Below are positions 1 through 64,000 of a stretch of DNA of 64,000 nucleotides, piece by piece (within the stretch, counting starts at the first letter, position 1; the number at the start of each line of letters is the position of its first letter). The stretch spans positions 1-64,000 of the forward strand of contig JAIQFP010000022.1 of assembly GCA_020073165.1 (NCBI GenBank). The letters are read 5' to 3'. Source of the DNA: Terriglobia bacterium. Lineage in GTDB: Bacteria > Acidobacteriota > Terriglobia > Terriglobales > Acidobacteriaceae. The notes under the pieces are model-generated. The model did no database searches. It had not been told where the DNA came from and was given only the letters and a program-made list of their open reading frames with translations. Position numbers and translations under genes: made by a program.

Positions 1-182
1 GGATAATTGCCCATCTTCGGGGGATCGCCGGTAATACAAATCAGGTTTCGGATCCCGACCGCAGCGGCGCCCAGCAAATCACTCTGAATGCCCAGCACAT
101 TGCGGTCGCGGCACGTGTAGTGCAGGATCGTTTCAATCCCCACTTCGCGCTGAATGAGCAGCGATAATGCCTGGTTGCTCAT
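1..182 (-). pseudogene. 5'-truncated metF-like methylenetetrahydrofolate reductase fragment
   Basis: The minus-strand frame running off the left edge reads like the MetF half of the bifunctional homocysteine S-methyltransferase/methylenetetrahydrofolate reductase family, with blocks GRMSNQALSLLIQREVG, LHYTCRDRN, IQSDLLGA and ITGDPPKMG. The family adds at least 50 MetF residues, often a 300-residue methyltransferase domain, before the RMSN block. Here homology stops about 5 residues before RMSN and an in-frame TGA lies about 13 codons upstream of the first ATG (180-182). No upstream MetF sequence is visible in the other two frames. The gene therefore seems cut at its 5' end by a rearrangement, unless a short protein starts at that ATG. 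The C-terminal part lies outside the window. Confidence 0.6.
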
Positions 183-716
183 ACGACCTGGTGTCCCAGC
201 ACGTTGGAGTGGCGATCATGACCAAGCCTGGGTCAGTGGGCCTCAGCGCTGAAGGTGTGGTTATGAGGCCGCTGTCGGATCCGTCGTTGTCTTTCGAAAC
301 ATGCTTGATTATGAGAACCGACGATGATTCGCGATTGGCGAACGAGTTCGGCCGCTCCTTCCTCCGCAGGTATGCACCCCAGCGCATCCCACCAAAGCAA
401 ATGGAATTTTGGCTGTCAGCGTGAGTTGTCGTCTTACAAATGGCAGTCGGTTCGGCGTCGCGGTTGAACAGCACAGAGTCTCCGCGCCGTCTTCGTCACG
501 ATGTGTCTCTTCCGTGACCCACTAACGGACGGGTTCGGAGTCAACCTAACAGCCATAGGCTAGCGTCAAGGCACTTTCGCGGCATAAACGATGATTCCCT
601 ACGGGCTACCCCTCATTTATTCCACGGTTACCTATGACGCCGCGCCTTCAGTGCGCCTGTTCCTGTTGCCTCCCTCGCCCCGGCCGCGGGGTTCACTTCA
701 AAGAAAGAGGCACATT
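183..716. other. No recognisable gene; breakpoint region
   Basis: Both strands have short open frames, including about 113 codons on the minus strand from 474, but none resembles a family I know and they overlap one another. Base composition is less GC-rich and more irregular than in the genes to the right. I read it as rearranged DNA between the broken metF fragment and the DUF6876 gene. Confidence 0.4.
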
Positions 717-1082
717 ATGACGACGAAAACTCTCATCGAATCCGACCTGGAGCAGTTCACCGGCAGCGACAACTGGTATCGCCATTCGATCAACCGCAAT
801 GTTCTTTACACCGACGGCGCGCAGCACGTTGCCGAGCACGGCGGTGCGTATTGGCTTTTGGACGAAATCGCGATCATTCAGCCATACAACAAGGCTGTTG
901 CCGCCGAAGAATTTCAAGTCTGGAAGCTAGCCGTACGTCCCGACCGAACCGCTTCGCTTACGTGCGACGATGGCGATGGCAACATCGTGTTCACCAAGGA
1001 GATCGAGCACACCGATTTCCCGCTGGACGAAATCACGCTGTATTTCGCTAACAACGTGATCCATCTGCCAAGCGAGTACTGA
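717..1082 (+). CDS. DUF6876 family protein
   Basis: A 121-residue soluble protein with the blocks ESDLEQFTGSDNWYRH, NVLYTDGAQHVAEHGGAYWL and LTCDDGDGN, and the closing block TDFPLDEITLYFANNVIHLP. These match DUF6876, a small family of unknown function often found on plasmids and integrated elements. The ATG at 717 follows a purine-rich ribosome-binding site (AAGAAAGAGG). The frame is open 42 codons further upstream, but that stretch shows no family similarity. No neighbour suggests an operon. The accessory setting, between a truncated metF and a tRNA fragment, fits a mobile-element cargo gene. The function is unknown. Confidence 0.8.
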   Translation: MTTKTLIESDLEQFTGSDNWYRHSINRNVLYTDGAQHVAEHGGAYWLLDEIAIIQPYNKAVAAEEFQVWKLAVRPDRTASLTCDDGDGNIVFTKEIEHTDFPLDEITLYFANNVIHLPSEY

Positions 1083-1520
1083 GCAGCGTTACGCCCGCGC
1101 TGGCGTCATCGCTGGCGCGGGTTTATCGGTTCACTTAGAACACGGTCCTGTTCGACCCACAATCCAACCCACAATGTGAGTGGCCTTGTATAACACCGCG
1201 GTGTTTGGAAACTTTCGGGTAGACTATCGGGGGCGATCTCGGATACCCGATGATGTCGGCGGCAAACAGCCGAGCTTCTGGATTATCGGTGGGCAAGAAT
1301 TCGACAATGCAGAGCCAGTCCTTCTCATGTTGCCAGTGCAGCTCGAATCGTCTTTGTGCTTCGTTGCCAAGATCGCCAGATCACCTTTTTCCAGAGTTTT
1401 GGTTCAAGACTCGCGGTACAAGAACGGTACAATGAAAGCTCGTTCTTTAGGGTTCTTAGCTGTTCCTTACAGGGCGTTGCGTTGCGACCGCTGCCTTGTA
1501 ATTACAACGTGATCCAGTCT
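1083..1520. other. Intergenic, no supported gene
   Basis: A plus-strand frame of 110 codons (1180-1512) is present, but its product resembles no family, it lacks a clear ribosome-binding site, and two other frames are open over the same stretch. It ends where the tRNA fragment begins. No gene is supported. Confidence 0.4.
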
Positions 1521-1573
1521 GTCAGCGCCCTTTCACGGCGGTAACACGGGTTCAAATCCCGTCGGGGACGCCA
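1521..1573 (+). pseudogene. 3' fragment of tRNA-Glu (TTC), likely attachment-site scar
   Basis: The sequence matches the 3' part of tRNA-Glu: anticodon arm CGCCCTTTCACGGCG with TTC anticodon, T arm ACGGGTTCAAATCCCGT, 3' acceptor strand CGGGGAC, discriminator G and an encoded CCA ending at 1573. The expected 5' acceptor strand (GTCCCCG) and a proper D arm are missing from the preceding 50 bases, so no cloverleaf can form. A 3' tRNA end without its 5' half is the usual trace of an integrative element that used the tRNA as its attachment site. No integrase gene is visible nearby. Confidence 0.7.
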
Positions 1574-1788
1574 AATAAATCAACACCTTAACGGTAACAG
1601 CCGGGCGGAGCCCGGCGGCGGAGCCGATAGGGAGCCGATAGAAACCTCGTTTTTCGGGGGCCAGGCCCCTGCCTGCTGCGCGAGATCACTACAACTAATC
1701 TCATAAAACGAGCCACTTTGACGGTTGTTGGTGTAATCGCGATTTTTCGCCAACGATCCGCCACGACCCCATTGACGGTTTTCAAGCA
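1574..1788. repeat. Short intergenic repeats beside the tRNA fragment
   Basis: Next to the tRNA fragment lie a small inverted repeat CCGGGC-GGA-GCCCGG (about 1601-1615) and a tandem GGAGCCGATAG pair (about 1618-1639). No gene is visible before the VOC gene stops at 1789. Confidence 0.4.
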
Positions 1789-2160
1789 TCAGTTCTTATC
1801 AAACTGGAGAAACTCGACTGGGACTCCATTCTCGACAATAAAAGCGACGGTCACGCCCGGTGAGGGTGAGTTGGGCGCAATAAGTATCTCTTTTCCGGCG
1901 ATTTGAGCGGAGAGATCATCCACTTCGAAGGCGACATGCGGAACAGTACGCACAAGTTCAGGGACCGGCGCTTCAGGTTCGAACCGCATCCACTCGATTC
2001 CGTAGGCGCTCGTTTCATATCCAGACACGAACGTCGCATAGTGCTCGATCAGGCGTTCACCTTCTCGACGCTCGGTAGTAGGAATTCCGATGTGATGGTA
2101 CCGCCTCGTAGAGGCAACTGGTGACTTTTTCACGTGAATGAGTTTAGCCCATGACGGCAT
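1789..2160 (-). CDS. VOC (glyoxalase/bleomycin-resistance fold) family protein
   Basis: A 123-residue single-domain protein. After a short N-terminal extension the core starts RRYHHIGIPTTERREGERL, continues GYETSAYGIEWMRFEP and PHVAFEVDDLSAQIAGKEI, and ends GVTVAFIVENGVPVEFLQF. This is the vicinal-oxygen-chelate fold, with His of HHIGIP, His of VPHVAFEV and Glu of PVEFLQF as candidate metal ligands. Substrate cannot be assigned; this subgroup is usually annotated only as a VOC protein. It stands alone, about 100 bp from the DUF695 gene on the same strand. Confidence 0.8.
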   Translation of the reverse strand: MPSWAKLIHVKKSPVASTRRYHHIGIPTTERREGERLIEHYATFVSGYETSAYGIEWMRFEPEAPVPELVRTVPHVAFEVDDLSAQIAGKEILIAPNSPSPGVTVAFIVENGVPVEFLQFDKN

Positions 2161-2263
2161 CTGTTTCTGTCAGTTGTTCAAAAACAGGCGTTAGCACTAT
2201 GAACCCCTTCGGGGGTCAATGAGTGATATGGCGATGTTACGCCAATTGAGCGAGACGACTTTG

Positions 2264-3010
2264 TCACTGCGTCACTACCGGTGTTTCCCAACCGTCGTAA
2301 TCACCATCGAAGCGCCGGGACAGGTGCAGCAGTTCAATCACCGTACGGTCGATGGATTCTTGCTCAATTGATTGGGTGCGAGCGACGACGATCCCGAATG
2401 GCAAGTCGCCTTCGGAGGTTGATTCCGAAATAACCCTGAAACCGCCTGCGATTGCGGCATCTCGGAACCAAGCGCGAGATTGCTCAGAGCCGAAGTACAT
2501 CCAGTGCTGGACGTCTCTCGCCACAGAGAGAACGTCGCCTTTCTTCTGTAACACGTCGAGCAGGTCCATGTTCGCAATGCGCTGAAGGTCTTCCGGTGAC
2601 GGATACAGAACATTCAGGTACTGCCCCCACTCCGAATCTTCCTGACTGCCTATGTCACACCTGTACCCTTCAAAACCCTTCAATGCTGCTTTTACCGCGT
2701 GGCGGAAGCCATTCTTGGTCTCTCCATAGAAGTAGAACTCACGTCGTCCCTCAGTGGTGATCCTTCCACAGGGTATTGCTTGGCAGGAGCGGGATACGCA
2801 CAAGTCTAGGGCGTCTTCGATCTTGTAAAGCGTGGGAGCTTCTTTGCTGTCGGACAGCCCGTCGGCTCGCGGCGTTTGAAAATAGACCCATGTCCATAGC
2901 AGCCATGGTTTCGACAGTATCGGTACTTCGCCTCGAAGGCCGAGATTCACAAGAATCGAGGCGAGCTTTCCATTGACGTTGCAGAGATAGGGCGTCCAGT
3001 TGTCGGTCAT
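2264..3010 (-). CDS. DUF695 / RraB-like (ribonuclease E inhibitor fold) protein
   Basis: A 248-residue protein with two halves. Residues about 1-130 (MTDNWTPYLCNVNGKLASI, KPWLLWTWVYFQ, EGRREFYFYGE, SEWGQYLNVLYP) match DUF695. Residues about 140-245 (QRIANMDLLDVLQKKGD, RDVQHWMYFGSEQSRAWF, closing RRFDGDYDGWETPVV) match the RraB family, whose E. coli founder inhibits RNase E. This fusion is common in bacteria and sometimes occurs as an immunity-like gene; the role here is unknown. I chose the ATG at 3010 because homology begins there. The frame continues upstream only as the antisense of the IS110 transposase. The insertion sequence begins about 40 bp upstream, so the native promoter may be disrupted. 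Confidence 0.8.
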   Translation of the reverse strand: MTDNWTPYLCNVNGKLASILVNLGLRGEVPILSKPWLLWTWVYFQTPRADGLSDSKEAPTLYKIEDALDLCVSRSCQAIPCGRITTEGRREFYFYGETKNGFRHAVKAALKGFEGYRCDIGSQEDSEWGQYLNVLYPSPEDLQRIANMDLLDVLQKKGDVLSVARDVQHWMYFGSEQSRAWFRDAAIAGGFRVISESTSEGDLPFGIVVARTQSIEQESIDRTVIELLHLSRRFDGDYDGWETPVVTQ

Positions 3011-3130
3011 GGTCCCTGATCCATGATAACTGTTGTAACCAGATGGGATGAGAAGGCCGGTCTCCGACGGGATGCGGTACGCTCCCAAGTTATCGACGCG
3101 CTCGAAGCGCAAGAGATAAAGGAGACCGGC

Positions 3131-4234
3131 ATGAAGAAGCTTAGCACCACGACTCGGCAGGCGATGGAAAAACTGCAAACTCACCCGCTGACCATTGGGC
3201 TGGATCTGGGGGATCGTTCCAGCTATTACTGCGTTCTGGACGAAGCCGGACGCACGGTTGTGGAGGAAAAGGTTTCCACCACGCCAAAGGCCCTCGAAAC
3301 CAGGTTCGGGGCCCTGCCGCGCCGCCGGATCGCGCTGGAAACCGGGATGCATTCCCCCTGGGTGAGCCGGTTGCTGAGCGGGTTGGGACACGAGACGATT
3401 GTGGCCCATGCGCGCAACGTGCGTTTGATCGGGGAGAGCCGGAAGAAGGACGATCGGCTGGATGCCCAGACCCTGGCCCGGTTGGCGCGGATCGATCCCC
3501 AACTGCTGTGTCCGGTGAAACATCGTAGCGCGCAGGCGCAGGCCGACCTGAGCGTGATCCGAGCGCGGGCCGGACTGGTGCGAGCACGGACGGCGCTGGT
3601 CAACACGGCCCGCGGACTGGCCAAGAGCTACGGCGAGCGACTGCGCGGCTGCAATGTACGGAACATGAATCGGGAGAAAGCCGAAGGGCTAAGCCCGGAA
3701 CTGCAAGCCGCGCTGGAACCACTGTTGAACGCCATCGAGTCGTTGAGCGAGGGCATCGCCGAGTACAACGAGGGGATCGAAACGCTGGCGCAGCAGAGTT
3801 ATCCGCAGGTGGCGCTGCTGAAGCAGATCAAAGGTGTGGGTACGCTAATCGGGTTGACGTTTTTGCTGACTCTGGAAGATCCACATCGGTTCCGCAAGAG
3901 CCGCGACGTGGGCTGCTATCTGGGCTTGCAGCCAGGGCGGAGAAACTCCGGGCAGAGCGAGCCGCAGATGCACATCAGCAAGGAAGGTGACCCGTATCTG
4001 CGAACCCTCTTGGGGCAAGGGGCACAGCACATTCTGGGTCCGTTCGGTGTCGACTGCGATCTGCGCCGCTGGGGACTGAAACTGGCCGAGCGAGGCGGAA
4101 AGAGCGGCAAGAAACGAGCCATCATCGCCACGGCGCGAAAGCTAGCCGTCTTGCTGCATCGTTTGTGGGTGAGCGGAGAAGTGTACGAACCGTTGCACAA
4201 CAGCAAGCAAAGTCCGTTGCCAACAGCAGCATAA
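3131..4234 (+). CDS. IS110-family transposase (DEDD/serine recombinase)
   Basis: A 367-residue IS110-type recombinase. The N-terminal RuvC-like DEDD domain shows IGLDLGDRSSYYCVLDE (Asp near residue 25), RIALETGMHS (Glu) and RKKDDRLDAQTLARLARID (Asp pair). After a helical linker the C-terminal transposase_20 domain shows LLKQIKGVGTLIGLTFL, DVGCYLGLQPGRRNSGQSE (with the conserved Ser region) and GDPYLRTLLGQGAQHIL. The ATG at 3131 has GGAG eight bases upstream; 36 more codons are open but lie across the element's left end. All key motifs look intact, so it may be active. Relatives act with a structured RNA made from the element's noncoding end. Confidence 0.95.
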   Translation: MKKLSTTTRQAMEKLQTHPLTIGLDLGDRSSYYCVLDEAGRTVVEEKVSTTPKALETRFGALPRRRIALETGMHSPWVSRLLSGLGHETIVAHARNVRLIGESRKKDDRLDAQTLARLARIDPQLLCPVKHRSAQAQADLSVIRARAGLVRARTALVNTARGLAKSYGERLRGCNVRNMNREKAEGLSPELQAALEPLLNAIESLSEGIAEYNEGIETLAQQSYPQVALLKQIKGVGTLIGLTFLLTLEDPHRFRKSRDVGCYLGLQPGRRNSGQSEPQMHISKEGDPYLRTLLGQGAQHILGPFGVDCDLRRWGLKLAERGGKSGKKRAIIATARKLAVLLHRLWVSGEVYEPLHNSKQSPLPTAA

Positions 4235-4519
4235 AAACAAAAACATCTCTGAGGAAGGAAAGTCAAAAGCCAAGACGCCGAGTTCCGGTGACTGCGTTAA
4301 TCGCCTGGCCCAGGTTCCACTCGGAAGAGCGGAACTGCAGGTCGATAAACAGGTGGCAGCACCGGCTGAACCGAGAACACCCAACTGGCACCGAGCGAAC
4401 AAAAACGCTCCACTATGAGTGCGGATGGAAGGGTGGCGACAGTGGCAACTCGGCGGGAGAAAAAACCTTGTCCAATGAAAAAACAAAAGAACCCACTTGA
4501 CTCCGACCGGCCTTCTCAT
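4235..4519 (+). ncRNA. Candidate bridge-RNA region of the IS110-family element
   Basis: This 285-base stretch between the transposase stop and the right inverted repeat is the only long noncoding part of the element. In IS110/IS1111 elements such an end encodes the bridge RNA that pairs with target and donor DNA. An 8-base match (ATGGAAGG) occurs at 4425-4432 inside it and at 4518-4525 spanning the right junction, which could be part of a target-binding loop; such a match can also arise by chance. A 111-codon frame overlaps the region but resembles nothing. Placement follows from family knowledge and was not shown by folding. Confidence 0.4.
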
Positions 4520-4534
4520 GGAAGGCGATTACAC
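4507..4534 (-). repeat. 28-bp repeat copy at the right end of the insertion sequence
   Basis: Read on the minus strand, these 28 bases are identical to 51043-51070. The repeat holds a small hairpin (GCCTTC-TCATG-GAAGGC on the plus strand here). It spans the right junction of the IS110 element: 13 bases lie inside its terminal repeat and 15 outside. It could be a genomic palindrome that the element targets, or a conserved end plus flank of a second, lost copy. Confidence 0.7.
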
Positions 4535-4685
4535 TCATTGACAGGGTGAAGTATGAGGTGCACGGCGGAAAGTACGCGCGGTAATGGTGACAGGTTGGTG
4601 CCCTCGGCACCTGGCAATTAGCTCCTCAAGGATCGCGGAAAGGGCCACGGTCAAGCCTTTCCGCAGCCTTACCCCGCCAGCCAGT

Positions 4686-5666
4686 TTATTGCACGACCCG
4701 CACCTTGACGCGGGTACCCTCCGGCAGTTGCCCGCCGAGCAGCACGACCACGCCCTTGCTGATCACGCCGTCCAGTTCGCTGGGACCGTTGTCGCCGCCG
4801 CCCTGCGGTACCGTGGCAGCCTGGGCCTGGAAGCTCTCCGGATTGATGAACGACGTGTAGCGGTCATCCAGAACCTGTCCGGTCTGTGGGTAGCTGGTCA
4901 GCAAGCTGGTCAGCGTAGCCACGCGTTCGCTGAAAGGCGGATGCGTTGCCTGCCACAAAGCCAACGGCCGCTTGTTTTCCGCATCGCCCGCGGCTTTGGC
5001 CAGGATATCGAGAATATCGCGCAGGCCGGAGGGCGTGTAGCCTGCCTTGGCCGCGAAGTCGAGCCCTACCTTGTCCGCCTCGGCTTCCTTGTCGCGGCTC
5101 ACCTGTGACGTCAGCGCCGTGGTCACGACTTCGCCCGCCATGTTGATCAGTTCCGCGGCCGTCGGAATTCTCTCAGCGGCTTCCTCCTTGGCGAACGCCG
5201 CCGTCTTCTGCGCCCGGACTTCCTTCTCCAGATGCCTGCGGTCCACATGAGCAATCTCGTGCCCGAGGACGCCGGCGAGCTGAGATTCGCTGGTGATGTT
5301 GGCCAGCAGGCCGCGGGTCACAAAAACGTAGCCTCCCGGCAGACCCATGGCGTCGACGGCTTCCGTGTCCAGAATGGCGAAATGGTAGTGGATGTCCCGC
5401 GGACTCTGCCGGGCCACGGTGTTGCCCACCATGTTCAGGTAATCCACCATATCGGGATTCTGGAAGAGGCCGAAAACGTTGATGAGCTTGGCGGCCGACG
5501 CCTCCCCAATCGCCACCTCTTTTTCCGCCGACCACGGTGTAACGATGTCGGCGCCCTTCTTGACCTTCTTGGCCTTGTCGATCAGGCTTCCAAACTGGGC
5601 CCAGGTGGGTTGCACCACGAGCGTGAGCAGAACCAGCAGCGTGCAATTCACAATCATCCGGCGCAT
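4686..5666 (-). CDS. M48-family zinc metalloprotease, exported
   Basis: A 326-residue protein with a signal peptide (MRRMIVNCTLLVLLTLVVQP) followed by a periplasmic M48 peptidase domain. The zinc site HEIAH lies near residues 136-140 and the third-ligand motif EAEAD near 194-198. Other family blocks are MGLPGGYVFVTRGLLA and THPPFSERVATL. These proteases (BepA/LoiP-like) degrade or help assemble misfolded envelope proteins. I start at the ATG at 5664-5666 because GGAGGAGG sits nine bases before it. An earlier ATG overlaps the upstream stop codon, so the two genes are in one transcript. The last 60 residues (PEGTRVKVRVVQ at the end) are a tail outside the peptidase core. Confidence 0.9.
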   Translation of the reverse strand: MRRMIVNCTLLVLLTLVVQPTWAQFGSLIDKAKKVKKGADIVTPWSAEKEVAIGEASAAKLINVFGLFQNPDMVDYLNMVGNTVARQSPRDIHYHFAILDTEAVDAMGLPGGYVFVTRGLLANITSESQLAGVLGHEIAHVDRRHLEKEVRAQKTAAFAKEEAAERIPTAAELINMAGEVVTTALTSQVSRDKEAEADKVGLDFAAKAGYTPSGLRDILDILAKAAGDAENKRPLALWQATHPPFSERVATLTSLLTSYPQTGQVLDDRYTSFINPESFQAQAATVPQGGGDNGPSELDGVISKGVVVLLGGQLPEGTRVKVRVVQ

Positions 5667-5683
5667 GACGTGCGACCTCCTCC

Positions 5684-6154
5684 TCATTTCTTGCCCTTGG
5701 ACGCGTCTTTGGGCGGGGCGCTTTCGTTGAGATTTCCGCTCTTGATAAAGCTATCGAGCTGCGCAGGATTCACCTGGTACGCGGCGAGCTGCTGGGCTTC
5801 GGCGGTGTCCTGGGGTGTAGGGTTCGCGTCCAGGACGGCTTTCTGGACTTGCCCGTTGGGATCAAGACCGTTAAAGCCCAGAGTGGTCGCGTCTTTGGAT
5901 TGGCGCGATGATTTCAGAGTCAGTGAGCCGCCGAACAGCGGCTTGGGCTTGGGCGGCGGCGGTGGCGGGTTACTTGCCGGAGTGGTTGTGGCCGGTGCGT
6001 TCCCGGCCTTGGGGGCTTTCTTTTTCTTCTTGGCGTCCTGTGTCTGCTGCTGGGTGGAGTCGTGTGATTGCGACTGGGCCAAAACCACCCAACCGCTACA
6101 CAGCGCGAGTCCGAGAGCAGCCATTAGCAGTGCGCGTATGCTTCGCGAAAACAT
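5684..6154 (-). CDS. Secreted Pro/Lys-rich protein of unknown function
   Basis: A 156-residue protein with a signal peptide (about residues 1-26, LLMAALGLALCSG). It has a Gln-rich patch, a lysine run (KKKKK near 43), a proline run (PPPPPPKPKP near 65-75) and a small C-terminal domain with LGFNGLDPNGQVQKAVLD. I do not recognise a family. It sits between the CHASE2 cyclase (30 bp upstream) and the M48 protease, whose ribosome-binding site overlaps its stop, so the three probably form one operon. A periplasmic or envelope role is inferred only from the signal peptide and the Pro/Lys spacer. Confidence 0.7.
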   Translation of the reverse strand: MFSRSIRALLMAALGLALCSGWVVLAQSQSHDSTQQQTQDAKKKKKAPKAGNAPATTTPASNPPPPPPKPKPLFGGSLTLKSSRQSKDATTLGFNGLDPNGQVQKAVLDANPTPQDTAEAQQLAAYQVNPAQLDSFIKSGNLNESAPPKDASKGKK

Positions 6155-6184
6155 TACTTTCTACCTCCCCACCAATGTACAAAT

Positions 6185-8203
6185 TCAGTTTGTAACGTTG
6201 ACGATTTCCTTGCTGGTGACACCTTCCAGGGAGCCGGCGCTCGAGACTCCCAGAAGCTGGTAGACCCTGGTCTCGACCGTCTTGCCCTTTACCTTGACCC
6301 CGCCCAGCGACTTGGTTTGCGCGGCATCGCCCAGGCACTGCCGCGTGGCTTCGCTGATGATAATCGAAGTCCCATACTCTTTGTTCAGACTCTCCAGCCG
6401 GGCGGTGAGATTGACCGCATCGCCGATGACCGTGAACTCGATCTTCTTCCCCTTGCCGACATTGCCGAAGATGACCGAGCCGGTGTTGATCCCGATGCCG
6501 ATGGCAATGGGATCTTTGCCCTGGGCCTTGAAGTGCACATTTAATTGGCGCACACGCTCGATCATTTCCAGCGCAGCCTTGGCCGCGTCCAGGGCATGGT
6601 TGGAGTCGGGAGTAAACGCGCCCCAGTAGGCCAGAATGCCGTCGCCGATGAACTTGTCCACAATGCCGTTGTGCTTGAAGATGATCTCGGTCATGGCGGT
6701 CAGATAGTCGTTGAGCAGCGAGATCAACGCTGTGGGCTCCGACTGCTCCGTCATAGTGGTGAAATTGCGCACGTCGGAGACCAGGATTGTCAGCTCACGT
6801 TTGTCGCCGCCGAGATGCATGCTTTCCAGATTATCCAGGACGTACCTGACCAGTTGCGGCGCGATGTAGCGGTCCAGAACCCCGCGGGTGCGGCGCAGTT
6901 CGCGTCCGGTGGTGGCGTAGCGGATGCCGGCCGAGGAGACGTAGGAGAGTATCAAGCCCACCGAAGGGGCAACCTCGGGCATCCACAAATGCCAGCGCCC
7001 GAAGATCAACGTGGCGGCCAGTCCATAAAGCACGAGGAGGGCGAGGGCCAGCGCCGATCCGGTGACGACCGAGGAAATGCGGTAAGCGAGGACAGCGCCT
7101 GCGGCCACCAGAGCTACGATGGCCAGCACCAGGAGCCACTTTGGCGTTGGCCGCATGGCCTCGCCGTGCAGCAGGTTATCAATGGCTGCGGCGTGGACCA
7201 CGATCCCGGGTGCGGCCTCGGCGAAGGGAGTGGTATGTGAGTCGGAACCGCCGGAGGCGCTGGCCCCCAGCAGGACAATCTTGTCGTGAAAAAACTCGGG
7301 CGGGAACCGCTTTACGTCTGCCGGACATTGGTCGGCATAAATAGAGCAGATCACTTGCCACAGGGGAATACGGGTATAGGTGAAGGAATCGCCTTTCCAA
7401 AGCAGCAGCATGCGACCCTGGTCGTCCACAGGGATGCGGAGGTCGTTGCGCACCGCGTAGTTTGAGCCGAACCGGGACTTTGTTCCCAGCCACTCGAACC
7501 CGCCTTTGCCACGTTTGGACGCAACATCAAACGTGCGAACCGAGAGTGCGCCGAAGGTGCGGCTACCGTAGAGAAATTGCAGCGGAACCCGGCGGATCGT
7601 GCCGTCCGGGTCGGGCACCGCGTTGACACATCCCAAACCCGCCGATGCAGCCTGCAATGCCTCGTCGGGTATGTTGAGCGCATTTTCATTGGTGTCAACG
7701 AATTCCCCGAGGGCGTTTGGTTTTGCCGCCTGTTCCCGCAACTGGGAGGCTTTGCGCGCTCTTTCCGACTGGTCTACAACGTCCATTTTGGTGGGACTGA
7801 ACGAGTATCCAATCACCACATTGCCGGCCGTCTTCATGGCGTCCGCGAACTGGGCGTCTACTTGCGGACTCTCCGTGCCGGCAAAGATGGCGTCCAGGCT
7901 GATAACGCGGGGCTTGCCCTGGCTAACGTAACGGACCAACTCTGCCCAAACTTGGCGGGTCCAAGGCCAACGCCCGAGTTTGTCATTGAGCACGTCGAAG
8001 CTGGCGTTGTCGATGTCAATGATCAAGATGTTGGGGTCGGCACTGTTGGGTCGCGCCGTCCAGCGCATGCGAGCGTCGTAGCTGCCATCCTCCAGGAACC
8101 GCAAGCCCCGTATCTGGGACAGGGCCACGACCAGGGCAGCGATCACCACCGCCGCGATGCAGACTCCCCGCAGAAAGGTTCGTTGACTGGAAGACTTGGC
8201 CAT
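6185..8203 (-). CDS. CHASE2-domain class III adenylate cyclase, membrane-bound
   Basis: A 672-residue sensor cyclase. It has one N-terminal membrane helix (about 13-30), a large periplasmic CHASE2 domain (about 35-345, with ILIIDIDNASFDVL and RVISLDAIF), a cluster of membrane helices (about 355-430), then a class III cyclase domain (about 468-650). The catalytic metal Asp residues lie in LVSDVRNFT and FIGDGILAYWG. KFIGDG and FTVIGDAVNLTAR supply the adenine-selecting Lys and Asp and the transition-state Asn/Arg, so adenylate is the likelier product. It would make cAMP in response to an envelope signal. It heads the operon with the secreted protein and M48 protease. Two Crp-family proteins encoded 50 kb away could be effectors, but that link is inferred. 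Confidence 0.92.
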   Translation of the reverse strand: MAKSSSQRTFLRGVCIAAVVIAALVVALSQIRGLRFLEDGSYDARMRWTARPNSADPNILIIDIDNASFDVLNDKLGRWPWTRQVWAELVRYVSQGKPRVISLDAIFAGTESPQVDAQFADAMKTAGNVVIGYSFSPTKMDVVDQSERARKASQLREQAAKPNALGEFVDTNENALNIPDEALQAASAGLGCVNAVPDPDGTIRRVPLQFLYGSRTFGALSVRTFDVASKRGKGGFEWLGTKSRFGSNYAVRNDLRIPVDDQGRMLLLWKGDSFTYTRIPLWQVICSIYADQCPADVKRFPPEFFHDKIVLLGASASGGSDSHTTPFAEAAPGIVVHAAAIDNLLHGEAMRPTPKWLLVLAIVALVAAGAVLAYRISSVVTGSALALALLVLYGLAATLIFGRWHLWMPEVAPSVGLILSYVSSAGIRYATTGRELRRTRGVLDRYIAPQLVRYVLDNLESMHLGGDKRELTILVSDVRNFTTMTEQSEPTALISLLNDYLTAMTEIIFKHNGIVDKFIGDGILAYWGAFTPDSNHALDAAKAALEMIERVRQLNVHFKAQGKDPIAIGIGINTGSVIFGNVGKGKKIEFTVIGDAVNLTARLESLNKEYGTSIIISEATRQCLGDAAQTKSLGGVKVKGKTVETRVYQLLGVSSAGSLEGVTSKEIVNVTN

Positions 8204-8592
8204 AGTCGGGCGAGAGAGCGGTTAGGCGCGATTCTCCTTCGCCGTAGGCAGACTGTCAAGTTGGGGATGAGGGTCGGGGAGAGGGAGCGCTGAACAGGGT
8301 TTTGAGTGTAATCGTGTTTCGCCAACTATCAATCGTCCAGTCGCAGTTGCACTAGGGGCAACTCCCTCGTCTCCCATACCTGCACAGTTTCGGACGTTAG
8401 CGCGCCTCCTCACCACACTGAGTGATTGCACTCACTTACAGGGCGCAGGGGGCCTTGTACACATAAGCTGTTGTACCGGCCCCGGGCTCCTTCCTAGCTT
8501 CAGCGTTTCCGCTGTGGTGAGTTCGGCCGACTGAACTGCGGTCCACGGCGGATAACCTTCAGTGCCCGCAACATTCCGAAAAGGGGTACCAC
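8204..8592. other. Divergent intergenic region
   Basis: This 389-bp stretch separates the cyclase operon (leftward) from the decayed secreted gene (rightward). It holds one Crp-type palindrome at 8421-8436. Small frames on the minus strand resemble nothing. No other feature is evident. Confidence 0.5.
8421..8436. promoter_or_regulatory. Crp-type site AGTGA-N6-TCACT
   Basis: A perfect palindrome AGTGATTGCACTCACT. It lies about 160 bp before the decayed secreted gene and about 220 bp before the divergent cyclase gene, so which promoter it serves is unclear. It is one of nine exact GTGA-N6-TCAC sites in this window. Confidence 0.6.
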
Positions 8593-9621
8593 ATGAAATC
8601 TAAAGCACATTCAACCCGTCGCGTATATTGCTTGCTCATTTGTGTGTTTGTCGTAATGCTCGCCATGTCGAACATCGTCGCCCAGACCTTTGAGATCTGC
8701 TTAAACCCAGGGGGCGACTGTCCAGCTCCGATACGGCATGACGCTAACCCCAACCTCAACGCTTGCTCGACCGCAACCAACTTCAACGCGACCCCGTTCC
8801 TCGATGCTTGCACCAACGGTGTCCCCCCTTGTCAACACTACGGCGACTACCCTGAGAACAACACCATCAGCCTGTACGGCGACTACGGCAACCTGGAGAA
8901 CAATTCGCAATTCGCCACCACCTCCCAGGCGCATTACAACCTGGGAACCACCATTGCCCACAACAATTTCGTTCCGCGATGCGAGAACGGCTCCACGCCC
9001 AGTCCCACCTGCGCGGAGGGGGGACTGGCAAGATCCTGCTTGTGTTTATTGGTTTCTCCAACTGCGATATCGAGATCTGCGGCGGTGACTCCGACTCCTG
9101 GGACCATCAGGACATCGGAAGTCCGCAGACCGTGAACGGGCATCTACCGGGGCAGCCTTGCGCGACCCAGTGCCAAAACCAGGGGAGCAGGCTCAAGAGC
9201 TATCCCTGGAACCAAGTGACCGGCCCAACCGCCACCAGGGATATTGGCGATGATGGACAACGACCCGTACGTGAACGGCACGGTCCAAAACGGCAGCGTC
9301 CGATACAACCCGACGCCCAACGTGGCGGGCGGCGCCCCCTGGTTCGACTGGGGTCCGTATCTGTGCGCCAAGCCGGACCAGACAAGTCCTGGAAACCAGC
9401 TAGCTTGGTGCAACGGGGAATTGGGTGACCCCTGCAACGGGGAGCGTGACTTTCGCTATGGCGACTTAACCTACCCCAGCGTGTGCTATGGCGATTACAC
9501 TCATCCCACTTATCACGGGCAAGCGAAAGTGGCCAGCCAGCTTGTTAGGTGGATACAGGGAGGCCTCCCATCAGCCCAGTCATTTATCTCCGACTGGGTG
9601 ACGCCTTGGGTAGGCAAGTAA
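8593..9621 (+). pseudogene. Decayed secreted hydrolase-like gene (copy 1)
   Basis: Three pieces of one secreted protein lie in changing frames. Piece 1 (from 8593) has a signal peptide and NNTISLYGDYGNLENNSQFATTSQAHYNLG-type sequence up to about 9020. Piece 2, one base out of frame, carries GGTGKILLVFIGFSNCDIEI, the nucleophile-like block of an SGNH-like family. Piece 3 (about 9235-9621) has GGAPWFDWGPYL, LAWCNG and YGDYTHPTYHGQAKVASQLV, closely matching copy 2 at 10840-11688. The first shift falls at a run of six G (about 9018-9023); one more G would restore the frame. About 130-150 residues are missing between pieces 2 and 3. The intact protein was probably exported; its substrate is unknown. 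Confidence 0.75.
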
Positions 9622-9682
9622 ATCATAGGGGCCATGGTGCGGCGGATGGAGCTTTTCGTCCATTCGCCGCGTTCTTTGGCGG

Positions 9683-10594
9683 TCAGTAATCTGTTTTCTT
9701 GGCCCCGGTTTCGAAGTCTGCAGCGCTTATCGGACTTGTCACGAAGCCGCGATAGGTACCATCAGCGAGTTGGTACTCCCCCACAATCTGACCAGAGGCA
9801 TTGATGCCGGTAGCAAATGTCGAATATGCGCCGGGGTAGATGAATGAGATGTACTTTCCATTCATGTACGCGAACGCGCAGTCTGGCTGTGGGGACGAAC
9901 AGCCATCGTACCAGCCCACGACGATTCCGCCATCGTTAAGACCTTCGGCCTCCGTTATGCTGTATGCCCCTGGGACACTAAGGGTCCGGAACTTGCCGTT
10001 CTTGTATGTGAATCCGTTGGTGGTGGCGCCCGTGTACCAACCCACGACCTCGGCAAGATTGTTGATGCCGGTCGCATAGACGTAAATCCATCCGCCTGGC
10101 GGCGGAGAGATGTTCTTGAACCTTTGGCCGCGGAGCTCGAAGCCCCTGGTAGCGCCCACATTACCCGCCCCGCCCACGACCAGAGCAGCGTTGTTGATCC
10201 CGAGCGCGAACGTAGCGCTGTAACTCCCATCCTGAATCGTTGTAAAGGTAGTGCCGTCATAGAGAAAACCCACCACTTGTAGATTGCCTGCATGCCCTAC
10301 AATCAGCCCCGAATCGTTGATCCCGGTGGCTATGGTCATGGTTAGCCCCGGGTAGTCGAAGAGGGCAAAGCTTCCGTTCTGCAGCAGGAAGCCGTGGGAA
10401 TCAGTTTCAATGTTCTGGCCATAGTTACCCACAACGTCGCCAGCGGAATTGATGCCCCATGCACCGGTATACCCCGCCCCCGGCACATCAATCGTGGTGA
10501 AGGTCAGGTGGGCGGAGATGTCCTCCTGAGCGTGCATGAGGGGAACACCGAGAACTAAAACGATCACAATGGCCAATCGGCAGATGCGGGCCAT
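9683..10594 (-). CDS. Secreted HAF-repeat protein (copy 1)
   Basis: A 303-residue exported protein: signal peptide (MARICRLAIVIVLVLGVPL), then TFTTIDVPGA and about six HAF-type repeats of 40-45 residues, recognisable by GINSAGDVVGNY, GINDSGLIVGHA, GINNLAEVVGWY, GLNDGGIVVGWY and GINASGQIVGEY. The end is GTYRGFVTSPISAADFE. HAF repeats are common in secreted acidobacterial and planctomycete proteins; their function is unknown and a beta-propeller-like fold is expected. The ATG at 10594 follows GGAGG and starts the signal peptide; an upstream in-frame ATG at 10672 lacks both. The gene faces the decayed secreted gene tail to tail. The same pairing recurs at 10840-12647. Confidence 0.88.
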   Translation of the reverse strand: MARICRLAIVIVLVLGVPLMHAQEDISAHLTFTTIDVPGAGYTGAWGINSAGDVVGNYGQNIETDSHGFLLQNGSFALFDYPGLTMTIATGINDSGLIVGHAGNLQVVGFLYDGTTFTTIQDGSYSATFALGINNAALVVGGAGNVGATRGFELRGQRFKNISPPPGGWIYVYATGINNLAEVVGWYTGATTNGFTYKNGKFRTLSVPGAYSITEAEGLNDGGIVVGWYDGCSSPQPDCAFAYMNGKYISFIYPGAYSTFATGINASGQIVGEYQLADGTYRGFVTSPISAADFETGAKKTDY

Positions 10595-10839
10595 AGCCAA
10601 CCTCCGGCTCGGCAAGAGCAACCAGCACGGCCCGCGCTCCCGGGGTGAGGCGGCGGCCTGAACTTCCGGCATTATGTTTCTCTCTCCCCGAGCCTGTCAA
10701 GCGGAGGCACTCGACCACGTGTCTGTGACGCAGGTCCCCAATCACCCCTGGCTGCTGCATGGCTCGCTAGCTGCCTGGCGCACGTGCAGAATCCGCGATA
10801 GCAGGGTAAGTGTAAAGTGTCACTATATTATTCAATTCT

Positions 10840-11688
10840 CAATATGCCACCGCCACCTGCGATCTCACCCACCGGGGTCATCTGGATCCCGAGTGTAACT
10901 ACAACCGGGTCAGGGAGGATCTGCAAAGGAACGGCTTCAAGGAAGCGCAGGTACAGGTGATTATGTTCAAGTCGTCGACTTCGTTTCCGCGGTGCGACCT
11001 GAACTGGAGCGTGAATTCAGGCAAGTATTGCAATGAAAATCAAACCACCGAACCGGACGCCTACACCTCCGAGCGCTACCTGGGCGACATCGTGCGTTAC
11101 CTGAAATGCTGCACCCTCGATGCCAACGGGCAGTCCACCGGCAATCCCCGCTATCCCAACCTCAAGCAGGTGTTCCTCACCTCGCGAACCTACGGCGGCT
11201 ATGCTAAGAACCACGGCTCATCCGGCGAGGGGTCGTACGCGGGATGCCTGAGCCCCGAGCCCTACGCATACGAGGAAAGGTTTGCAGTCCAGCGGCTGAT
11301 TGTGGCGCAGATCAACCAGGATGCTGGTATGCAGTTCACTGATCCTTACCTTGGAACGGTGGCTTACAAGAGCGACGGCACGGGGAACGCCCCCTGGTTC
11401 GACTGGGGGCCGTACCTGTGGACCAGCGGAGAGTTGGGGCGCAGTGACGGCCTCGCGTGGTGCAATGGCCGGGGCACCCTTCTTTGCGACCCCCTTGACC
11501 GGGATGTCCGCGACGGCGACGACAGCCCCGACCCTGACGATGCCTTCTGGGGAGACTACACGCACCCGCGGGACCGCGGACAGGAGAAGGTGGCAGACCA
11601 GCTCCTTTACTTCATAACTAACCAAGGCAGCTTGCTGGGTTCCCAGAGCTACATAGTGAACTGGGTCAATCCTTGGAGATTGAAGTAG
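10840..11688 (+). pseudogene. 5'-truncated secreted hydrolase-like gene (copy 2)
   Basis: Frame open from 10816, just after an in-frame TAA at 10813, to 11688. Family similarity starts near CDLTHRGHLDPECNYNRV and runs through GFKEAQVQVIMFKSS, YPNLKQVFLTSRTYGGYA, PEPYAYEERFAVQRLI, GNAPWFDWGPYLW and WGDYTHPRDRGQEKVADQLL. This is the C-terminal two thirds of the protein whose N-terminal third and tail survive in copy 1. No signal peptide or nucleophile block precedes it, so it cannot make the full exported enzyme. The two broken copies complement each other in the parts they have lost. Confidence 0.7.
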
Positions 11689-11697
11689 TTAAGCCTT

Positions 11698-11726
11698 GAG
11701 GCGGGTGGGGACCTCCCACCCGCCTC
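11698..11726. terminator. Hairpin between convergent genes
   Basis: A 12-bp perfect stem (GAGGCGGGTGGG pairing with CCCACCCGCCTC) around a five-base loop lies between the stop of copy 2 and the stop of the facing HAF gene. It has no clear T-run on either side. A bidirectional terminator is the likely role. Confidence 0.55.
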
Positions 11727-11747
11727 GATTATCGAAGGCTGGTTTCG

Positions 11748-12647
11748 CTATTCGGGAAAGCTAGCGCTAGTAAGCGGACTCGTCACAAAGCCGTGCCAAG
11801 TCAAAAGGTCGAAGCTGTATTCGCCGACGATCTGCCCGCTACCATTAATGCTGAATGCGAGCGTCGCTTTTGAATGGGTATACTTGAACGAGATGAACTG
11901 ACCGTTCTTCCAGGCAAACCCGTAATAGTCGTTCGTCGCGATAGGGTTGTAATAGCCGACCACTATGCCACTGTCATTGATGCCATACGCTACCGTTCTC
12001 TGTGCCCCAGGGAAATCAATGTTGAGAAAAGTGCCATTGTGGTACAGAAAAGCGTCGTAGTCGGTAATGCCGACAATCCTCTTTCGATTGTTGATGCTGG
12101 TAGCTATTCCGTATACATATTGGCCCGGGAAGCTGATGATCCTATAGCGTCCGTTCAGCAACACATAGCCTCGAGTCACACTAAAACTTCCTGCTGCACC
12201 GACAACCACCCCAGCATTGTTGATTCCCCACGCGTAGGTGGCTTGATCGTTGCCGTCCTGTAGCGTTGTGAAGGTGGTTCCGTCATAGAGAAACCCGACC
12301 AGCTTGTATTGCTCCCCGGGAACTTGCGTCGCATACCCAACGATCACGCCTGCGTCGTTGATCCCGAGGGCGGCAGTCACGGGCTCGCCTGGGTAATTGA
12401 AGAAGGTGAAGGTTCCGTTGCTATACAAGAAGCTGGTGGCCGGGCCATAGTCGCTCTGCCCGTAATATCCCACCATATCGCCGGCCGAGTTAATGGCACT
12501 AACTTGGGTGTCGACAGCGCCCGGCACATCAATGGTGGTGAAGGTGATGTTGGCATCTGTGATGATGGAGCTCGACTGCGCCTGGATCAGCGGCACACAG
12601 AGCAAGAGTAGAAGCAGAGCCAAGGTGAAGCTGCGAAGAAGAGTCAT
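11748..12647 (-). CDS. Secreted HAF-repeat protein (copy 2)
   Basis: A 299-residue exported protein with a strong signal peptide (MTLLRSFTLALLLLLLCVPL), then ITFTTIDVPGA and HAF-type repeats (AINSAGDMVGYY, GINDAGVIVGYA, GINNAGVVVGAA, SINNRKRIVGIT, GINDSGIVVGYY, SINGSGQIVGEY). It ends WHGFVTSPLTSASF. It is a full-length paralogue of the 9683-10594 protein, sharing blocks such as LVGFLYDGTTFTT. The ATG at 12647 follows GGAGGTGG. A Crp-type palindrome lies about 155 bp upstream (12802-12815). Function is unknown. Confidence 0.88.
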   Translation of the reverse strand: MTLLRSFTLALLLLLLCVPLIQAQSSSIITDANITFTTIDVPGAVDTQVSAINSAGDMVGYYGQSDYGPATSFLYSNGTFTFFNYPGEPVTAALGINDAGVIVGYATQVPGEQYKLVGFLYDGTTFTTLQDGNDQATYAWGINNAGVVVGAAGSFSVTRGYVLLNGRYRIISFPGQYVYGIATSINNRKRIVGITDYDAFLYHNGTFLNIDFPGAQRTVAYGINDSGIVVGYYNPIATNDYYGFAWKNGQFISFKYTHSKATLAFSINGSGQIVGEYSFDLLTWHGFVTSPLTSASFPE

Positions 12648-12801
12648 TGAAGCCACCTCCGGACGGCGGCGAGGGGAAGCATAGCCTAGACTCCCGGCAT
12701 TATCCTTCGCGCTCCGCCTGCCGTCAATTGCAAAGAGCTTGAGCATGGCTGTTTCCAGCCCGCGCGGCCCATGTTCGCATCATTTCGCAGCCGGGCCGGC
12801 A

Positions 12802-12815
12802 GTGACCTGAATCAC
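12802..12815. promoter_or_regulatory. Crp-type site GTGA-N6-TCAC
   Basis: The sequence GTGACCTGAATCAC matches the core found at eight other intergenic places here. It lies upstream of the second HAF-repeat gene and downstream of the BNR gene, so the HAF gene is the likely target. The first HAF gene has a one-mismatch version (GTGACGCAGGTCCC) at about 10724-10737. Confidence 0.5.
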
Positions 12816-12870
12816 AACCCCCGAAGAACAGTACGACCGGGCGGCCATGCCGTTCCAAACAAGCCGTTAG

Positions 12871-15800
12871 TTAGTCGATCTCGCGGTACCCCGGCTGGCT
12901 AGCCGCTCCAAAGCCTCCCTCCGGGTGCTGCTTCTGCCAGTCCGCCTCGCTGAGCACTGAGATGGCCTCGAGCTTCTTTTTCTTCAGGCCGGGATTGACT
13001 GTCGAAAGCTCCTTCGCCGTCATCGTCTGAAATTCGTGAATCACGTCTTCCAGTTCATGGGCGAGGGAGTCGGCGCGGGCGACCTGATAGTCGGTGGGCC
13101 GGCCCTCGTAGCCGTTCACCTCGCCGTAGAGCCTGCCGATATGTTCGCGGATCCGCTCTTCTCCGGTGATCATGCCACCTTCTTTGGTCGCCACGATTTT
13201 GGAGCGGAGCTGCTCCGACTGCTCGGTAAGCTGTTGCAGTGGTGCCAGCAGCGGGTCTTTGGGCTGGAGTTTGGCGGCGCGGGCGTTGGCCGAGTCACGC
13301 ACTCCTTCGATGGCATCCACGGCGTAGGTCATGTGGCCCAGCAGCTTGTGGAGTTTCATCACCAGTTCGAATTGGGCTTTGCGATCCGCGACGGTGTAGG
13401 CAGCACGCGGATCGAGGACGACCTGCAGCGGTTCGGTGTACACCTGGTCGCCCTTGGTCAACTTCACGGTGTAGGTGCCGGGCAGGACGCGCGGTCCGAC
13501 GCTGGCCTGGAACAGGGCAGTAGCAGCGGGCGGCACCGTAGGCGCTTTGAGCCGCATGGACCAGGTGGCGCGATTCAGGCCGCGATGTTTGCTGCCGGCG
13601 ACGGTGTCCACCAACTTGCCGTCCGGATCGAGAATCTCAATCTTCAAGTCGCCGAAAATGTGGCGCGACCTCTGGTAGTAGTCAATGAAGGCTTCGGTCG
13701 AGCGGCTGGGGCCGCTGAAGGTCTCGTCACCCTCGGGCCAGCCGCCAAAAGCATTCATGTACTGGATGGCGGGCGGACCCTGGATGAGGACGGCGTCCTT
13801 TGTCATCAGATCGGGTGTCAGGGCCCGCAGGGGAGAAATATCGTCGATGATCCAGATGCCGCGTCCGTGGGTGGCGAGCACGAGATCAGACTCGCGCGCT
13901 TGCACGACGATATCGCGCACCGCAACCGCCGGGAAATCGCTGCCCCGGTACTGGGCCCAACGCTCACCTCCGTCGGCCGAGATCCAGAGACCGAATTCGG
14001 TTCCCAGGAACAGCAAGTTCGGATTCACGGTGTCCTGAGTAATGACGTGGGCGTAGCCGCGGACCCCGCTTCCCTGGACTTTCAGGGCAGTCCAAGTCTG
14101 GCCGTAATCCGTGGTTTTGTAGGCATAAGGCTTCATGTCGCCGTAGGTATGGCGATCAAAGGTGGCGTAGGCGGTGCCTTCGTCGAAGCGGCTGGCCACT
14201 ACCGTGGAGACCCAGGAATTCTTGGCCAGGTTGGGAACATTGCCGACCACGTTGTTCCAGGTTTTGGCGCCGTCGCGGGTAATCTGCAGGTTGCCGTCGT
14301 CGGTGCCCACCCAGATGATCTGGCCGTTCTTGGGCGACTCCGAGATGGAGTAAATCGAGGTGTGCATCTCGGCCGCGGAGTTATCCACGGTGACGCCGCC
14401 GGATTCTTCCTGCTTCTGCTTCTCGGGATCGTTGGTGGTGAGGTCGTGCGAGATGCGTTCCCAGGACTGCCCATGGTCGCGGGAGCGGAACAGGAACTGC
14501 GCTCCAATGTAGATCGTGCCTTTCTCGTTGGGGCTCATATGAATGGGCGCGTTCCAGTTGAAACGCAGTTTCTTCTCGCCATAATTGGGAAGGGGCTGAA
14601 TTGGCCGGGTCTCCAGGGTGTGGCGGTTGACGCGTCCAATCGCGCCGCCCTGGTATTCGGCGTAGATGTAGTCGGGATCGGCCGGGTCCTCAAAAACCCA
14701 CATGCCATCGCCGTTGTAGATGTTCTCCCAACGCGAGTTGGTGACCCCGCTGGGGTAGGAGGAGTCGCCGACCCAGACGCTGTTGTCCTGCAAGCCGCCG
14801 TAGACATGATAAGGATTCGAATTGTCAGCGCTGACGTGGTAGAACTGCGAAACCGGCAGGTTGAGCTGGTGCTTCCAGCGGGTGCCGCCATCTTCGCTCC
14901 GCCACACGCCCCCGTCATCGGTGGAAAAGACCAGGTTCGAGTCGGAAGGATCGATCCAGACGTCGTGGAAGTCCCCGTGGGCTCCGCTAGAGACGCCGCT
15001 GAAACTCCGTCCGCCGTTTACGCTAAGCAGGAGGAACAAATCAGGCTTGAAGATCTTGTTCTCATCCTTGGGGTCGACGATGAGGTTGCCGAAATAGAAA
15101 GGCCGCCAGACCACGAACTGACTGGAATCAAGGCGGTTCCAGGTCTTGCCGCCATCGTCGGAACGATACAGCGCGCTGCTCTTGGATTCGATGTTGGCGT
15201 ACACGACCTGGGGCTTGGAAGGAGCTACAGCCAGCGCGATGCGTCCCCAGGGTTTTTCAGGGAGTCCCTTTGCGTTGCTGTCGTTGAGTTCAGTCCAATG
15301 GTCGCCCCCATCGCTGGACTTGTAGAGTCCGCTGCCCGGGCCGCCGGAACGGAACGTCCAGCCTTGCCGGCGGAAATCCCACAGGGAAGCGAAGACGGTT
15401 TGAGGGTCCTGGGGGCTCATAGCAAGCATGCCGCAACCAGTGGAGGCGTTGGCGCCGGCGAGGACCTTTCTCCAGGTTTTGCCGCCGTCGGAGGTCTTGT
15501 AGACACCGCGCTCGTCGTTGTCATTCCACAGATGTCCAGTGGCGCACACCAGCACAGAGTTGCCGTTCTTGGGATCGACCAGGATCTTGGCAATGTGCTC
15601 GGAATCCTTCAGCCCCATGTTGGTCCAGTTCTCGCCGCCGTCGGTGGACTTGTAAACGCCGTCTCCGATGGAAACGCTGTTGCGCGTCCACGCCTCTCCC
15701 GTACCCACCCAGATGGTTTTGGGATTGGAGGGATCAATCTTGATGGCGCCGATGGACTGCACCGTCTCCCGGTCGAAGACCGGCTTGAACGTGGTGCCGC

Positions 15801-16059
15801 CGTTGACCGACTTCCACACTCCGCCGCTGGCCGCGCCGATAAACACGGTGACCTGCCCGTTTTGGTCCACGGCGTCCACCGCCGCTGTGCGTCCGCTGGT
15901 GATGGCGGTTCCGATGTTCCGGGCGGGTAGCCCGGAAACGGTGGCAGCGTCAAACTTCAACGACGGCTGGGCGAATGCGGTCGTGCACATCAGGGCAAAA
16001 GCAAAGAGCGGCAAGGACAACATCATCTGGTGGCGTGGATAGCGGGCGCGAGCAGTCAT
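12871..16059 (-). CDS. Secreted BNR-repeat (sortilin/YCF48-like propeller) protein
   Basis: A 1062-residue exported protein. After an N-terminal signal segment (LSLPLFAFALMCTTAFAQ, about 14-31) comes a long beta-propeller region with repeated Asp-box motifs: GVWKSVNGGTTF, GVYKSTDGGENW, GVYKTSDGGKTW, GLYKSSDGGDHW, ALYRSDDGGKTW, GVWRSEDGGTRW, FLFRSRDHGQSW, LQITRDGAKTW, YAYKTTDYGQTW, LWISADGGERW. The C-terminal 330 residues have an Ig-like block (LPGTYTVKLTKGD) and a helical tail. Acidobacteria carry many such proteins, annotated as VPS10/BNR or putative glycosyl hydrolases, but no catalytic residues can be named. The strand order suggests co-expression with the LolA-like protein 50 bp upstream. 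Confidence 0.9.
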   Translation of the reverse strand: MTARARYPRHQMMLSLPLFAFALMCTTAFAQPSLKFDAATVSGLPARNIGTAITSGRTAAVDAVDQNGQVTVFIGAASGGVWKSVNGGTTFKPVFDRETVQSIGAIKIDPSNPKTIWVGTGEAWTRNSVSIGDGVYKSTDGGENWTNMGLKDSEHIAKILVDPKNGNSVLVCATGHLWNDNDERGVYKTSDGGKTWRKVLAGANASTGCGMLAMSPQDPQTVFASLWDFRRQGWTFRSGGPGSGLYKSSDGGDHWTELNDSNAKGLPEKPWGRIALAVAPSKPQVVYANIESKSSALYRSDDGGKTWNRLDSSQFVVWRPFYFGNLIVDPKDENKIFKPDLFLLLSVNGGRSFSGVSSGAHGDFHDVWIDPSDSNLVFSTDDGGVWRSEDGGTRWKHQLNLPVSQFYHVSADNSNPYHVYGGLQDNSVWVGDSSYPSGVTNSRWENIYNGDGMWVFEDPADPDYIYAEYQGGAIGRVNRHTLETRPIQPLPNYGEKKLRFNWNAPIHMSPNEKGTIYIGAQFLFRSRDHGQSWERISHDLTTNDPEKQKQEESGGVTVDNSAAEMHTSIYSISESPKNGQIIWVGTDDGNLQITRDGAKTWNNVVGNVPNLAKNSWVSTVVASRFDEGTAYATFDRHTYGDMKPYAYKTTDYGQTWTALKVQGSGVRGYAHVITQDTVNPNLLFLGTEFGLWISADGGERWAQYRGSDFPAVAVRDIVVQARESDLVLATHGRGIWIIDDISPLRALTPDLMTKDAVLIQGPPAIQYMNAFGGWPEGDETFSGPSRSTEAFIDYYQRSRHIFGDLKIEILDPDGKLVDTVAGSKHRGLNRATWSMRLKAPTVPPAATALFQASVGPRVLPGTYTVKLTKGDQVYTEPLQVVLDPRAAYTVADRKAQFELVMKLHKLLGHMTYAVDAIEGVRDSANARAAKLQPKDPLLAPLQQLTEQSEQLRSKIVATKEGGMITGEERIREHIGRLYGEVNGYEGRPTDYQVARADSLAHELEDVIHEFQTMTAKELSTVNPGLKKKKLEAISVLSEADWQKQHPEGGFGAASQPGYREID

Positions 16060-16112
16060 TTCGGAAGTCCTCTTCTAGACGCGAATTTACTTGCCAATTG
16101 GCGGTGCCGACT

Positions 16113-16877
16113 TCAATTCTTGGCCGTGTCCTTCTTGGAGGCGTCCTTCTTCAGGGACGCGGGCACTGCGAATTCAGAATTTGCCAGCGGCACGTTCACT
16201 TCGATCTTGTCGATGGTGGTGTGCTGCCACTGGGTGGGATCATTCTTGGGGCCGGAGGCGATGGAGAACGGGAAATACACACCGGCGACTTGCTTGTAGG
16301 AGCCCAGATCGGTCGTGTTCTCGCGAATCGAGCCGCGAATGAATTCCTGGGTTTCGGTACGGATCTCCAGGTAAGTATCAGGGTCGAGGTAGTAATAAAT
16401 GATGTCGCCGTTCTTCAGGGTCACTTTGAGCCGGAGGGCATCGTCACCATCCACGGTGTCGTGCCCAAGATATTCCACGACGCTGCCCTTCGCCTGATAG
16501 TTCACCAGCGGGCCGTCGAAGTCAGAGTCAATGAGCAGGTCGCGGATGTCATCGTCGCCCATGAATTGGGGATCCTTCTTACCGCCAAAGGGCTGAACTT
16601 GCCAGCCCGTGGAGCCGTCATAGGCCTGGATGGCGGTCATGCCTTGGACGGCGAAGGTCTCGCGCACCAGGTTGGGACGAGTGTTTTCCTGACTGACGTC
16701 CGCATTGAAGCCCTGCTGGCTGAATTTGCCAGTCTTGCGGAAGGTCTTAATGGCTTGGATCTTATCCATTCCACCCTTGGCCTCAATATTCTTGGCGACC
16801 AACTCTTCCACGGTCTGGGAAGAGGCGGCGAGGCTGAAGTCGAGGAATGCGAGCAAAACAACCAGGCATGGACGCAT
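16113..16877 (-). CDS. Exported outer-membrane lipoprotein-sorting (LolA-like) protein
   Basis: A 254-residue protein with a signal peptide (LVVLLAFLDFSLAASS) and the sequence VEELVAKNIEAKGGMDKI that opens many LolA/LolB-fold proteins in this phylum. Later blocks are QAYDGSTGWQVQPFGG, GDDALRLKVTLKNGDIIYYYLDP and EFIRGSIRENTTDLGSYKQV. The fold is a half-open barrel for lipid or lipoprotein binding in the periplasm; the ligand is unknown. It lies between a TonB receptor and a BNR protein on the same strand, a common acidobacterial combination. The C-terminus is a Lys/Asp-rich tail (KKDASKKDTAKN). Confidence 0.8.
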   Translation of the reverse strand: MRPCLVVLLAFLDFSLAASSQTVEELVAKNIEAKGGMDKIQAIKTFRKTGKFSQQGFNADVSQENTRPNLVRETFAVQGMTAIQAYDGSTGWQVQPFGGKKDPQFMGDDDIRDLLIDSDFDGPLVNYQAKGSVVEYLGHDTVDGDDALRLKVTLKNGDIIYYYLDPDTYLEIRTETQEFIRGSIRENTTDLGSYKQVAGVYFPFSIASGPKNDPTQWQHTTIDKIEVNVPLANSEFAVPASLKKDASKKDTAKN

Positions 16878-16980
16878 GCGACGGGCTCCTAAGTTGAAGA
16901 AACGGCCGACTGGACTAGGGACAATAGTATTCCCCGTGGCTTTCGACGCGCATCCCCAGGCTTTGTAAGCAAGAAAATGC

Positions 16981-19900
16981 TCAGAAACTGATGCGCAGGG
17001 CCAGTTGGATGATCCGGGGCTGGTAGGTGAACTGGATTTTCCCGAAGTTGGGATCGGCGATATTGGTGTTGGGGTTGATAAATTCGGTGTGATTCATTAG
17101 GTTGAAGAAATCCGCGCGCCCCTCCAGGTGGACACGCTCGGTCAAGGGGGTGGTCTTCGAGAAAGCCAGATTGATGTTGAACTGACCGGGGCCGCGGAAG
17201 AAGTTCCGGGGCAGGGTCCCGTAGGTGCGAACGGCCGGATCGGCGACGGCCTGGGCATCGGTAGGGAATTGCTCTGTGGAGAAGCTCGTGGGATCGAAAT
17301 AGAAGTTTCCCGGACGGCGGGGATCCATAATCCGGACGGGGCCGACCAGGTTGGCGCGCACCAGGTTGGCATCCCCCACACCCGAAGGGCCGGGACTGGT
17401 GAAGTCGAAGGCGCTGTTCAGGCTGGCAAACACGTCCACTGGGAAACCGCTTCGCCAGCTCACGATGGGGAACACGCTCCATCCCTTAGTCACTCGCTTC
17501 GGTCCCGAACCCCATGCCTGATCGAAGGGCACTTCCCATCCGCCACTGAAGACGATGCGATGAGTGATATCCATGTCGGATGAGGCGCGGAACAGGTTGG
17601 GCTGGTAGTAGGGAACTTCGAAGTTGCGGTTGGCAAAGCCGGAGGCATTGTCGATGTTGTGGGAGTAGGTATAGGCCAAAGTGAAGTAAGAGCGCCCGAA
17701 GATACCGCCATCACTCATCTGTTTCTGCAAACTGAGCAGCAAGCTGTTGTAGCTCGCGTTGGTGGCATTGCGGAATTCGCGCACCTGGGCAAAGCTGCAT
17801 TGGAATGCGGTGTCCGCCGAGCAGCTGGCGTTGCCGGGAGTGAGATTGAGCGTCCGATCGAAGGTGCCCAGCGCGAATGGATTGATGTCCACAAGCCCGG
17901 TGAGGCCATGGGAACTGCTGCCCACGTAGCTGGCCTCGACCACCGTGCTTTGAGCTACTTCCCGCTGAAAGGTCAGGTTGTATTGGTAGGTGTAGGGAGT
18001 GCGCAAGTGCGGCGCCACGACAAACACGTTGCCTGAGCCGCCAATCGGAAGAAATCCGGAGGCGGAGAAGTTGATATCGGATGCCGGCGGACGAGAAGGG
18101 AAAGGATCGGTTGTTCCGGCAAAAGGCTGCGACAAGAAAGTGGGTTCAGAGGATGGGTTTCCTGGCAGGGCAGGAAAGGAAAAACCGTCGCTGGCGAAAA
18201 ACGGAGGCTTGCCGTTGAACTGCAGATTGTCCTCCCCTTTCAGGATGTCGTAGAAAACGCCAAACGCTCCGCGCAGGCTCATTGTTCCGTCGCCCTTCGG
18301 GTCCCAGGCAAAGCCGACGCGCGGCGCCCAATCGTTCTTGTCGGGGAAGTTGACCCCCTGTGGCGCGGCCGCATCTCCAGGGAACAGCATGCCAACCGGG
18401 GCATCCGTGAATACGTGGGACTGGCGGCCGGGGACAATGGAGAAGGTGCGCCCTGCGGTGTCGGTCTTCGGCGTACTGTACTCGTACCGCAGGCCCAGGC
18501 TGAGCACCAGGTTCTTGCGCACCCGCCAGTCATCCTGCACAAAGCCGGATGCGAACTTGCTGCGGATGTTGGAGGGCGCCGCCGGGCCCTGGATGTACTG
18601 CGCCGGCAAGCCAAGCAGGAAGTCAGCAAAGGAGTTGTTCGAGGTGGTCGAGCTACCGGAGCTGCCCGAACTTCCTGCAAATACAAACTGGCCGTTGACC
18701 GCAAGGGAAAAAAAGGAGCTGTTCTGGAAGGCAGAGAAACTGCCACCGAATTTCCAGCTATGCTTTCCCCGCGTCCAGGTCAGGACGTCGGAATAGGCGA
18801 AAGTATTGTCGGTCACCCGTTGCGGTCCGTTGATGCCGAAGCCGGTGAGCAGCCCGACATCGAAAAACAAATTGGCAGGACCCGTGGGCAGGTCGGGATT
18901 GATGCCGATGCCCAACGCCGAAGGCGTGGGCAGTGGTGCGGCAGGATTTTCCGCGTTGACCGACACTCTCTGCGCCGTCATGCGCAACTCATTCAGCAGA
19001 TTCGGCGAGAAGATATGGGTATACGCGAAATTCGAAAAGTAATCATGGAAGTCGGAGGCGTCGGGATACCCCGGGACCGTAGCGTAGTCGAAAGGGGTTA
19101 GCTGGTCGGTGCGGTCCCAGCCGAGCGTGACTGCCAATTTGTCGTTGGCTCCCAGATCAAAATCGAACTTTGTTGTCAGTTCATCCCGGTTCGAGGTGAA
19201 GCGTTCTTGGGAGTTGAGGAGCCCGTCCGGAGAGGTGGGGATCAATCGCGCAGCAATGTAATTCTGCGCCACGCTGTTGATGCGAGTGGGATCGATGATG
19301 GCTTGGGCAGCCAGCGCTGTGTCGGGCTGGAAAAAAGGAAAAGCTTGGAGAAACGTCGCAACCCCGGTATCAACGCTACCGCCCGGTCCGGAGTGCGAGA
19401 AGTCGCCTCCCAGTTCCGCCGGGGTGAAGGTGGGAATGTCGTGTTGCACCAGGTCCTGAATCTGCCGTTCCCCCTGGTAACCGACGAAAAAGAAGTAGCG
19501 GTCCTTGCCGCTGACGACTTTGGGAATGGTGAAAGGGCCGCCCAGGGTGCCGCCAAATTGGTTGCGCTTCAGAATGTTGCGGGGCAGTCCGTTGAGCTTG
19601 TTAAGAAAGCTGTTGGCGTCAAGAGCGTCGTTGCGCAGGAAATCGAACCCTCCGCCGTGGATCTGATTGGTACCCGACTGCGTCGCGACCGTAATCACGC
19701 CGCCGGAGTTGCGGCCATATTCGGCGGGGTAATTGCTGGTCAGGATGCGGAACTCGGCGACCGTGTCGGGATTCGGTGAATACACCGTGCGATTGTCAAC
19801 CAGATCATTGTTCAGTCCGCCGTCAAGCAGGTAATTGATCGAATCGCCCCGGTTCCCGGCAATGTCGAAAGTTCCGGCGCCAAGAAAGTCGAGGTCGGCC

Positions 19901-20391
19901 GGGGTTACACCCGGTTGCAGCAGAGCCAGGTCGCGAATGTCGCGGCCATCGAGTGGGGCATTGCGCACCACATCGCCGGTGACCACCTTGCCCAGAGCGG
20001 GACTGACGGTTTCCACCGGCTGGGCCTTGCCTGAGACTTCAATCTGCACCGGAGCGGCGCCCACCTGTAGCTCGATGCTCAGGCCGCGCACGTCCCCGAC
20101 ATGAAGGATGACGTCCTTGATCTCCGCTACAGAAAAGCCTTCCTTCTGGGCCGTGACCAGATAGTTTCCGGGCTGTAGAAATGGGACTGAGAAATATCCG
20201 TCCTGGTTGGTGGTGGCTTCGCGCTTGAGTCCCTGATCGAGATTCAGGAGCGTAATGCGAACCCCGGGGATGACGCTGCCGTTCTGGTCGGAGACGGAGC
20301 CGGCCAGGGCGGCACGCTGGGCCTGAGCCATGCCGCAAAGTGCGCAGCATACCATCGCACCTCGTAGCAACGCTCTCAGCGTCTTGATCAA
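16981..20391 (-). CDS. Oar-like TonB-dependent outer-membrane receptor
   Basis: A 1136-residue outer-membrane protein. Signal peptide (about 1-24), then a carboxypeptidase-regulatory-like domain (GSVSDQNGSVIPGVRITLLN through GYFSVPFLQPGNYLVTAQKEGF, about 30-100), a plug domain (about 120-250, with RDLALLQPGVTP and NYLLDGGLNNDLV), then a long barrel. It ends IQLALRISF, with the terminal Phe typical of barrel proteins. This is the large Oar/SusC-like class abundant in Acidobacteria, thought to import oligosaccharides or peptides with TonB energy; the substrate cannot be told. An anti-sigma/ECF sigma pair lies immediately upstream on the same strand, suggesting regulated expression. Confidence 0.95.
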   Translation of the reverse strand: MIKTLRALLRGAMVCCALCGMAQAQRAALAGSVSDQNGSVIPGVRITLLNLDQGLKREATTNQDGYFSVPFLQPGNYLVTAQKEGFSVAEIKDVILHVGDVRGLSIELQVGAAPVQIEVSGKAQPVETVSPALGKVVTGDVVRNAPLDGRDIRDLALLQPGVTPADLDFLGAGTFDIAGNRGDSINYLLDGGLNNDLVDNRTVYSPNPDTVAEFRILTSNYPAEYGRNSGGVITVATQSGTNQIHGGGFDFLRNDALDANSFLNKLNGLPRNILKRNQFGGTLGGPFTIPKVVSGKDRYFFFVGYQGERQIQDLVQHDIPTFTPAELGGDFSHSGPGGSVDTGVATFLQAFPFFQPDTALAAQAIIDPTRINSVAQNYIAARLIPTSPDGLLNSQERFTSNRDELTTKFDFDLGANDKLAVTLGWDRTDQLTPFDYATVPGYPDASDFHDYFSNFAYTHIFSPNLLNELRMTAQRVSVNAENPAAPLPTPSALGIGINPDLPTGPANLFFDVGLLTGFGINGPQRVTDNTFAYSDVLTWTRGKHSWKFGGSFSAFQNSSFFSLAVNGQFVFAGSSGSSGSSTTSNNSFADFLLGLPAQYIQGPAAPSNIRSKFASGFVQDDWRVRKNLVLSLGLRYEYSTPKTDTAGRTFSIVPGRQSHVFTDAPVGMLFPGDAAAPQGVNFPDKNDWAPRVGFAWDPKGDGTMSLRGAFGVFYDILKGEDNLQFNGKPPFFASDGFSFPALPGNPSSEPTFLSQPFAGTTDPFPSRPPASDINFSASGFLPIGGSGNVFVVAPHLRTPYTYQYNLTFQREVAQSTVVEASYVGSSSHGLTGLVDINPFALGTFDRTLNLTPGNASCSADTAFQCSFAQVREFRNATNASYNSLLLSLQKQMSDGGIFGRSYFTLAYTYSHNIDNASGFANRNFEVPYYQPNLFRASSDMDITHRIVFSGGWEVPFDQAWGSGPKRVTKGWSVFPIVSWRSGFPVDVFASLNSAFDFTSPGPSGVGDANLVRANLVGPVRIMDPRRPGNFYFDPTSFSTEQFPTDAQAVADPAVRTYGTLPRNFFRGPGQFNINLAFSKTTPLTERVHLEGRADFFNLMNHTEFINPNTNIADPNFGKIQFTYQPRIIQLALRISF

Positions 20392-20569
20392 GCGGCTCTC
20401 TCTTCAGGGTTCACGGGCTCTGCGAAGGGGTTTAGGGGAGCGTCCGTCGGACAGAGAATAGCACGCGTTGACGCCTACTATCCCCCCTTCGTAGTAGCGC
20501 TCAACAGTCAAACTTAAAAGCAAAAAGTCCCCGAGTAGAACAGGCACTCTCGCCGGAAGCGGATTTCGG

Positions 20570-22489
20570 CTAGGTGCCCATGCGCCGCAGAACGGCGAGC
20601 AGCCGGGCCAGGCTGGAGGCCGTTTCCGGCGTCGGCGGTGAAGCCGTAAAGAGCGCACGTACCAGATCGTTCTGCTCCCGCGCCAGCCGCAGCAAAGTCT
20701 CGCTGGACTGCTGGCCGGTGTCCACTTGGGCTACGTTGGCGGTGAGAGCCGCATCGGCGATTTCGGAGAGCATCTCGGACTGACGCTGCGCCAGCGTGGA
20801 AATCCAGCGGCGGTGGTCCTGGCGCATCTGCTCAACTTTCTGCGCGGCGGCGGAAGAGAGGCCAGAGCTGCGCTCCGGGGAGAATTCCCGGTCCAATCTC
20901 TTCAAAGCCCAGGCATGAAGAAAGGTTTGCTGCGCCAGGGTAACCACCTCGTTGGAGAACGCTGCCACCTGCTTGCCGGTTTCCTCGGATGAAACTCCCG
21001 GTTGAGCGAAGTGGCGGTAGAGCTGCTCGTAGAGCGGCACCTTCGCGCTGGAGAGGTCGGCGAGTGTCGCTCGGGTGACGGGACTGCCGCTGGCCGGCGG
21101 TTTGTCTTCGAATTGGTCCGGCGGGTTGTACAGTTCCGAGCCGCTCTTGAGTTCGCGGGGCACGAATACTTCCACCCGCAACGGACCGCTCACAGATTTC
21201 AGAGATTGGCGGATGACCTCGCGACGGGCGCTGCCGTCCACCAGACCTTGAACCAGGAGGGAACCGTCGGACATGGGAAATAGGTTGATTTCTTCACCCA
21301 GGCAGGCATCCGCACGATGCAAAGACTCGGCAGCTGCGACTTCAGCATCGCTGGCATGGGAGTTGGTGTAAGAAAGGGGCACAGGCTTGCGCAATTGTGC
21401 AGCGGGAGCAGAACGACCGGAGGACAAATTGGAAATGTCCACCGGGGAGTTCACGCGGGCCAACTCCACATTGCGCGGCTCGGAAGAGAACGAGGTGCGA
21501 GTGAAACGGTATTCCCAGGAGGCGCTCTGGTGCGTGGTAATGATGCTCAGACTGGTCGGCGAGTAGTCGCGGCTGCTTACTACCAGCATCGCCTCCGCGA
21601 TTCCCGAAGGATGACCGGGAGCGAAAGGATAGTGCAGTTCGAAGGCGCTCCCATCCCGCCGGGCGGAAGCCGTGGTGTCTCCCCGCGATGCGACCAGGCG
21701 GCGGAATCCGGCCACCGAAACATCCGGCACCCAGCGCTGCGCCGCCAGGTATTGCAAGAGTGGTGCCTCCACACCGTCACCCAACAGTACTGCCGCGAGC
21801 GTGGGCTCCGGCATCTGTCCGTCATTCTTGACCGTGGCGTTTTCGATCGAACCCGAGGGAAGCTGCGCGCTCACATACGCGACCGGGGAAGCTGAGTCGC
21901 GCACCACTACGATGGTACCGAGCGGCTTTGGGATCTTGCTCGTTCTATCGATCCGGTCCACACGGACCAGGCTGCGCGTTACCTGCCCCGTACTCGGGAA
22001 GTGTGCGTTCTCGTAATTCTCTGCTCGCAGCAGCACGGTGTCGGCCGAGACCCGGGTGTTGAGCACATCGGTGAACATGGCGACCAGCAGACATGCCGCG
22101 ACGAACGCAGCCAGTACAGCCCGGCGAGGTTGGAGCAGCGCGTGGCCGAGATGACGGAGTTGATTGCGCCAGATCGCGAGGCGCTCGCTGAGAGGCAACG
22201 GAACCGCTGCCACGGCTGCCGCGTGCCTGGCCAGGCGCTGGCGAAACTGTTCGATCCGCGACTCCGAGAGCACCGATGCATCCGGCAACAGCTCCTTGCG
22301 GGCGCCGAGGAAATTGTCGATGCTGTTCTGAATAGCCGCCAAATGGCTGCGGCACGTCCAGCAGTTTTCCAGGTGAGCGCACGCCGCCTCCATTTCGCCT
22401 CGCAGCAGCTCCCCGTCCTGGTACGCCACCAGTTGAGTCTGGCTCAGATGCGGGGGAAGGAGCGCGTTGCGGTCAGGCGCAATGCCCAT
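20570..22489 (-). CDS. Membrane anti-sigma factor with zinc-finger N-terminus
   Basis: A 639-residue protein. Residues about 10-60 form an anti-sigma zinc finger (LVAYQDGELL, AHLENCWTCRSHL: His-x3-Cys-x2-Cys). One membrane helix follows at about 123-140 (AVLAAFVAACLLVAMF), then a large periplasmic part with no recognised domain. The start at 22489 overlaps the upstream ECF sigma gene by 17 bp, a sign of translational coupling; an ATG at 22501 is also possible. It should hold the ECF factor inactive until an envelope signal arrives. The periplasmic part is unusually long for this family and could sense the ligand directly. Confidence 0.85.
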   Translation of the reverse strand: MGIAPDRNALLPPHLSQTQLVAYQDGELLRGEMEAACAHLENCWTCRSHLAAIQNSIDNFLGARKELLPDASVLSESRIEQFRQRLARHAAAVAAVPLPLSERLAIWRNQLRHLGHALLQPRRAVLAAFVAACLLVAMFTDVLNTRVSADTVLLRAENYENAHFPSTGQVTRSLVRVDRIDRTSKIPKPLGTIVVVRDSASPVAYVSAQLPSGSIENATVKNDGQMPEPTLAAVLLGDGVEAPLLQYLAAQRWVPDVSVAGFRRLVASRGDTTASARRDGSAFELHYPFAPGHPSGIAEAMLVVSSRDYSPTSLSIITTHQSASWEYRFTRTSFSSEPRNVELARVNSPVDISNLSSGRSAPAAQLRKPVPLSYTNSHASDAEVAAAESLHRADACLGEEINLFPMSDGSLLVQGLVDGSARREVIRQSLKSVSGPLRVEVFVPRELKSGSELYNPPDQFEDKPPASGSPVTRATLADLSSAKVPLYEQLYRHFAQPGVSSEETGKQVAAFSNEVVTLAQQTFLHAWALKRLDREFSPERSSGLSSAAAQKVEQMRQDHRRWISTLAQRQSEMLSEIADAALTANVAQVDTGQQSSETLLRLAREQNDLVRALFTASPPTPETASSLARLLAVLRRMGT

Positions 22490-23042
22490 TTTGCACCTCA
22501 AATTTCTTCAGACCGCGAGCCAGGTAGACGCTGACCGCTTTCGGGCTGATTCCCAGGACTCCGCCGATCTCCTGGTAACTCAAACCTTCCGCGCGCAGCG
22601 TGAGGCAGTGCCGTTCCCTTTCATTCAAGACCTGCAGCGAGTCGGCAATACGTTCCTGCTGGATCAGTTCGTCTTCGGTGGAGCGGGTGCCTTCGGCGCG
22701 GCTCCGTTGCGAAACCCACTCCGCCACGGCCAACTCGTGAATGCCGTTCCGGCGGATGTGATCGATGGCGAGGTTGTGCACGACCCGGTAGAGCCAACTG
22801 CGAATGTTGAGGATGTCGGAATTCCTTTTCAGCTGGTCGAAGAGCTTAAGAAAGGCAACCTGCACCAGGTCTTCGCTCTCGCCCGTGGAGCCGACCACCT
22901 GGTAGGCGTAACTGAGCAAAGAGGGACGCAGCGTGGCATACAACTCCACAATGGTCTCTTCCAGCTGCTGGCTCTTGCGGTGGTTCTCAACCTGCTCTAG
23001 CCCCAAAACCGGGGACAAATTGAGGATGCTTGCTCGCTCCAT
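22473..23042 (-). CDS. ECF-family RNA polymerase sigma factor
   Basis: A 189-residue sigma factor. Region 2 (about 30-100) shows LSYAYQVVGSTGESEDLVQVAFLKLF and SWLYRVVHNLAIDHIRR. Region 4 (about 130-185) shows LNERERHCLTLRAEGLSYQE and GVLGISPKAVSVYLARGLKK. It lacks regions 1.1 and 3, as ECF factors do. Its 3' end overlaps the anti-sigma gene. The TonB receptor, LolA-like and BNR genes downstream on the same strand are likely targets or co-transcribed, which is inference from order. Confidence 0.95.
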   Translation of the reverse strand: MERASILNLSPVLGLEQVENHRKSQQLEETIVELYATLRPSLLSYAYQVVGSTGESEDLVQVAFLKLFDQLKRNSDILNIRSWLYRVVHNLAIDHIRRNGIHELAVAEWVSQRSRAEGTRSTEDELIQQERIADSLQVLNERERHCLTLRAEGLSYQEIGGVLGISPKAVSVYLARGLKKFEVQNGHCA

Positions 23043-23372
23043 GTGACCCTGGCCAAGCTATGAGACGTCGCCGGTTGGACACGGCGAACTACGCCCTTTC
23101 GACCATGCACAGGGCATGGCGGGCTCCCCTGTATATACACTAAACACGGTGTTCTACGACCCCTTCCCCCACAAAATATTTTGTTGCGCATGTGCTGTTA
23201 GTAAATCTCGGCCGCCGGGCGTCACAACAATAACAAACAGGGCTCTCCGGCTGTCAGGGGAAACGGCAGCGGGACCCCGGTAGGTTGCAACTGTGGGAGT
23301 GGCTCCGCAGCACCCGGAGCCGACGCAGTGTCTGGGCCCAGACCTTAAGTACAAAGCCTGGCTGGCTCGCTG
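23043..23372. other. Divergent promoter region, no gene
   Basis: This 330-bp gap separates the leftward sigma/anti-sigma operon from the rightward small LuxR-type gene. It contains an AT-richer patch near 23130-23190 suited to promoters. No gene or strong palindrome is visible. Confidence 0.4.
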
Positions 23373-23645
23373 GTGAACCGGGCCGATTTGACGGCCGTGA
23401 AGGAACTGGACACAACACGACTTCCCGCGGGTAGCCGTGAGGGGGAGTTCCTGTCCCTGCGGGAGCAAACGATCATTCGGCTGGTGGCCCAGGGGGTACC
23501 TGACCCGGCCATCGCAGCGCAGCTCTACATCAGCGAAGCCCAAGTCCGGGACCATCTGGTCGAGATCTTCAAGAAGCTGGCCATGGCGGGGCTCCTGGAC
23601 CAGCTTGTGTATGTGGGCGAGGAAATGCCGCAGGCAGATTGTTAG
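23373..23645 (+). CDS. Small stand-alone LuxR/GerE-type HTH protein
   Basis: A 90-residue protein that is almost entirely one LuxR-type DNA-binding domain: LSLREQTIIRLVAQGVPDPAIAAQLYISEAQVRDHLVEIFKKL. There is no receiver or sensor domain. It starts at GTG 23373; a TAA lies nine codons upstream in frame, so no longer N-terminus exists. No strong ribosome-binding site precedes it. Stand-alone GerE-like regulators bind DNA as dimers; the target is unknown. It might be a remnant of a longer regulator, but the domain itself looks intact. Confidence 0.65.
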   Translation: MNRADLTAVKELDTTRLPAGSREGEFLSLREQTIIRLVAQGVPDPAIAAQLYISEAQVRDHLVEIFKKLAMAGLLDQLVYVGEEMPQADC

Positions 23646-23997
23646 CAGGAAATTTGGGTTTGGCCGACAGCCGCAGATGCAGGCGGCGGGCATTGCAAGA
23701 TCAGTTCTCGGCGCCCTGTCAGTGACCACTGTTCGACCCCTTGGAAGCCTGGTCCGCCCCCGGATCAGGCTTCATTTTTCTGCATTTGTCCTCGCGAGCA
23801 GCCCGGTTTTCCCCAACAGCCGCCGCCCGCGTCCACCGATTGAAAAATCCGGCACGGTGTGCAATATCTTGCATCTTGACTGATCCCGGCATGGAGTAGA
23901 CACTTGCACTGCGACTGAAGACTCCCTCCCGCAGCGGTTACCCAGCCGACCCAGGAACCGCTGTCTCTCACTCGTGGAATGGTCTGAAGGAGACCTG
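23646..23997. other. Intergenic region with promoter of the FG-GAP gene
   Basis: This 352-bp gap contains the conserved operator/promoter described at 23860-23902 and a good ribosome-binding site (GAAGGAGAC) before 23998. No gene is visible in the rest. Confidence 0.5.
23860..23902 (+). promoter_or_regulatory. Promoter with TGCAA-N4-TTGCA operator
   Basis: An inverted repeat TGCAATATCTTGCA (23860-23873) runs into TTGACT, a good -35 box, followed 15-16 bases later by TAGACA as -10. A nearly identical 21-base block (19 matches) precedes the secreted-protein gene at 25795-26460 in the same relation to its TTGACA. The two genes probably share a regulator that binds over the -35 box. Confidence 0.55.
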
Positions 23998-25674
23998 ATG
24001 AAAGCCCTCCAACTCGCCGTTGGATTCACCCTGTTTGCCACTGCTTTGCTGTCAGCTCAAACATCCCGAGTGCCGCTGGTGGACCAACCCGCCGTCCCCG
24101 CCAGCGTGGCCCCCGGCGGGCGGTCCTTCACTTTGAAGGTGAATGGCGTGGGCTTCGCTTCCGGTGCTTTCATCACTTGGAACGGTCATCCTCTATCGAC
24201 CATTTTTGTGGACAGCCATCACTTGCAGACAACAATTACTCCACCCTTGATCCAAGACCCTTCCACGGCTCTGGTCGGAGCGGTCAATCCGGGAAATCGC
24301 TTTTCCAACAACGTCTTTCTGCAAGTGATAAACCCCTCACCTCTGAATGGAGTCCCCAGTATCAGCAGCTACTCAGCCGGGGTGCAGCTGCAAAGAATAG
24401 TGGTAGGAGACTTTAATAACGACGGCAGGATGGACATTGTAGCCTCCGACAGCAACTTGGGTGGTATTTCCGTTCTTCTCGGCGCAGGCGATGGCACTTT
24501 TCCGGCGGCCGTGCACTACCTGGCTGGTGCGTCGGCGTTCGGCATCGTCGCAGGCGACTTCAATGGCGACAAGAGGGTCGACATCGCTGTCACCAACTCC
24601 GGTACCCAGAACTCCGTCAACCTCCTGCTCGGCAAAGGTGACGGAAGCTTCCGGGCTGCGACCCCGTTTCCCGTCGGCTCCAATCCGGTCGCGATAGCAG
24701 CCGTCGATCTGAACAATGACGGCAAGCTGGACCTCGTAACCTGCAACCACAACGGCGGCAACATTTCAGTTCTACTGGGCAATGGGGACGGCACTTTCCA
24801 GCCGGAGGCCGAGATTGACGCGGGAACGTCTCCGTCGTCTGTCCTGGCGGCAGATTTCAATGGTGACGGCCGCATCGACCTGGCGGTCTCCAATCAGGGG
24901 AGCAACGACGTTTCCATTCTTTATGGCAACGCCGACGGGACCTTCAGGAAACCAGTGCAGGTCCCGGTAGGGACAGCGCCGCTCTGGATCGCCGCAGCGG
25001 ACTTGAACGGTGACGGTTTGGTTGATCTGATTACCGCCAACAGCGGCAGTTCCAACCTCTCGATTCTAATCGGGAATCAAAACGGCACCTTCCAGCCGCC
25101 AACTGCCGTGAACACCCTGCAGAATCCAGAGTCACTGGCAGTCGGCGATCTAAACGGAGACGGCAAGGTGGATCTTGCCGTGGCCGACGCCACCAAAATC
25201 AGCATCCTGCTGGGCATGGGAGACGGCACCTTCGCGCGGCGCGCGGACTACGATGGAAAAAGATATCTTGGGCTGGCGGCGGGAGACTTTAACGCCGACG
25301 GCCGCCTTGACCTGGCTACAGTTAGCGGCACCACCGCAGTGGACGTCTCGCTGCAAACTACGGTGGCGCTCTCGCCCGTCTCGCTTGCCTTTGGCGGGCA
25401 AAAGGTTGGCACCGATAGCCCGACCAGGACCGTCGCCCTCCGCAACCTCGCCACCACCACGCTCAATGTCTCCGACATCAGCATTGTCGGCACCAACGCC
25501 GAAGACTTCAGTCAGAGCAATGACTGCGGCACACAAGTCGACGCGAGGGGCTCTTGCCAGATCACAGTTGTGTTTACTCCCACTGCCACCGGGGTCCGGA
25601 GCGCCACGATTCAAATCAGCGATGACGCCATTGGCGGTGTGCAGATCATCGTTCTCACCGGAACCGGAATCTAG
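23998..25674 (+). CDS. Secreted FG-GAP/VCBS-repeat protein with Ig-like C-terminus
   Basis: A 558-residue exported protein. Signal peptide (MKALQLAVGFTLFATALLSA), an N-terminal IPT-like region, then seven or eight FG-GAP repeats with calcium-binding D-x-N-x-D-G-x-x-D loops: GDFNNDGRMDIV, GDFNGDKRVDIA, VDLNNDGKLDLV, ADFNGDGRIDLA, ADLNGDGLVDLI, GDLNGDGKVDLA, GDFNADGRLDLA. The C-terminal 110 residues form an Ig-like choice-of-anchor D domain (LAFGGQKVGTDSPTRTV, GSCQITVVFTPTATG). It is probably a surface or secreted integrin-alpha-like propeller; the ligand is unknown. The ATG at 23998 has GGAG seven bases upstream. Confidence 0.9.
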   Translation: MKALQLAVGFTLFATALLSAQTSRVPLVDQPAVPASVAPGGRSFTLKVNGVGFASGAFITWNGHPLSTIFVDSHHLQTTITPPLIQDPSTALVGAVNPGNRFSNNVFLQVINPSPLNGVPSISSYSAGVQLQRIVVGDFNNDGRMDIVASDSNLGGISVLLGAGDGTFPAAVHYLAGASAFGIVAGDFNGDKRVDIAVTNSGTQNSVNLLLGKGDGSFRAATPFPVGSNPVAIAAVDLNNDGKLDLVTCNHNGGNISVLLGNGDGTFQPEAEIDAGTSPSSVLAADFNGDGRIDLAVSNQGSNDVSILYGNADGTFRKPVQVPVGTAPLWIAAADLNGDGLVDLITANSGSSNLSILIGNQNGTFQPPTAVNTLQNPESLAVGDLNGDGKVDLAVADATKISILLGMGDGTFARRADYDGKRYLGLAAGDFNADGRLDLATVSGTTAVDVSLQTTVALSPVSLAFGGQKVGTDSPTRTVALRNLATTTLNVSDISIVGTNAEDFSQSNDCGTQVDARGSCQITVVFTPTATGVRSATIQISDDAIGGVQIIVLTGTGI

Positions 25675-25753
25675 ACGCACGTCCTCTCTTGAGGGAAACT
25701 CCCGTAACAAGAGCACGCTGGCGTGAAACCTGGAAGAAATCTGCGCAAGAAAA

Positions 25754-25778
25754 GACCGCTAGGGGTTGCCTAGCGGTC
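25754..25778 (-). terminator. Rho-independent terminator for the leftward secreted-protein gene
   Basis: A perfect 10-bp stem (GACCGCTAGG with CCTAGCGGTC) and a five-base loop. Read leftward it is followed by TTTTCTT, giving a standard terminator 17 bp after the stop of the gene at 25795-26460. Confidence 0.85.
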
Positions 25779-25794
25779 CGGATAGGTGAGGTTG

Positions 25795-26460
25795 TTAGTT
25801 TCCGTCGACTTCGTACGCGGACCGCGAGTAGCCCGAGGGCACCACGTTCCAGTCACCCGAGGGGTTCCCGGTCTGGTTGAAGGCGAATGGGCTGGATACG
25901 TCTGTGATCCCACGCACTTCATCCCAGGTCAGTTCCACAGTCGAAGTGCCTTCCTGAGCCACGATCCAGTACGGCGTGCCGGCATTCAGAGTGGTGTTGC
26001 AGCTAGTGCAATTGAACTCGACGAAGTTACCGCCGATTCCATTGTTGAAGTTCGAGATGCCGTTGCAGGCGGTCAGCGGACCCTCAAGAATGGAACCCGG
26101 GGCCCCGCCTGCATCCGACTCGAGGTAGACGTTCAGTTCACCGGGGTTGTTGTCCCCGCCGCCGAGCGTGTAAACCGCCATCGGTATATACGCATCAGCA
26201 AACGTTACAGTCGACGTTGGTGTGAAGCCCTGGGCTATTACTTGGTTGTTGAAGTTGCTGCCATCCACGAAGTAACCCGTGGTGTTGTTGAACTTGTGAT
26301 GCAGCGGACCAGTCAGGTTGGTGTACACCAGCTTGCTCCCTTTGCCGGCGCAGAACTGCATGTTGCCTCTAGCGTGCAAACCGGTCGGCACCCGTTGCGC
26401 GAGAAGCGGCGTTGAGATTAATACCGCGAGTGCGACGACAAAAGCGATTCTCTTGATCAT
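25795..26460 (-). CDS. Exported protein of choice-of-anchor type
   Basis: A 221-residue protein with a signal peptide (MIKRIAFVVALAVLISTPLL). The mature part is Gly/Asn/Thr-rich and contains TTGYFVDGSNFNNQVIAQGF, GELNVYLESDAGGAPGSIL and TLNAGTPYWIVAQEGTS. This pattern (sieving plus YWIV block) fits the beta-sandwich choice-of-anchor domains found in PEP-CTERM-type surface proteins. No sorting signal is visible at the C-terminus (SAYEVDGN). Its promoter shares an operator with the FG-GAP gene at 23998. Function is unknown; extracellular location is inferred. Confidence 0.7.
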   Translation of the reverse strand: MIKRIAFVVALAVLISTPLLAQRVPTGLHARGNMQFCAGKGSKLVYTNLTGPLHHKFNNTTGYFVDGSNFNNQVIAQGFTPTSTVTFADAYIPMAVYTLGGGDNNPGELNVYLESDAGGAPGSILEGPLTACNGISNFNNGIGGNFVEFNCTSCNTTLNAGTPYWIVAQEGTSTVELTWDEVRGITDVSSPFAFNQTGNPSGDWNVVPSGYSRSAYEVDGN

Positions 26461-26884
26461 TCACTCCTCCATGTCGGTGTTGGTCTCGATTCGAATAGGG
26501 CCTAACTTCGCTCCACAACTCTGCAAGCATCGGACAAGCCGTAAACTGGCAGGCCAACCTGAGGGGATTTGTGGTCCGTTTCCATTCACACACCACTCGA
26601 CCATGCCCTTCAGTCGGGCCAGAGGAGTCTCATCCTGTCTGCCCTCGCTGTCAAGATGAAAGATTTTGCATGTTGTGTGAGATGGCCAGCTTAGCGGATA
26701 CCGCGAGGCGGTGGAGACGTTTTGCACTGGTGCTGGTGCGGGTCCAACACGCACCCGATGAGTCGAGCCAGCAGATTCCGCTGTGGTCTCTGCCAGCGGC
26801 GAGCGGTAGAAAAGTATGGGGTAGAAAGTCCCCGAAGCAAGAAGGCTGCGCCGCGCACACTTAGAGTGGAGGCGCAAGGTGCGA
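26461..26884. other. Intergenic region with leftward promoter
   Basis: The 424-bp gap between the secreted-protein gene and the sulfatase-fold gene contains the leftward promoter at 26629-26670. The remainder shows several short overlapping frames but nothing recognisable. Confidence 0.4.
26629..26670 (-). promoter_or_regulatory. Promoter with TGCAA-N4-TTTCA operator
   Basis: Read leftward, TGCAAAATCTTTCA (26670-26657) runs into TTGACA, then about 16 bases later TGAGAC. The 21-base operator/-35 block differs at only two positions from the one before the FG-GAP gene. It probably serves the gene starting at 26460, which implies an untranslated leader of about 160 bases. Confidence 0.5.
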
Positions 26885-28837
26885 TCAGTGACTTTCCTGC
26901 TGCCTCAGTTGCGTGGCCAGGGCCCGTTCGCGGCTGGCGGTTTGCTGATCTCCCAACTCCGCGTACGCCTCGGCCATGTATTGGTGGGCTTTCGAGGAGT
27001 TCGGGTTCAAGTCAATGGCTTGCTGGAGGCAGCCCAGCGCGGACGCTGGATCTTTTTGCATGACAAAGATGAACCCGAGCAGCAAATCAGCTTCGAAGTA
27101 TTTCGGTTTCAGCTCCAGCGCCTTTTGCAAAAGCTTCTTCGCCTCTTCCACCCGGTTGGTGCGGGCGTACACCGAAGCCAGGAGAAATCGCACTTCCGCC
27201 GAGAGTGGAGAGCCAGCCATTGCGGCTTCCAGTTCCGGGGCTGCCGCGTGCAGGTCATTCGTCTTCTCCAGCGCCAATCCCAATTGGTAGTGCGCCCACG
27301 CATAATCCGGCTGCAGTTCTGCCGATTTGCGCAGAGCTGGCAAGGCGTTCTGATATTTCCCCAGGCGGATCCATGCCCCGCCTAAGGCATCATAGGCGTC
27401 TACGATGGTGGGGTCCTTGGCGACCACTTCCTCCAGCTTGGCGATCGCCTCCTGATAACGGCCGTCTTCGATCCACAAGTTCGCATCAGTGATGTCGTTT
27501 GCCAGCGAGATCTTGTCCTTGGGGTCAGCGCCACCAGCCTTGGGGCCAATCTTGCTGGCGCGGAGGCCAACATATCCCAGCGCGTGCAGCTTGGCCTGCT
27601 GTTCGGGATCAAGGTTAGTCTCCGGCGAAGGAGCCAAGCTGCGGGTCTGCTCTCGAAACTTGGTGAGTTGCTCGGCCAGAGTGCCACTCACTGCCGGCGA
27701 CGTGGATGCCAGATTGCGCTCTGCCGCCGTATCACTGGTTTCATCGTACAACTCCTGCCGGGGTGCCTCGACAAACAAGTACTTTCCGGTTCGCAATGCG
27801 CGCAGCGAACTCCAGCCATACGCGCGGCGGGGGTAGTCGGTCTCCGAGTACGCTGGACGATCTTCCGTCTCCGCGCGTCTGTTGATCAGCGCGATCAAAG
27901 AATGGCCCTGCATCGCTTTAGACTTGGCGGCTCCCGCCACTTCCAGCATGGTCGGCAATACATCAACCAGCTCCACGCGATCATCAATGCGCTGGCCTGC
28001 TGCGCGTTGCGCCGGCATCTTGAACAACAGCGGCACCCGGATGGTAGGGTCGTACAAAAAAATTCCGTGACCGCGCTCGCCATGCTCTCCCAGGGCTTCG
28101 CCATGGTCCGCCATCACCGCGATCAGCGATTCGTCATAAAGGCGGGCCGCGTGCAACTGCGCGAGGAGTGTGCCGACCACGGAGTCCACATATGCGATCT
28201 CTCCGTCATACGGCTCAGACCGGAAACGTCTGGCGAATGGTTCTGGGGGATCGTATGGCGCATGCGGGTCGTAGAGATGGATCCAGACAAAAAATGGGGC
28301 GCCGGTGTTCTTCCTGATCCACGCCAGCGCGTGCCCCACCACCTCGGCACCGCGCCTCTCCACGCTGCGATAGCGGTCTTCATCCGGATTTTTCAGGTGA
28401 AAACCGGCATCGTATTCTTGAAAGCCACGATCAAAGCCCGGGGCACTCCCCTTGGGGTCCATCATGGTGGAGCCGACAAAGGCCGCAGTACGGTACCCAA
28501 GCTTGTGCAGGATCTCGGGAGCATAAGGAAGGTCGACCGGAAGGGCCACGCCGGGATAATCCACCTTATGAAACTGCGGATAGGTCCCGGACAGGATGGT
28601 GGCGTGGGAAGAAGTGGTGAGCGGAACCTGGGAGTAGGCGTGGGTGAAAACCACGGACTTTGCCGCCAAGCCGTCCAGGTTGGGCGTAAGCCCCCGCTGC
28701 GACCCGAGGAAACCCATACGGTCGGCGCGCGTGGTGTCCAAAGTGACCAGGATTATGTTCGCTTTCCTAGTCACAGCGAGGGCGGGGGAAACCAGAAGGA
28801 ACAACAGCAGTGGCCGACACCAACGGCGCAGGGGCAT
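26885..28837 (-). CDS. Exported sulfatase-fold hydrolase fused to TPR repeats
   Basis: A 650-residue protein. Signal peptide (LLLFLLVSPALA, about 9-21), then an alkaline-phosphatase-superfamily domain (about 25-400): NIILVTLDTTRADRMGFLG with the first metal Asp, VPLTTSSHATILSGTYP, HLYDPHAPYDPP, VMADHGEALGEHG with the second Asp-His pair, and HGIFLYDPTIRVPLLFK. The formylglycine signature Cys/Ser-x-Pro-x-Arg of true sulfatases is absent; a Thr/Ser in LTTSSHAT would be the nucleophile. Residues about 460-645 are TPR repeats (GRYQEAIAKLEEVVAKDP, LGKYQNALPALRKSAELQPD, AHYQLGLALEKTNDL). It may be a phosphohydrolase or phosphoethanolamine-type transferase in the periplasm. The substrate is not assignable. 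Confidence 0.88.
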   Translation of the reverse strand: MPLRRWCRPLLLFLLVSPALAVTRKANIILVTLDTTRADRMGFLGSQRGLTPNLDGLAAKSVVFTHAYSQVPLTTSSHATILSGTYPQFHKVDYPGVALPVDLPYAPEILHKLGYRTAAFVGSTMMDPKGSAPGFDRGFQEYDAGFHLKNPDEDRYRSVERRGAEVVGHALAWIRKNTGAPFFVWIHLYDPHAPYDPPEPFARRFRSEPYDGEIAYVDSVVGTLLAQLHAARLYDESLIAVMADHGEALGEHGERGHGIFLYDPTIRVPLLFKMPAQRAAGQRIDDRVELVDVLPTMLEVAGAAKSKAMQGHSLIALINRRAETEDRPAYSETDYPRRAYGWSSLRALRTGKYLFVEAPRQELYDETSDTAAERNLASTSPAVSGTLAEQLTKFREQTRSLAPSPETNLDPEQQAKLHALGYVGLRASKIGPKAGGADPKDKISLANDITDANLWIEDGRYQEAIAKLEEVVAKDPTIVDAYDALGGAWIRLGKYQNALPALRKSAELQPDYAWAHYQLGLALEKTNDLHAAAPELEAAMAGSPLSAEVRFLLASVYARTNRVEEAKKLLQKALELKPKYFEADLLLGFIFVMQKDPASALGCLQQAIDLNPNSSKAHQYMAEAYAELGDQQTASRERALATQLRQQESH

Positions 28838-28929
28838 GGGAGCGTCACTATATCACTAGACTGAACCCCCTCAGGCACGACTGCTCTTGCAACGCGCGTA
28901 CAGTCGGCAAGGCATGACGCAGGCTTCCA

Positions 28930-29619
28930 CTAGTCGATAGCGACCTGCCAGCCCAGCTTTTCGTCCTTTGCCACGGTGAGCGTGATCGACGTGGGATCTC
29001 CATGATAGAAATTCGCCCCATACTTCTGAATCAGGGCGGCGCGGTCCCAGGTATTGAAGCTCTTGACCATTGATCCCGAAGCGTCAAAAAGATTGCCCAA
29101 CTTATTCGATTCCCACCTCCAGGTAAAGTCGATGACCGCCCGTTCCGGGTTGATCATCTTCACATTCGAGACGGCTACCAGCTTCCGCTCGGCAATGGGG
29201 ATCAAATAGACATCGGTACCGTCCTTCTCTTTCGACTTAGCCACTCCGGGAATTTCCTCGATCAGTCTCTGACCCTCCAGGGTGAGTGCGACCGGGGTGA
29301 TGGTGCCATAGGCGCCGGTATCTTTGCCCAGCCTGATCAGACCTGCCTTTTCCAGCAGCTTGTAGTTGGGGTCATGCGGCTTGTCGTCCACGCTGCCTTT
29401 CACCATCCCGGTATGGAAGCGTATGGTGGCGGGACCCTGGGCCTTAAGGGCCGACGCCGCAATCGTACTGGCCTCGGTGTTGGTGAGAACCTTCCGGCTC
29501 TGCAGCACAAAATACCCGGCTACCCCGACGATGGCCAGGATCAGTGTCACAATCAGCAGCAAAGGCACAACTGAGGAGCTTCGTTTTTCCAGTTCCAGCT
29601 CTTGTTCAAACATCGCCAT
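28930..29619 (-). CDS. Single-pass membrane protein of unknown function
   Basis: A 229-residue protein with a short cytoplasmic N-terminus, one membrane helix at about 19-40 (VVPLLLIVTLILAIVGVAGY) and a soluble C-terminal part with NYKLLEKAGLIRL, VNMIN-like VKMINPERAVIDFTWRWE and GDPTSITLTVAKDEKLGWQV. I recognise no family, though similar proteins are common in Acidobacteria. Two ATGs (29619 and 29613) are possible; GGGAGGG sits better placed for 29613. A perfect Crp-type site lies 83 bp upstream (29702-29717), so it is a likely member of that regulon. Confidence 0.7.
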   Translation of the reverse strand: MAMFEQELELEKRSSSVVPLLLIVTLILAIVGVAGYFVLQSRKVLTNTEASTIAASALKAQGPATIRFHTGMVKGSVDDKPHDPNYKLLEKAGLIRLGKDTGAYGTITPVALTLEGQRLIEEIPGVAKSKEKDGTDVYLIPIAERKLVAVSNVKMINPERAVIDFTWRWESNKLGNLFDASGSMVKSFNTWDRAALIQKYGANFYHGDPTSITLTVAKDEKLGWQVAID

Positions 29620-30117
29620 CCCTCCCGCTCAGACTTACCCGGCGTTGGTTTTCCTGCCGTGTACCTTCACGACAATTCTCCGCGAAAGCCTCATAGCAGG
29701 ATGTGATGCGGCTCACATGGCAGTGTTCAGGTAACCCGGAGAGCTTTGCGCTTACCGAGGAGGGCGGCGTGGTGACTGAGAGCAGTGGACTGCCAATGCC
29801 CGCTGGACACCAGGCTCGCCACGTGGAGGAGCGTTTGGGCGACTTCAAATCGGCGTACGGGGATCAAACTGCATTGCACCACAGTCTTCAATTCACAAGG
29901 GAGCTGGGAGGCATCGCCAGTTGCTCTGCAAGGTGCAGCCGTTTAGTTGCAAGTGTTTTCACTCCAACCCTTTGGGAGACGCCGCCGGGCATTGCAAATA
30001 TCTTGGTTTCAATAGTTTAAGATTGGCTTTCGCTGGCACCGCGATTGCCCTTCAAACTGGCGAAGGGAAGTGCTGGCGTCCGGCTTCTTCTCTGCAGACT
30101 CCCGAAGGACGAACTTC
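29620..30117. other. Divergent intergenic region
   Basis: This 498-bp gap lies between the leftward membrane protein and the rightward TonB_C gene. It holds the Crp-type palindrome at 29702-29717. Near 29993 there is TGCAAATATCTTGG, a weaker likeness of the operator at 23860. No gene is supported. Confidence 0.4.
29702..29717. promoter_or_regulatory. Crp-type site TGTGA-N6-TCACA
   Basis: TGTGATGCGGCTCACA is a perfect match to the E. coli Crp consensus arms. It lies 83 bp before the leftward membrane-protein gene, at a distance suited to activation, and about 400 bp before the rightward TonB_C gene. Confidence 0.7.
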
Positions 30118-30567
30118 ATGCCGCTGCGGAAACTCTGCTCGATCATTTTGATAGCGGCGCCGGCGGTGTGCTTTGGATCGGTGAATGCCGCCTTGCTGCG
30201 GGGGCCGCTTGGCCAACCTTCGCTCACCGCGCGCGAACGCCAGCTCTGGACCTCGGCCGTCCACGACTCCGAGTTCGCCACCATGCCGCACACCTCGGCG
30301 CGTACCAATTGCGAGGCTACGCAGCCGCCCGAGGCTTTGGCCACTCCCAATCCGTTGCTGGAGCAGCCTGACGCCAGCGCTAAGATCCGGGTGAGTTTCA
30401 TCATCGGCACCGACGGCCGCGTGCATAGTCCCCTGATTCTGGAGAGTGCCGGCCCGGCTGAGGACCGCACAGTGCTGGATGTCGTGCGTTCCTGGCGTTA
30501 CCGTCCCGCCATGTGCAACGGCGTTCCCACCGAGGCGGAGGCCAAGATCGAGTTTTCAAGCCGGTAG
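30118..30567 (+). CDS. Exported TonB C-terminal-domain protein
   Basis: A 149-residue protein: signal peptide or signal anchor (LCSIILIAAPAVCFGSV), a low-complexity linker, then a TonB_C-like domain at about 85-147 (IRVSFIIGTDGRVHSPLILES, VLDVVRSWRYRPAMCNGVPTEAEAKIEFSSR). The Trp-Arg-Tyr/Phe-x-Pro motif is the family hallmark. It lacks the Pro-rich periplasm-spanning arm of real TonB, so it may be a stand-alone binding module. The ATG at 30118 begins the signal segment; 16 upstream codons are open but not hydrophobic. Three other TonB_C proteins of varied build are encoded in this window, if the C-terminal domain at 45295 is counted. Confidence 0.75.
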   Translation: MPLRKLCSIILIAAPAVCFGSVNAALLRGPLGQPSLTARERQLWTSAVHDSEFATMPHTSARTNCEATQPPEALATPNPLLEQPDASAKIRVSFIIGTDGRVHSPLILESAGPAEDRTVLDVVRSWRYRPAMCNGVPTEAEAKIEFSSR

Positions 30568-30600
30568 ACGAATCTCTTCGGCTAGAATGAGCGCTACCGC

Positions 30601-31611
30601 ATGGACCACGAAAAACGGTCAGAGCCAGCCATGAATCTGCCGACGGACCCCGAGGGAGGACCGGTGCCAGACTCAGTGCTGGACGAGTTCTTCAGTCGCC
30701 TGAAAGCCGACATGGGCCATCGCAAACCCGGCCAGGAGGCCATCAGCGCGGCGCTGCAGGCCATTCAGCACCTTGCGGTCGAGGTGGATAGCGAGGAATC
30801 TGTGAAAGCTGCGACAGAGCCGGACGCACCGCGGACGTGCGTGATTTGCGGCGCGCAGAATCGCGAGCAAAACCGGTTCTGTGCCACCTGTGGTGTTCCC
30901 CTCCTGGAGGCTCCATCGGAACTTGAAAGTTCCGTTCCTCCGCAGGCGGTACCGGCGACGCATCCCTGGCAGCAGGTTTCCGCGCCTCCGACCGGGCAGC
31001 ACCACTATCACCACCACTATCACCATCATTATTTCCCCACCACCGACGGCGTTTCGCAGCCGGTTGCCACCGAGCTGCGTGGCGCGAACGATAGTTCAGC
31101 GGCACGCGACACCAGGCAGCGGGCGCCGCTCCCTGGCGCTGCGTTGAGCCGAGCGGAAGCCGCGGTCCGAAAAATGACCCAGGACTGGGCGCTGGCCTGC
31201 AACACCAAGCAACTCGATGACCTGGTGGACTTCTATGCTGCGGACGCGCTGGTGCTGCGCTCCAATGTCCCTCCGGTACGCGGGACAGCCGCCATTCGCG
31301 AGTTCTTCTTCGCTGTGCTCGATGCCGGTCTGGGCGAAGTGGAGATGGAACCGCTCCGCGTAGAGTTGTTCGGAGATGTCGCTTACGAAGCAGGCCGTTG
31401 CAAGATGCTGGTTCCCGTCGCCATGGGAAAGCGGCGTGAAGAGAGGGGCAAGTACCTAATGATTTTCATGCGCCAGGGTGGGGAGTGGAAGGCCGCAGCC
31501 GACTGCTGGTCCAGCGACCTGAGCCTGGGCGTCGCCGCGGAACCCGCTGCACGATCCAGCCTGCAAGCTCCTGGGACTCCTGTGCCCAGGCCGCCACGCA
31601 AGAGCGCGTGA
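30601..31611 (+). CDS. Zinc-ribbon protein with His-rich linker and NTF2-like domain
   Basis: A 336-residue protein. Residues about 78-100 form a zinc ribbon (CVICGAQNREQNRFCATCG: two Cys-x2-Cys pairs). A linker follows with a striking His/Tyr tract (HHYHHHYHHHYF, about 138-150). Residues about 185-310 form an NTF2/SnoaL-like domain (WALACNTKQLDDLVDFYAAD, GTAAIREFFFAVLD, YLMIFMRQGGEWKAAADCW). Domains like this in the DUF4440 group have varied roles, from association modules to isomerases. The ribbon suggests protein-protein binding; the His tract could bind metal. It follows the TonB_C gene by 33 bp. Function is unknown. Confidence 0.75.
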   Translation: MDHEKRSEPAMNLPTDPEGGPVPDSVLDEFFSRLKADMGHRKPGQEAISAALQAIQHLAVEVDSEESVKAATEPDAPRTCVICGAQNREQNRFCATCGVPLLEAPSELESSVPPQAVPATHPWQQVSAPPTGQHHYHHHYHHHYFPTTDGVSQPVATELRGANDSSAARDTRQRAPLPGAALSRAEAAVRKMTQDWALACNTKQLDDLVDFYAADALVLRSNVPPVRGTAAIREFFFAVLDAGLGEVEMEPLRVELFGDVAYEAGRCKMLVPVAMGKRREERGKYLMIFMRQGGEWKAAADCWSSDLSLGVAAEPAARSSLQAPGTPVPRPPRKSA

Positions 31612-31632
31612 GCCGCGAGGATCATTCTGACG

Positions 31633-32859
31633 CTAATGCCGGTAGACGGTTGTGGCGGGATGATAGTTCCGCCAGTCGAACCAGTAGTCCTTGAGGGCCG
31701 GTAATTGCTCCAAGCAGTGGCCCGTGGCCGGACCCATGGTGGCGCAGCCCCGAAAATTCCATTCGCTGCCAGACGAGGAATCGACGAGCACCCAATCCGC
31801 GCTGCCACTCTTGCGGAACAACTCAAGGTCGGCTCCGTCCAACCGGCTCCGAAAAGCGCGCACCGACTTCCCGTCGGGTGCCATCACCAGCAGGATCGGC
31901 ATCCCACCGAGCCGGTCCTGGATGGGGGACTGCGCCGAGAGCGCATTCAGCGGATAGGCGCGACTGACGCCGCTTACATCAAGCCCTACGACTACATCCC
32001 GGGATTGCAGTCCGCTGCCCGGAAAGCTGAGCGGGGTCGGCAACCTCTGCACCTCCGGTTCCCAGTCGTTCTCGTAATGGCCTTCATCGGCCGCAACCGG
32101 AGTGAGCACTTGCCCGGCGGGAGATTCCTGCTTCCACAATCCGAAAGTCAACTCGTCACTGACAACCGGATCGAGCACTTGTCCTTTCAGCGTGCCGAAA
32201 ATAGCTCTTCCCGTGACCTGCTGCCACCAGCTACCCGTTTCTTCATCGCGCATGAGAAAGTTTTGGTTATTGATTCCCGCCAGGCGAAAGTGCAACGCGC
32301 GTCCACCCACCGTACGTTTCCACACCAGACCGGTGTGACAGAGCGTTCAATAGGTGACCGCGATGGGTATGCCCCCCACGATGTCGTTGACCACGTGGTG
32401 ATATGCCATGGCGCGGATGGGATAGGCGCGGACATCGCTGCCGAAGCGGACTGCCATCACCATCTGTGCGGGATCCAGCTTGACGTTTGCCGCAGACTCG
32501 AACCCGGGTAAGGCGACGGGATGGAACATCCACTCGAAATAATCCACGCGCGCCATGACTGCGGCCGCTGAAGCCAGGCCAACACCCAAGACCAGCAAGG
32601 CTTTCTTCCAAGTTGAAGTGCGCCGCCACAGGAAAAGTGCCAGAAGCAGCGCCAGGGCCGCCGTTAACAAACTTCCAAGCGGCGCCTGCTGTCGCACCGC
32701 CATGGCCAACGAGAGCGCATCGGGCGTCTGCGGTCGGAAGGGCCGGATGATGAACGCTGGAACAAAAAAGAGGCCAACGCTCGTCAACACCAACAGCGCG
32801 AACAGCAGGCCTGGAGCAAGGTGGTTTCTCTTCATCCGAATCTGCGCTGCGGTGGTCAA
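31633..32859 (-). CDS. DUF3179 membrane protein with in-frame UGA at a conserved Cys (probable selenoprotein)
   Basis: Read through one UGA (32347-32349), this is a 408-residue protein. The N-terminal part has about three membrane helices (FALLVLTSVGLFFVPAFII, LLTAALALLLALFLW, ALLVLGVGLASAAAVMA). The C-terminal DUF3179 domain has VRAYPIRAMAYHHVVNDIVG, GIPIAVTY-UGA-TLCHTGLVWKR, GSWWQQVTGRAIFG and SRAYPLNALSAQSPI. In this family the motif is VTYCPLCxTG, so the UGA takes the place of the first Cys of a Cys-x2-Cys pair. A hairpin with a GGUCU loop starts nine bases downstream. No frame is lost after the UGA and the domain is complete, which favours selenocysteine over decay. The start may be TTG 32859 (GGAGG nine bases upstream) or ATG 32835. 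Confidence 0.8.
32321..32337 (-). promoter_or_regulatory. Candidate bacterial SECIS hairpin (DUF3179 gene)
   Basis: On the mRNA the sequence CACACC-GGUCU-GGUGUG forms a perfect 6-bp stem with a five-base loop; a U-G pair extends it to seven. The loop starts 15 bases after the UGA and carries G at its first two positions. Bacterial SECIS elements need a small G-containing apical loop about 16-37 bases after the UGA, and the E. coli fdhF loop also contains GGUCU. Not tested by folding. Confidence 0.6.
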
Positions 32860-32999
32860 AGCCGGTCGCCTCCGTCTGGCTCAGGCAAACCCTCCAATTC
32901 TATCCTCATTCTGTCGTTAGGCGTTCGGGCATGGCGGTTGGTGATGAGCCTTGAGGAGCGACGATCAATCCGCGCGCCGGCCGCGACCGAAAGCAAAAG

Positions 33000-33026
33000 C
33001 CCCGATCCTGCTGAGCAGGATCGGGG
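33000..33026 (-). terminator. Terminator of the minor-pilin operon
   Basis: CCCCGATCCTGC and GCAGGATCGGGG form a 12-bp stem with a three-base loop. Read leftward it is followed by CTTTTGCTTT. It lies 24 bp after the stop of the PilX-like gene and ends the leftward pilin operon. Confidence 0.8.
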
Positions 33027-33049
33027 CGGGTTAGCTGGTTAGTGGTTGG

Positions 33050-35701
33050 TTAGTAGGGAGTGAAGTCCTGGCGATAACTCACGTTGTTGACGTCCTCAAA
33101 CTGGGGCGTACCCGGCGGCAGGTTGTTCGGGTTCAGGAACAAGCTGTCGAACGAATACACACGGTTGGGCGGACTGTACACCGTGGTGCAACACTTGAAG
33201 ACCCCGGTGGCGTATTGCGCGTAGAACAAGCTCACCAGTGAGCCCTGGTAGTTCAAGTTGCCCGGCCACTGCTCGATGTAGCGCAGGAAGTTGTGCACTC
33301 CGCCGTCGGTACCGTAGTCGGCGGCCGCGCCCCAGCCCTGCGGTTGCGGGAAGTTGAAGTTCTTTCCGGCGGCAATGGCCACTCTATACCAAGTGTCGAC
33401 TGCCACCCGGCTGCCCGGTGTCGTGGGATAGTAGAAGCTCTTGAAATCGCTCCAGCCATTCTTGGCCAAGGTTGGTAAGGGCGCCGGTCTCGAAAGCAGG
33501 GTGACCGCATCGGCAATCACCGCCGCGGCGGAATCCGGGGTGGCGAAGGCACCGTTAGCATTGTAGTCACCCAGGATGTACACCGGGTTCTCCGAGGCCA
33601 CGGTAAAGCCGCCGGTGCCGTCCTTCCGCGTAGGCAGCTTGCCCAGCGTGCCGTCCACCAGCCGTAGCACGTGGCGCGCAGCGGAAACCCGGTTCTTGCG
33701 GGCCAAGGTCAGGCATTTGACGCGCTGGTACGGGTTAAACGGCGGTAAGTTGTTGATCGAGGGCGCCGGGGTAACGAAGGCGTCCATGATCGTTTTGGCG
33801 CCCCAGTTGTCCGCCAGTCCATTCTGGTTCACGTCCTCCGGAGACTGCACGGTGCCAGGGTTATTGGGATCCAGGGCGTTGTCGGGTGTCCCCAAGGCCG
33901 ACGCCTTGTTGATGGTGTCTTCGAAGCCGTACTCACCCGTCAAAGCCGGCGGAACGGTGTTCGGACTTAGTGCCATTCCACGGCGGTCCGAGAAGTACAG
34001 CAGGTAGCCGTTGAGGGTCTGCTCGTCGACCAGCTTCCCGTTGGCGGAGTTGACCAGCCAGGAACGCAGGTTGCCTACATCCAACTCCACCACGTTGATC
34101 ACGCCGTTGGCGGCGCAGGTGGCATTGACGCCGGTCTTGCCCGGGTCGGTGTCGCGCACTTCACCTTCGCGCGCATCGTACATGTTGATCGGGTACCAGT
34201 TGTAGCGGGTCGCGGTCGCGGAGTTGCTCTCCGGCAAGGTGTTGGTGACAGTTTCGTCCGCGTTGCGGTCTGCCAGTTGCTGGAAGATCAGAATGGCATT
34301 GGGATTGGGCCCACCGGCAGCGCCGGGCGCCAGACCGCGCGCGAAGCCCAGTTTTAGCCATTCATTGGTGACACCTATCCAGGTGCCGTCTGGCTTCTTG
34401 ACCTCTACCCGCAGCCAGCCGTCAATGAGCGGCCACCGTTTTGTACCGACGTATAGCGTGGGCGGGATCTGGTCCCCGGCCGCATCGATATACTTGTCGC
34501 CGGCGACAGTGCTGGCATAGGCGAAGTGCACATTGCCGACGCCCGTGACCGGAACACCAGCGGTGTAGGTGGCGCCCAGGCCGGCTTCTTCACTCAAGAG
34601 CACGTCCTCACCGTCGTTCAGAGTAGCGTCTGCGTCCGGGTGAAGGTCCGTCTTGAGGTCTCCCAGCAGGATGCGGATTTGTGCCTTGTTGTAAAGCCTC
34701 GAAGTGGACAGCGTCGTCCCGGTCGCTTCATTGGCGGGCGGTTTGCGGATGATCTGGATGGGTCCCACGCCGGCGCCCACAAAGGGCAGCTGCAAAGCTT
34801 TCGCTCCCGTAAGGCCGTTCAGAATCCAGCCGTTGTAAGTGCCGGTGGAAATGCCCACCCAGCTCCCGTTCGGAGCTCCCGTAGGCGGCGGCCCGCCGGT
34901 GTAGCTCCCCCCCGAAGGCGGGTTCACGTTCGTTGGCGGATTGATTCCCAGGTTGATGCAGTGGGTTGCGCTTTTCGGCGGGTCACATGCATTTGCGGTA
35001 TTGGGAATGTAAACCGGTCCGCCGTGGCTGGACGTGGCGGCGCCAACTCCATTCGCCAGTTGGTCGCGGATCACTTCCTTGGCCGCAGTAATCTTGGAGT
35101 GGAAGGTCAGGGTGCCTCCCGGAGTGATGAAGAGGCTGCCATTGGTGGCTACCCGGCCGGCGAAGTCGAAGTCAGGTCCGGGGAAATAGCTCAGATCGCT
35201 GTCGGAGAACACGCCGAACTGGAACACCGGGATAAGCGCGACCTCCACCGAGCGCTGCATGCGCACCGACGCGCCGGAGGGGCGCTGCGAGGTCACCGAC
35301 AGTGTTATGGGGATGATTTCTGCCACCAGGCCGGCGTTGGGTCCGGACTTGACGTTATCAATATTGGTCACCGGGTTGCCTTTGGCATCCACCGGCACAT
35401 TGATGTTGTACTCCGTGAAGGCGACGTGGGGAACGTCCGGGGGAAAGGCGTTGAGGGCGGTGATGCTGCCGACCGACGGGGCCTGATTTGCGGTGTACAG
35501 ATTCCCCAGGTCGGAGGTCATCTTCTCCATGCCCGCTTCCGCGCCGTAGTAGGCCAGGTTGTTCTCCATGTCATTCCCACCCACACGGGCTTCCGTGTTG
35601 GTCATGTACATGAGACCGACGGCCAGGCCTGACATCAGCAGCAGCAGCAGCAGGGCTGCGATCAACGTGAAGCCTTTCGCACGGGACTGATTGGTACCCA
35701 T
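33050..35701 (-). CDS. PilX-like minor pilin, very large
   Basis: An 883-residue protein starting with a class III prepilin leader: KGFTLIAALLLLLLMSGLAV, then TNTEARVGGNDMENNLAYYGAEAGMEKM, which is the PilX N-terminal block. The rest is a long extracellular part with Gly/Pro/Asn-rich stretches and no Cys-rich adhesin domain I can name; the last Cys residues (CKCCTTV near residue 835) could pair. Ordinary PilX is about 170-200 residues, so this one carries about 650 additional residues, possibly an adhesive tip module. The ATG at 35701 follows GGAG. It is last in the operon FimT-PilV-PilW-PilX. The prepilin peptidase and assembly ATPases are not in the window. Confidence 0.85.
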   Translation of the reverse strand: MGTNQSRAKGFTLIAALLLLLLMSGLAVGLMYMTNTEARVGGNDMENNLAYYGAEAGMEKMTSDLGNLYTANQAPSVGSITALNAFPPDVPHVAFTEYNINVPVDAKGNPVTNIDNVKSGPNAGLVAEIIPITLSVTSQRPSGASVRMQRSVEVALIPVFQFGVFSDSDLSYFPGPDFDFAGRVATNGSLFITPGGTLTFHSKITAAKEVIRDQLANGVGAATSSHGGPVYIPNTANACDPPKSATHCINLGINPPTNVNPPSGGSYTGGPPPTGAPNGSWVGISTGTYNGWILNGLTGAKALQLPFVGAGVGPIQIIRKPPANEATGTTLSTSRLYNKAQIRILLGDLKTDLHPDADATLNDGEDVLLSEEAGLGATYTAGVPVTGVGNVHFAYASTVAGDKYIDAAGDQIPPTLYVGTKRWPLIDGWLRVEVKKPDGTWIGVTNEWLKLGFARGLAPGAAGGPNPNAILIFQQLADRNADETVTNTLPESNSATATRYNWYPINMYDAREGEVRDTDPGKTGVNATCAANGVINVVELDVGNLRSWLVNSANGKLVDEQTLNGYLLYFSDRRGMALSPNTVPPALTGEYGFEDTINKASALGTPDNALDPNNPGTVQSPEDVNQNGLADNWGAKTIMDAFVTPAPSINNLPPFNPYQRVKCLTLARKNRVSAARHVLRLVDGTLGKLPTRKDGTGGFTVASENPVYILGDYNANGAFATPDSAAAVIADAVTLLSRPAPLPTLAKNGWSDFKSFYYPTTPGSRVAVDTWYRVAIAAGKNFNFPQPQGWGAAADYGTDGGVHNFLRYIEQWPGNLNYQGSLVSLFYAQYATGVFKCCTTVYSPPNRVYSFDSLFLNPNNLPPGTPQFEDVNNVSYRQDFTPY

Positions 35702-35751
35702 AACGGTTCTCCTCAATTCCTCCATACGTGTCCTTCCAGCTAGCTTTCCCC

Positions 35752-36891
35752 TCATTGGTAGCGATCCTTGAAGCTCATGTCACGGGCGCTGACCGAAGTG
35801 GCCAGGTTCAGTGTCTGGAACCCTTGCTTGCCACCCGGCATGGGGCTGCGCGTCATCACGCTGAGATTCACCTTGCGGATCTGGTTGGGGGACTTTCCGG
35901 CGGACATCCCGGCATCCTTCAGATTGGCGGTGGCCACGCCGGCCACGTCGTCATAAATGTCGTAACTGGCTTGCAGCCCGGCCACGTTCTCTGCGACCGG
36001 CACCGGCGACTGCCCATTCACCTGTTTCATCAGGCGGGGCGGCCCATCGTCTGCGGTATAGCGGATCCCGTCTGCTCCCGCAGGAATGTCGATGTAATAG
36101 GTGAGCACCAGGAGGCGGTTGCAGACGATCGGCGGCGGGACTGCCGGCGGGGCCGCGCCTCCCCAAAGCGCCTTGATATTGCCGCCGGCCGCGGTGTTCT
36201 GATTGATACGGAGGGCGTCGCCGTTGGCAAAGGTCACCACACCCCCGGCCCCGACCAGCGTGACCTCGCCTATCGCCTGTCCCACGCTGTTGCTGAACAG
36301 GATCAGGTCACCGACTTTCAATCCCACTGCGGGATCATTGATGGCTGGCGGCGGCCACGGCACGGGTAGTGGATTAGGGGCGGGATTGACCGGGGTGAAG
36401 GTTGCCTGACTGCCACTCGCGTTCAGCGCCACGCTGTACTCGTTCAGCGGGAAGGTGGTGTCCGTGTAGGCGATCGTAAGCACGTCGGTAGGCGGACTCA
36501 GCACCCCCGCGGCCGTCATCACTTTCAACCCGGCTGCCGGGTTGGGAATCACCCCGTAGAGGTGATTGTTGATGGGATAAATATTGTTGGTGGTGTAGCA
36601 CGTGGTCTGGTCGCAGCCGAAAAGCGAACCCGTGGCCCCGGCCCCATCCGGCAACTGTACTCCGCCCGAGGTGATGCCGGCGCCCGCCAGGCTGATGTCT
36701 TTGGCCATCATGTCCAGCGCAGCCCGGCCGTCCTGCTGCATTTCGGCGCGCTGGGTTACCAGGAAGCTGGCGCCCAGCGCCTTGCTGAACAGGTTCACGG
36801 CTGCAGATAGAATGACCAAGCCCATGGCCATGGCTACCAGCAACTCCGCCAAGCTAAAGCCACGATTTTTCGTTCTGTCGCTACGCCTCAT
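35752..36891 (-). CDS. PilW-family minor pilin
   Basis: A 379-residue prepilin-like protein: leader ending RGFSLAELLVAMAMGLVILS (cleavage after Gly, Glu at +5 of the mature chain), then the PilW block QRAEMQQDGRAALDMMAKDISLAGAG. The C-terminal domain contains VNLSVMTRSPMPGGKQGFQ and TSVSARDMSFKDR. PilW is one of the minor pilins that prime type IV pilus assembly at the inner membrane. It lies 50 bp from the PilX-like gene and 11 bp from the PilV-like gene, in one operon. Confidence 0.9.
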   Translation of the reverse strand: MRRSDRTKNRGFSLAELLVAMAMGLVILSAAVNLFSKALGASFLVTQRAEMQQDGRAALDMMAKDISLAGAGITSGGVQLPDGAGATGSLFGCDQTTCYTTNNIYPINNHLYGVIPNPAAGLKVMTAAGVLSPPTDVLTIAYTDTTFPLNEYSVALNASGSQATFTPVNPAPNPLPVPWPPPAINDPAVGLKVGDLILFSNSVGQAIGEVTLVGAGGVVTFANGDALRINQNTAAGGNIKALWGGAAPPAVPPPIVCNRLLVLTYYIDIPAGADGIRYTADDGPPRLMKQVNGQSPVPVAENVAGLQASYDIYDDVAGVATANLKDAGMSAGKSPNQIRKVNLSVMTRSPMPGGKQGFQTLNLATSVSARDMSFKDRYQ

Positions 36892-36902
36892 GAGTCATCC
36901 CT

Positions 36903-37508
36903 CTAGCGGAACTGGGAAATGTACGCGCCCACGGCATACGTCTTCTGCGTGGCCTTGAACTGACTGGTGGTGTAGGTCACGGTGACGGTAATGGAGCGCA
37001 AGGTCGAATCGATGCCGCCACCCGGAGCCCCGACGTTGGCAATGGCGATAGTGCGCTGGTAGTTGTTGAGGGGCTGCATCACGTCATCGGCAGTGCCCAG
37101 CACTCCGTCGGGCCCCGGCAGCACCAGGCACTGCGAAGGTCCGGGACAATAGGGGTTGGCATTGGTGTCGTCGGCGGTCCCATCCAGCCCGTCTTTACCG
37201 GGGTCCAATACAGGCTGAGCGTTGTCCAGGAAAATGCCGCCGTTGCTCACATTCTGAATCTGGTTCCAGGTGATCTGCGAAGTGTTGCGCGCGGTGAAGA
37301 TACTCTCCAGCGTGGCCGCCGCTTCCTGCTTGGCGATCATGTCTTCCTGCGCCGAGTTCGTGGAGGCCAGGGCCACGGAAAACATGGCCAGCATGCTCAC
37401 CATGCCGATGGTGAGCACCACGATCGAGAACAACACTTCCAGAATGCTGAAGCCCTGCTCGGCCGGGCGAGGGCGAAGCTCGGAGCGAATTTGTCCAGCC
37501 ATCGTCAT
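36903..37508 (-). CDS. PilV-family minor pilin
   Basis: A 201-residue prepilin-like protein with leader EQGFSILEVLFSIVVLTIGM (Glu at +5) and then ALASTNSAQEDMIAKQEAAAT. The end, SQFKATQKTYAVGAYISQFR, is typical of the pilin globular domain. The ATG at 37508 overlaps the upstream stop (ATGA), so translation is coupled to the FimT/GspH gene. The DGVLGTADD and DGLDGTADD repeats in the middle look like calcium-binding loops. Role: minor pilin in the initiation complex. Confidence 0.88.
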   Translation of the reverse strand: MTMAGQIRSELRPRPAEQGFSILEVLFSIVVLTIGMVSMLAMFSVALASTNSAQEDMIAKQEAAATLESIFTARNTSQITWNQIQNVSNGGIFLDNAQPVLDPGKDGLDGTADDTNANPYCPGPSQCLVLPGPDGVLGTADDVMQPLNNYQRTIAIANVGAPGGGIDSTLRSITVTVTYTTSQFKATQKTYAVGAYISQFR

Positions 37509-38128
37509 TGCTGACTCCAGTGCGGAATCCCGGCGGTCTGCGATGCGTACAAACGCCATCCGCGTATGCGGCCTGCGGAACCAATCATGGTGATGGCCCG
37601 CGAACTGTAAAGCTCGTTGACCCGCGCCAGGTAGACCACGCCGTTGTTGATGTTGTTGTTGACGTCGCGCGCCGACCCGTCAGGGAAAAAGTAAATCTGG
37701 TTTTCCACGCCGCCTGCCACCCCGATATCGAACTGCACCGCCTTGCTACCCGTGCCCAGACCGTCGGGGGTGGTCGTGACCGTGTTGGGGATCCCGGGTA
37801 TGTTCAAGAACTGAATGTCGGGGGGGAGGGTCATCTGGTTGACCACCGGGCCGACCAACCCGGCATCCATGCGGTTGATCTGGATCATGTTGGTACCGGG
37901 AGGAAGGCCGACGGGATTGAAAGTCACCTGATAGGTTTTGCGGTTGTCGACAGCCCATTGCCGCGCCTGCCGGAGCGTCATCAAGGTCCCGTTGTAGGCG
38001 GCGTTCAGGCGCGCATCCTGCCACGCCGGCCGCAGGCTGTAGTACGAGATCCCACTCATGATCAGGACGATGCTGATCGCGATCAGCGCCTCGATCAAAG
38101 TAAAACCGCGTGCATTCTTGGAAGGCAT
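37505..38128 (-). CDS. FimT/GspH-family minor pseudopilin
   Basis: A 207-residue prepilin-like protein: MPSKNARGFTLIEALIAIS, a seven-residue leader before GFTLIE, then SLRPAWQDARLNAAYNGTLM and RQARQWAVDNRKTYQVTF, the FimT/GspH signature. The C-terminal part has NQIYFFPDGSARDVNNN. I chose the ATG at 38128 for its normal leader length; ATGs at 38164 and 38182 are also in frame. It is the first gene of the operon and carries the operon's promoter upstream. FimT of some bacteria binds DNA during competence; whether this one does is unknown. Confidence 0.85.
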   Translation of the reverse strand: MPSKNARGFTLIEALIAISIVLIMSGISYYSLRPAWQDARLNAAYNGTLMTLRQARQWAVDNRKTYQVTFNPVGLPPGTNMIQINRMDAGLVGPVVNQMTLPPDIQFLNIPGIPNTVTTTPDGLGTGSKAVQFDIGVAGGVENQIYFFPDGSARDVNNNINNGVVYLARVNELYSSRAITMIGSAGRIRGWRLYASQTAGIPHWSQQ

Positions 38129-38430
38129 GTGCCCTTTCTTGGGAGAGGCTGGCTCGCGGTTCATGTCGTGTCCAGGGGTCATAAGACCTCACTGCCGCCA
38201 TCTCGGCGTAGGAGACTGGCGCACTTAACCGCAGACCAGAGGGAGGTTGAGACCGGCACGGAAATCCTGCCGGGCCATCGCGCTATCGATCATCGTATGG
38301 AGGGGTTGCGGGAGCGTCAAAGCACCGAAGTACCAGTCCTCAACCCTGGACTTCCGTAACGTAATCGGGCGGGGTAACTCTGGTCACTTTGGCATTGCAG
38401 CAGAGCAAAACCCCTGCGCCGCCAACTGCT
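38129..38430. other. Intergenic region upstream of the pilin operon
   Basis: About 300 bp carrying the presumed promoter of the leftward pilin operon. No -10/-35 pair stands out and no gene is visible. Confidence 0.4.
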
Positions 38431-38838
38431 TCAGGCGCTGTGCGCCCGGGCCGCGCCTTTGCCGCTCTTGGTGCGCGTGCTGGGGACGTAAGCGCAGGAG
38501 CGGAAGTCGTAGTGCTCCGCCATGCAAGCTGGACAAAGATGGAGTTGGTGGACCTTGCAGTGGATGATCGGGGCGTCACCCTTGCACAAGTCGCAGCCGC
38601 CACGGGACCGCCGCGCAGGGGGTGCTGCCTCGACGGACCCGGCTGTGCCTTCCAGGATCCGCGCCTTCAGGTAAACACCTGTGGCCATCACCAGAGCCCC
38701 GAACGAGAACAGGCTGGCACCCACACCCATCAAGCTGACGTCATTGTGGTCGCGTATCATGGCGGGCACGAACGACAGTGCCACGAACATCGCCACCCCA
38801 CCACAAGCCATGAGCCAATTGCCTGCTCTTGCTGACAT
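38431..38838 (-). CDS. Small membrane protein with Cys/His zinc-binding tail
   Basis: A 135-residue protein with two membrane helices (WLMACGGVAMFVALSFVPAM and MGVGASLFSFGALVMATGVY) and a cytoplasmic tail with CDLCKGDAPIIHCKVHQLHL and CPACMAEH. The spacing of Cys and His resembles a B-box-like zinc finger. The ATG at 38838 follows GGAAGGA; the frame is open further but without homology. It is divergent from the PilZ gene, with a near-match Crp-type palindrome (ATGA-N6-TCAC, 38939-38952) about 100 bp upstream. Function is unknown. Confidence 0.7.
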   Translation of the reverse strand: MSARAGNWLMACGGVAMFVALSFVPAMIRDHNDVSLMGVGASLFSFGALVMATGVYLKARILEGTAGSVEAAPPARRSRGGCDLCKGDAPIIHCKVHQLHLCPACMAEHYDFRSCAYVPSTRTKSGKGAARAHSA

Positions 38839-39022
38839 TCTCTGTGTCCTTCCGGCGGAGAGGAAAATCCGCGCGCACCTCGGCTTACAAGCCTGCAGAA
38901 ACGCTCCCAACATATCGGTTTCGTGACGTCCCCTCCAGATGACGAAAGTCACTTTCGTCGTCCGCGCCCAGACTCAGGGGGTCACCGCAGTAACTTGTCG
39001 CGGCTTCGAGCCCGACCCTACC

Positions 39023-40123
39023 ATGCACAGTAGTATGGCGCTCACATCCCTCGTAGTGTGCGCGGACGCCAAGGCCGTTCCGCTGCTCAGCCGGATTCTG
39101 TCCGACCTGGGTATTGGGGTCGAGCACTGCGAGGACGCGCCCACCGCTCTGGCGCGGCTAGCCACCCAGCCGTTTGACGCCCTACTGGTCGATTGCAAGG
39201 ATGAGCCGGCGGCGATCGGACTGATTGCGAACGCCCGCCGGGCCCCCGTCAATCGGGCCACTCTGGTCATTGCCATGGTGGATGGCCGCAACCGGGTGCG
39301 GGATGTGTTCGCCAGGGGCGCCAACTTCATTCTGTACAAGCCGATTTCGTTGGAGCGTGCCAGCACCAGCTTGCGCGCGGCACGCGCCCTGATGCGGCGG
39401 GAGCGGCGGCGCAACCAGCGCATCTCTGTACACGCTCAAGCTGCCATCGACTACGCCACCACGGAGAACGCGCCAGCCACGGTAGTGGAGTTGAGCGAGT
39501 CTGGCATGGGCATCCAGTCCGAGGGAAAGTTGCCCGCGCGCGGCAAAGTCTATTTTCAGTTCTCCTTGCCGGGGCAGGCCGGCTCCGTCCGGCTCTCTGG
39601 CGACGTGGTGTGGCAGGATTCTACAGGGCGGGTGGGCATCCGTTTCGCCGATGTGCCACAGGCTTCGCGGCGTGTGCTCGGCCAGTGGCTGCAGGCAAAT
39701 CTGACGCGGTCGAGTGACGGAAACAATCTGCCGTCGGCCTCCGTCAATCCGCTTGCGGGCCTAGGATTGCTTTCGGTGTCTTCTGCCGATCGCCGCGAGC
39801 GCTCGCGCCACGCCTGCCAACTGGGCGCGGAGGTTTACCGCCTGGGAAGCAATGTCCCCACGCGCTGCAGCCTGAGCGACATTAGCACTGGCGGCTGTTA
39901 CGTGGAGACCACCGATCCTTTTTCCTCAGGGACGGCAGTGCAAATCGTGGTGCGCACGCGCGACATCAAGCTGCGAATCCAGGGGACGGTGCAGGCGGTG
40001 CATCGCGCTTTCGGCATGGGCGTTGCCTTCAGCCTGAAGACGGCGGAGGAACGAGAACAGGTGCAACAACTGATTGCTTTGGTAGCACAGCCCCCGGAGT
40101 TGAGCTCGCTGGTCGAGCCTTGA
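39023..40123 (+). CDS. Receiver-like protein with two PilZ domains
   Basis: A 366-residue protein. Residues about 5-115 resemble a response-regulator receiver (LVVCADAKAVPLLSRILSDL, FDALLVDCKDE with the phosphoacceptor Asp, ANFILYKPIS with the Lys). Two PilZ domains follow. The first (about 125-225) has RRNQRISVHAQ and ELSESGMGI; the second (about 255-360) has RRERSRHACQLGAEVYRLG and DISTGGCYVE. PilZ domains bind cyclic di-GMP through an R-x3-R and (D/N)-x-S-x2-G pair, which the second has in full and the first has with Glu for Asp. It may link c-di-GMP to pili or polysaccharide made by neighbours. Confidence 0.85.
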   Translation: MHSSMALTSLVVCADAKAVPLLSRILSDLGIGVEHCEDAPTALARLATQPFDALLVDCKDEPAAIGLIANARRAPVNRATLVIAMVDGRNRVRDVFARGANFILYKPISLERASTSLRAARALMRRERRRNQRISVHAQAAIDYATTENAPATVVELSESGMGIQSEGKLPARGKVYFQFSLPGQAGSVRLSGDVVWQDSTGRVGIRFADVPQASRRVLGQWLQANLTRSSDGNNLPSASVNPLAGLGLLSVSSADRRERSRHACQLGAEVYRLGSNVPTRCSLSDISTGGCYVETTDPFSSGTAVQIVVRTRDIKLRIQGTVQAVHRAFGMGVAFSLKTAEEREQVQQLIALVAQPPELSSLVEP

Positions 40124-40156
40124 ATCGTTTCTGGTCTCTTCACTCCCCGGCGAGTC

Positions 40157-41113
40157 TTACGCTCGCGCCGTCTCTTCCTGCAGCGCTTTGCGGAAGTAAT
40201 CGAGCGACAGGCGCAGGCCGGCCTCCAAATCGATCTTGGGTTCCCAGCCCAACAAGGTCCTTGCCTTAGTAATGTCCGGACGCCGCTGCTTGGGATCATC
40301 CTGGGGTAGCGGTTCGTACTTGATTGCGCTCTTGGACCCCGTCACTGCCAGCACGTGCTGAGCGCACTCCAGGATGGTGAACTCAGTGGGATTCCCAATG
40401 TTCACAGGCAAATGCTCCGATGACTTCGACAGCCGAATGAAGCCCTCGATTTCATCGCTCACGTAGCAGAAGCTGCGTGTCTGCTTGCCGTCCCCGTATA
40501 CCGTGAGGGGCTCGCCGCGTAACGCTTGCTTCATGAAATTAGGCACCACGCGGCCATCGTTCAGTTGCATGCGCGGGCCATAAGTATTGAAGATGCGCAC
40601 GATGCGCGTGTCCACCTTGTGATAGCGGTGATATGCCATGGTCACTGCTTCGGTGAAGCGCTTGGCCTCGTCGTACACCGAACGCGGCCCGATGGGATTC
40701 ACGTGGCCCCAATAGGTCTCCTTCTGCGGATGCTCCAGCGGATCGCCGTAGCACTCCGACGTGGACGAAACCAGGTACTTTGCTCCATACTTGCGCGCCA
40801 CTTCCAGCGCATGAAATGTCCCCAGGGAACCAACTTTGAGCGTGTCAATGCCGTGCACGGTGTAGTCCACCGGGCTGGCCGGGCTGGCGAAATGAAACAC
40901 GTAGTCCACTGGCCCGCAATCGAAAGGTTCATTGATGTCGAGCTTGCGGAACTCGAACCGCGGTTCGTTGCGCAGATGATCGAGGTTGGGCCGACGTCCG
41001 GTCAGAAGGTTATCAACGGCAATCACCGCATAGCCTTCTGCCAGCAGGGCGTCACACAAGTGGGAGCCCAGGAAACCAGCTCCGCCAGTTACCAGGGCGC
41101 GTTTTTGGCTCAT
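40157..41113 (-). CDS. UDP-glucuronate decarboxylase (UDP-xylose synthase)
   Basis: A 318-residue extended SDR enzyme. The NAD site is [17 protein letters not shown] (about 7-23). The catalytic region is [17 protein letters not shown] with Ser/Thr at the active site and [11 protein letters not shown] with Tyr-x3-Lys (about 144-148). [20 protein letters not shown] and [16 protein letters not shown] are UXS signatures. It converts UDP-glucuronate to UDP-xylose in the cytoplasm. Its start overlaps the stop of the UDP-glucose dehydrogenase gene by four bases, so the two make UDP-xylose from UDP-glucose in two coupled steps for exopolysaccharide or LPS. Confidence 0.92.
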
Positions 41114-42525
41114 GATTTCTTGAGATTCCTCGGGGAAGTAGCTGCGTCAGCCGCCTGAGTTTCGGGAGTCGCCGGCTGCCGGCCCACACTGTAATAGGTG
41201 AAGCCCTGTGCCGCCATCGCGTCGGGATGATACAGGTTGCGCCCGTCGATCACAATGGGGTACTTCAATTCGCGGTGCAGGCGACCCAGGTCCAGCGCGG
41301 CAAACTCTTCCCACTCGGTCAGGATGAGCAGCGCGTCTGCCCCCCGGGCCGCTTCGTAGGCGCTGCCGACGAACTCCACGTTGGAGGTGAGGACTTCGCG
41401 CGCCCGTTCGCCGGCCGCGGGATCGTACGCGGCAACCTGGCAGCCTTCCTGCAACAAGGATTGCACCAGCCGGACGGCGGGCGACTCGCGGATGTCGTCT
41501 GTGCCACCCTTGAAAGCCAGGCCCAACACGCCCAGTCGCTTGCCGCGCAAGGTCCACAAAGCGTTGCGCACTTTGCGTAGGAAGCGCTGCCGCTGGTCTT
41601 CATTAATGCGGATGACTTCGTCCAGCAGGCGAAACTCGTAACCGCTCTCCCGCGCCACCGCGCGGAACGCCATCAGGTCCTTGGGAAAGCAGGAGCCGCC
41701 ATAGCCGATTCCGGGACTCAAGAAACGTGGCCCAATGCGGCTGTCCGTCCCGATTCCCTGGCACACCTGCTGCACGTTCGCGCCCACTGCTTCGCAGATC
41801 GAGGCCACGGCGTTGATGAAGGAAATCTTCATTGCCAGGAACGCATTGGACGCGTGCTTGATCAGTTCCGCACTCTTGGCGCTGGTAACAATCAGCGGCG
41901 GTGGAACCTGTGCCCGGTCGGGCCGTGGGATGGCGTCGGCGCGCCGGTAATAGCTGCCGTCGGTCAGCGGAGCATAGATCTGGCGCAACACCGCGGCGCA
42001 GCGCTCACTGTCGGCACCCACCACAATACGATCGGGATAAAGAAAATCGGTGACCGCCGTACCTTCACGCAGAAACTCAGGATTAGAGGCCACGTCGAAC
42101 GAATCCGGCGGCGCTGCGTTGCGCAGGATGATCTTGCGCACCCAGTCGCTGGTGTACACCGGAACGGTGCTCTTCTCGACGATGACCTTATAGCCGTTGA
42201 TTGCCCCGGAAATACTGCGCGCCACCGACTCCACGTATGAGAGATCGGCCTCGCCCTGCTCCGTAGGCGGGGTGCCCACCGCGATGAAAACAGCGGCGCT
42301 GGCTCGCACGGCTGCCTGCAGGTCGTCGGAAAAATTCAACCTCTTGCCGCGGTGACGTTGCAGCAACTCGGGCAGGAAGTTCTCGTGGATGGGGACCTGG
42401 CCGCCTTGCAAGGCCGCCAACTTCTGCTCATCCACGTCCACCAGGATTACCTCGTGGCCGAGGTCGGCAAAACACGCGCCCGCCACCAGCCCGACATATC
42501 CCGACCCCACCACCGCGAGGCGCAT
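41110..42525 (-). CDS. ugd: UDP-glucose 6-dehydrogenase
   Basis: A 471-residue enzyme of the UDP-glucose/GDP-mannose dehydrogenase family. The NAD site is [23 protein letters not shown]. The middle has [14 protein letters not shown] and the catalytic Cys region [18 protein letters not shown] (about 270-287). [20 protein letters not shown] marks the C-terminal UDP-binding domain. It oxidises UDP-glucose twice to UDP-glucuronate with NAD. The four-base overlap with the decarboxylase gene makes a two-gene operon. A Crp-type palindrome lies 55 bp upstream (42580-42593), and a second further off (42704-42719). Confidence 0.95.
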
Positions 42526-42579
42526 GCAAGAAGCTCCTGAAGACCCTTAATTTATCAGCTTTCCCCCTCGGGAGGGGCA

Positions 42580-42593
42580 GTGACGACTGTCAC
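42580..42593. promoter_or_regulatory. Crp-type site GTGA-N6-TCAC (ugd promoter)
   Basis: GTGACGACTGTCAC lies 55 bp before the start of the leftward UDP-glucose dehydrogenase gene. A second site is 110 bp away on the side of the rightward small membrane-protein gene, so the divergent region may be controlled jointly. Confidence 0.6.
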
Positions 42594-42703
42594 ACGTTGT
42601 CCACAGGGATGCGTCTGTAGAGACGCAGCTTGCCGCGTCTCCGGAGGCGTTACCGCAGAGGGCGTGCCGGCCATGGCAGCCGAGGACTGGCGTCACAGGC
42701 GTA

Positions 42704-42719
42704 GGTGACTGCGATCACC
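42704..42719. promoter_or_regulatory. Crp-type site GGTGA-N6-TCACC (small-protein promoter)
   Basis: GGTGACTGCGATCACC is a 16-base palindrome in its outer arms, 47 bp upstream of the ATG of the small membrane protein. Its spacing and central bases (CTGCGA) are like those of the site before the truncated Crp gene (CTGCAA). Confidence 0.65.
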
Positions 42720-42766
42720 GCCTGCGCGGTAGCCAAAAGTCAGAATGAGAGTCGAGGAGGTGCAGC

Positions 42767-42922
42767 ATGCCAGTCCTCATGATCGCCTTGGTCGCGCTCG
42801 GTGTCTTTGGCGCCATTGGCGCCCTGTTGGTCACCGCTATGTTTCTGGAGACCCGGATGCAGAAAAAGAACCACGAAGCGCCAGGTTTGGACGCGGGAGC
42901 CGTTCCGGCAGGCAAGCACTAG
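42767..42922 (+). CDS. 51-residue single-pass membrane protein
   Basis: A short gene: one membrane helix (MPVLMIALVALGVFGAIGAL and on to about residue 26), then a charged tail ETRMQKKNHEAPGLDAGAVP. It has a strong ribosome-binding site (GAGGAGG, seven bases before the ATG) and a Crp-type palindrome just upstream, which supports a real gene despite its length. I know no family. The helix plus short tail resembles accessory subunits of membrane complexes, for example of oxidases, but nothing in the sequence proves that. Confidence 0.65.
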   Translation: MPVLMIALVALGVFGAIGALLVTAMFLETRMQKKNHEAPGLDAGAVPAGKH

Positions 42923-42965
42923 AAGGCGTCCACCCACCTCATAAAGACTTATCACGCCAGGGTGT

Positions 42966-43502
42966 TCAATCGTGGCCAACCCACTCGGTCCGCAGCCGCG
43001 GGGGCCGCATTAAGGTCTGCACCACCACGCAATACTGTTCCGTTCTCTCCCGCAATCCGCGCATCTGTTCCGGGGTTGCCTTGGGCGCAGCCACATCAAA
43101 ATGAAGATGAATGCCGTCAAAGCCGACGGGCACGTCTTTTGATATGCCAAGGGTACCTCGAAGATCCAAGTCTCCCTCCACCGTGACCGCAATGCGTTCG
43201 GTTGGTATGCCCATAGCTGCAGCCACCATCTGACAGGTGATCTGCGCTCAAGCCGCCAAGGCCCCAAGCAAAAGGTCACCGGAACAGGCGCCGGTACCGC
43301 CGCCCCCGACTCCCTTGTGGGCCTCGGCCTGGTAGATGGCACGTCCGATGTCGACCGAGCATGCCACCGGAACATCCGTCTCCCCAGCTTTCACCCGGAT
43401 TGTGATTCGCGAGGCATTTGGGTCGCTGCGATATTGCTCTTTCAGCGGCTTCTGAAGCGATCGAATATCCACCGCAACCTCTTTCTTCTGATTCTTGGCC
43501 AT
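42966..43502 (-). CDS. OsmC-family protein with in-frame UGA at the conserved Cys (probable selenoprotein)
   Basis: Read through one UGA (43248-43250), this is a 178-residue OsmC/Ohr-fold protein: DPNASRITIRVKAGETDVP, GGGGTGACSGDLLLGALAA-UGA-AQITCQMVAAAMGI, then TERIAVTVEGDLDLRGTLG and GLRERTEQYCVVVQTL. In OsmC the residue after ALAA is the peroxidatic Cys, and the Cys of EQYC is its partner. The UGA falls exactly on the first of these. OsmC-like selenoproteins have been reported in environmental genomes. The ATG at 43502 begins MAKNQKKEV; 16 more codons are open upstream. It would reduce organic hydroperoxides. It overlaps nothing and lies 49 bp downstream of the leftward transporter gene. 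Confidence 0.82.
43219..43245 (-). promoter_or_regulatory. Candidate bacterial SECIS hairpin (OsmC gene)
   Basis: After the UGA the mRNA can fold GCAG-A-UCACC around the loop UGUCAGAU and pair with GGUGG-CUGC: nine pairs with one bulged A and a G second in the loop. The loop starts 12 bases after the UGA, slightly nearer than usual, so an alternative hairpin (CAG-AUGGUGG-CUG) should be considered. Drawn by eye. Confidence 0.45.
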
Positions 43503-43550
43503 TTTTCGCTGACTGGCTGACCCACGGTTCCAAGAGTTCCGCGCAAACAC

Positions 43551-44798
43551 TCACGCGCTTCCCGTCGCGGGCGCTTCCCCCGTCTCCTCCCGCATAAAAC
43601 TCTTTCCCTTGTTCTCCGAGCCCAGCGCCACCACGGTGATCAGCAGCGCGATGTTGGTGATCTCGAAGGCGGCCAGCGCCCAGGCGTAGCCCAGGTGGTC
43701 GCGCAGCGCGTACTCGATGGTGTTGGTAGGGGCGGCAAACAGAATGCCGAGCTGGTAGGCGAAGCCCGGCATCAGTCCGCGCACCGCGTCAGGAGCCAGT
43801 TCGTTAAGATGTGCGGGAATGATGCCCCAAGTCCCCTGCACTCCCACCTGCATCATGAATGCGCCCAGGGCCAGCATGGCCAGGGAGCCGCCGAATGTCC
43901 ACACTGGAATCATCGCCAAAGAGAGGAGGAGCGCTGCAATCATGCTGCGCCGCCGGCCGAGTTTTTCCGAGAGATGGCCGAAAGCAATCGCACCCAGTAC
44001 CGCGCCAATGTTATAGAGGATGGCCATGTAGGAGACGATTGCCGGGGCGAAGCCTCGGGCCGACTTCAGAAAGTCCGGGTAAAGATCCTGCGTGCCGTGA
44101 GAGAGGAACATCATGAGCGTCATCAGCAAGACCAGATAGAAAAAGATCTTCCAGTGGCCGCTGGCGGTTTTGACGATGGCGCCTAACGTTGGAGCCCGGT
44201 GCTGCTTCCACGCTTCCGACTCCCGCACCCGGTAGCGGATATAGAAGGCCAGCAGCGCCGGCGCGCCGCCCACCCAGAACATGGCGCGCCATCCCCAGAC
44301 TGGAGAAAGGGGCAGAATCACTCGTGCCGCCACCGCCGCCAGCAGGTATCCGATGGAATAGCCACTCTGCACGATGCCCGACAGAATGCCGCGCCATTTT
44401 CCCGGCGCGCTTTCCATGGCCAGGGACGCGCCCACGCCCCACTCTCCGCCCATGCCGATGCCGTAGATGGTGCGCAGAATCAGGAACACGGTGTAGTTGG
44501 GCGCGAAGCCGCAGAACAGTTCGATCAGCGAAAAGAAGACAACATTCGCCATCAGCGGCTTGCGCCGTCCGTAGCGGTCGGCGAGCAAACCAAACACCAC
44601 CGCGCCCACCGGGCGCATGGCCAGCGTGGCGAACGTGGTGAAGATGATCTTCTCTTTGGAGACGTGAAACTGGGCCGACAAAGTGTCAAACAGAAATACC
44701 AGGACGAAGAAGTCGAAGGCGTCCAGCGTCCAGCCCAGAAAGCTGGCGGTGACCGCATGCCATTGGTCGCTGCGCGAGAGCGGGGTGGGCCCCGGCAT
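43551..44798 (-). CDS. Major facilitator superfamily transporter, sugar/carboxylate type
   Basis: A 415-residue protein with 12 predicted membrane helices. Signature loops are LADRYGRRKPL (between helices 2 and 3), RTIYGIGMGGEWGVGASL and ESAPGKWRGILSG, and FGHLSEKLGRRRSM in the second half. This set is typical of the SHS and AAHS branches (lactate, sialate, aromatic acids). Substrate is not certain; monocarboxylate or organic-acid/proton symport is likeliest. I start at the ATG of MPGPTPLSRSDQWHAVTA (44798); seven upstream codons are also open. Its stop is 49 bp before the OsmC start, so the two may be co-transcribed. Confidence 0.88.
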   Translation of the reverse strand: MPGPTPLSRSDQWHAVTASFLGWTLDAFDFFVLVFLFDTLSAQFHVSKEKIIFTTFATLAMRPVGAVVFGLLADRYGRRKPLMANVVFFSLIELFCGFAPNYTVFLILRTIYGIGMGGEWGVGASLAMESAPGKWRGILSGIVQSGYSIGYLLAAVAARVILPLSPVWGWRAMFWVGGAPALLAFYIRYRVRESEAWKQHRAPTLGAIVKTASGHWKIFFYLVLLMTLMMFLSHGTQDLYPDFLKSARGFAPAIVSYMAILYNIGAVLGAIAFGHLSEKLGRRRSMIAALLLSLAMIPVWTFGGSLAMLALGAFMMQVGVQGTWGIIPAHLNELAPDAVRGLMPGFAYQLGILFAAPTNTIEYALRDHLGYAWALAAFEITNIALLITVVALGSENKGKSFMREETGEAPATGSA

Positions 44799-44977
44799 GG
44801 TGGTGGACCTTATCCTCAATCAGTCCGCGAATTCGTCTGGACGCGCCATCAGAACATGATTGCGGCAGCTTGGCAATGCTCTCCACGATGCCCCGGTCAC
44901 TCCCGGGAGTGACCCCAATCACGGCTGAATGCCGCAGGTCGCGAGAGACTCTTAATGGAGTGGTTCGCCCGGAGCAG
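44799..44977. other. Intergenic region between the transporter and a pseudogene
   Basis: No gene; likely promoter of the leftward transporter. The GGGAGTGACCCC stretch near 44908 is not a match to the Crp core. Confidence 0.4.
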
Positions 44978-45153
44978 GTGACCGATTCCGGCCGCTACGC
45001 GGTCTCTCAGGAGTCCGACCGCGGTCTGTTCAAGACCCCATGCCTGCGCAACATCAACGTGACGTCGCGCACGACGGCAGTCTGAAGGACTTGAAGCAAG
45101 TGATGGATCTCAAGAACGCGTCTGCCCCAAAGCAGCTGTGGGCAGGGTTTTAG
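44978..45153 (+). pseudogene. 3' remnant of a di-heme cytochrome c peroxidase gene
   Basis: In one frame VTDSGRYAVSQESDRGLFKT and PCLRNINVTSR match the block near the C-terminus of MauG/CcpA-type peroxidases (DLGRY, GxFKTPxLRN). The next piece, HDGSLKDLKQVMDL, continues the family sequence in a different frame, ending at TAG 45151-45153. Between them a few residues (normally APYMH) are missing, causing the shift. No heme-binding Cys-x2-Cys-His or N-terminal half is present. It is a dead fragment. Confidence 0.65.
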
Positions 45154-45294
45154 CTGGCGTTTGCAGTTGACAAGCGCCCTTGTTTCGGAGGAAACTCCGC
45201 TCAAATCGGCTCTAATGTGCTTGCTCCCCCACCGCCACAGGGAAGCGTCCTGTATGGCGGGCAAGCTCTGACATGTGATACCAGGGCTCCTCCC

Positions 45295-46668
45295 ATGGCT
45301 CATCAACCCATGTTGCGGCCCGATCCGCCTGAGCATCGGCCCTCCGATCCCTCAGACCCTCTCGAACCCGAGATGGACGATCCGGACGCTGGGCTCTACC
45401 TGGCCCGCTTGGCCAGTACCCTGGCGGCGCATGGCGGAGGCGCGTCGTCCTCCGATCTTGCCCTCGACCTGGTGCTCAATGAAATCGTGGAGCAGGCGCG
45501 CCTGGCGACCACCGCCACCGGTGCGGCCATCGCTTTGCTTCGTGGCGAAGAGATGGTGTGCCGCGCCACCAGCGGGGCCAACTCTCCGGACCTGGGGGCA
45601 CCGCTTGACATGCATTCCGGGCTCTCCGGGGCCTGCGTCCGAACCCGGGAAATGCAGCGCTGTGACGACGCCGAGACCGATCCCCGCGTTGACTCCGCCG
45701 TCTCGCGCACTCTGGAGGTCCGCTCCGTTCTGGTGCTGCCGGTGCTGGATGGAGAGGAGTTGCTGGGCGTCTTTGAGATCTTTTCCCCACGGGTGGGCGC
45801 CTTCAGCGAGCGTGATGTGCAGACCCTGCAAGCCCTCTCCCGACGGATTGTGCACAGCGTCCGTCGCGCAGCGGAGACACCAGTTCCAACACCCCCGGCT
45901 GCGGAGATTATTTCTGTATCAACCAGCGCCGGCGAACGCGTCGTACCTCGTTCGCTGGATGCGATCCGGCGGATTGCGCTGCCAACGCAACCGCGTCGGC
46001 GCGATCGCTGGACCGACCTGCTGAACGCGGTTGTGATTGCATTAGCCTTGCTGCTGGGATGGATGGTGGGCCGCGTCGGCTGGGAACAAGCCAAGGGGAG
46101 TCCGTCCCGCGTCAGTGCTCCCGCGCCCAAGCCGCAGACCACGCAGTCCACACCGCCATCGGCGCCCGCTCAGAACCAGGTCGCGCCTCAGCCCAGCGCG
46201 AAGAAGGGCGCGGTTCCGACCGCGCTCAAGACTGAGCTCAAACAAAGCGCCGGGACGGAGCCTCCCACAGATGGCTTAGTGGTGTACGAGAAAGGCAAAG
46301 TCATCTTTCGGATGACGCCTGCGCCAACCGCACCCCGGGCGCCGGACGGCGTCGCCGGTCACAGCGAAGAGGGAACTGACGCCACCCTGGTCTCGCTTCC
46401 CGCGGAAGTGGCCAACACCTACCTGGTGCAGCGTGTCGAACCGGTCTATCCGGAGGCGGCAAGGCAACAGCACCTTCAGGGTGCGGTGGTCCTCGATGCC
46501 GTGGTGGGGAAGGATGGCATCGTCCGCGAAGTGAGAGCGGTTAGTGGAGATTCCCAGCTCACCCCCGCAGCGGTGGAGGCGGTCCGGCAGTGGCGTTTCA
46601 AACCCTACTTGCTGAACGGCTCGCCTGTTGCCTTTCAGACGCAAATCACTCTGAACTTCGCACCTTAG
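45295..46668 (+). CDS. GAF-domain protein fused to a TonB C-terminal domain
   Basis: A 457-residue protein. Residues about 50-200 form a GAF domain (DLVLNEIVEQARLATTATG, AAIALLRGEEMVCRAT, SVLVLPVLDGEELLGVFEIF, FSERDVQTLQALSRRIV). One membrane helix follows at about 245-262 (LLNAVVIALALLLGWMVG), then a Pro/Ala/Gln-rich periplasmic arm and a TonB_C domain (about 375-457: VQRVEPVYPEAARQQHLQGA, VRQWRFKPYLLNGSPV). It appears to join a cytoplasmic sensor to a TonB-type energy arm. I start at ATG 45295; a GTG at 45217 is also possible. It lies beside unrelated genes. Confidence 0.82.
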   Translation: MAHQPMLRPDPPEHRPSDPSDPLEPEMDDPDAGLYLARLASTLAAHGGGASSSDLALDLVLNEIVEQARLATTATGAAIALLRGEEMVCRATSGANSPDLGAPLDMHSGLSGACVRTREMQRCDDAETDPRVDSAVSRTLEVRSVLVLPVLDGEELLGVFEIFSPRVGAFSERDVQTLQALSRRIVHSVRRAAETPVPTPPAAEIISVSTSAGERVVPRSLDAIRRIALPTQPRRRDRWTDLLNAVVIALALLLGWMVGRVGWEQAKGSPSRVSAPAPKPQTTQSTPPSAPAQNQVAPQPSAKKGAVPTALKTELKQSAGTEPPTDGLVVYEKGKVIFRMTPAPTAPRAPDGVAGHSEEGTDATLVSLPAEVANTYLVQRVEPVYPEAARQQHLQGAVVLDAVVGKDGIVREVRAVSGDSQLTPAAVEAVRQWRFKPYLLNGSPVAFQTQITLNFAP

Positions 46669-46824
46669 GTCTGAGCCGGGGAGAAGCACGCTTTCTCCAC
46701 CCATGTCCTTTTCGCCCGTAGCCTCATAAAAAATTTTTTATGCCGGAAATCCGCGTCCAAAGCTGCTCCCACTGATCTAATCAGCCTCAGGATCATTTTG
46801 CATCCCGCGGAAGGAGTCCGCCGC

Positions 46825-47778
46825 ATGGAAACGACCTCGAGGCCGCCCGCCTGGCAGGTGCTGCTCGCCTTCGCGATCATCTATTTTGTCTGGGGCTCCA
46901 CCTTTCTGGCGATCCGCGTAGGCGTGCGCGAGGTGCCGCCGTTTCTTCTTGCGGGCATGCGCTTCCTGGTTGCCGGAGTTGCCCTGTTCGGCTGGATGCG
47001 AGCCAAAGGAACTCCGTCACCCAATCTTCGCCAGTGGGGCGCGGTGTCGTTGCTCGCCGTCCTGATCTTTGTCCTCGACTACGGCCTGCTGTTCTGGGCC
47101 GAGAAGCGCGTACCCTCGGGCATAGCTGCCGTCATGATGGCCACCATCCCCGTGTTCATGACCACGTCGGAGATCCTCATCCTCCGCACACAGCGCCTGA
47201 GCGCCCGGCTGGCAATCGCTCTCCTCGTAGGCATCGGCGGCGTGGCGGTGCTCGTCAGCCGCACGCTCACCTTCGGAGAAGCTCCGATTGACACCGCCGG
47301 CGCCGGCGCCCTGATTGTGGCCGCCATCAGTTGGTCGGTGGCGTCGGCGCTTACCCGCAAATTACCGCTGCCCGCCGCAAAAGCCATGAGTTCCGGAGCC
47401 CAGATGCTTGCCGGAGGAGTATTGCTCACTTTGACCGCGGCGTTTCTCGGGGAATTCCGAGGCTTCCACGTCCAAGCGGTCTCCCGCGGAGCCTGGCTCG
47501 CTCTGGCTTATCTGATTGTGGCGGGGTCCATCGTCGCCTTCACGGCGTATGTCTGGCTCATCCATCACGAATCGCCTACCCGGGTGGGTACTTATGCTTA
47601 CGTAAATCCGGTAGTCGCGGTTGTACTAGGGTATTTCCTTGGAGGAGAAGCAATTGGCCCGCGCACTGTTGTCGGAACGGCACTTGTGCTGGTCAGCGTG
47701 GTGGTGATCACTACCACACCGGCCAGGACACGCGAGACCCCGACCTGGCGTGGCGAACCGCAGGAGGTCGAGCCGTAA
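46825..47778 (+). CDS. EamA/DMT-family drug/metabolite transporter
   Basis: A 317-residue protein with ten membrane helices and two EamA repeats: VLLAFAIIYFVWGSTFLAIR opens the first, GAGALIVAAISWSVASALTR the second. PVVAVVLGYFLGGEAIG lies in the last pair. The family exports amino acids, nucleosides or metabolites; the substrate is not predictable. The ATG at 46825 has AAGGAG ten bases upstream. It stands alone, with 17 bp between its stop and the stop of the facing NarL gene. Confidence 0.9.
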   Translation: METTSRPPAWQVLLAFAIIYFVWGSTFLAIRVGVREVPPFLLAGMRFLVAGVALFGWMRAKGTPSPNLRQWGAVSLLAVLIFVLDYGLLFWAEKRVPSGIAAVMMATIPVFMTTSEILILRTQRLSARLAIALLVGIGGVAVLVSRTLTFGEAPIDTAGAGALIVAAISWSVASALTRKLPLPAAKAMSSGAQMLAGGVLLTLTAAFLGEFRGFHVQAVSRGAWLALAYLIVAGSIVAFTAYVWLIHHESPTRVGTYAYVNPVVAVVLGYFLGGEAIGPRTVVGTALVLVSVVVITTTPARTRETPTWRGEPQEVEP

Positions 47779-47795
47779 AACCAACCCAGTATAGG

Positions 47796-48521
47796 CTACG
47801 ATTGCGATGGCAGGTTGTGAACGATGGATTTCATTGCCCCAGATCCCCACACCTGGCCGCGTTGGAGCGCAAATAGCGCCAGTTCCACCCGGGTGGAGAC
47901 TCCCAGTTTTTCAAATACCCGGAACAGATAATTCTTGATGGTGTGTTCGCTCAAGTCCAGCCGCTGCGAAATTTGGCGGTTGCTCAGCCCTTCGGCGACC
48001 AGCCGCGCAATCTCCAGTTCGCGCTTGCTCAAGGGCCGCGACCCGGCCAGGTTACGGGGCTCAATCGTTCCCGGCTGCACCAGCGCGTCCAGCACGAAGT
48101 CCAATTCCGCCGAACTCGCCCACACTTGCCCCTCGTAAACGCACTGGATGCACTTGCACAAGGTCTGGAACGAATCCGACCGGCAGAAGACGCCGCTGGC
48201 GCCACAGCGAAATGCTTCCACCACCGCGTTGCGGTCGAGCGCATCCAGCAACACGATAGTGCTGGCCGCGGGCCGCAGCGCTCGCACCTCGCGCACCAGG
48301 CGAATGCCGCCAACGGGATTGTCCGGGAAGCTGGTGCTGATTAACAACACCTGGAAGGAAGCGCTCTCCAGCGCCGACAAGACTTCTCTGGGAGTGACCG
48401 CCGGCACCGCGTAGTAACGCTTACTGCGCTGTAACGCGTCCGCCAGCAGGCGGCAACTCATCGCAGCTGCATCTGCGACCAGGACGCGAATCCTGGGATC
48501 GGAATTGGGGAGCGAAGCCAA
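47796..48521 (-). CDS. NarL/LuxR-type regulator with degenerate receiver (paralogue 1)
   Basis: A 241-residue protein. Residues about 10-125 have a response-regulator fold (RIRVLVADAAAMSCRLLADA, FQVLLISTSFPDN, RNAVVEAFRCGASGVFCRSD), but the phosphoacceptor Asp is Ser (ISTSFPD) and the conserved Lys is absent. Residues about 160-225 are an intact LuxR HTH (LSKRELEIARLVAEGLSNRQ, ISQRLDLSEHTIKNYLFRVF). Control is therefore probably not by ordinary phosphorylation. The start (48521) is a TTG; no better codon is near. It is a clear paralogue of the protein at 51093-51911, and the pair flanks two polysaccharide-type genes. Confidence 0.88.
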   Translation of the reverse strand: MASLPNSDPRIRVLVADAAAMSCRLLADALQRSKRYYAVPAVTPREVLSALESASFQVLLISTSFPDNPVGGIRLVREVRALRPAASTIVLLDALDRNAVVEAFRCGASGVFCRSDSFQTLCKCIQCVYEGQVWASSAELDFVLDALVQPGTIEPRNLAGSRPLSKRELEIARLVAEGLSNRQISQRLDLSEHTIKNYLFRVFEKLGVSTRVELALFALQRGQVWGSGAMKSIVHNLPSQS

Positions 48522-48968
48522 CGCTTAGACCAACCGCGAACGGGTAACGAGCGGCGGAATTCTACGTTGAATACCTCGCAGCCACAAGGAGTCCTAAGCC
48601 CCCTCTTATCGGACGCTTGTGCCTCCAGCCGGGGATTGGCGACAACAGTGCCCAAGAGCTTTAATTTTCAATGTGTTGGCCTGTTCCTGCTGCACACGTT
48701 GCGGCAAAACATGGCCAGCAAAACAGAGACTTTAGTCTCCCCCACTTTATACTCTTGCCGGGGTATACTTTGTCGGGCAGAGTTGTAGGCAGGTCGGTAT
48801 CTTCGATCAACCCCCGCGGAGAACCCCTTGTATCAACAGCTACTTTGCTGAATTAATCTATTCTTCATTGCAGGTTTTCCGAAGTTCGACGGGAATTGCT
48901 CCTCCTCCCATAAATGCGGGCACTGGTTTCGCACGGGCCCGCTACGGCACCATCGCTGGAGACCAGGG
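48522..48968. other. Divergent regulatory region before the ATPase gene
   Basis: The 447-bp gap holds the promoters of the NarL paralogue (leftward) and the ExeA-type ATPase (rightward). It contains an inverted repeat GAGACT-TT-AGTCTC (48726-48739) followed by TATACT boxes near 48748 and 48768. No gene is supported. Confidence 0.45.
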
Positions 48969-50030
48969 ATGTACTTGAAGTTTTTTGGACTGCGGGAAGA
49001 GCCATTCGGCGTGACGCCGGATCCGCGCTTCCTCTATCTAGGGGCCGCCCATCGCGAGGCGATTGCTTCCCTCTACTACGGCATCGAGGCCGGCCGCGGA
49101 TTCCTGGGCCTGATCGCCAAGCCCGGCATGGGCAAGACCACGATCCTGTTTCATCTGCTGGAAAAATTCCGCAGTTCCGCGCGCACTGCGTTTCTGTTTC
49201 AGACGCAGTGCACCTCGCGCGAGTTCATGCGCTTCCTGCTGGCTGAGTTGGGATACAACGACGACGGTCAGGATTTCGTGCGCATGCACGAAGAGTTCAA
49301 CAAGCGTTTGCTGCAGGAGGCACGCGCCGGCAATCGTTTTATCGTAGTGATTGACGAAGCCCAGAACCTGGAGCCCTCGGTGCTGGAGACGGTGCGCCTG
49401 CTCTCCGATTTCGAGACCCCCCGCGCCAAGCTGCTGACGATTATTCTGGCGGGACAGCCCGAACTGGCCAGCAAACTCGCCAGCCCGGGCCTGGCCCAGC
49501 TGCGCCAGCGGGTCTCCATCGTCAATCGCCTGGAGCCCCTGCCCTCCTGGGAGATTAAGAACTACGTCGAGCACCGCCTGCAGGTTGTCGGCTATCAGGG
49601 CGACCCGCTGTTTACCCCGGAAGCGCTGGCAGAAATCGCCCGTTTCACCGAAGGCATTCCCAGAAACGTCAACAATTTCTGTTTCAACGCTCTATCGCTG
49701 GCCTGCGCTTTGCGGCAAAAAACCGTGGATCTACCCATTGTGCAGGAGGTGATTGCGGACTTGGACATCAGTAAGCACGTTCCCGAGGTGTCGTCCGACG
49801 CGCCTGTTGCCCAGGTGCCCGTGCCCACCGCCAACGTGCCGCTGCCGCGCCGCGAGGAGGTTCCCCTGACGGCTTCTCGGGCTCCCGGCGGGAACGGAGC
49901 GTCTTTGACTCCGGCTGAAGCCAGGGCCTACATGCAGCAGTTGGCCGCGAAACTGAAAAGCTGGCAGGGGGCTCTGGATCGCACTACCAAGCCACATGAG
50001 GTGCGGACCGGCAGACACTCCTCGGATTAG
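48969..50030 (+). CDS. ExeA/GspA-type AAA+ ATPase
   Basis: A 353-residue ATPase. It opens MYLKFFGLREEPFGVTPDPR, the ExeA/PrsR signature. Walker A is GLIAKPGMGKTTILFHLLEK (about 49-68), Walker B FIVVIDEAQNLEPSVLET (about 123-140), and LLTIILAGQPEL follows (about 155-166). A C-terminal linker with many Pro (VPVPTANVPLPRREEVP) leads to a helical end. Such ATPases serve type II secretion or, in exosortase-type gene clusters, polysaccharide export (the PrsR group). Its neighbour 84 bp downstream is CpsD-like, which favours the polysaccharide role. Confidence 0.88.
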   Translation: MYLKFFGLREEPFGVTPDPRFLYLGAAHREAIASLYYGIEAGRGFLGLIAKPGMGKTTILFHLLEKFRSSARTAFLFQTQCTSREFMRFLLAELGYNDDGQDFVRMHEEFNKRLLQEARAGNRFIVVIDEAQNLEPSVLETVRLLSDFETPRAKLLTIILAGQPELASKLASPGLAQLRQRVSIVNRLEPLPSWEIKNYVEHRLQVVGYQGDPLFTPEALAEIARFTEGIPRNVNNFCFNALSLACALRQKTVDLPIVQEVIADLDISKHVPEVSSDAPVAQVPVPTANVPLPRREEVPLTASRAPGGNGASLTPAEARAYMQQLAAKLKSWQGALDRTTKPHEVRTGRHSSD

Positions 50031-50114
50031 ATGTGGCATGACCGGCACCAGCGAGTGTCATCGCTCGGGTCAGTTCCGCCGCCTGGGATCAAGAAACGCT
50101 AAAGGACCCCCGTT

Positions 50115-50903
50115 ATGAGCAGAAACTTCGAACTGTTACAGAAGCTTGGCAAGGAACAGGATCTGCTGTCTCCGACTCCCGCCGACGGCAACCAAAAGGA
50201 GTCCTCTCCAACTCCGGTGCCGACTGTCGTAGTCCCCAGCGCCACGTCTGCCGGGAGTCCGTCGGCGACCCTCGCCGCCGGCAGCCTGGAGCAGGTCAAC
50301 GCCCTGGCCCAGCAACTGTTCATCATTCCGGCTGCCGATGCGCCGCGCACCGTGGTCTTCGCCAGCACCGAGCCGGGCACGGGTTGCACCTGGGTCTGCG
50401 CCCACCTGGCGGAAGTCCTGGCCAGCCGTGTCGCTGGCTCCGTCTGCCTGGTGGACGGCAATCTGCGTGACCCCGGTTTGCATCAGCACTTCGGCGTCGA
50501 AAATGCCGGCGGTCTGTCGGACGCGTTGCTGCGCCTCGATCCAATTCGCACCTTTGCCCGTTCCGTGGCCCTGCCCAACCTCTGGCTGATCAGCGCGGGC
50601 CCGGGGGGAGAGAGCGTGCAGGCGCTGTTGACCTCTGACCGCATGCGCTTGCGCCTCACCGAACTGCGCGCCGAGTTTGACTTCGTGTTGGTGGACTCTT
50701 CCGCCCTGAGCGTTGCTAATGACGCCATTGCCCTCGGCAGCATGAGCGACGGCGTGGTCATGGTGCTGAAGGCGAACGCCTCCCGCCGCCAGGTTGCGCG
50801 CCAGGCCATCGACGACTTACAGGGTGGCAAAGCCAAAGTTCTGGGAGCCGTTCTCAACCAGCGCACCTTCCCCATCCCGGATGCGCTGTACAAGAAGCTC
50901 TAG
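50115..50903 (+). CDS. CpsD/BY-kinase-like P-loop protein with altered Walker A
   Basis: A 262-residue protein of the CpsD/CapB/MinD-like group: RTVVFASTEPGTGCTWVCAH is the P-loop region (about 78-97), VAGSVCLVDGNLRDPGLHQH the Walker A' region, and FDFVLVDSSALSVANDA the Walker B region. The usual GKS/GKT Lys is replaced by Cys (PGTGCTW), so ATP hydrolysis is doubtful. No Tyr cluster is present at the C-terminus. It may act as a non-catalytic partner in polysaccharide chain-length control. It follows the ExeA-type ATPase on the same strand and is followed by a strong terminator, making a two-gene operon. Confidence 0.85.
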   Translation: MSRNFELLQKLGKEQDLLSPTPADGNQKESSPTPVPTVVVPSATSAGSPSATLAAGSLEQVNALAQQLFIIPAADAPRTVVFASTEPGTGCTWVCAHLAEVLASRVAGSVCLVDGNLRDPGLHQHFGVENAGGLSDALLRLDPIRTFARSVALPNLWLISAGPGGESVQALLTSDRMRLRLTELRAEFDFVLVDSSALSVANDAIALGSMSDGVVMVLKANASRRQVARQAIDDLQGGKAKVLGAVLNQRTFPIPDALYKKL

Positions 50904-50992
50904 AAGAAGCATCGACATGACATCGAAGGATGTTTCCACCAACAAGACTTCGATGAGCTGCTGACAAACATCTCTTCTTGATTCTTAGGTAT

Positions 50993-51020
50993 TGCGCCGG
51001 GATCCTTCCGGCGCATTTTT
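50993..51020 (+). terminator. Rho-independent terminator after the CpsD-like gene
   Basis: TGCGCCGG and CCGGCGCA form an 8-bp stem with a seven-base loop, followed by five T. A standard terminator 90 bp after the stop at 50903. Confidence 0.9.
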
Positions 51021-51042
51021 GTATCTCCACAATTCTCAATTG

Positions 51043-51070
51043 GTGTAATCGCCTTCCATGAGAAGGCCGG
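51043..51070 (+). repeat. 28-bp repeat, second copy
   Basis: Identical to 4507-4534 read on the other strand. It contains a 6-bp hairpin (GCCTTC/GAAGGC) and lies just after a terminator and 22 bp beyond the stop of the leftward NarL gene, so it may itself act as that gene's terminator. No insertion sequence is present here. Confidence 0.7.
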
Positions 51071-51092
51071 CTGGAAAAGAATCGTTGCTGTC

Positions 51093-51911
51093 TTACGGCC
51101 GTGTTCGCGGCGGAATCTGCTGTCCCGAGGCCAACGGCATCCCCGGTATCGTCGCCGGCGGCCCAACCACCTTAGCGACTCCTCCCAAAGGCAGTCTCCG
51201 GGTGTCATTCACTGCGGTGTCCGTCACCGCGCTGCCCAGACTGTAGGCGTAAAGCACGACTTCTACGCGCTTGGAGACGCCCAGCTTGTCGAAGATGCGG
51301 AACAGATAATTTTTCACCGTGTGCTCGGTGAGCCCCAGCCGCTGCGCGATTTCACGGTTGGACAATCCTTCAGCCACGCAGCGCACCACTTCCTGTTCCC
51401 GCCGCGAAAGCAACGCTGCGCCCCGCGCGTCAATCATCCGCAGCGGCAGCGCCTCTCCCAGGGCTTCCAGCAGGTAGCGCAACTCTTTGCTGTTGGCCCA
51501 GACCTGGCCTTGCTCCACGCAGTGGATGCACTTGGCCAGCGACTTCAGCGACTCGCTGCGGCAGAACACGCCGCGCGCCCCCGCCCGGAAGGCTTCCACC
51601 ACCTGGCCGCGCTCGGAAGCGTCGAGCAGCATGACCACCCGGGTTTCCGCGCGCACGGCATGCAGCTCGCGGACTACGTCAAACCCCATGCGTGGGTTGT
51701 CATCCAGCTCCGCGCTGATCACCACCACCGACGGCTTGTCCTTCAACACGGCCGCCACGATAGCTTTCCCGTCTGAAACGGGAGCCAGCACCTGAAAGCG
51801 CTTGTCGCGCTCCAGGGCAGCGGCCAGCAGTTGGCTGTTCATGCGCGTGCTGTCAGCGGCCAGCACTCGGATCAGCTGAGTAGTTTCAGGCAGAGAGATC
51901 GCGTGAGCCAT
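51093..51911 (-). CDS. NarL/LuxR-type regulator with degenerate receiver (paralogue 2)
   Basis: A 272-residue protein. The receiver region (LIRVLAADSTRMNSQLLAAA, PSVVVISAELDDNP, GARGVFCRSESLKSLAKCIH) has Ser in place of the phosphoacceptor Asp, as in the paralogue at 47796. The LuxR HTH is intact (LSRREQEVVRCVAEGLSNRE, IAQRLGLTEHTVKNYLFRIF). A C-terminal tail of about 45 residues (GVAKVVGPPATIPGMPLASG) is absent from the paralogue. The two share FCRS(D/E)S blocks. They flank the ExeA/CpsD-like genes and may regulate them. Confidence 0.88.
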   Translation of the reverse strand: MAHAISLPETTQLIRVLAADSTRMNSQLLAAALERDKRFQVLAPVSDGKAIVAAVLKDKPSVVVISAELDDNPRMGFDVVRELHAVRAETRVVMLLDASERGQVVEAFRAGARGVFCRSESLKSLAKCIHCVEQGQVWANSKELRYLLEALGEALPLRMIDARGAALLSRREQEVVRCVAEGLSNREIAQRLGLTEHTVKNYLFRIFDKLGVSKRVEVVLYAYSLGSAVTDTAVNDTRRLPLGGVAKVVGPPATIPGMPLASGQQIPPRTRP

Positions 51912-52535
51912 AGGGTCCCGAATAAAAGCGGGCAGAGCTTTGCGGGCGCTCTGTCGCGCTGGATTGTTCCTTCTAACCGGGGAAACTGGTCAACTGACAC
52001 CAGGCTTGGTTACTGGTAGCTTGCTTGAGACGAAGCGCTTGGGCGGGGAAACGGCCTGCAGGTCTTCGAACAGGCACACCCAATTCGCCGCCACCCCTGG
52101 CGGCTGTTCTCCGGGACTTTAGACCCACATCCGGGGGGTGTAAATGGCACTTTAGTGCCAGAAGGCGAACGGCTCCGCCCCTAAAGGCGGCGTCTGGCAG
52201 GGGTTCTGGGGTTGTCGAGGCCCGCTCAGTGGTGAGGGTGGCCCTCCGAGTCTCTCGCTCTTTTTAGAGACATGGCGCCGGGTAGAGCGGATAACCCAGG
52301 TCCGACCCAACCCTGTTGGATCATGTCAAGAGACTGGGCATACCCTTTCAGCCCATTGTCCGGGAGCCCACTCGCACCCGGGACGTAGCCCACCCAATCA
52401 AGGCCCGCTAACCATTTCTCCTCCGACTCCGTCTAACGCCATCAACAAGCGACCCAAGATACGTTGTCTCCTGCACCTCGGGAGACGGACGCTTCCCGCG
52501 GCCACCGGCGCCCATCGTACCGGAAGGAGAGCTCG
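51912..52535. other. Intergenic region with small palindromes
   Basis: No gene is supported in 624 bp. It contains TGGCACT-TT-AGTGCCA (about 52143-52158), a perfect 7-bp inverted repeat, and GTCTCT...AGAGAC (about 52251-52272). The C-rich and G-rich tracts are typical of decayed noncoding DNA here. The promoter of the DUF2911 gene must lie near 52440-52520. Confidence 0.4.
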
Positions 52536-53684
52536 GTGAAATACGCACTTACAGCTGTCGTGGTCCTGATGTTGTCGGTGACGGTTTTCAGCCAGGAATC
52601 GTCGGAGTTGTCCACGCCTCCCAACGGAGACAACGAAAGGGCGGAAGTCTCCCAGTGGATCGGGCCGGTAAATATTTCGATCGAGTACCACAGCCCGCAC
52701 GTGCACAATCCGGCGACCAACGATCGCACCGGACACATCTGGGGCGAGCTGGTGCACTACGGCTTCTTTGACGAGGGCTTCGGGCCGACCAAGGGCGCGC
52801 CGTGGCGTGCCGGGGCCAACGAGAGCACCTCCATCACCTTTTCCCACGACGTGAAGGTTGAAGGCAAAGACCTGAAAGCCGGCACCTACGCGCTCTTCCT
52901 GGATGTGGAGCCAAGCGGGCCTTGGTACTGGATCTTCTCCAATCACGTGGGTTGGGGCAGCTTCCAGTATGACCCCAAGGACGACGTGCTGCGCGTGCCG
53001 GTCACGGCGCAGGACGCGCCCTTCACCGAGTTCCTGACCTACGGATTCGACGAGCGCCGGCCGGACTCCGCTGTCGCGTTCCTGCAGTGGGAGAAAAAGT
53101 GGATTCCGTTCAAGATCGAGGTTGCCAACGTAAACGAGCTGTACGTCGCGAGGATGCGCCAGGAGCTTCAGTCGTGGGCTGGGTTCCGGTATGAGGATTG
53201 GCAGACGGCCGCGCAATTCTGTGCCGACAACAAGATCAATCTGGAGGAAGCGCTGACCTGGGCGGACAAGGCCATCAATGCGCCGTTCCGGGGAGCGACC
53301 GTCGGGCACGAAGACTTCACCACCCTGCAGACCAAGGCCGCCGTGCTCGAGGCCATGGGGCGCCAAGCCGACGCGGACGCGGTCATGCAGAGGGCATTGC
53401 ATTTGCCCGGCACCGACGCGGTATATGTCTACGCCTATGGTGTGCGGCTACTGCGCGGCGGCAAGAATGACCAGGCGATGGAAGTCTTCACCTTTAACCA
53501 GCAGCAACATCCCCAAGAAAGATTCTGGACCTACCTGGGACTGGCTCGCGGCTACACCGCTCTCGGCAACAAGAAAAATGCCATCGCCAACTGGGAGATC
53601 GTTCTCCGCAATGTCCCCCCCAACATGATAAGCAGAACGGCGGGTTTTGAAGCGGCGTTGAAAAAGCTTAAAGAGAGCAGCTAA
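52536..53684 (+). CDS. Exported DUF2911 protein with TPR-like C-terminus
   Basis: A 382-residue protein. Signal peptide (YALTAVVVLMLSVTVFS), then the DUF2911 domain (about 35-210: VNISIEYHSPHVHNPATNDR, WRAGANESTSITFSHDVKVE, KAGTYALFLDVEPSGPWYWI, VPFKIEV-like IPFKIEVANVNEL). The last 150 residues are helical TPR-like repeats (AAVLEAMGRQADADAVMQRA, GLARGYTALGNKKNAIANWE). DUF2911 proteins are common in Bacteroidetes and Acidobacteria; function is unknown. Start is GTG 52536, nine bases after GGAAGGAGA. Confidence 0.88.
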   Translation: MKYALTAVVVLMLSVTVFSQESSELSTPPNGDNERAEVSQWIGPVNISIEYHSPHVHNPATNDRTGHIWGELVHYGFFDEGFGPTKGAPWRAGANESTSITFSHDVKVEGKDLKAGTYALFLDVEPSGPWYWIFSNHVGWGSFQYDPKDDVLRVPVTAQDAPFTEFLTYGFDERRPDSAVAFLQWEKKWIPFKIEVANVNELYVARMRQELQSWAGFRYEDWQTAAQFCADNKINLEEALTWADKAINAPFRGATVGHEDFTTLQTKAAVLEAMGRQADADAVMQRALHLPGTDAVYVYAYGVRLLRGGKNDQAMEVFTFNQQQHPQERFWTYLGLARGYTALGNKKNAIANWEIVLRNVPPNMISRTAGFEAALKKLKESS

Positions 53685-53754
53685 CGGGTGCCGGGGGCGC
53701 CGCTTGCCTCTCCGCCAAACCGCGGGTGCCCCCTCGCTTCGCGGGTTTGCCAGG

Positions 53755-54579
53755 CTAGCTGTAGGCCAGTTCCTTGGCCCGCTGCGCCGCTTTGACCACG
53801 GCCTTGATCAGCGTGACCCGCAGCTTGCCCTCTTCCAGTTCCATGATTCCGTCAATGGTGCATCCCGCCGGGGTGGTGACCGCGTCTTTCAGCAGGGCCG
53901 GGTGGTCGCCGGTTTCGAGCACCACCGTGGCCGCTCCCAGCGTAGTCTGGGCGGCGAGTAAAGTTGCGATGTCGCGCGGCAAGCCGACCTTCACGCCAGC
54001 CTCCGCCAGCGACTCTAGGATGATGTAGATGTAGGCGGGCCCGCTGGCCGAAAGCCCGGTGACCGCGTCCATGTGCTTCTCGTCCACCACCACGGTGCGG
54101 CCGACCACGCTGAACAGGGCGCTTGCCATCTCGGCATGCTGAGGCTTGGCAAACCTGCCCTTGCAGAACGCGGTCATGCCGACGCCCAGCACGCAGGGCG
54201 TGTTGGGCATGGCGCGGATCACGGGAACCTCGCCGGCCAGCGCCTTCTCGATCTGGTTGGTGGCAACCGACGCCGCCACAGAAATGATGAGCTGATTCGG
54301 CGAGACGTTGGGACGGATCTGCTCCATAACCTCCTGCACGACCTGCGGCTTGACGCATACAAAGATGATGTCGGCGCCACGCACGGCAGCCAGGTTGTCG
54401 GTGCCCACGGGCACGCCCAGCTTCTCGGTCAGGCAGCGGGCGCGGTCTTCATGGGCCACCGTGGCGCAGGTCGCCTTAGGAGAGAGCAGCCCTTTGTCCA
54501 GCAGCGCCTTGAGCAGAATCCCGCCCATCTTGCCCGCCCCCAGAACCGCCACCCGTTTTCCCGCAAAATCGGCTGCCAT
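53755..54579 (-). CDS. proC: Pyrroline-5-carboxylate reductase
   Basis: A 274-residue enzyme, normal for ProC. The NADPH site is RVAVLGAGKMGGILLKALL (about 9-27). The mid block is IRAMPNTPCVLGVGMTAFCKG, and the C-terminal dimer domain has DAVTGLSASGPAYIYIILES and TTPAGCTIDGIMELEEG. It reduces pyrroline-5-carboxylate to proline in the cytoplasm, the last step of proline synthesis. The ATG at 54579 follows GGAGG; a much longer frame upstream is not family sequence. It shares the leftward orientation of lhgO but is 240 bp from it. Confidence 0.95.
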   Translation of the reverse strand: MAADFAGKRVAVLGAGKMGGILLKALLDKGLLSPKATCATVAHEDRARCLTEKLGVPVGTDNLAAVRGADIIFVCVKPQVVQEVMEQIRPNVSPNQLIISVAASVATNQIEKALAGEVPVIRAMPNTPCVLGVGMTAFCKGRFAKPQHAEMASALFSVVGRTVVVDEKHMDAVTGLSASGPAYIYIILESLAEAGVKVGLPRDIATLLAAQTTLGAATVVLETGDHPALLKDAVTTPAGCTIDGIMELEEGKLRVTLIKAVVKAAQRAKELAYS

Positions 54580-54731
54580 GTTGTTGCCTCCGTTGCTGAT
54601 CGTGCCTGCCCCTCGTCCGCCCCGGCGGGGCCAACTCCCGAAACCCTCTGAAATTGCGCTGGAAAACCGCTGCGGAACCGGGAGGAGAAACCTGCTGCGG
54701 ACCCGAGGGGCGGTCAGAATACCACAAAACA

Positions 54732-54819
54732 GTCGCCGGTCGTCGGTCGTCATTACTCGCAAGTGGTCAACCGATCCGTGCCAGGTGACTTCGCTACCGA
54801 CCGACTGACGACCAGCGAC
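54732..54819. repeat. Inverted GTCGTC-rich repeat pair
   Basis: A block GTCGCCGGTCGTCGGTCGTC (54732-54751) and an inverted partner (about 54795-54819) flank a 45-base spacer between lhgO and proC. The arms match over about 13 bases with one difference. It may be a terminator for lhgO or one of the GTCGT-type intergenic repeats of this phylum. Confidence 0.4.
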
Positions 54820-56030
54820 TACAGTCCAAATCCCTCGGCGGCCATCTGCACAATCATTCGTCCGATGGGCAATGACGCGGTCGCGGCCGGAGAAGGCACG
54901 TTGTAGACGTGCAGCATGTTGTCGGCGCAGACGAACTGGAAATCGTCCACCAGCGAGCCGTCGGGCTTGAGCGCCTGGGCGCGCACTCCGGCGCCGTCTG
55001 CCACCAAGTCGGCGCTTTGGATCTCCGGCAACAGCCGTTGCAGGGCCTTGACGAAAGCTGGCTTGCTGAAGGAGCGGTAAAACTCTCCCGCGCCGTGGCG
55101 CCAATGTTTCGCGGCCATGCGGCGGAACCCGCGAAACCCGAATGTTTCGGCAGTATCCCGCAGGCTGAAATCGAAATGACGATAACCCTCGCGCTTGAAG
55201 GCCAGCACGGCATTGGGCCCGGCATCCACGCCGCCACGGACACGTCGGGTGAAGTGCACACCGAGAAAAGGGAACTGCGGGTCCGGCACGGGATAAATCA
55301 GCGCCCGCACCAGGTATTGCTTCTCTGGCACCAGATCGTAGTATTCGCCGCGGAAGGGAACGATCAAGACTTCCGGCTTCTGGCCAGCCATGCGGCTCAC
55401 GCGATCGCTGTGGAGTCCGGCGCAGTTGACGGTGTAGCGGGTGGAGAAGGCGCCGCGGGTGGTTTCTACGACGGTCTCGCCTCCGAGTCGAGCCAGACCC
55501 GTGACTTTCGTGTCGGTTTGTACACTGCCACCTTGCGAGCTGACGAGTTCGGCGTACTTCTGGCTGACGGCGGCGTAGTCAGTTATTCCGGTGCCGGGCA
55601 CGTGGATGCCCTGCAATCCGGCGCAGTGGGGTTCGAGGTCGCGCAGTTGTGCCGCATCGAGAAGCTTCAGACCGGTAAGGCCGTTGGCTTGTCCACGCAC
55701 GAACAAGGTTTGCAGCGCCGGGACCTCTGCTTCCGTGGTGGCAACGATCAGTTTCCCGCAGACCTGGTGCGGAAGGCCATACTCGCGGCAGAACTCGACC
55801 ATCGCGGCTGCACCTTCCACGCAAAGCCGCGCCTTCAGCGAGGCTGGCTTGTAGTAGATGCCGGAGTGAATCACACCGCTGTTGTGCCCGCTCTGGTGGC
55901 GCGCGACAGCAGATTCTTTTTCGACCAGCAGCAACCGCAAGTTCGGGAAGCGTCGGGTGAAATGCATTGCGGTGGAGAGGCCAACGATACCTCCGCCGAC
56001 AATGACGACGTCGAAGCGTTGATCGGGCAT
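54819..56030 (-). CDS. lhgO: L-2-hydroxyglutarate oxidase
   Basis: A 403-residue FAD-dependent oxidoreductase. FAD site: FDVVIVGGGIVGLSTAMHFT (about 6-25). Blocks typical of LhgO: HNSGVIHSGIYYKPASLKAR (about 47-66), GTGITDYAAVSQKYAEL, PFRGEYYDLVPEK and LGVHFTRRVRGGVDAGPNAV. The end is NVPSPAATASLPIGRMIV. It oxidises L-2-hydroxyglutarate to 2-oxoglutarate, feeding electrons to the membrane quinone pool. The ATG at 56030 starts MPDQRFDVVIVGGG; 37 upstream codons are open but lack homology. No operon partner is evident. Confidence 0.93.
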   Translation of the reverse strand: MPDQRFDVVIVGGGIVGLSTAMHFTRRFPNLRLLLVEKESAVARHQSGHNSGVIHSGIYYKPASLKARLCVEGAAAMVEFCREYGLPHQVCGKLIVATTEAEVPALQTLFVRGQANGLTGLKLLDAAQLRDLEPHCAGLQGIHVPGTGITDYAAVSQKYAELVSSQGGSVQTDTKVTGLARLGGETVVETTRGAFSTRYTVNCAGLHSDRVSRMAGQKPEVLIVPFRGEYYDLVPEKQYLVRALIYPVPDPQFPFLGVHFTRRVRGGVDAGPNAVLAFKREGYRHFDFSLRDTAETFGFRGFRRMAAKHWRHGAGEFYRSFSKPAFVKALQRLLPEIQSADLVADGAGVRAQALKPDGSLVDDFQFVCADNMLHVYNVPSPAATASLPIGRMIVQMAAEGFGL

Positions 56031-56164
56031 GGGTACTTGGACCAAGCTAATGCTAAACGCGCCCGTGGGCGTAAGGGTAGATGGAGGATGGTTCGCAGCA
56101 TCGCGCTGGGAAGAAGTGCCGAACCTCGCTCGGCCACCCACTCGAGGACGTCCGGGCCTACGGG

Positions 56165-56755
56165 TTACCGCTTGTACCTGCCGATCAGTTCGGCCTGCGC
56201 CAGGACGTGGCCTTGCATGGCGTGCTCGACCTCCTGCTTGGTGGCTCCCGGCTTGAGGTTGAGCTTGGCATCGAGCGCATAGAGCTTGAAGAAGTAGCGA
56301 TGCGGCTTGCCCGGGGGCGGGCAGGGACCTCCGTAACCGATCTTACGGAAATCGTTGCGCCCCTGGCGTCCGCCGCTGCCCAATTCGTCTATCTTGCTTA
56401 CGCCCTCGGTCAGGCTGCTCGCGGACGCGGGCAGGTCGTATAGCACCCAGTGGGTCCAGGTCCCGACGGGGGCGTCGGGATCGTCAGCAATCAGGGTGAA
56501 GCTCTGCGTTGCGGACGGGGCTCCGCCCCAGGAGAGTTCCGGGGAAACATCGGCACCATCGCAGGTGAATTTCTTTGGGATGTCGCCGCCGTTGGGAAAA
56601 CTGGTAGTGGAGATTGCCAGTGCCATGGTGCGTCCTCTTTGTGCAGCGCTCGGCCCAGCAGAGTTTCCCGCACCCGCTGGCATCGGGACAATAAGAACGA
56701 GAGCCGCAATCGCGACCAGCGATGCGAACTGTGCGGAACCCTGCTTGCCGTTCAT
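56165..56755 (-). CDS. Exported YbhB/YbcL (PEBP-like) protein
   Basis: A 196-residue protein. After a signal segment (FASLVAIAALVLIVPMPAGA) comes the PEBP fold: NGGDIPKKFTCDGADVSPEL, FTLIADDPDAPVGTWTHWVL, YDLPASASSL, GYGGPCPPPGKPHRYFFKLY and EHAMQGHVLAQAELIGRYKR. The family is annotated as Raf-kinase-inhibitor-like; in bacteria its function is unknown. The signal segment suggests a periplasmic form. The gene is on the same strand as the TonB-like gene, 24 bp downstream of it. Confidence 0.88.
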   Translation of the reverse strand: MNGKQGSAQFASLVAIAALVLIVPMPAGAGNSAGPSAAQRGRTMALAISTTSFPNGGDIPKKFTCDGADVSPELSWGGAPSATQSFTLIADDPDAPVGTWTHWVLYDLPASASSLTEGVSKIDELGSGGRQGRNDFRKIGYGGPCPPPGKPHRYFFKLYALDAKLNLKPGATKQEVEHAMQGHVLAQAELIGRYKR

Positions 56756-56779
56756 ACGCGACTCCGGAGAGTCGGGAGA

Positions 56780-57544
56780 TCAATAGGTGGAGATGGTGAA
56801 GTTCACGGTGATGCGGGCCTCGGTCTCGACCGGCTGCCCGGCTTGGTAGTAGGGCTTGAAGCGCCACTGCTTCACCGCTTCGCGGGCGGCGCTGGACAGA
56901 ATGGCCGGGCCGCTGACCACCTGCAGGTCCTGAATAGCGCCTTCCTTGCCGATCAGCGCCTGCAGCACCACCGCGCCCTGCACCTTCATCTGCTTGGCCA
57001 GCAGGGGATAGTTGGGCTGCACCGGATGCGAGACCACCTGCACGGTGTCGGGAGAAAGCTGTACCCGCTCGGCAGCACTGGCGACCCCCGAGTTCGAAGT
57101 GGCGGGAGCGGACGGTTTCGGCTGCAGGTCTACCTTGATGGAATTGTTCGTAGACGGGACAGTCTGACGCTGGCCGCCGGCGACAACTTCCACCTCTAGT
57201 GGCGGAAGCACCGCCCGGTTCGCCGTGACAGCTGGAGCCGCGGCTGGTGACGGGGCCGTGATCGGCACCGGTGACGCTGCGCGCTTTGCTTTGGCCCGCG
57301 TCGATCCAGGAGTACGCGCAGCAGGGGTTTGCGGCTGGGCCTGGTCAGCAGTTGCGGGGCCGCCCTCGTCGACCACATCGGACCCGGCAGCCTGGTTGGA
57401 GGGGAACCAGAATTGGCGGTCCTTGATCAGAACCACAATGAGAGCAACCAGAAGCAGGGCCAAGGCGATCAGCATCAGGCGGCGCTGCTTCTGTTCGGAG
57501 CCGGCGGCGAGCGGCGCCCCGACCTCCGGATGGCGGTTTACCAT
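56780..57544 (-). CDS. TonB-family energy-transducer-like protein
   Basis: A 254-residue protein: a short cytoplasmic N-terminus, one membrane helix (about 24-40: LMLIALALLLVALIVVLIKD), a Pro/Ala-rich periplasmic arm (about 50-160) and a TonB_C domain (about 165-254: VVSHPVQPNYPLLAKQMKVQ, GAVVLQALIGKEGAIQDLQV, VKQWRFKPYYQAGQPVETEA). This is the usual TonB layout. ExbB/ExbD genes are not in the window. The ATG at 57544 follows AAGGGG at a suitable distance; the one at 57577 has it too close. A Crp-type site lies 93 bp upstream, shared with the divergent crp gene. Confidence 0.85.
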   Translation of the reverse strand: MVNRHPEVGAPLAAGSEQKQRRLMLIALALLLVALIVVLIKDRQFWFPSNQAAGSDVVDEGGPATADQAQPQTPAARTPGSTRAKAKRAASPVPITAPSPAAAPAVTANRAVLPPLEVEVVAGGQRQTVPSTNNSIKVDLQPKPSAPATSNSGVASAAERVQLSPDTVQVVSHPVQPNYPLLAKQMKVQGAVVLQALIGKEGAIQDLQVVSGPAILSSAAREAVKQWRFKPYYQAGQPVETEARITVNFTISTY

Positions 57545-57636
57545 GGGGAAATCCCCTTGTCCAGGTCCCAAATCCATGCCCCTTAGTATGCCTTGAAACG
57601 GCGGGGGAAGCCAGTAAAAGCAAGGTTGGGCTGCCC

Positions 57637-57652
57637 TGTGAGGGATATCACA
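57637..57652. promoter_or_regulatory. Crp-type site TGTGA-N6-TCACA (between tonB-like and crp genes)
   Basis: TGTGAGGGATATCACA matches the E. coli Crp consensus arms exactly. It lies in the divergent region of the TonB-like gene (leftward) and the crp-family gene (rightward, GTG at 57768). Confidence 0.75.
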
Positions 57653-57708
57653 GTCAGGTGTGCCTCAAGTCACAGCTAAGGGTTCCCCCTGGGCGGACAC
57701 TAGAGTAC

Positions 57709-57722
57709 GTGATGCGGGTCAC
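57709..57722. promoter_or_regulatory. Crp-type site GTGA-N6-TCAC (crp promoter)
   Basis: GTGATGCGGGTCAC lies 45 bp before the GTG start of the crp-family gene and 56 bp after the previous site. Two sites this close to the gene's own promoter suggest autoregulation. Confidence 0.65.
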
Positions 57723-57767
57723 AGGAACTTGGCCCGTTTGCCAGACCGGCGTCACCGGGGGTGGTTT

Positions 57768-58490
57768 GTGCTCTCACCATACGGACTCGACATCATCGAA
57801 AGCTGTCTGACCTGCAAAATGCGGGTAGACCGCATTTTCTGCGACCTGCCGACATCGGCGCTGCAGTCCTTCGAAAATATCAAGTACGCCACCGCATACC
57901 CCAAGGGGGCGGTGCTGTTCGTGGAGGGGCAGGCGCCGCGCGGCATTTTCGTGCTGTGCAAGGGCCGGGTGAAGCTTTCCATCTGCGCCACCGACGGCAA
58001 GACCCTCATCCTGAAAATTGCTGAGCCGGGAGAAGTGCTGGGCTTGAGTGCGACGGTTTCCGGAAAGCCTTATGAACTTACTGCCGAGACCATCGATCCC
58101 TGCCAGGTGAACTTCGTCAAGCGGGAAGACTTTCTCCGCTTCCTCAAGGATCAGCCTGATGCCTGCTTCAAAGTGGCCGAACAGTTGAGCGACAAATACA
58201 ACAACGCCTGCCATGAGGTACGCTCCCTGGGACTGTCGCACTCCGCCGGGGAGAAGCTGGCCAAGCTGCTGCTGGAATGGAGCTCGAAGAACGGCGAGGC
58301 CGCCAAGCAGGAACCGCGCTTGAAGATGGCGCTCACCCATGAAGAGATCGCGCAAATGATCGGAACTTCGCGAGAGACGGTTACCCGCCTGTTCGCCGAC
58401 CTGAAGAAACGGCAGATCGTGCAATCCAAGGGTTCCACCCTGGTGATTCGGAACAAGGCGGCTCTGAAACTGATCGCCAGCAATAACTGA
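57768..58490 (+). CDS. Crp/Fnr-family transcription regulator (full length)
   Basis: A 240-residue regulator. The N-terminus ESCLTCKMRVDRIFCDLP holds a C-x2-C-x8-C motif. The cyclic-nucleotide-binding fold follows (about 30-140: YPKGAVLFVEGQAPRGIFVL, GEVLGLSATVSGKPYELTAE); the cAMP-contacting Arg-Ser of E. coli Crp is Pro-Tyr here, so the ligand is uncertain. A dimer helix leads to the HTH (about 188-225: LTHEEIAQMIGTSRETVTRL), whose SRETVTRL keeps the Arg-Glu and following Arg that read TGTGA in Crp. I chose GTG 57768: the paralogue aligns only from there, and both operators then lie upstream. Confidence 0.88.
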   Translation: MLSPYGLDIIESCLTCKMRVDRIFCDLPTSALQSFENIKYATAYPKGAVLFVEGQAPRGIFVLCKGRVKLSICATDGKTLILKIAEPGEVLGLSATVSGKPYELTAETIDPCQVNFVKREDFLRFLKDQPDACFKVAEQLSDKYNNACHEVRSLGLSHSAGEKLAKLLLEWSSKNGEAAKQEPRLKMALTHEEIAQMIGTSRETVTRLFADLKKRQIVQSKGSTLVIRNKAALKLIASNN

Positions 58491-58533
58491 CCGTCCCGAA
58501 ACGGTTCGGCCTGTGCGTGCGGTCACGATCAGG

Positions 58534-58549
58534 AGTGACTGCAATCACT
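58534..58549. promoter_or_regulatory. Crp-type site AGTGA-N6-TCACT (truncated crp promoter)
   Basis: AGTGACTGCAATCACT is a perfect palindrome in its arms, 33 bp upstream of the ATG at 58583. It falls close to a promoter's -10 or start, so binding could repress. Confidence 0.7.
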
Positions 58550-58582
58550 GTCTTCTCTCAGCCGCGGCGGTATCACAGCAAT

Positions 58583-59077
58583 ATGGAGAGCGCAATCCAA
58601 CAGAGCTGCTTCGAATGTGTCCTGCGGCCGGACCGGCTCTTCTGCGACCTGCCTTCCGACGCGCTGGAAGCCTTTGACCTGATCAAATCCCTGACCCTGT
58701 ACCCGCGGGGTACCATCTTGATGCGGGAAGGGCAGCCGGCACGTGGTGTGTTTGTGCTCTGCCAGGGCAGGGCCAAACTCTCGGTGTGCTCGGAAACGGG
58801 CAAGCGCCTTACCCTTCGTATCGCGGGGCCCGGTGAGGTCCTGGGGCTGAGTGCATCCTTGTCCAGCAGCCCGTATGAAGTGACGGCAGAGACTCTGGAC
58901 AATGCACAGGTGGCGGTGGTCAAGCGCAAGGATCTGCTCCACTTCCTGCGCGACCACCGCGAGGCGTGCCTCCAGGTGGTGCACCTGCTCAGCCAGGACT
59001 TGCATACTGCCTACGACCGGGTGCGTTCCATTGGATTGGGTCGCAGCCGTCGGTCCCGGGCCCCGCACCTGCACTGA
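58583..59077 (+). CDS. Crp/Fnr paralogue lacking the DNA-binding domain
   Basis: A 164-residue protein that aligns along its whole length with the effector domain of the regulator just upstream: SCFECVLRPDRLFCDLP (same C-x2-C-x8-C), YPRGTILMREGQPARGVFVL, GEVLGLSASLSSSPYEVTAE and the dimer helix to VRSIGLG. It then ends GRSRRSRAPHLH; no HTH is found in any frame in the next 450 bp. So the gene has lost, or never had, its DNA-binding half while keeping the dimerisation surface. It may form mixed dimers with the full-length protein and dampen it, or act as a sensor-only protein. Start at ATG 58583; 22 upstream codons are open but cross the operator. Confidence 0.82.
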   Translation: MESAIQQSCFECVLRPDRLFCDLPSDALEAFDLIKSLTLYPRGTILMREGQPARGVFVLCQGRAKLSVCSETGKRLTLRIAGPGEVLGLSASLSSSPYEVTAETLDNAQVAVVKRKDLLHFLRDHREACLQVVHLLSQDLHTAYDRVRSIGLGRSRRSRAPHLH

Positions 59078-59550
59078 GAGAGCGGCACCTCGTCAGGAGA
59101 GAGTCTTCGCAAGGAATGACTGCCTGACGAAGTGTGTCCATAAGTAGCTGCGCTTCTCTGCCTGCCTCTCCGGCCACCATCACCAGTCGAAAAACGCATC
59201 CTGCGGAAGCAGCTTCAGGGTTGTCAATGGATTACCATTCTTGGAACATTTGCGAAATCCCTAGTCTTTGACTCTGCCGGTTGGTTTACGCTTGCGGAAG
59301 CCGCATGCTGCTTCGTCGAACCCAAAAGGACCCGCGGCGACCATCCGGTCTGGCTTTCGTGTCGGAGGTGGCGCCCCACAATAGGCCCGGAGAACAGTCT
59401 GCTTTCGCGGAAGGCCGAGGACGTCCCAAGTGAGGGTCGGTCTGACAAACTAAGAAGTTGTGGAAGATGCTTTGGGCTAATCTTGCAGGCTATGTTTCAC
59501 GGCCAGTGACCAGAGCCCCGAGGGCAACGCTGCACGAGGGAGCGTGAGGT
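59078..59550. other. Intergenic region before the porin-cytochrome genes
   Basis: 473 bp with no supported gene and no exact Crp-type site. It must carry the promoter of the decaheme cytochrome gene, since it follows a gene end by over 450 bp. Confidence 0.45.
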
Positions 59551-60486
59551 ATGAGGAAAGCACGGAGAGATCAATGGCTGGCAGTCGGCTCGGGAATGGC
59601 GGCCTTGCTTCTATTGGTGGCGGCGCTACCCGCCGCTGGAGCGAAACCCGAGGAAAAAGCAGCAGCGTCCAAAGACACGTCCCAGTACGTGGGCTCGGAC
59701 ACCTGCAAGACCTGCCACGAGGACATTTACAAGAACTTCGAGACCACGCCGCACTGGAAGACAACTTTCAACAAGAAGGGACCGGAGTGGCAGGGCTGCG
59801 AAGGCTGCCACGGGCCGGGCGCGGAACACGTGGCTGCGGGTGGGGATAAGAGCAAGATATTCACCTTCAAGGACGTGTCGCCGAAAGAGGTCAGCAAGCG
59901 CTGCTTGGAGTGCCACCAGTACGGGGAAGAGCACGCCAACTTCGACCGATCCCAGCACAATATCAACGACGTGAGCTGCATCGCCTGCCACTCACCGCAC
60001 CACTCGAAGGACCGTGAGTTCCTCCTGGTGCAGAAACAGCCGGACCTGTGCTTTACCTGCCACACCGAAACCAAGCAGGATTTCTCGCGACCCTTCCGCC
60101 ATCGAGTGGAACAGGGTCTGGTTCGATGCACCGACTGCCACAACCAGCACGGCGGATTTCTGACCAAGCAGTTGCGGGCCACCGCAGCCCAGGATCAGGT
60201 GTGCTTCAAGTGCCACGCCGACAAGGCGGGGCCGTTTGCCTTCGAGCATGAACCGGTGAAGACCGAGGGTTGCGTTGCTTGTCACTCGCCCCACGGATCC
60301 ACGAATCCGCGACTGCTCAAGCGCAGCCAGATCAACCTGCTCTGCCTGGAGTGCCACACCCTGACGGTGGATTCTCCGGTGCCGGAAGCCCCGTCGTTCC
60401 ACAACCAGGCGCAAAAATATCAGGCGTGCACCATTTGTCACGTCGCCATCCACGGGTCGAACTTCGACCACTTCTTCTTCAGATAA
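59551..60486 (+). CDS. Decaheme c-type cytochrome of DmsE/MtrA type
   Basis: A 311-residue periplasmic cytochrome. Signal segment (LAVGSGMAALLLLVAALPAA), then ten heme sites: CKTCH, CEGCH, CLECH, CIACH, CFTCH, CTDCH, CFKCH, CVACH, CLECH and CTICH. Length and ten-heme count fit the DmsE/MtrA family, which fills a porin to carry electrons across the outer membrane. Typical blocks are YVGSDTCKTCHEDIYKNFE and ACHSPHGSTNPRLL. It lies 10 bp from the MtrB/PioB-like gene, whose product would hold it. No outer-surface multiheme cytochrome of MtrC type is seen. Confidence 0.93.
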   Translation: MRKARRDQWLAVGSGMAALLLLVAALPAAGAKPEEKAAASKDTSQYVGSDTCKTCHEDIYKNFETTPHWKTTFNKKGPEWQGCEGCHGPGAEHVAAGGDKSKIFTFKDVSPKEVSKRCLECHQYGEEHANFDRSQHNINDVSCIACHSPHHSKDREFLLVQKQPDLCFTCHTETKQDFSRPFRHRVEQGLVRCTDCHNQHGGFLTKQLRATAAQDQVCFKCHADKAGPFAFEHEPVKTEGCVACHSPHGSTNPRLLKRSQINLLCLECHTLTVDSPVPEAPSFHNQAQKYQACTICHVAIHGSNFDHFFFR

Positions 60487-60496
60487 GGGGGAGGCC

Positions 60497-62902
60497 ATGA
60501 ATCACCTGTCATTCAAATGCATGAGGTTGACCATGGGCGGCCGCCCCCGGAGTGGTGCGCAGCGCTGCCACCGCCGCGACTGGGGCGCAGCGTTCGCGTT
60601 GTTGCTGGCGCTGGGCTGGTTGCTGTCTGGACTTGCCGCCGGGCAGAGCGCCAGCACACCGTCCGAAGGGGTGGACAACGGCAACTACAACTACCAGGGC
60701 TCGTTTGAATTCGGGTATCGCTTTGTGGATACCAACGGCAGCCCGTTTGTGTACAACACCTTCGTCAACCAGCAGCAGGGGCCGCGCCTGTTTGAACAAA
60801 CGCTCAGCATACGCTCGCTTAATCACGAAGGCACCGTATACGACAGTCTGTTCCTGAGCAGCTTCGGCTGGGGCGGCGATCCGGAGAACGCCAGCCGCCT
60901 GCGCATCTCCAAGAACAAGTGGTACAACTTCAACATGACCTTCCGGCGCGACCGGAACTTCTGGGACTACAACCTGCTGGCCAACCCGCTGAACCCACCC
61001 AACGACGTCATCCAGGTCAACAACAGCCCGCACCAGTTCCAGACGGTGCGACGCATGTACGACTACAACCTGACGCTGCTGCCGCAGTCCATGGTGCGCT
61101 TCCGCCTGGGATACTCGCGCAACAACATGGAAGGACCGGCGTTAAGCAGCATCCACGAGGGCACGGAGACAGTAACTTTCCAGAATACCCGTACGCTGCT
61201 GGATGCATACCAGATCGGAGTGGACTTCAAGGGACTGCCGAAAACCAGCATCAGCTACGATCAGTTCCTGCAATACTACAAAGGGGACACATCCTGGGCG
61301 GACACGAACCTGTTCTCCTTCCAACTGGGTCCGGGGCTCCCCGTGGATCCGGGCATCATCTACAATCTTGCCGCAAAACAGCCGTGTGCCGCGCCGATCC
61401 TCGATCCCACCACCGTTCCGCCGACCTACAACCCGTCGTGCAACGGTTTTCAGGCCTATGCCAGGTCTGCGCCAACCCGCGTCTCCTACCCCACTGAGCA
61501 GCTGACCTTGCAGTCGAATTACCTGCCCAAGATTGATCTCTCATTGCGAGGTTCATATAGCTCGTCAGACAGCGGCGCGAATAATTACTTGGAGCAGTTT
61601 GTCGGCTTGTCGACGCGCAGTGCGCTCCGGATCAGCGATACCACTGGGACGTCGACGGCGAAGCGTGTCGTGGCCAATGCGGATTTGGGAGTCACGGTGC
61701 ACGTGACGGAGAAATTCCGCATCGTAGACAGCTTTCGCTTTTCCAACTTCCGCATTCCCGGCACCTGGACGCTACAGAACGCATCGTTCTTTGCCGCCAC
61801 CTTGACCACCGCGGCCAACGTGTTCGATCCCGCGACCTGCCCACCGCCCTTTACTGCCGCCACCTGCCCGCAGCACACCACCAACTCGGGACCGGACCTC
61901 GCCAATGATTTCTTCCTGAACTTCCTCAAGCAGGATTGGAAGGTCAACACCATCGAGTTCGAATACGATGTAACTCCGCGCATCTCCAGCCACGTGGGCT
62001 ACCGCTACGAACGCCGCAGCATCGTCAACAGCTTTGCGGATTTCCAGCTGCAGACCTTCTTCCCGACGCTCGCCACGCGCGGTAACTGTGCAACCGGGAC
62101 GGTAGATCCCAATGGTGTGTGCACAGTGATCGTGCCCGACACGGAAAACCCGGGCAAGGAATCCCTGGAAATCAACGGGCACTCTTTTCTGTTCGGCGTC
62201 GCTGCGCGCCCAAACGACGCTTTGCGCGCCAGCTTTGATCTGGAGTTGTTCTCCGCCGATAACGTGAGCACCCGCATCAGCCCGCGCAATCTTCAGCACT
62301 ACAAGGGCCGGGTCAGCTACAAGCCGAAAGACTGGATCAATTTGGCGGGAACCATCAACATCCTGGAAAGCCGCAACAACGAGGCCACCATCAACCACCT
62401 GGAGCACAACCGCAACTATGGCTTTACGCTGATGCTGAACCCCAAGCCGAAGTACGGTTTGGAGTTCGGCTACAACTACGACGACGTCTTCTCCACTACG
62501 AACATCTGCTTCGTAGCGACCCCGACGCCTCCGGGCACGACCACATGCCCAGGGGACACGGCGTTTCTGCAACAACCTTCCATTTACAACAACAAGATTA
62601 ACTTCGGATACACGAACATCATGTTCAAGCCCATTCCGCGGGTGACCGCCAATTTGGGCTACAACCTGACCAGCACCAGCGGGAACACCCTGCTCCTGAA
62701 TCCCAACCTGACCACGCTGGGGTCCCTGGCCTTCAACTTCCATAAACCCACCGCCTCGGTGGATGTGGACCTGGCCAAGGGCTTCACCTGGCGGACGGCC
62801 TGGAACTACTACGACTACAACGAAAAATCGGCTCCGGGGTTGGTGGCGCCGCGCGATTTCCAAAGCAATTCTGCGACGCTTTCTTTGCGCTACGCCTTCT
62901 GA
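60497..62902 (+). CDS. MtrB/PioB-family outer-membrane beta-barrel protein
   Basis: An 801-residue barrel protein. A long N-terminus precedes a signal segment (GAAFALLLALGWLLSGLAAG, about 30-49). The rest has many alternating aromatic strands such as GSFEFGYRFVDTNGSPFVYN, FNMTFRRDRNFWDYNLLA, FRLGYSRNNMEGPA and HVGYRYERRSIVNSFADFQ, ending in SATLSLRYAF with the terminal Phe. It resembles the porin partner of acidobacterial porin-cytochrome conduits. It should sit in the outer membrane around the decaheme cytochrome. The ATG follows GGGGGAGG. The barrel is longer than E. coli-type porins and matches the size of MtrB (about 700). Confidence 0.8.
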   Translation: MNHLSFKCMRLTMGGRPRSGAQRCHRRDWGAAFALLLALGWLLSGLAAGQSASTPSEGVDNGNYNYQGSFEFGYRFVDTNGSPFVYNTFVNQQQGPRLFEQTLSIRSLNHEGTVYDSLFLSSFGWGGDPENASRLRISKNKWYNFNMTFRRDRNFWDYNLLANPLNPPNDVIQVNNSPHQFQTVRRMYDYNLTLLPQSMVRFRLGYSRNNMEGPALSSIHEGTETVTFQNTRTLLDAYQIGVDFKGLPKTSISYDQFLQYYKGDTSWADTNLFSFQLGPGLPVDPGIIYNLAAKQPCAAPILDPTTVPPTYNPSCNGFQAYARSAPTRVSYPTEQLTLQSNYLPKIDLSLRGSYSSSDSGANNYLEQFVGLSTRSALRISDTTGTSTAKRVVANADLGVTVHVTEKFRIVDSFRFSNFRIPGTWTLQNASFFAATLTTAANVFDPATCPPPFTAATCPQHTTNSGPDLANDFFLNFLKQDWKVNTIEFEYDVTPRISSHVGYRYERRSIVNSFADFQLQTFFPTLATRGNCATGTVDPNGVCTVIVPDTENPGKESLEINGHSFLFGVAARPNDALRASFDLELFSADNVSTRISPRNLQHYKGRVSYKPKDWINLAGTINILESRNNEATINHLEHNRNYGFTLMLNPKPKYGLEFGYNYDDVFSTTNICFVATPTPPGTTTCPGDTAFLQQPSIYNNKINFGYTNIMFKPIPRVTANLGYNLTSTSGNTLLLNPNLTTLGSLAFNFHKPTASVDVDLAKGFTWRTAWNYYDYNEKSAPGLVAPRDFQSNSATLSLRYAF

Positions 62903-62973
62903 GGTTCTCCGGTTCCGGGGGAAGGGTGGCGGTTTCGCCGCCCTTGCCAGGTCGCCGACTACGGGCCGCCCCA

Positions 62974-62989
62974 TGTGATCTGCATCACA
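62974..62989. promoter_or_regulatory. Crp-type site TGTGA-N6-TCACA (multiheme cytochrome promoter)
   Basis: TGTGATCTGCATCACA matches the Crp consensus arms exactly. It lies 92 bp before the ATG of the last cytochrome gene and after the barrel gene's stop, so it marks a second promoter inside the cytochrome region. Confidence 0.75.
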
Positions 62990-63081
62990 GTTGCGGGTGA
63001 GGTCAGGCACTGCCCGGCGGCACCGGTTCCGCGAAGAATGGAGATGCGGTGGGGTTCTAGGACGCAGGAGGCCGGGCGGGT

Positions 63082-64000
63082 ATGGCGATTGGCAGGAACC
63101 TTCGGAGCGCGGGCAGGAGGGGGAATAAACGGGTTCTCTTCATGGTCTTGGCCCTGCTGCTTACCACTGCGCTCGCCTGGGCGGCGCAGAAACCCTCCCC
63201 GGCCCCGCCGAAGCCCACCAATGACGAATGTTTGGCCTGTCACGGGGACCCAACCCTGACCAAGGAAGTCAACGGCAAGCGGGTGAGCCTGTTCGTGAAC
63301 CCGGATACCTTCAAGATTTCCATCCACGGTGGAATGTTTACCTGCGTGGATTGCCATACCGACCTCAAGAGCGCACCCCATGATGGCACCCCGGCCAAAG
63401 TTTCCTGCGCCACCTGCCACGCCGATGAGCAAGGTATCTATGACCGCAGCTATCACGCCAAGGCCATCAAGGCGGGCGATGGTCAGGCTGCCACTTGCGT
63501 GAATTGCCACGGCAGCCCGCACGAACTGCTGCCCGCATCCGATCCCAAGTCAAGGGTCAACCATGCCAACATCCCGGCCACCTGCGGCAGCTGCCACGGG
63601 CAGAAGAAGCTGATGGAAGCGAGCGGTCACAGTGCTCAGCCATTCCTCTCATATGAGGACAGCGTGCATGGCCGCGCCGTGGCCGGAGGTTCGGAGAAAG
63701 CGGCGGTGTGTACCGACTGCCATGGCACCCACGAGATCCTGGCCGCAAGCGATCCCAACTCGTCCATTTTCAAGTTCAATGTGCCGACTACTTGTGCGAA
63801 ATGTCACCAGCCCGTGAAACAGGAGTTCATGCAGAGCATTCACGGGCAGGCGATCGCGCGCGGGAACGGGCAGGCCCCGGTGTGCACGGATTGCCACGGG
63901 ATTCACACCATCAAGGCGCCCACCGATCCGAATTCTTCCGTTTCTCCCCAGAATCTGGCGCGCATTACCTGTGCCCGTTGCCACGAAGGCGTGCGCCTGT
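63082..64000 (+). CDS. Multiheme c-type cytochrome, 3' end outside window
   Basis: An open frame of 306 codons that continues past the right edge. N-terminal signal segment (VLFMVLALLLTTALAWAAQ), then nine heme motifs so far: CLACH, CVDCH, CATCH, CVNCH, CGSCH, CTDCH, CAKCH, CTDCH and CARCH. The spacing, with repeated SVHG/SIHG and DCHG(T/I)H blocks (DCHGTHEILAASDPNSS, DCHGIHTIKAPTDPNSS), resembles the large cytochrome c3-like proteins that work with cytochrome b in periplasmic electron transfer. The ATG at 63082 begins MAIGRNLRSAG; a second ATG at 63142 starts the hydrophobic segment. It likely feeds the porin-cytochrome conduit upstream. Confidence 0.85.
   Translation, partial: MAIGRNLRSAGRRGNKRVLFMVLALLLTTALAWAAQKPSPAPPKPTNDECLACHGDPTLTKEVNGKRVSLFVNPDTFKISIHGGMFTCVDCHTDLKSAPHDGTPAKVSCATCHADEQGIYDRSYHAKAIKAGDGQAATCVNCHGSPHELLPASDPKSRVNHANIPATCGSCHGQKKLMEASGHSAQPFLSYEDSVHGRAVAGGSEKAAVCTDCHGTHEILAASDPNSSIFKFNVPTTCAKCHQPVKQEFMQSIHGQAIARGNGQAPVCTDCHGIHTIKAPTDPNSSVSPQNLARITCARCHEGVRL

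Follow-up and report, generated by a model that had tools for sequence, protein, structure and literature searches.

A DUF3179 gene in an acidobacterial genome is divided by a single in-frame UGA codon, which raises the question of whether this codon terminates the protein or is read as selenocysteine (Sec) and, if the latter, what the resulting selenoprotein might do. The gene lies on the minus strand of the window, a contiguous stretch of 64,000 nucleotides assigned to a Terriglobia bacterium. Translation of the frame at 31633-32859 revealed TGA as its sole internal stop, within VTY-*-TLC-HTGLVW, and the family profile PF11376 (DUF3179) spanned both sides of it (E 1.1e-63, 215.9 bits relative to a curated cut-off of 27, profile positions 10-292 of 292); the genome-level match to PF11376 (8.2e-62) likewise contained '1 TGA'. 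The initial annotation, which described one DUF3179 frame split only by UGA at 32347-32349, was thus borne out. Translation may start from TTG at 32859 or, more likely, from ATG at 32833-32835, the latter agreeing with the alignment of relatives and giving 400 residues including Sec, whilst the stop codon is TAG at 31633-31635. The gene has the following features:

31633..32859, minus strand: DUF3179 gene, very probably encoding a selenoprotein (translation and PF11376 match)
32545..32802, minus strand: three hydrophobic segments (residues 12-30, 51-69 and 79-97), a probable membrane anchor (hydropathy and predicted helices)
32395..32400, minus strand: His-146 and His-147 (alignments of relatives)
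32347..32349, minus strand: the UGA codon, putative Sec-163, at the U/C position of the family (U or C in 133/133 aligned sequences)
32338..32340, minus strand: Cys-166, the +3 partner in U-T-L-C (C in 123/133, otherwise T, A, V or S)
31714-31716 and 31744-31746, minus strand: a second Cys pair, C364 and C374 (invariant in 12 aligned subtype-A proteins)

Searches of the genome from which the window originates (G000; 4.6 Mb in 35 contigs) retrieved selA, selB, selC and selD, such that a lack of selABCD does not stand against a selenoprotein. Matches were obtained to SelA (3.4e-112), SelB (1.0e-110) and SelD (2.3e-76), the last of which itself carries an in-frame TGA in AAG-U-ASK, along with a tRNA-Sec (selC) scoring 70.3 bits with the anticodon tca (UCA). 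By the textbook pathway, SelD would generate selenophosphate, SelA would convert Ser-tRNA-Sec to Sec-tRNA-Sec, and SelB would bind a hairpin with a GGUCU loop, described below, and deliver Sec-tRNA-Sec to the UGA at 32347-32349.

The UGA is not unique to this genome. Among 61 genomes (its own and 60 relatives), DUF3179 was found in 20, with one TGA inside a match in 18 of these. In one of the genomes (G060) the only TGA-bearing match was L034, a far-diverged frame resembling DUF3179 whose UGA falls in ATF-U-VVC-NTG; it occupied an end branch of approximately 10 in the tree and is of uncertain membership. Scanning of named genomes yielded 161 confirmed relatives, the best 80 of which were kept; by title these belong to Acidobacteriota lineages, except for L129 ('bacterium'), and the closest was a Terriglobia MAG with 82% identity. 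The codon at the site was TGA in 74 and TGC in six of the best 80 of 161, a ratio that is not a frequency since it derives from two peptide patterns, of which one detects Cys forms only, and from the best-scoring relatives. Exchange of Sec and Cys at this site, which the initial annotation had suggested looking for in homologues, was therefore seen directly. A separate draw of 396 Acidobacteriota genomes contained the family in 133, with one TGA in at least 52 among the rows listed (hand count), and 30 loci fetched from this draw had U at the motif in nine cases. In an alignment of 133 sequences, U (102) and C (31) were the only residues at the start of the motif, in agreement with the earlier placement of the UGA at a family Cys position.

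An in-frame stop usually signifies a recent nonsense mutation (a pseudogene) or a sequencing error, and the 50-nt fold at this UGA, taken alone, is unremarkable. Such an origin is nonetheless exceedingly improbable, for the same TGA recurs in 74 of the best 80 of 161 relatives, the DUF3179 TGA is present in 18/20 genomes, and the protein is conserved on both sides of the UGA; we regard a nonsense mutation as refuted by this conservation of the TGA. There are bacteria in which UGA encodes Trp or Gly, a precedent for reassignment of the codon (e.g. to Trp), or for non-specific readthrough, in the present lineage. The chance of this appears just as minute: the column is never W or G, matches in the genome to SelA (2), the SelB profile (8) and Rieske proteins (8) have no inner stop, the TGA of SelD is at its expected Sec site, the full Sec machinery is present, and the downstream hairpin goes with TGA and is not retained alongside TGC. 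Conservation, column content and Sec machinery accordingly led to the rejection of all three alternatives (nonsense mutation, sequencing error and a reassigned UGA). The comparative evidence (Sec machinery, conserved UGA and Sec/Cys exchange at the column) instead supports the selenoprotein reading put forward in the initial annotation and identifies the UGA (32347-32349) as a codon for selenocysteine, very probably read as such in this soil acidobacterium.

A candidate SECIS element is situated immediately downstream of the UGA:

32321..32337, minus strand: SECIS hairpin CACACC-GGUCU-GGUGUG, loop at 32327-32331 (near-frozen synonymous sites)

The hairpin (32337-32321) consists of a perfect 6-bp stem that begins nine bases after the UGA and a 5-nt loop that begins 15 nt past it; the coordinates, stem, GGUCU loop and both distances (9 and 15 bases) had been given correctly in the initial annotation. 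In the 50-base stretch that it had suggested folding, however, the structure of lowest energy is a different one from the hairpin (z -0.25). Stretches of 30 and 37 nt after the UGA do have the hairpin as their minimum-energy fold, at -9.5 and -10.6 kcal/mol, respectively. Thermodynamics alone is weak evidence for a SECIS hairpin, and since the hairpin is the minimum-energy structure only in the two shorter folds, the SECIS claim rests on comparison rather than on folding. A published bSECIS model (PMC13188914) specifies a loop of 3-9 nt, a stem of 4-16 bp, G in the first two loop positions, a spacing of 16-37 nt and an MFE of -7.5 or lower. The loop, stem, G and MFE of the present hairpin lie within these limits, whilst its spacing is 15 nt, or 16 nt if the inner G-U is counted as the N1-N2 pair.

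Comparison across the relatives demonstrated that the exact 17-nt hairpin is present in 70/74 TGA relatives and in 0/6 Cys relatives, and it is this contrast that constitutes the beyond-chance evidence for the hairpin; across the aligned genes, the hairpin follows TGA and does not persist where the codon is TGC. All six hairpin pairs are present in 71/74 Sec genes, and the loop codon is GGT in 74/74 Sec genes as opposed to GGG in 6/6 Cys genes. One Cys gene (L122) still has the six pairs, though its hairpin is not exact. Amongst the Sec genes, L079 has a compensatory C-G to G-C change and L110 has lost one pair. Two further loci (L068:6484 and L106:6472) have lost two pairs of the original hairpin, but a 7-bp replacement that again presents GGUCU in its loop forms 5 nt further downstream, an apparent shift of the SECIS. 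At the five conserved hairpin residues 167-171, the share of the commonest codon was 0.96-1.00, compared with a median of 0.58 outside residues 164-171 (conserved residues, 79 columns in all; Mann-Whitney p 1.2e-4, a guide only since the sites share one tree). The codons flanking the UGA were also near-fixed in the 74 Sec genes, with the Tyr codon TAT before it (32350-32352, 0.97) and the Thr codon ACG after it (32344-32346, 0.96); these lie beyond the hairpin itself and may reflect UGA context or an extended structure. When 13 genes of other Sec subtypes were folded, the loop began 19-24 nt past the UGA in 13/13, with G in the first two loop positions in 11/13, figures that are descriptive because fold length was chosen by the lowest energy per base and there was no control.

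In a tree of 85 proteins (rooted at its midpoint; L034 and the subtype-B rows sit on long branches), the six Cys rows formed one clade with support of 100/100 that was placed among the Sec rows and adjoined the Sec row L102 (80/85). SelA was surveyed in 14 of the 74 Sec genomes and in all six Cys genomes, and a strong match (best E 1.2e-111 or lower) was obtained in 14/14 sampled Sec genomes versus 1/6 Cys genomes. Two of the other Cys genomes had no SelA match and three had partial matches only (best E 2.5e-7, 5.7e-5 and 9.1e-5); by the Pfam cut-off 4/6 Cys genomes have a SelA match, and the three were graded weak because they are partial, although past that cut-off. The sole strong match among the six belonged to an Edaphobacter (L104, genome G063) that encodes a Cys-DUF3179 yet has kept full-length SelA. 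With this organism as the exception, the pattern fits a change from Sec to Cys that was linked with loss of the Sec machinery.

The residue at the +3 position of the motif was more variable than the first, being C in 123, A in four, T in four, V in one and S in one of the 133 aligned sequences. Sec motifs comprised U-TLC-HTG (the window protein), U-SLC-HTG, U-SYC-NTA/GTA, U-PLC-GTG, U-PLA-HTG/STG, U-PLT-GSG, U-PLV-NAG and U-VVC-NTG. Six Sec-DUF3179 genes (L140, L149, L151, L155, L159 and L138) have V, A or T in place of Cys at +3. The initial annotation had proposed a U-x2-C redox motif; the Cys at +3 is indeed present in the window protein (U-T-L-C), but elsewhere other residues occupy this position in 10/133 sequences, and the redox role is one that we infer. 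Because Cys at +3 alternates with T, A or V among the Sec subtypes of the Acidobacteriota, the second thiol is common yet dispensable, and by this alignment the constant group of the family is the Sec/Cys at the first place. Of the neighbouring residues, His-146 is conserved at 90% or more in a 64-sequence alignment (A2), whilst in 12 subtype-A proteins (alignment A1) His-147 is invariant and three of the 12 have Tyr at 146; Cys-364 and Cys-374 are both invariant in this latter set.

Downstream of the hydrophobic segments, the protein is composed of two related halves:

32101..32463, minus strand: first repeat (residues 125-245) with Sec-163, predicted Rieske-like fold (homology to repeat 2 and VIA Z 8.2 to 3gce)
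31636..32007, minus strand: second repeat (residues 277-400) with Cys-364 and Cys-374, predicted Rieske-like fold (VIA Z 8.9 to 5cxm; hhalign versus Rieske E 4.3e-5)

The two repeats aligned to one another with hhalign at 99.8% (E 5.5e-29). A domain model built from 64 sequences had a pLDDT of 94.5 and a pTM of 0.90, and an earlier, poorer model (pLDDT 77.6) gave the same Rieske result. All 50 VIA matches listed (307 chains had Z of at least 2) were Rieske proteins or complexes containing a Rieske subunit, as identified by title and, in a few cases, as presumed; they covered both repeats with Z of 7.1 to 9.5, where a VIA Z of 7-8 can arise by chance. These included 8hn2 (Z 9.5, 3.1 A, 96 residues, alignment spanning 134-300), PetC3 5cxm (Z 8.9, 2.5 A, 92 residues) and 3gce (Z 8.2, 2.8 A, 94 residues). 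None of the Foldseek matches reached E <= 0.001, and unrelated chains figured among those listed, one of them at rank 1 (probability 0.08). Thioredoxin-fold chains were absent from the structure matches listed, which does not amount to an exclusion. By profile, repeat 2 matched the Rieske proteins of its own genome with E 4.3e-5 and a score of 30.8, against at most 16.2 in 100 column shuffles. The equivalent score for repeat 1 was not significant (17.1, with 100 shuffles reaching 18.0), and the fold of this repeat is hence argued from the structure search and its homology with repeat 2. Single-protein Pfam scans of the 64 members yielded no convincing Rieske match (1/64, Rieske_2, E 0.069), nor did a sequence search of the PDB yield a convincing DUF3179 relative. 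The case for the predicted Rieske-like fold thus rests on consistency, on its recovery in each half and on the match of repeat 2 by profile.

Profile alignments indicated that the C-x-H and C-x-x-H cluster ligands are absent, with repeat 2 having D-x-x-S-G in place of C-x-x-H-G and repeat 1 having D-x-x-T-G there. Chained profile alignments positioned the Sec before the first Rieske cluster loop, outside the old cluster loops. An arrangement with U-x-x-C in the second cluster loop (C-x-x-H) and H146 in the first was considered and dropped, as D-x-x-T/S-G occupies the former and the Sec precedes the first loop.

The product is thus predicted to be anchored in the membrane through its N-terminal part, with a domain that would lie outside the cytoplasm and consist of two Rieske-like folds in tandem, both devoid of 2Fe-2S ligands. 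DUF3179 is probably an extracytoplasmic selenol/thiol redox enzyme, the chemistry of which we infer. A tentative proposal, which falls just short of an even chance, is that a duplicated Rieske scaffold lost both iron-sulphur sites and was reconstructed around a Sec/Cys carried by a beta-hairpin that lies outside the former cluster loops, giving an extracytoplasmic selenol redox enzyme in which the +3 thiol is optional, such that the selenol could act alone. Held with slightly less conviction still is the more specific possibility that the selenol of the first repeat and a conserved His perform redox chemistry of the selenol/thiol oxidoreductase or peroxidase type, where the +3 Cys, if present, might serve as the resolving or partner thiol; in subtype A, the Cys pair 364/374 could pass electrons on. 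Alternatively, Sec may be inserted into a protein that is no redox enzyme, with the selenol, the His and perhaps the +3 Cys forming a metal or cofactor site. The conserved His and U/C-163 would suit such a site, and Rieske-like scaffolds classically hold metal, but the residue at +3 lacks the conservation expected of a ligand and D-x-x-T-G stands where Rieske proteins have C-x-x-H-G; we consider this explanation unlikely, and the selenol redox enzyme remains the preferred reading.

The genomic neighbourhood was surveyed for leads to function. Directly upstream of the DUF3179 gene is a minor-pilin cluster (33050-38182, minus strand) with PilX_N, N_methyl and PilV-like genes, ending in the following:

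33050..35755, minus strand: PilX_N-type minor-pilin gene, upstream of the DUF3179 gene on the same strand, last gene of the pilin cluster

A homologue of this last gene was located upstream of DUF3179 in 24 of the best 80 of 161 relatives, lying 39-686 nt ahead of the first ATG in the frame; more than 3.5 kb of sequence precedes the UGA in 70 of these 80 loci. As the remaining loci either have no pilin homologue or are too short, the pilus link is only a lead. Among those clusters of neighbouring frames in the 80 loci that were inspected, the pilin cluster (24 loci) gave the only recognisable lead to a role. No DUF3179 was confirmed in viral contigs, and among 20 matches listed from plasmid records three were named 'DUF3179 domain-containing (seleno)protein', these being haloarchaeal and their name no proof of Sec.

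A 'DUF3179 domain-containing protein, UxxC/T' appears in the selenoprotein list of PMC9312934, and the same Sec-DUF3179 entry, UxxC/T, is given in PMC13188914; both credit the entry to Zhang and Gladyshev 2007 (Olavius algarvensis delta-1 symbiont). Being already in these published lists, Sec-DUF3179 is not new as a kind. The acidobacterium tested in PMC12013277 is described there with three known selenoproteins. In literature mentioning DUF3179, the text around that word held nothing on its fold, and a literature search joining the Rieske-like fold with selenocysteine found no paper. The present analysis adds several Sec subtypes in the Acidobacteriota that differ at +3 (C, T, A or V), a Cys clade among the Sec forms, 5/6 of whose genomes have no full-length SelA match, and the prediction that DUF3179 is a tandem repeat of two Rieske-like folds devoid of iron-sulphur ligands.

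Annotation that treats UGA as a stop easily cuts such genes in two, and the comparative evidence is strong enough for DUF3179 to be re-annotated in the Acidobacteriota. The cluster-less predicted fold and the Sec forms lacking a second Cys offer testable handles on DUF3179 function, whilst the Cys clade with its changed hairpin provides a natural control for SECIS function.

With respect to known systems, the hairpin shares with the SECIS of E. coli fdhF a GGUCU loop on a short stem after the UGA; it differs in that its perfect 6-bp stem has no bulged U and its loop lies approximately three bases nearer to the UGA. Rieske ferredoxins and other Rieske proteins (PetC3 5cxm, 8hn2 and 3gce) have in common with both DUF3179 repeats a predicted fold, with VIA Z of 8.2-9.5 over 92-96 residues, yet DUF3179 lacks their C-x-H and C-x-x-H cluster ligands and carries its Sec before the first cluster loop. 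The catalogued Sec-DUF3179 (PF11376) belongs to the same Pfam family as the window gene and has the same U-x-x-C/T motif. As far as the review descriptions of that entry extend, the group of the window gene is set apart from it by its occurrence in the Acidobacteriota, its U-x-x-A and U-x-x-V subtypes, its near-frozen hairpin and its Cys clade.
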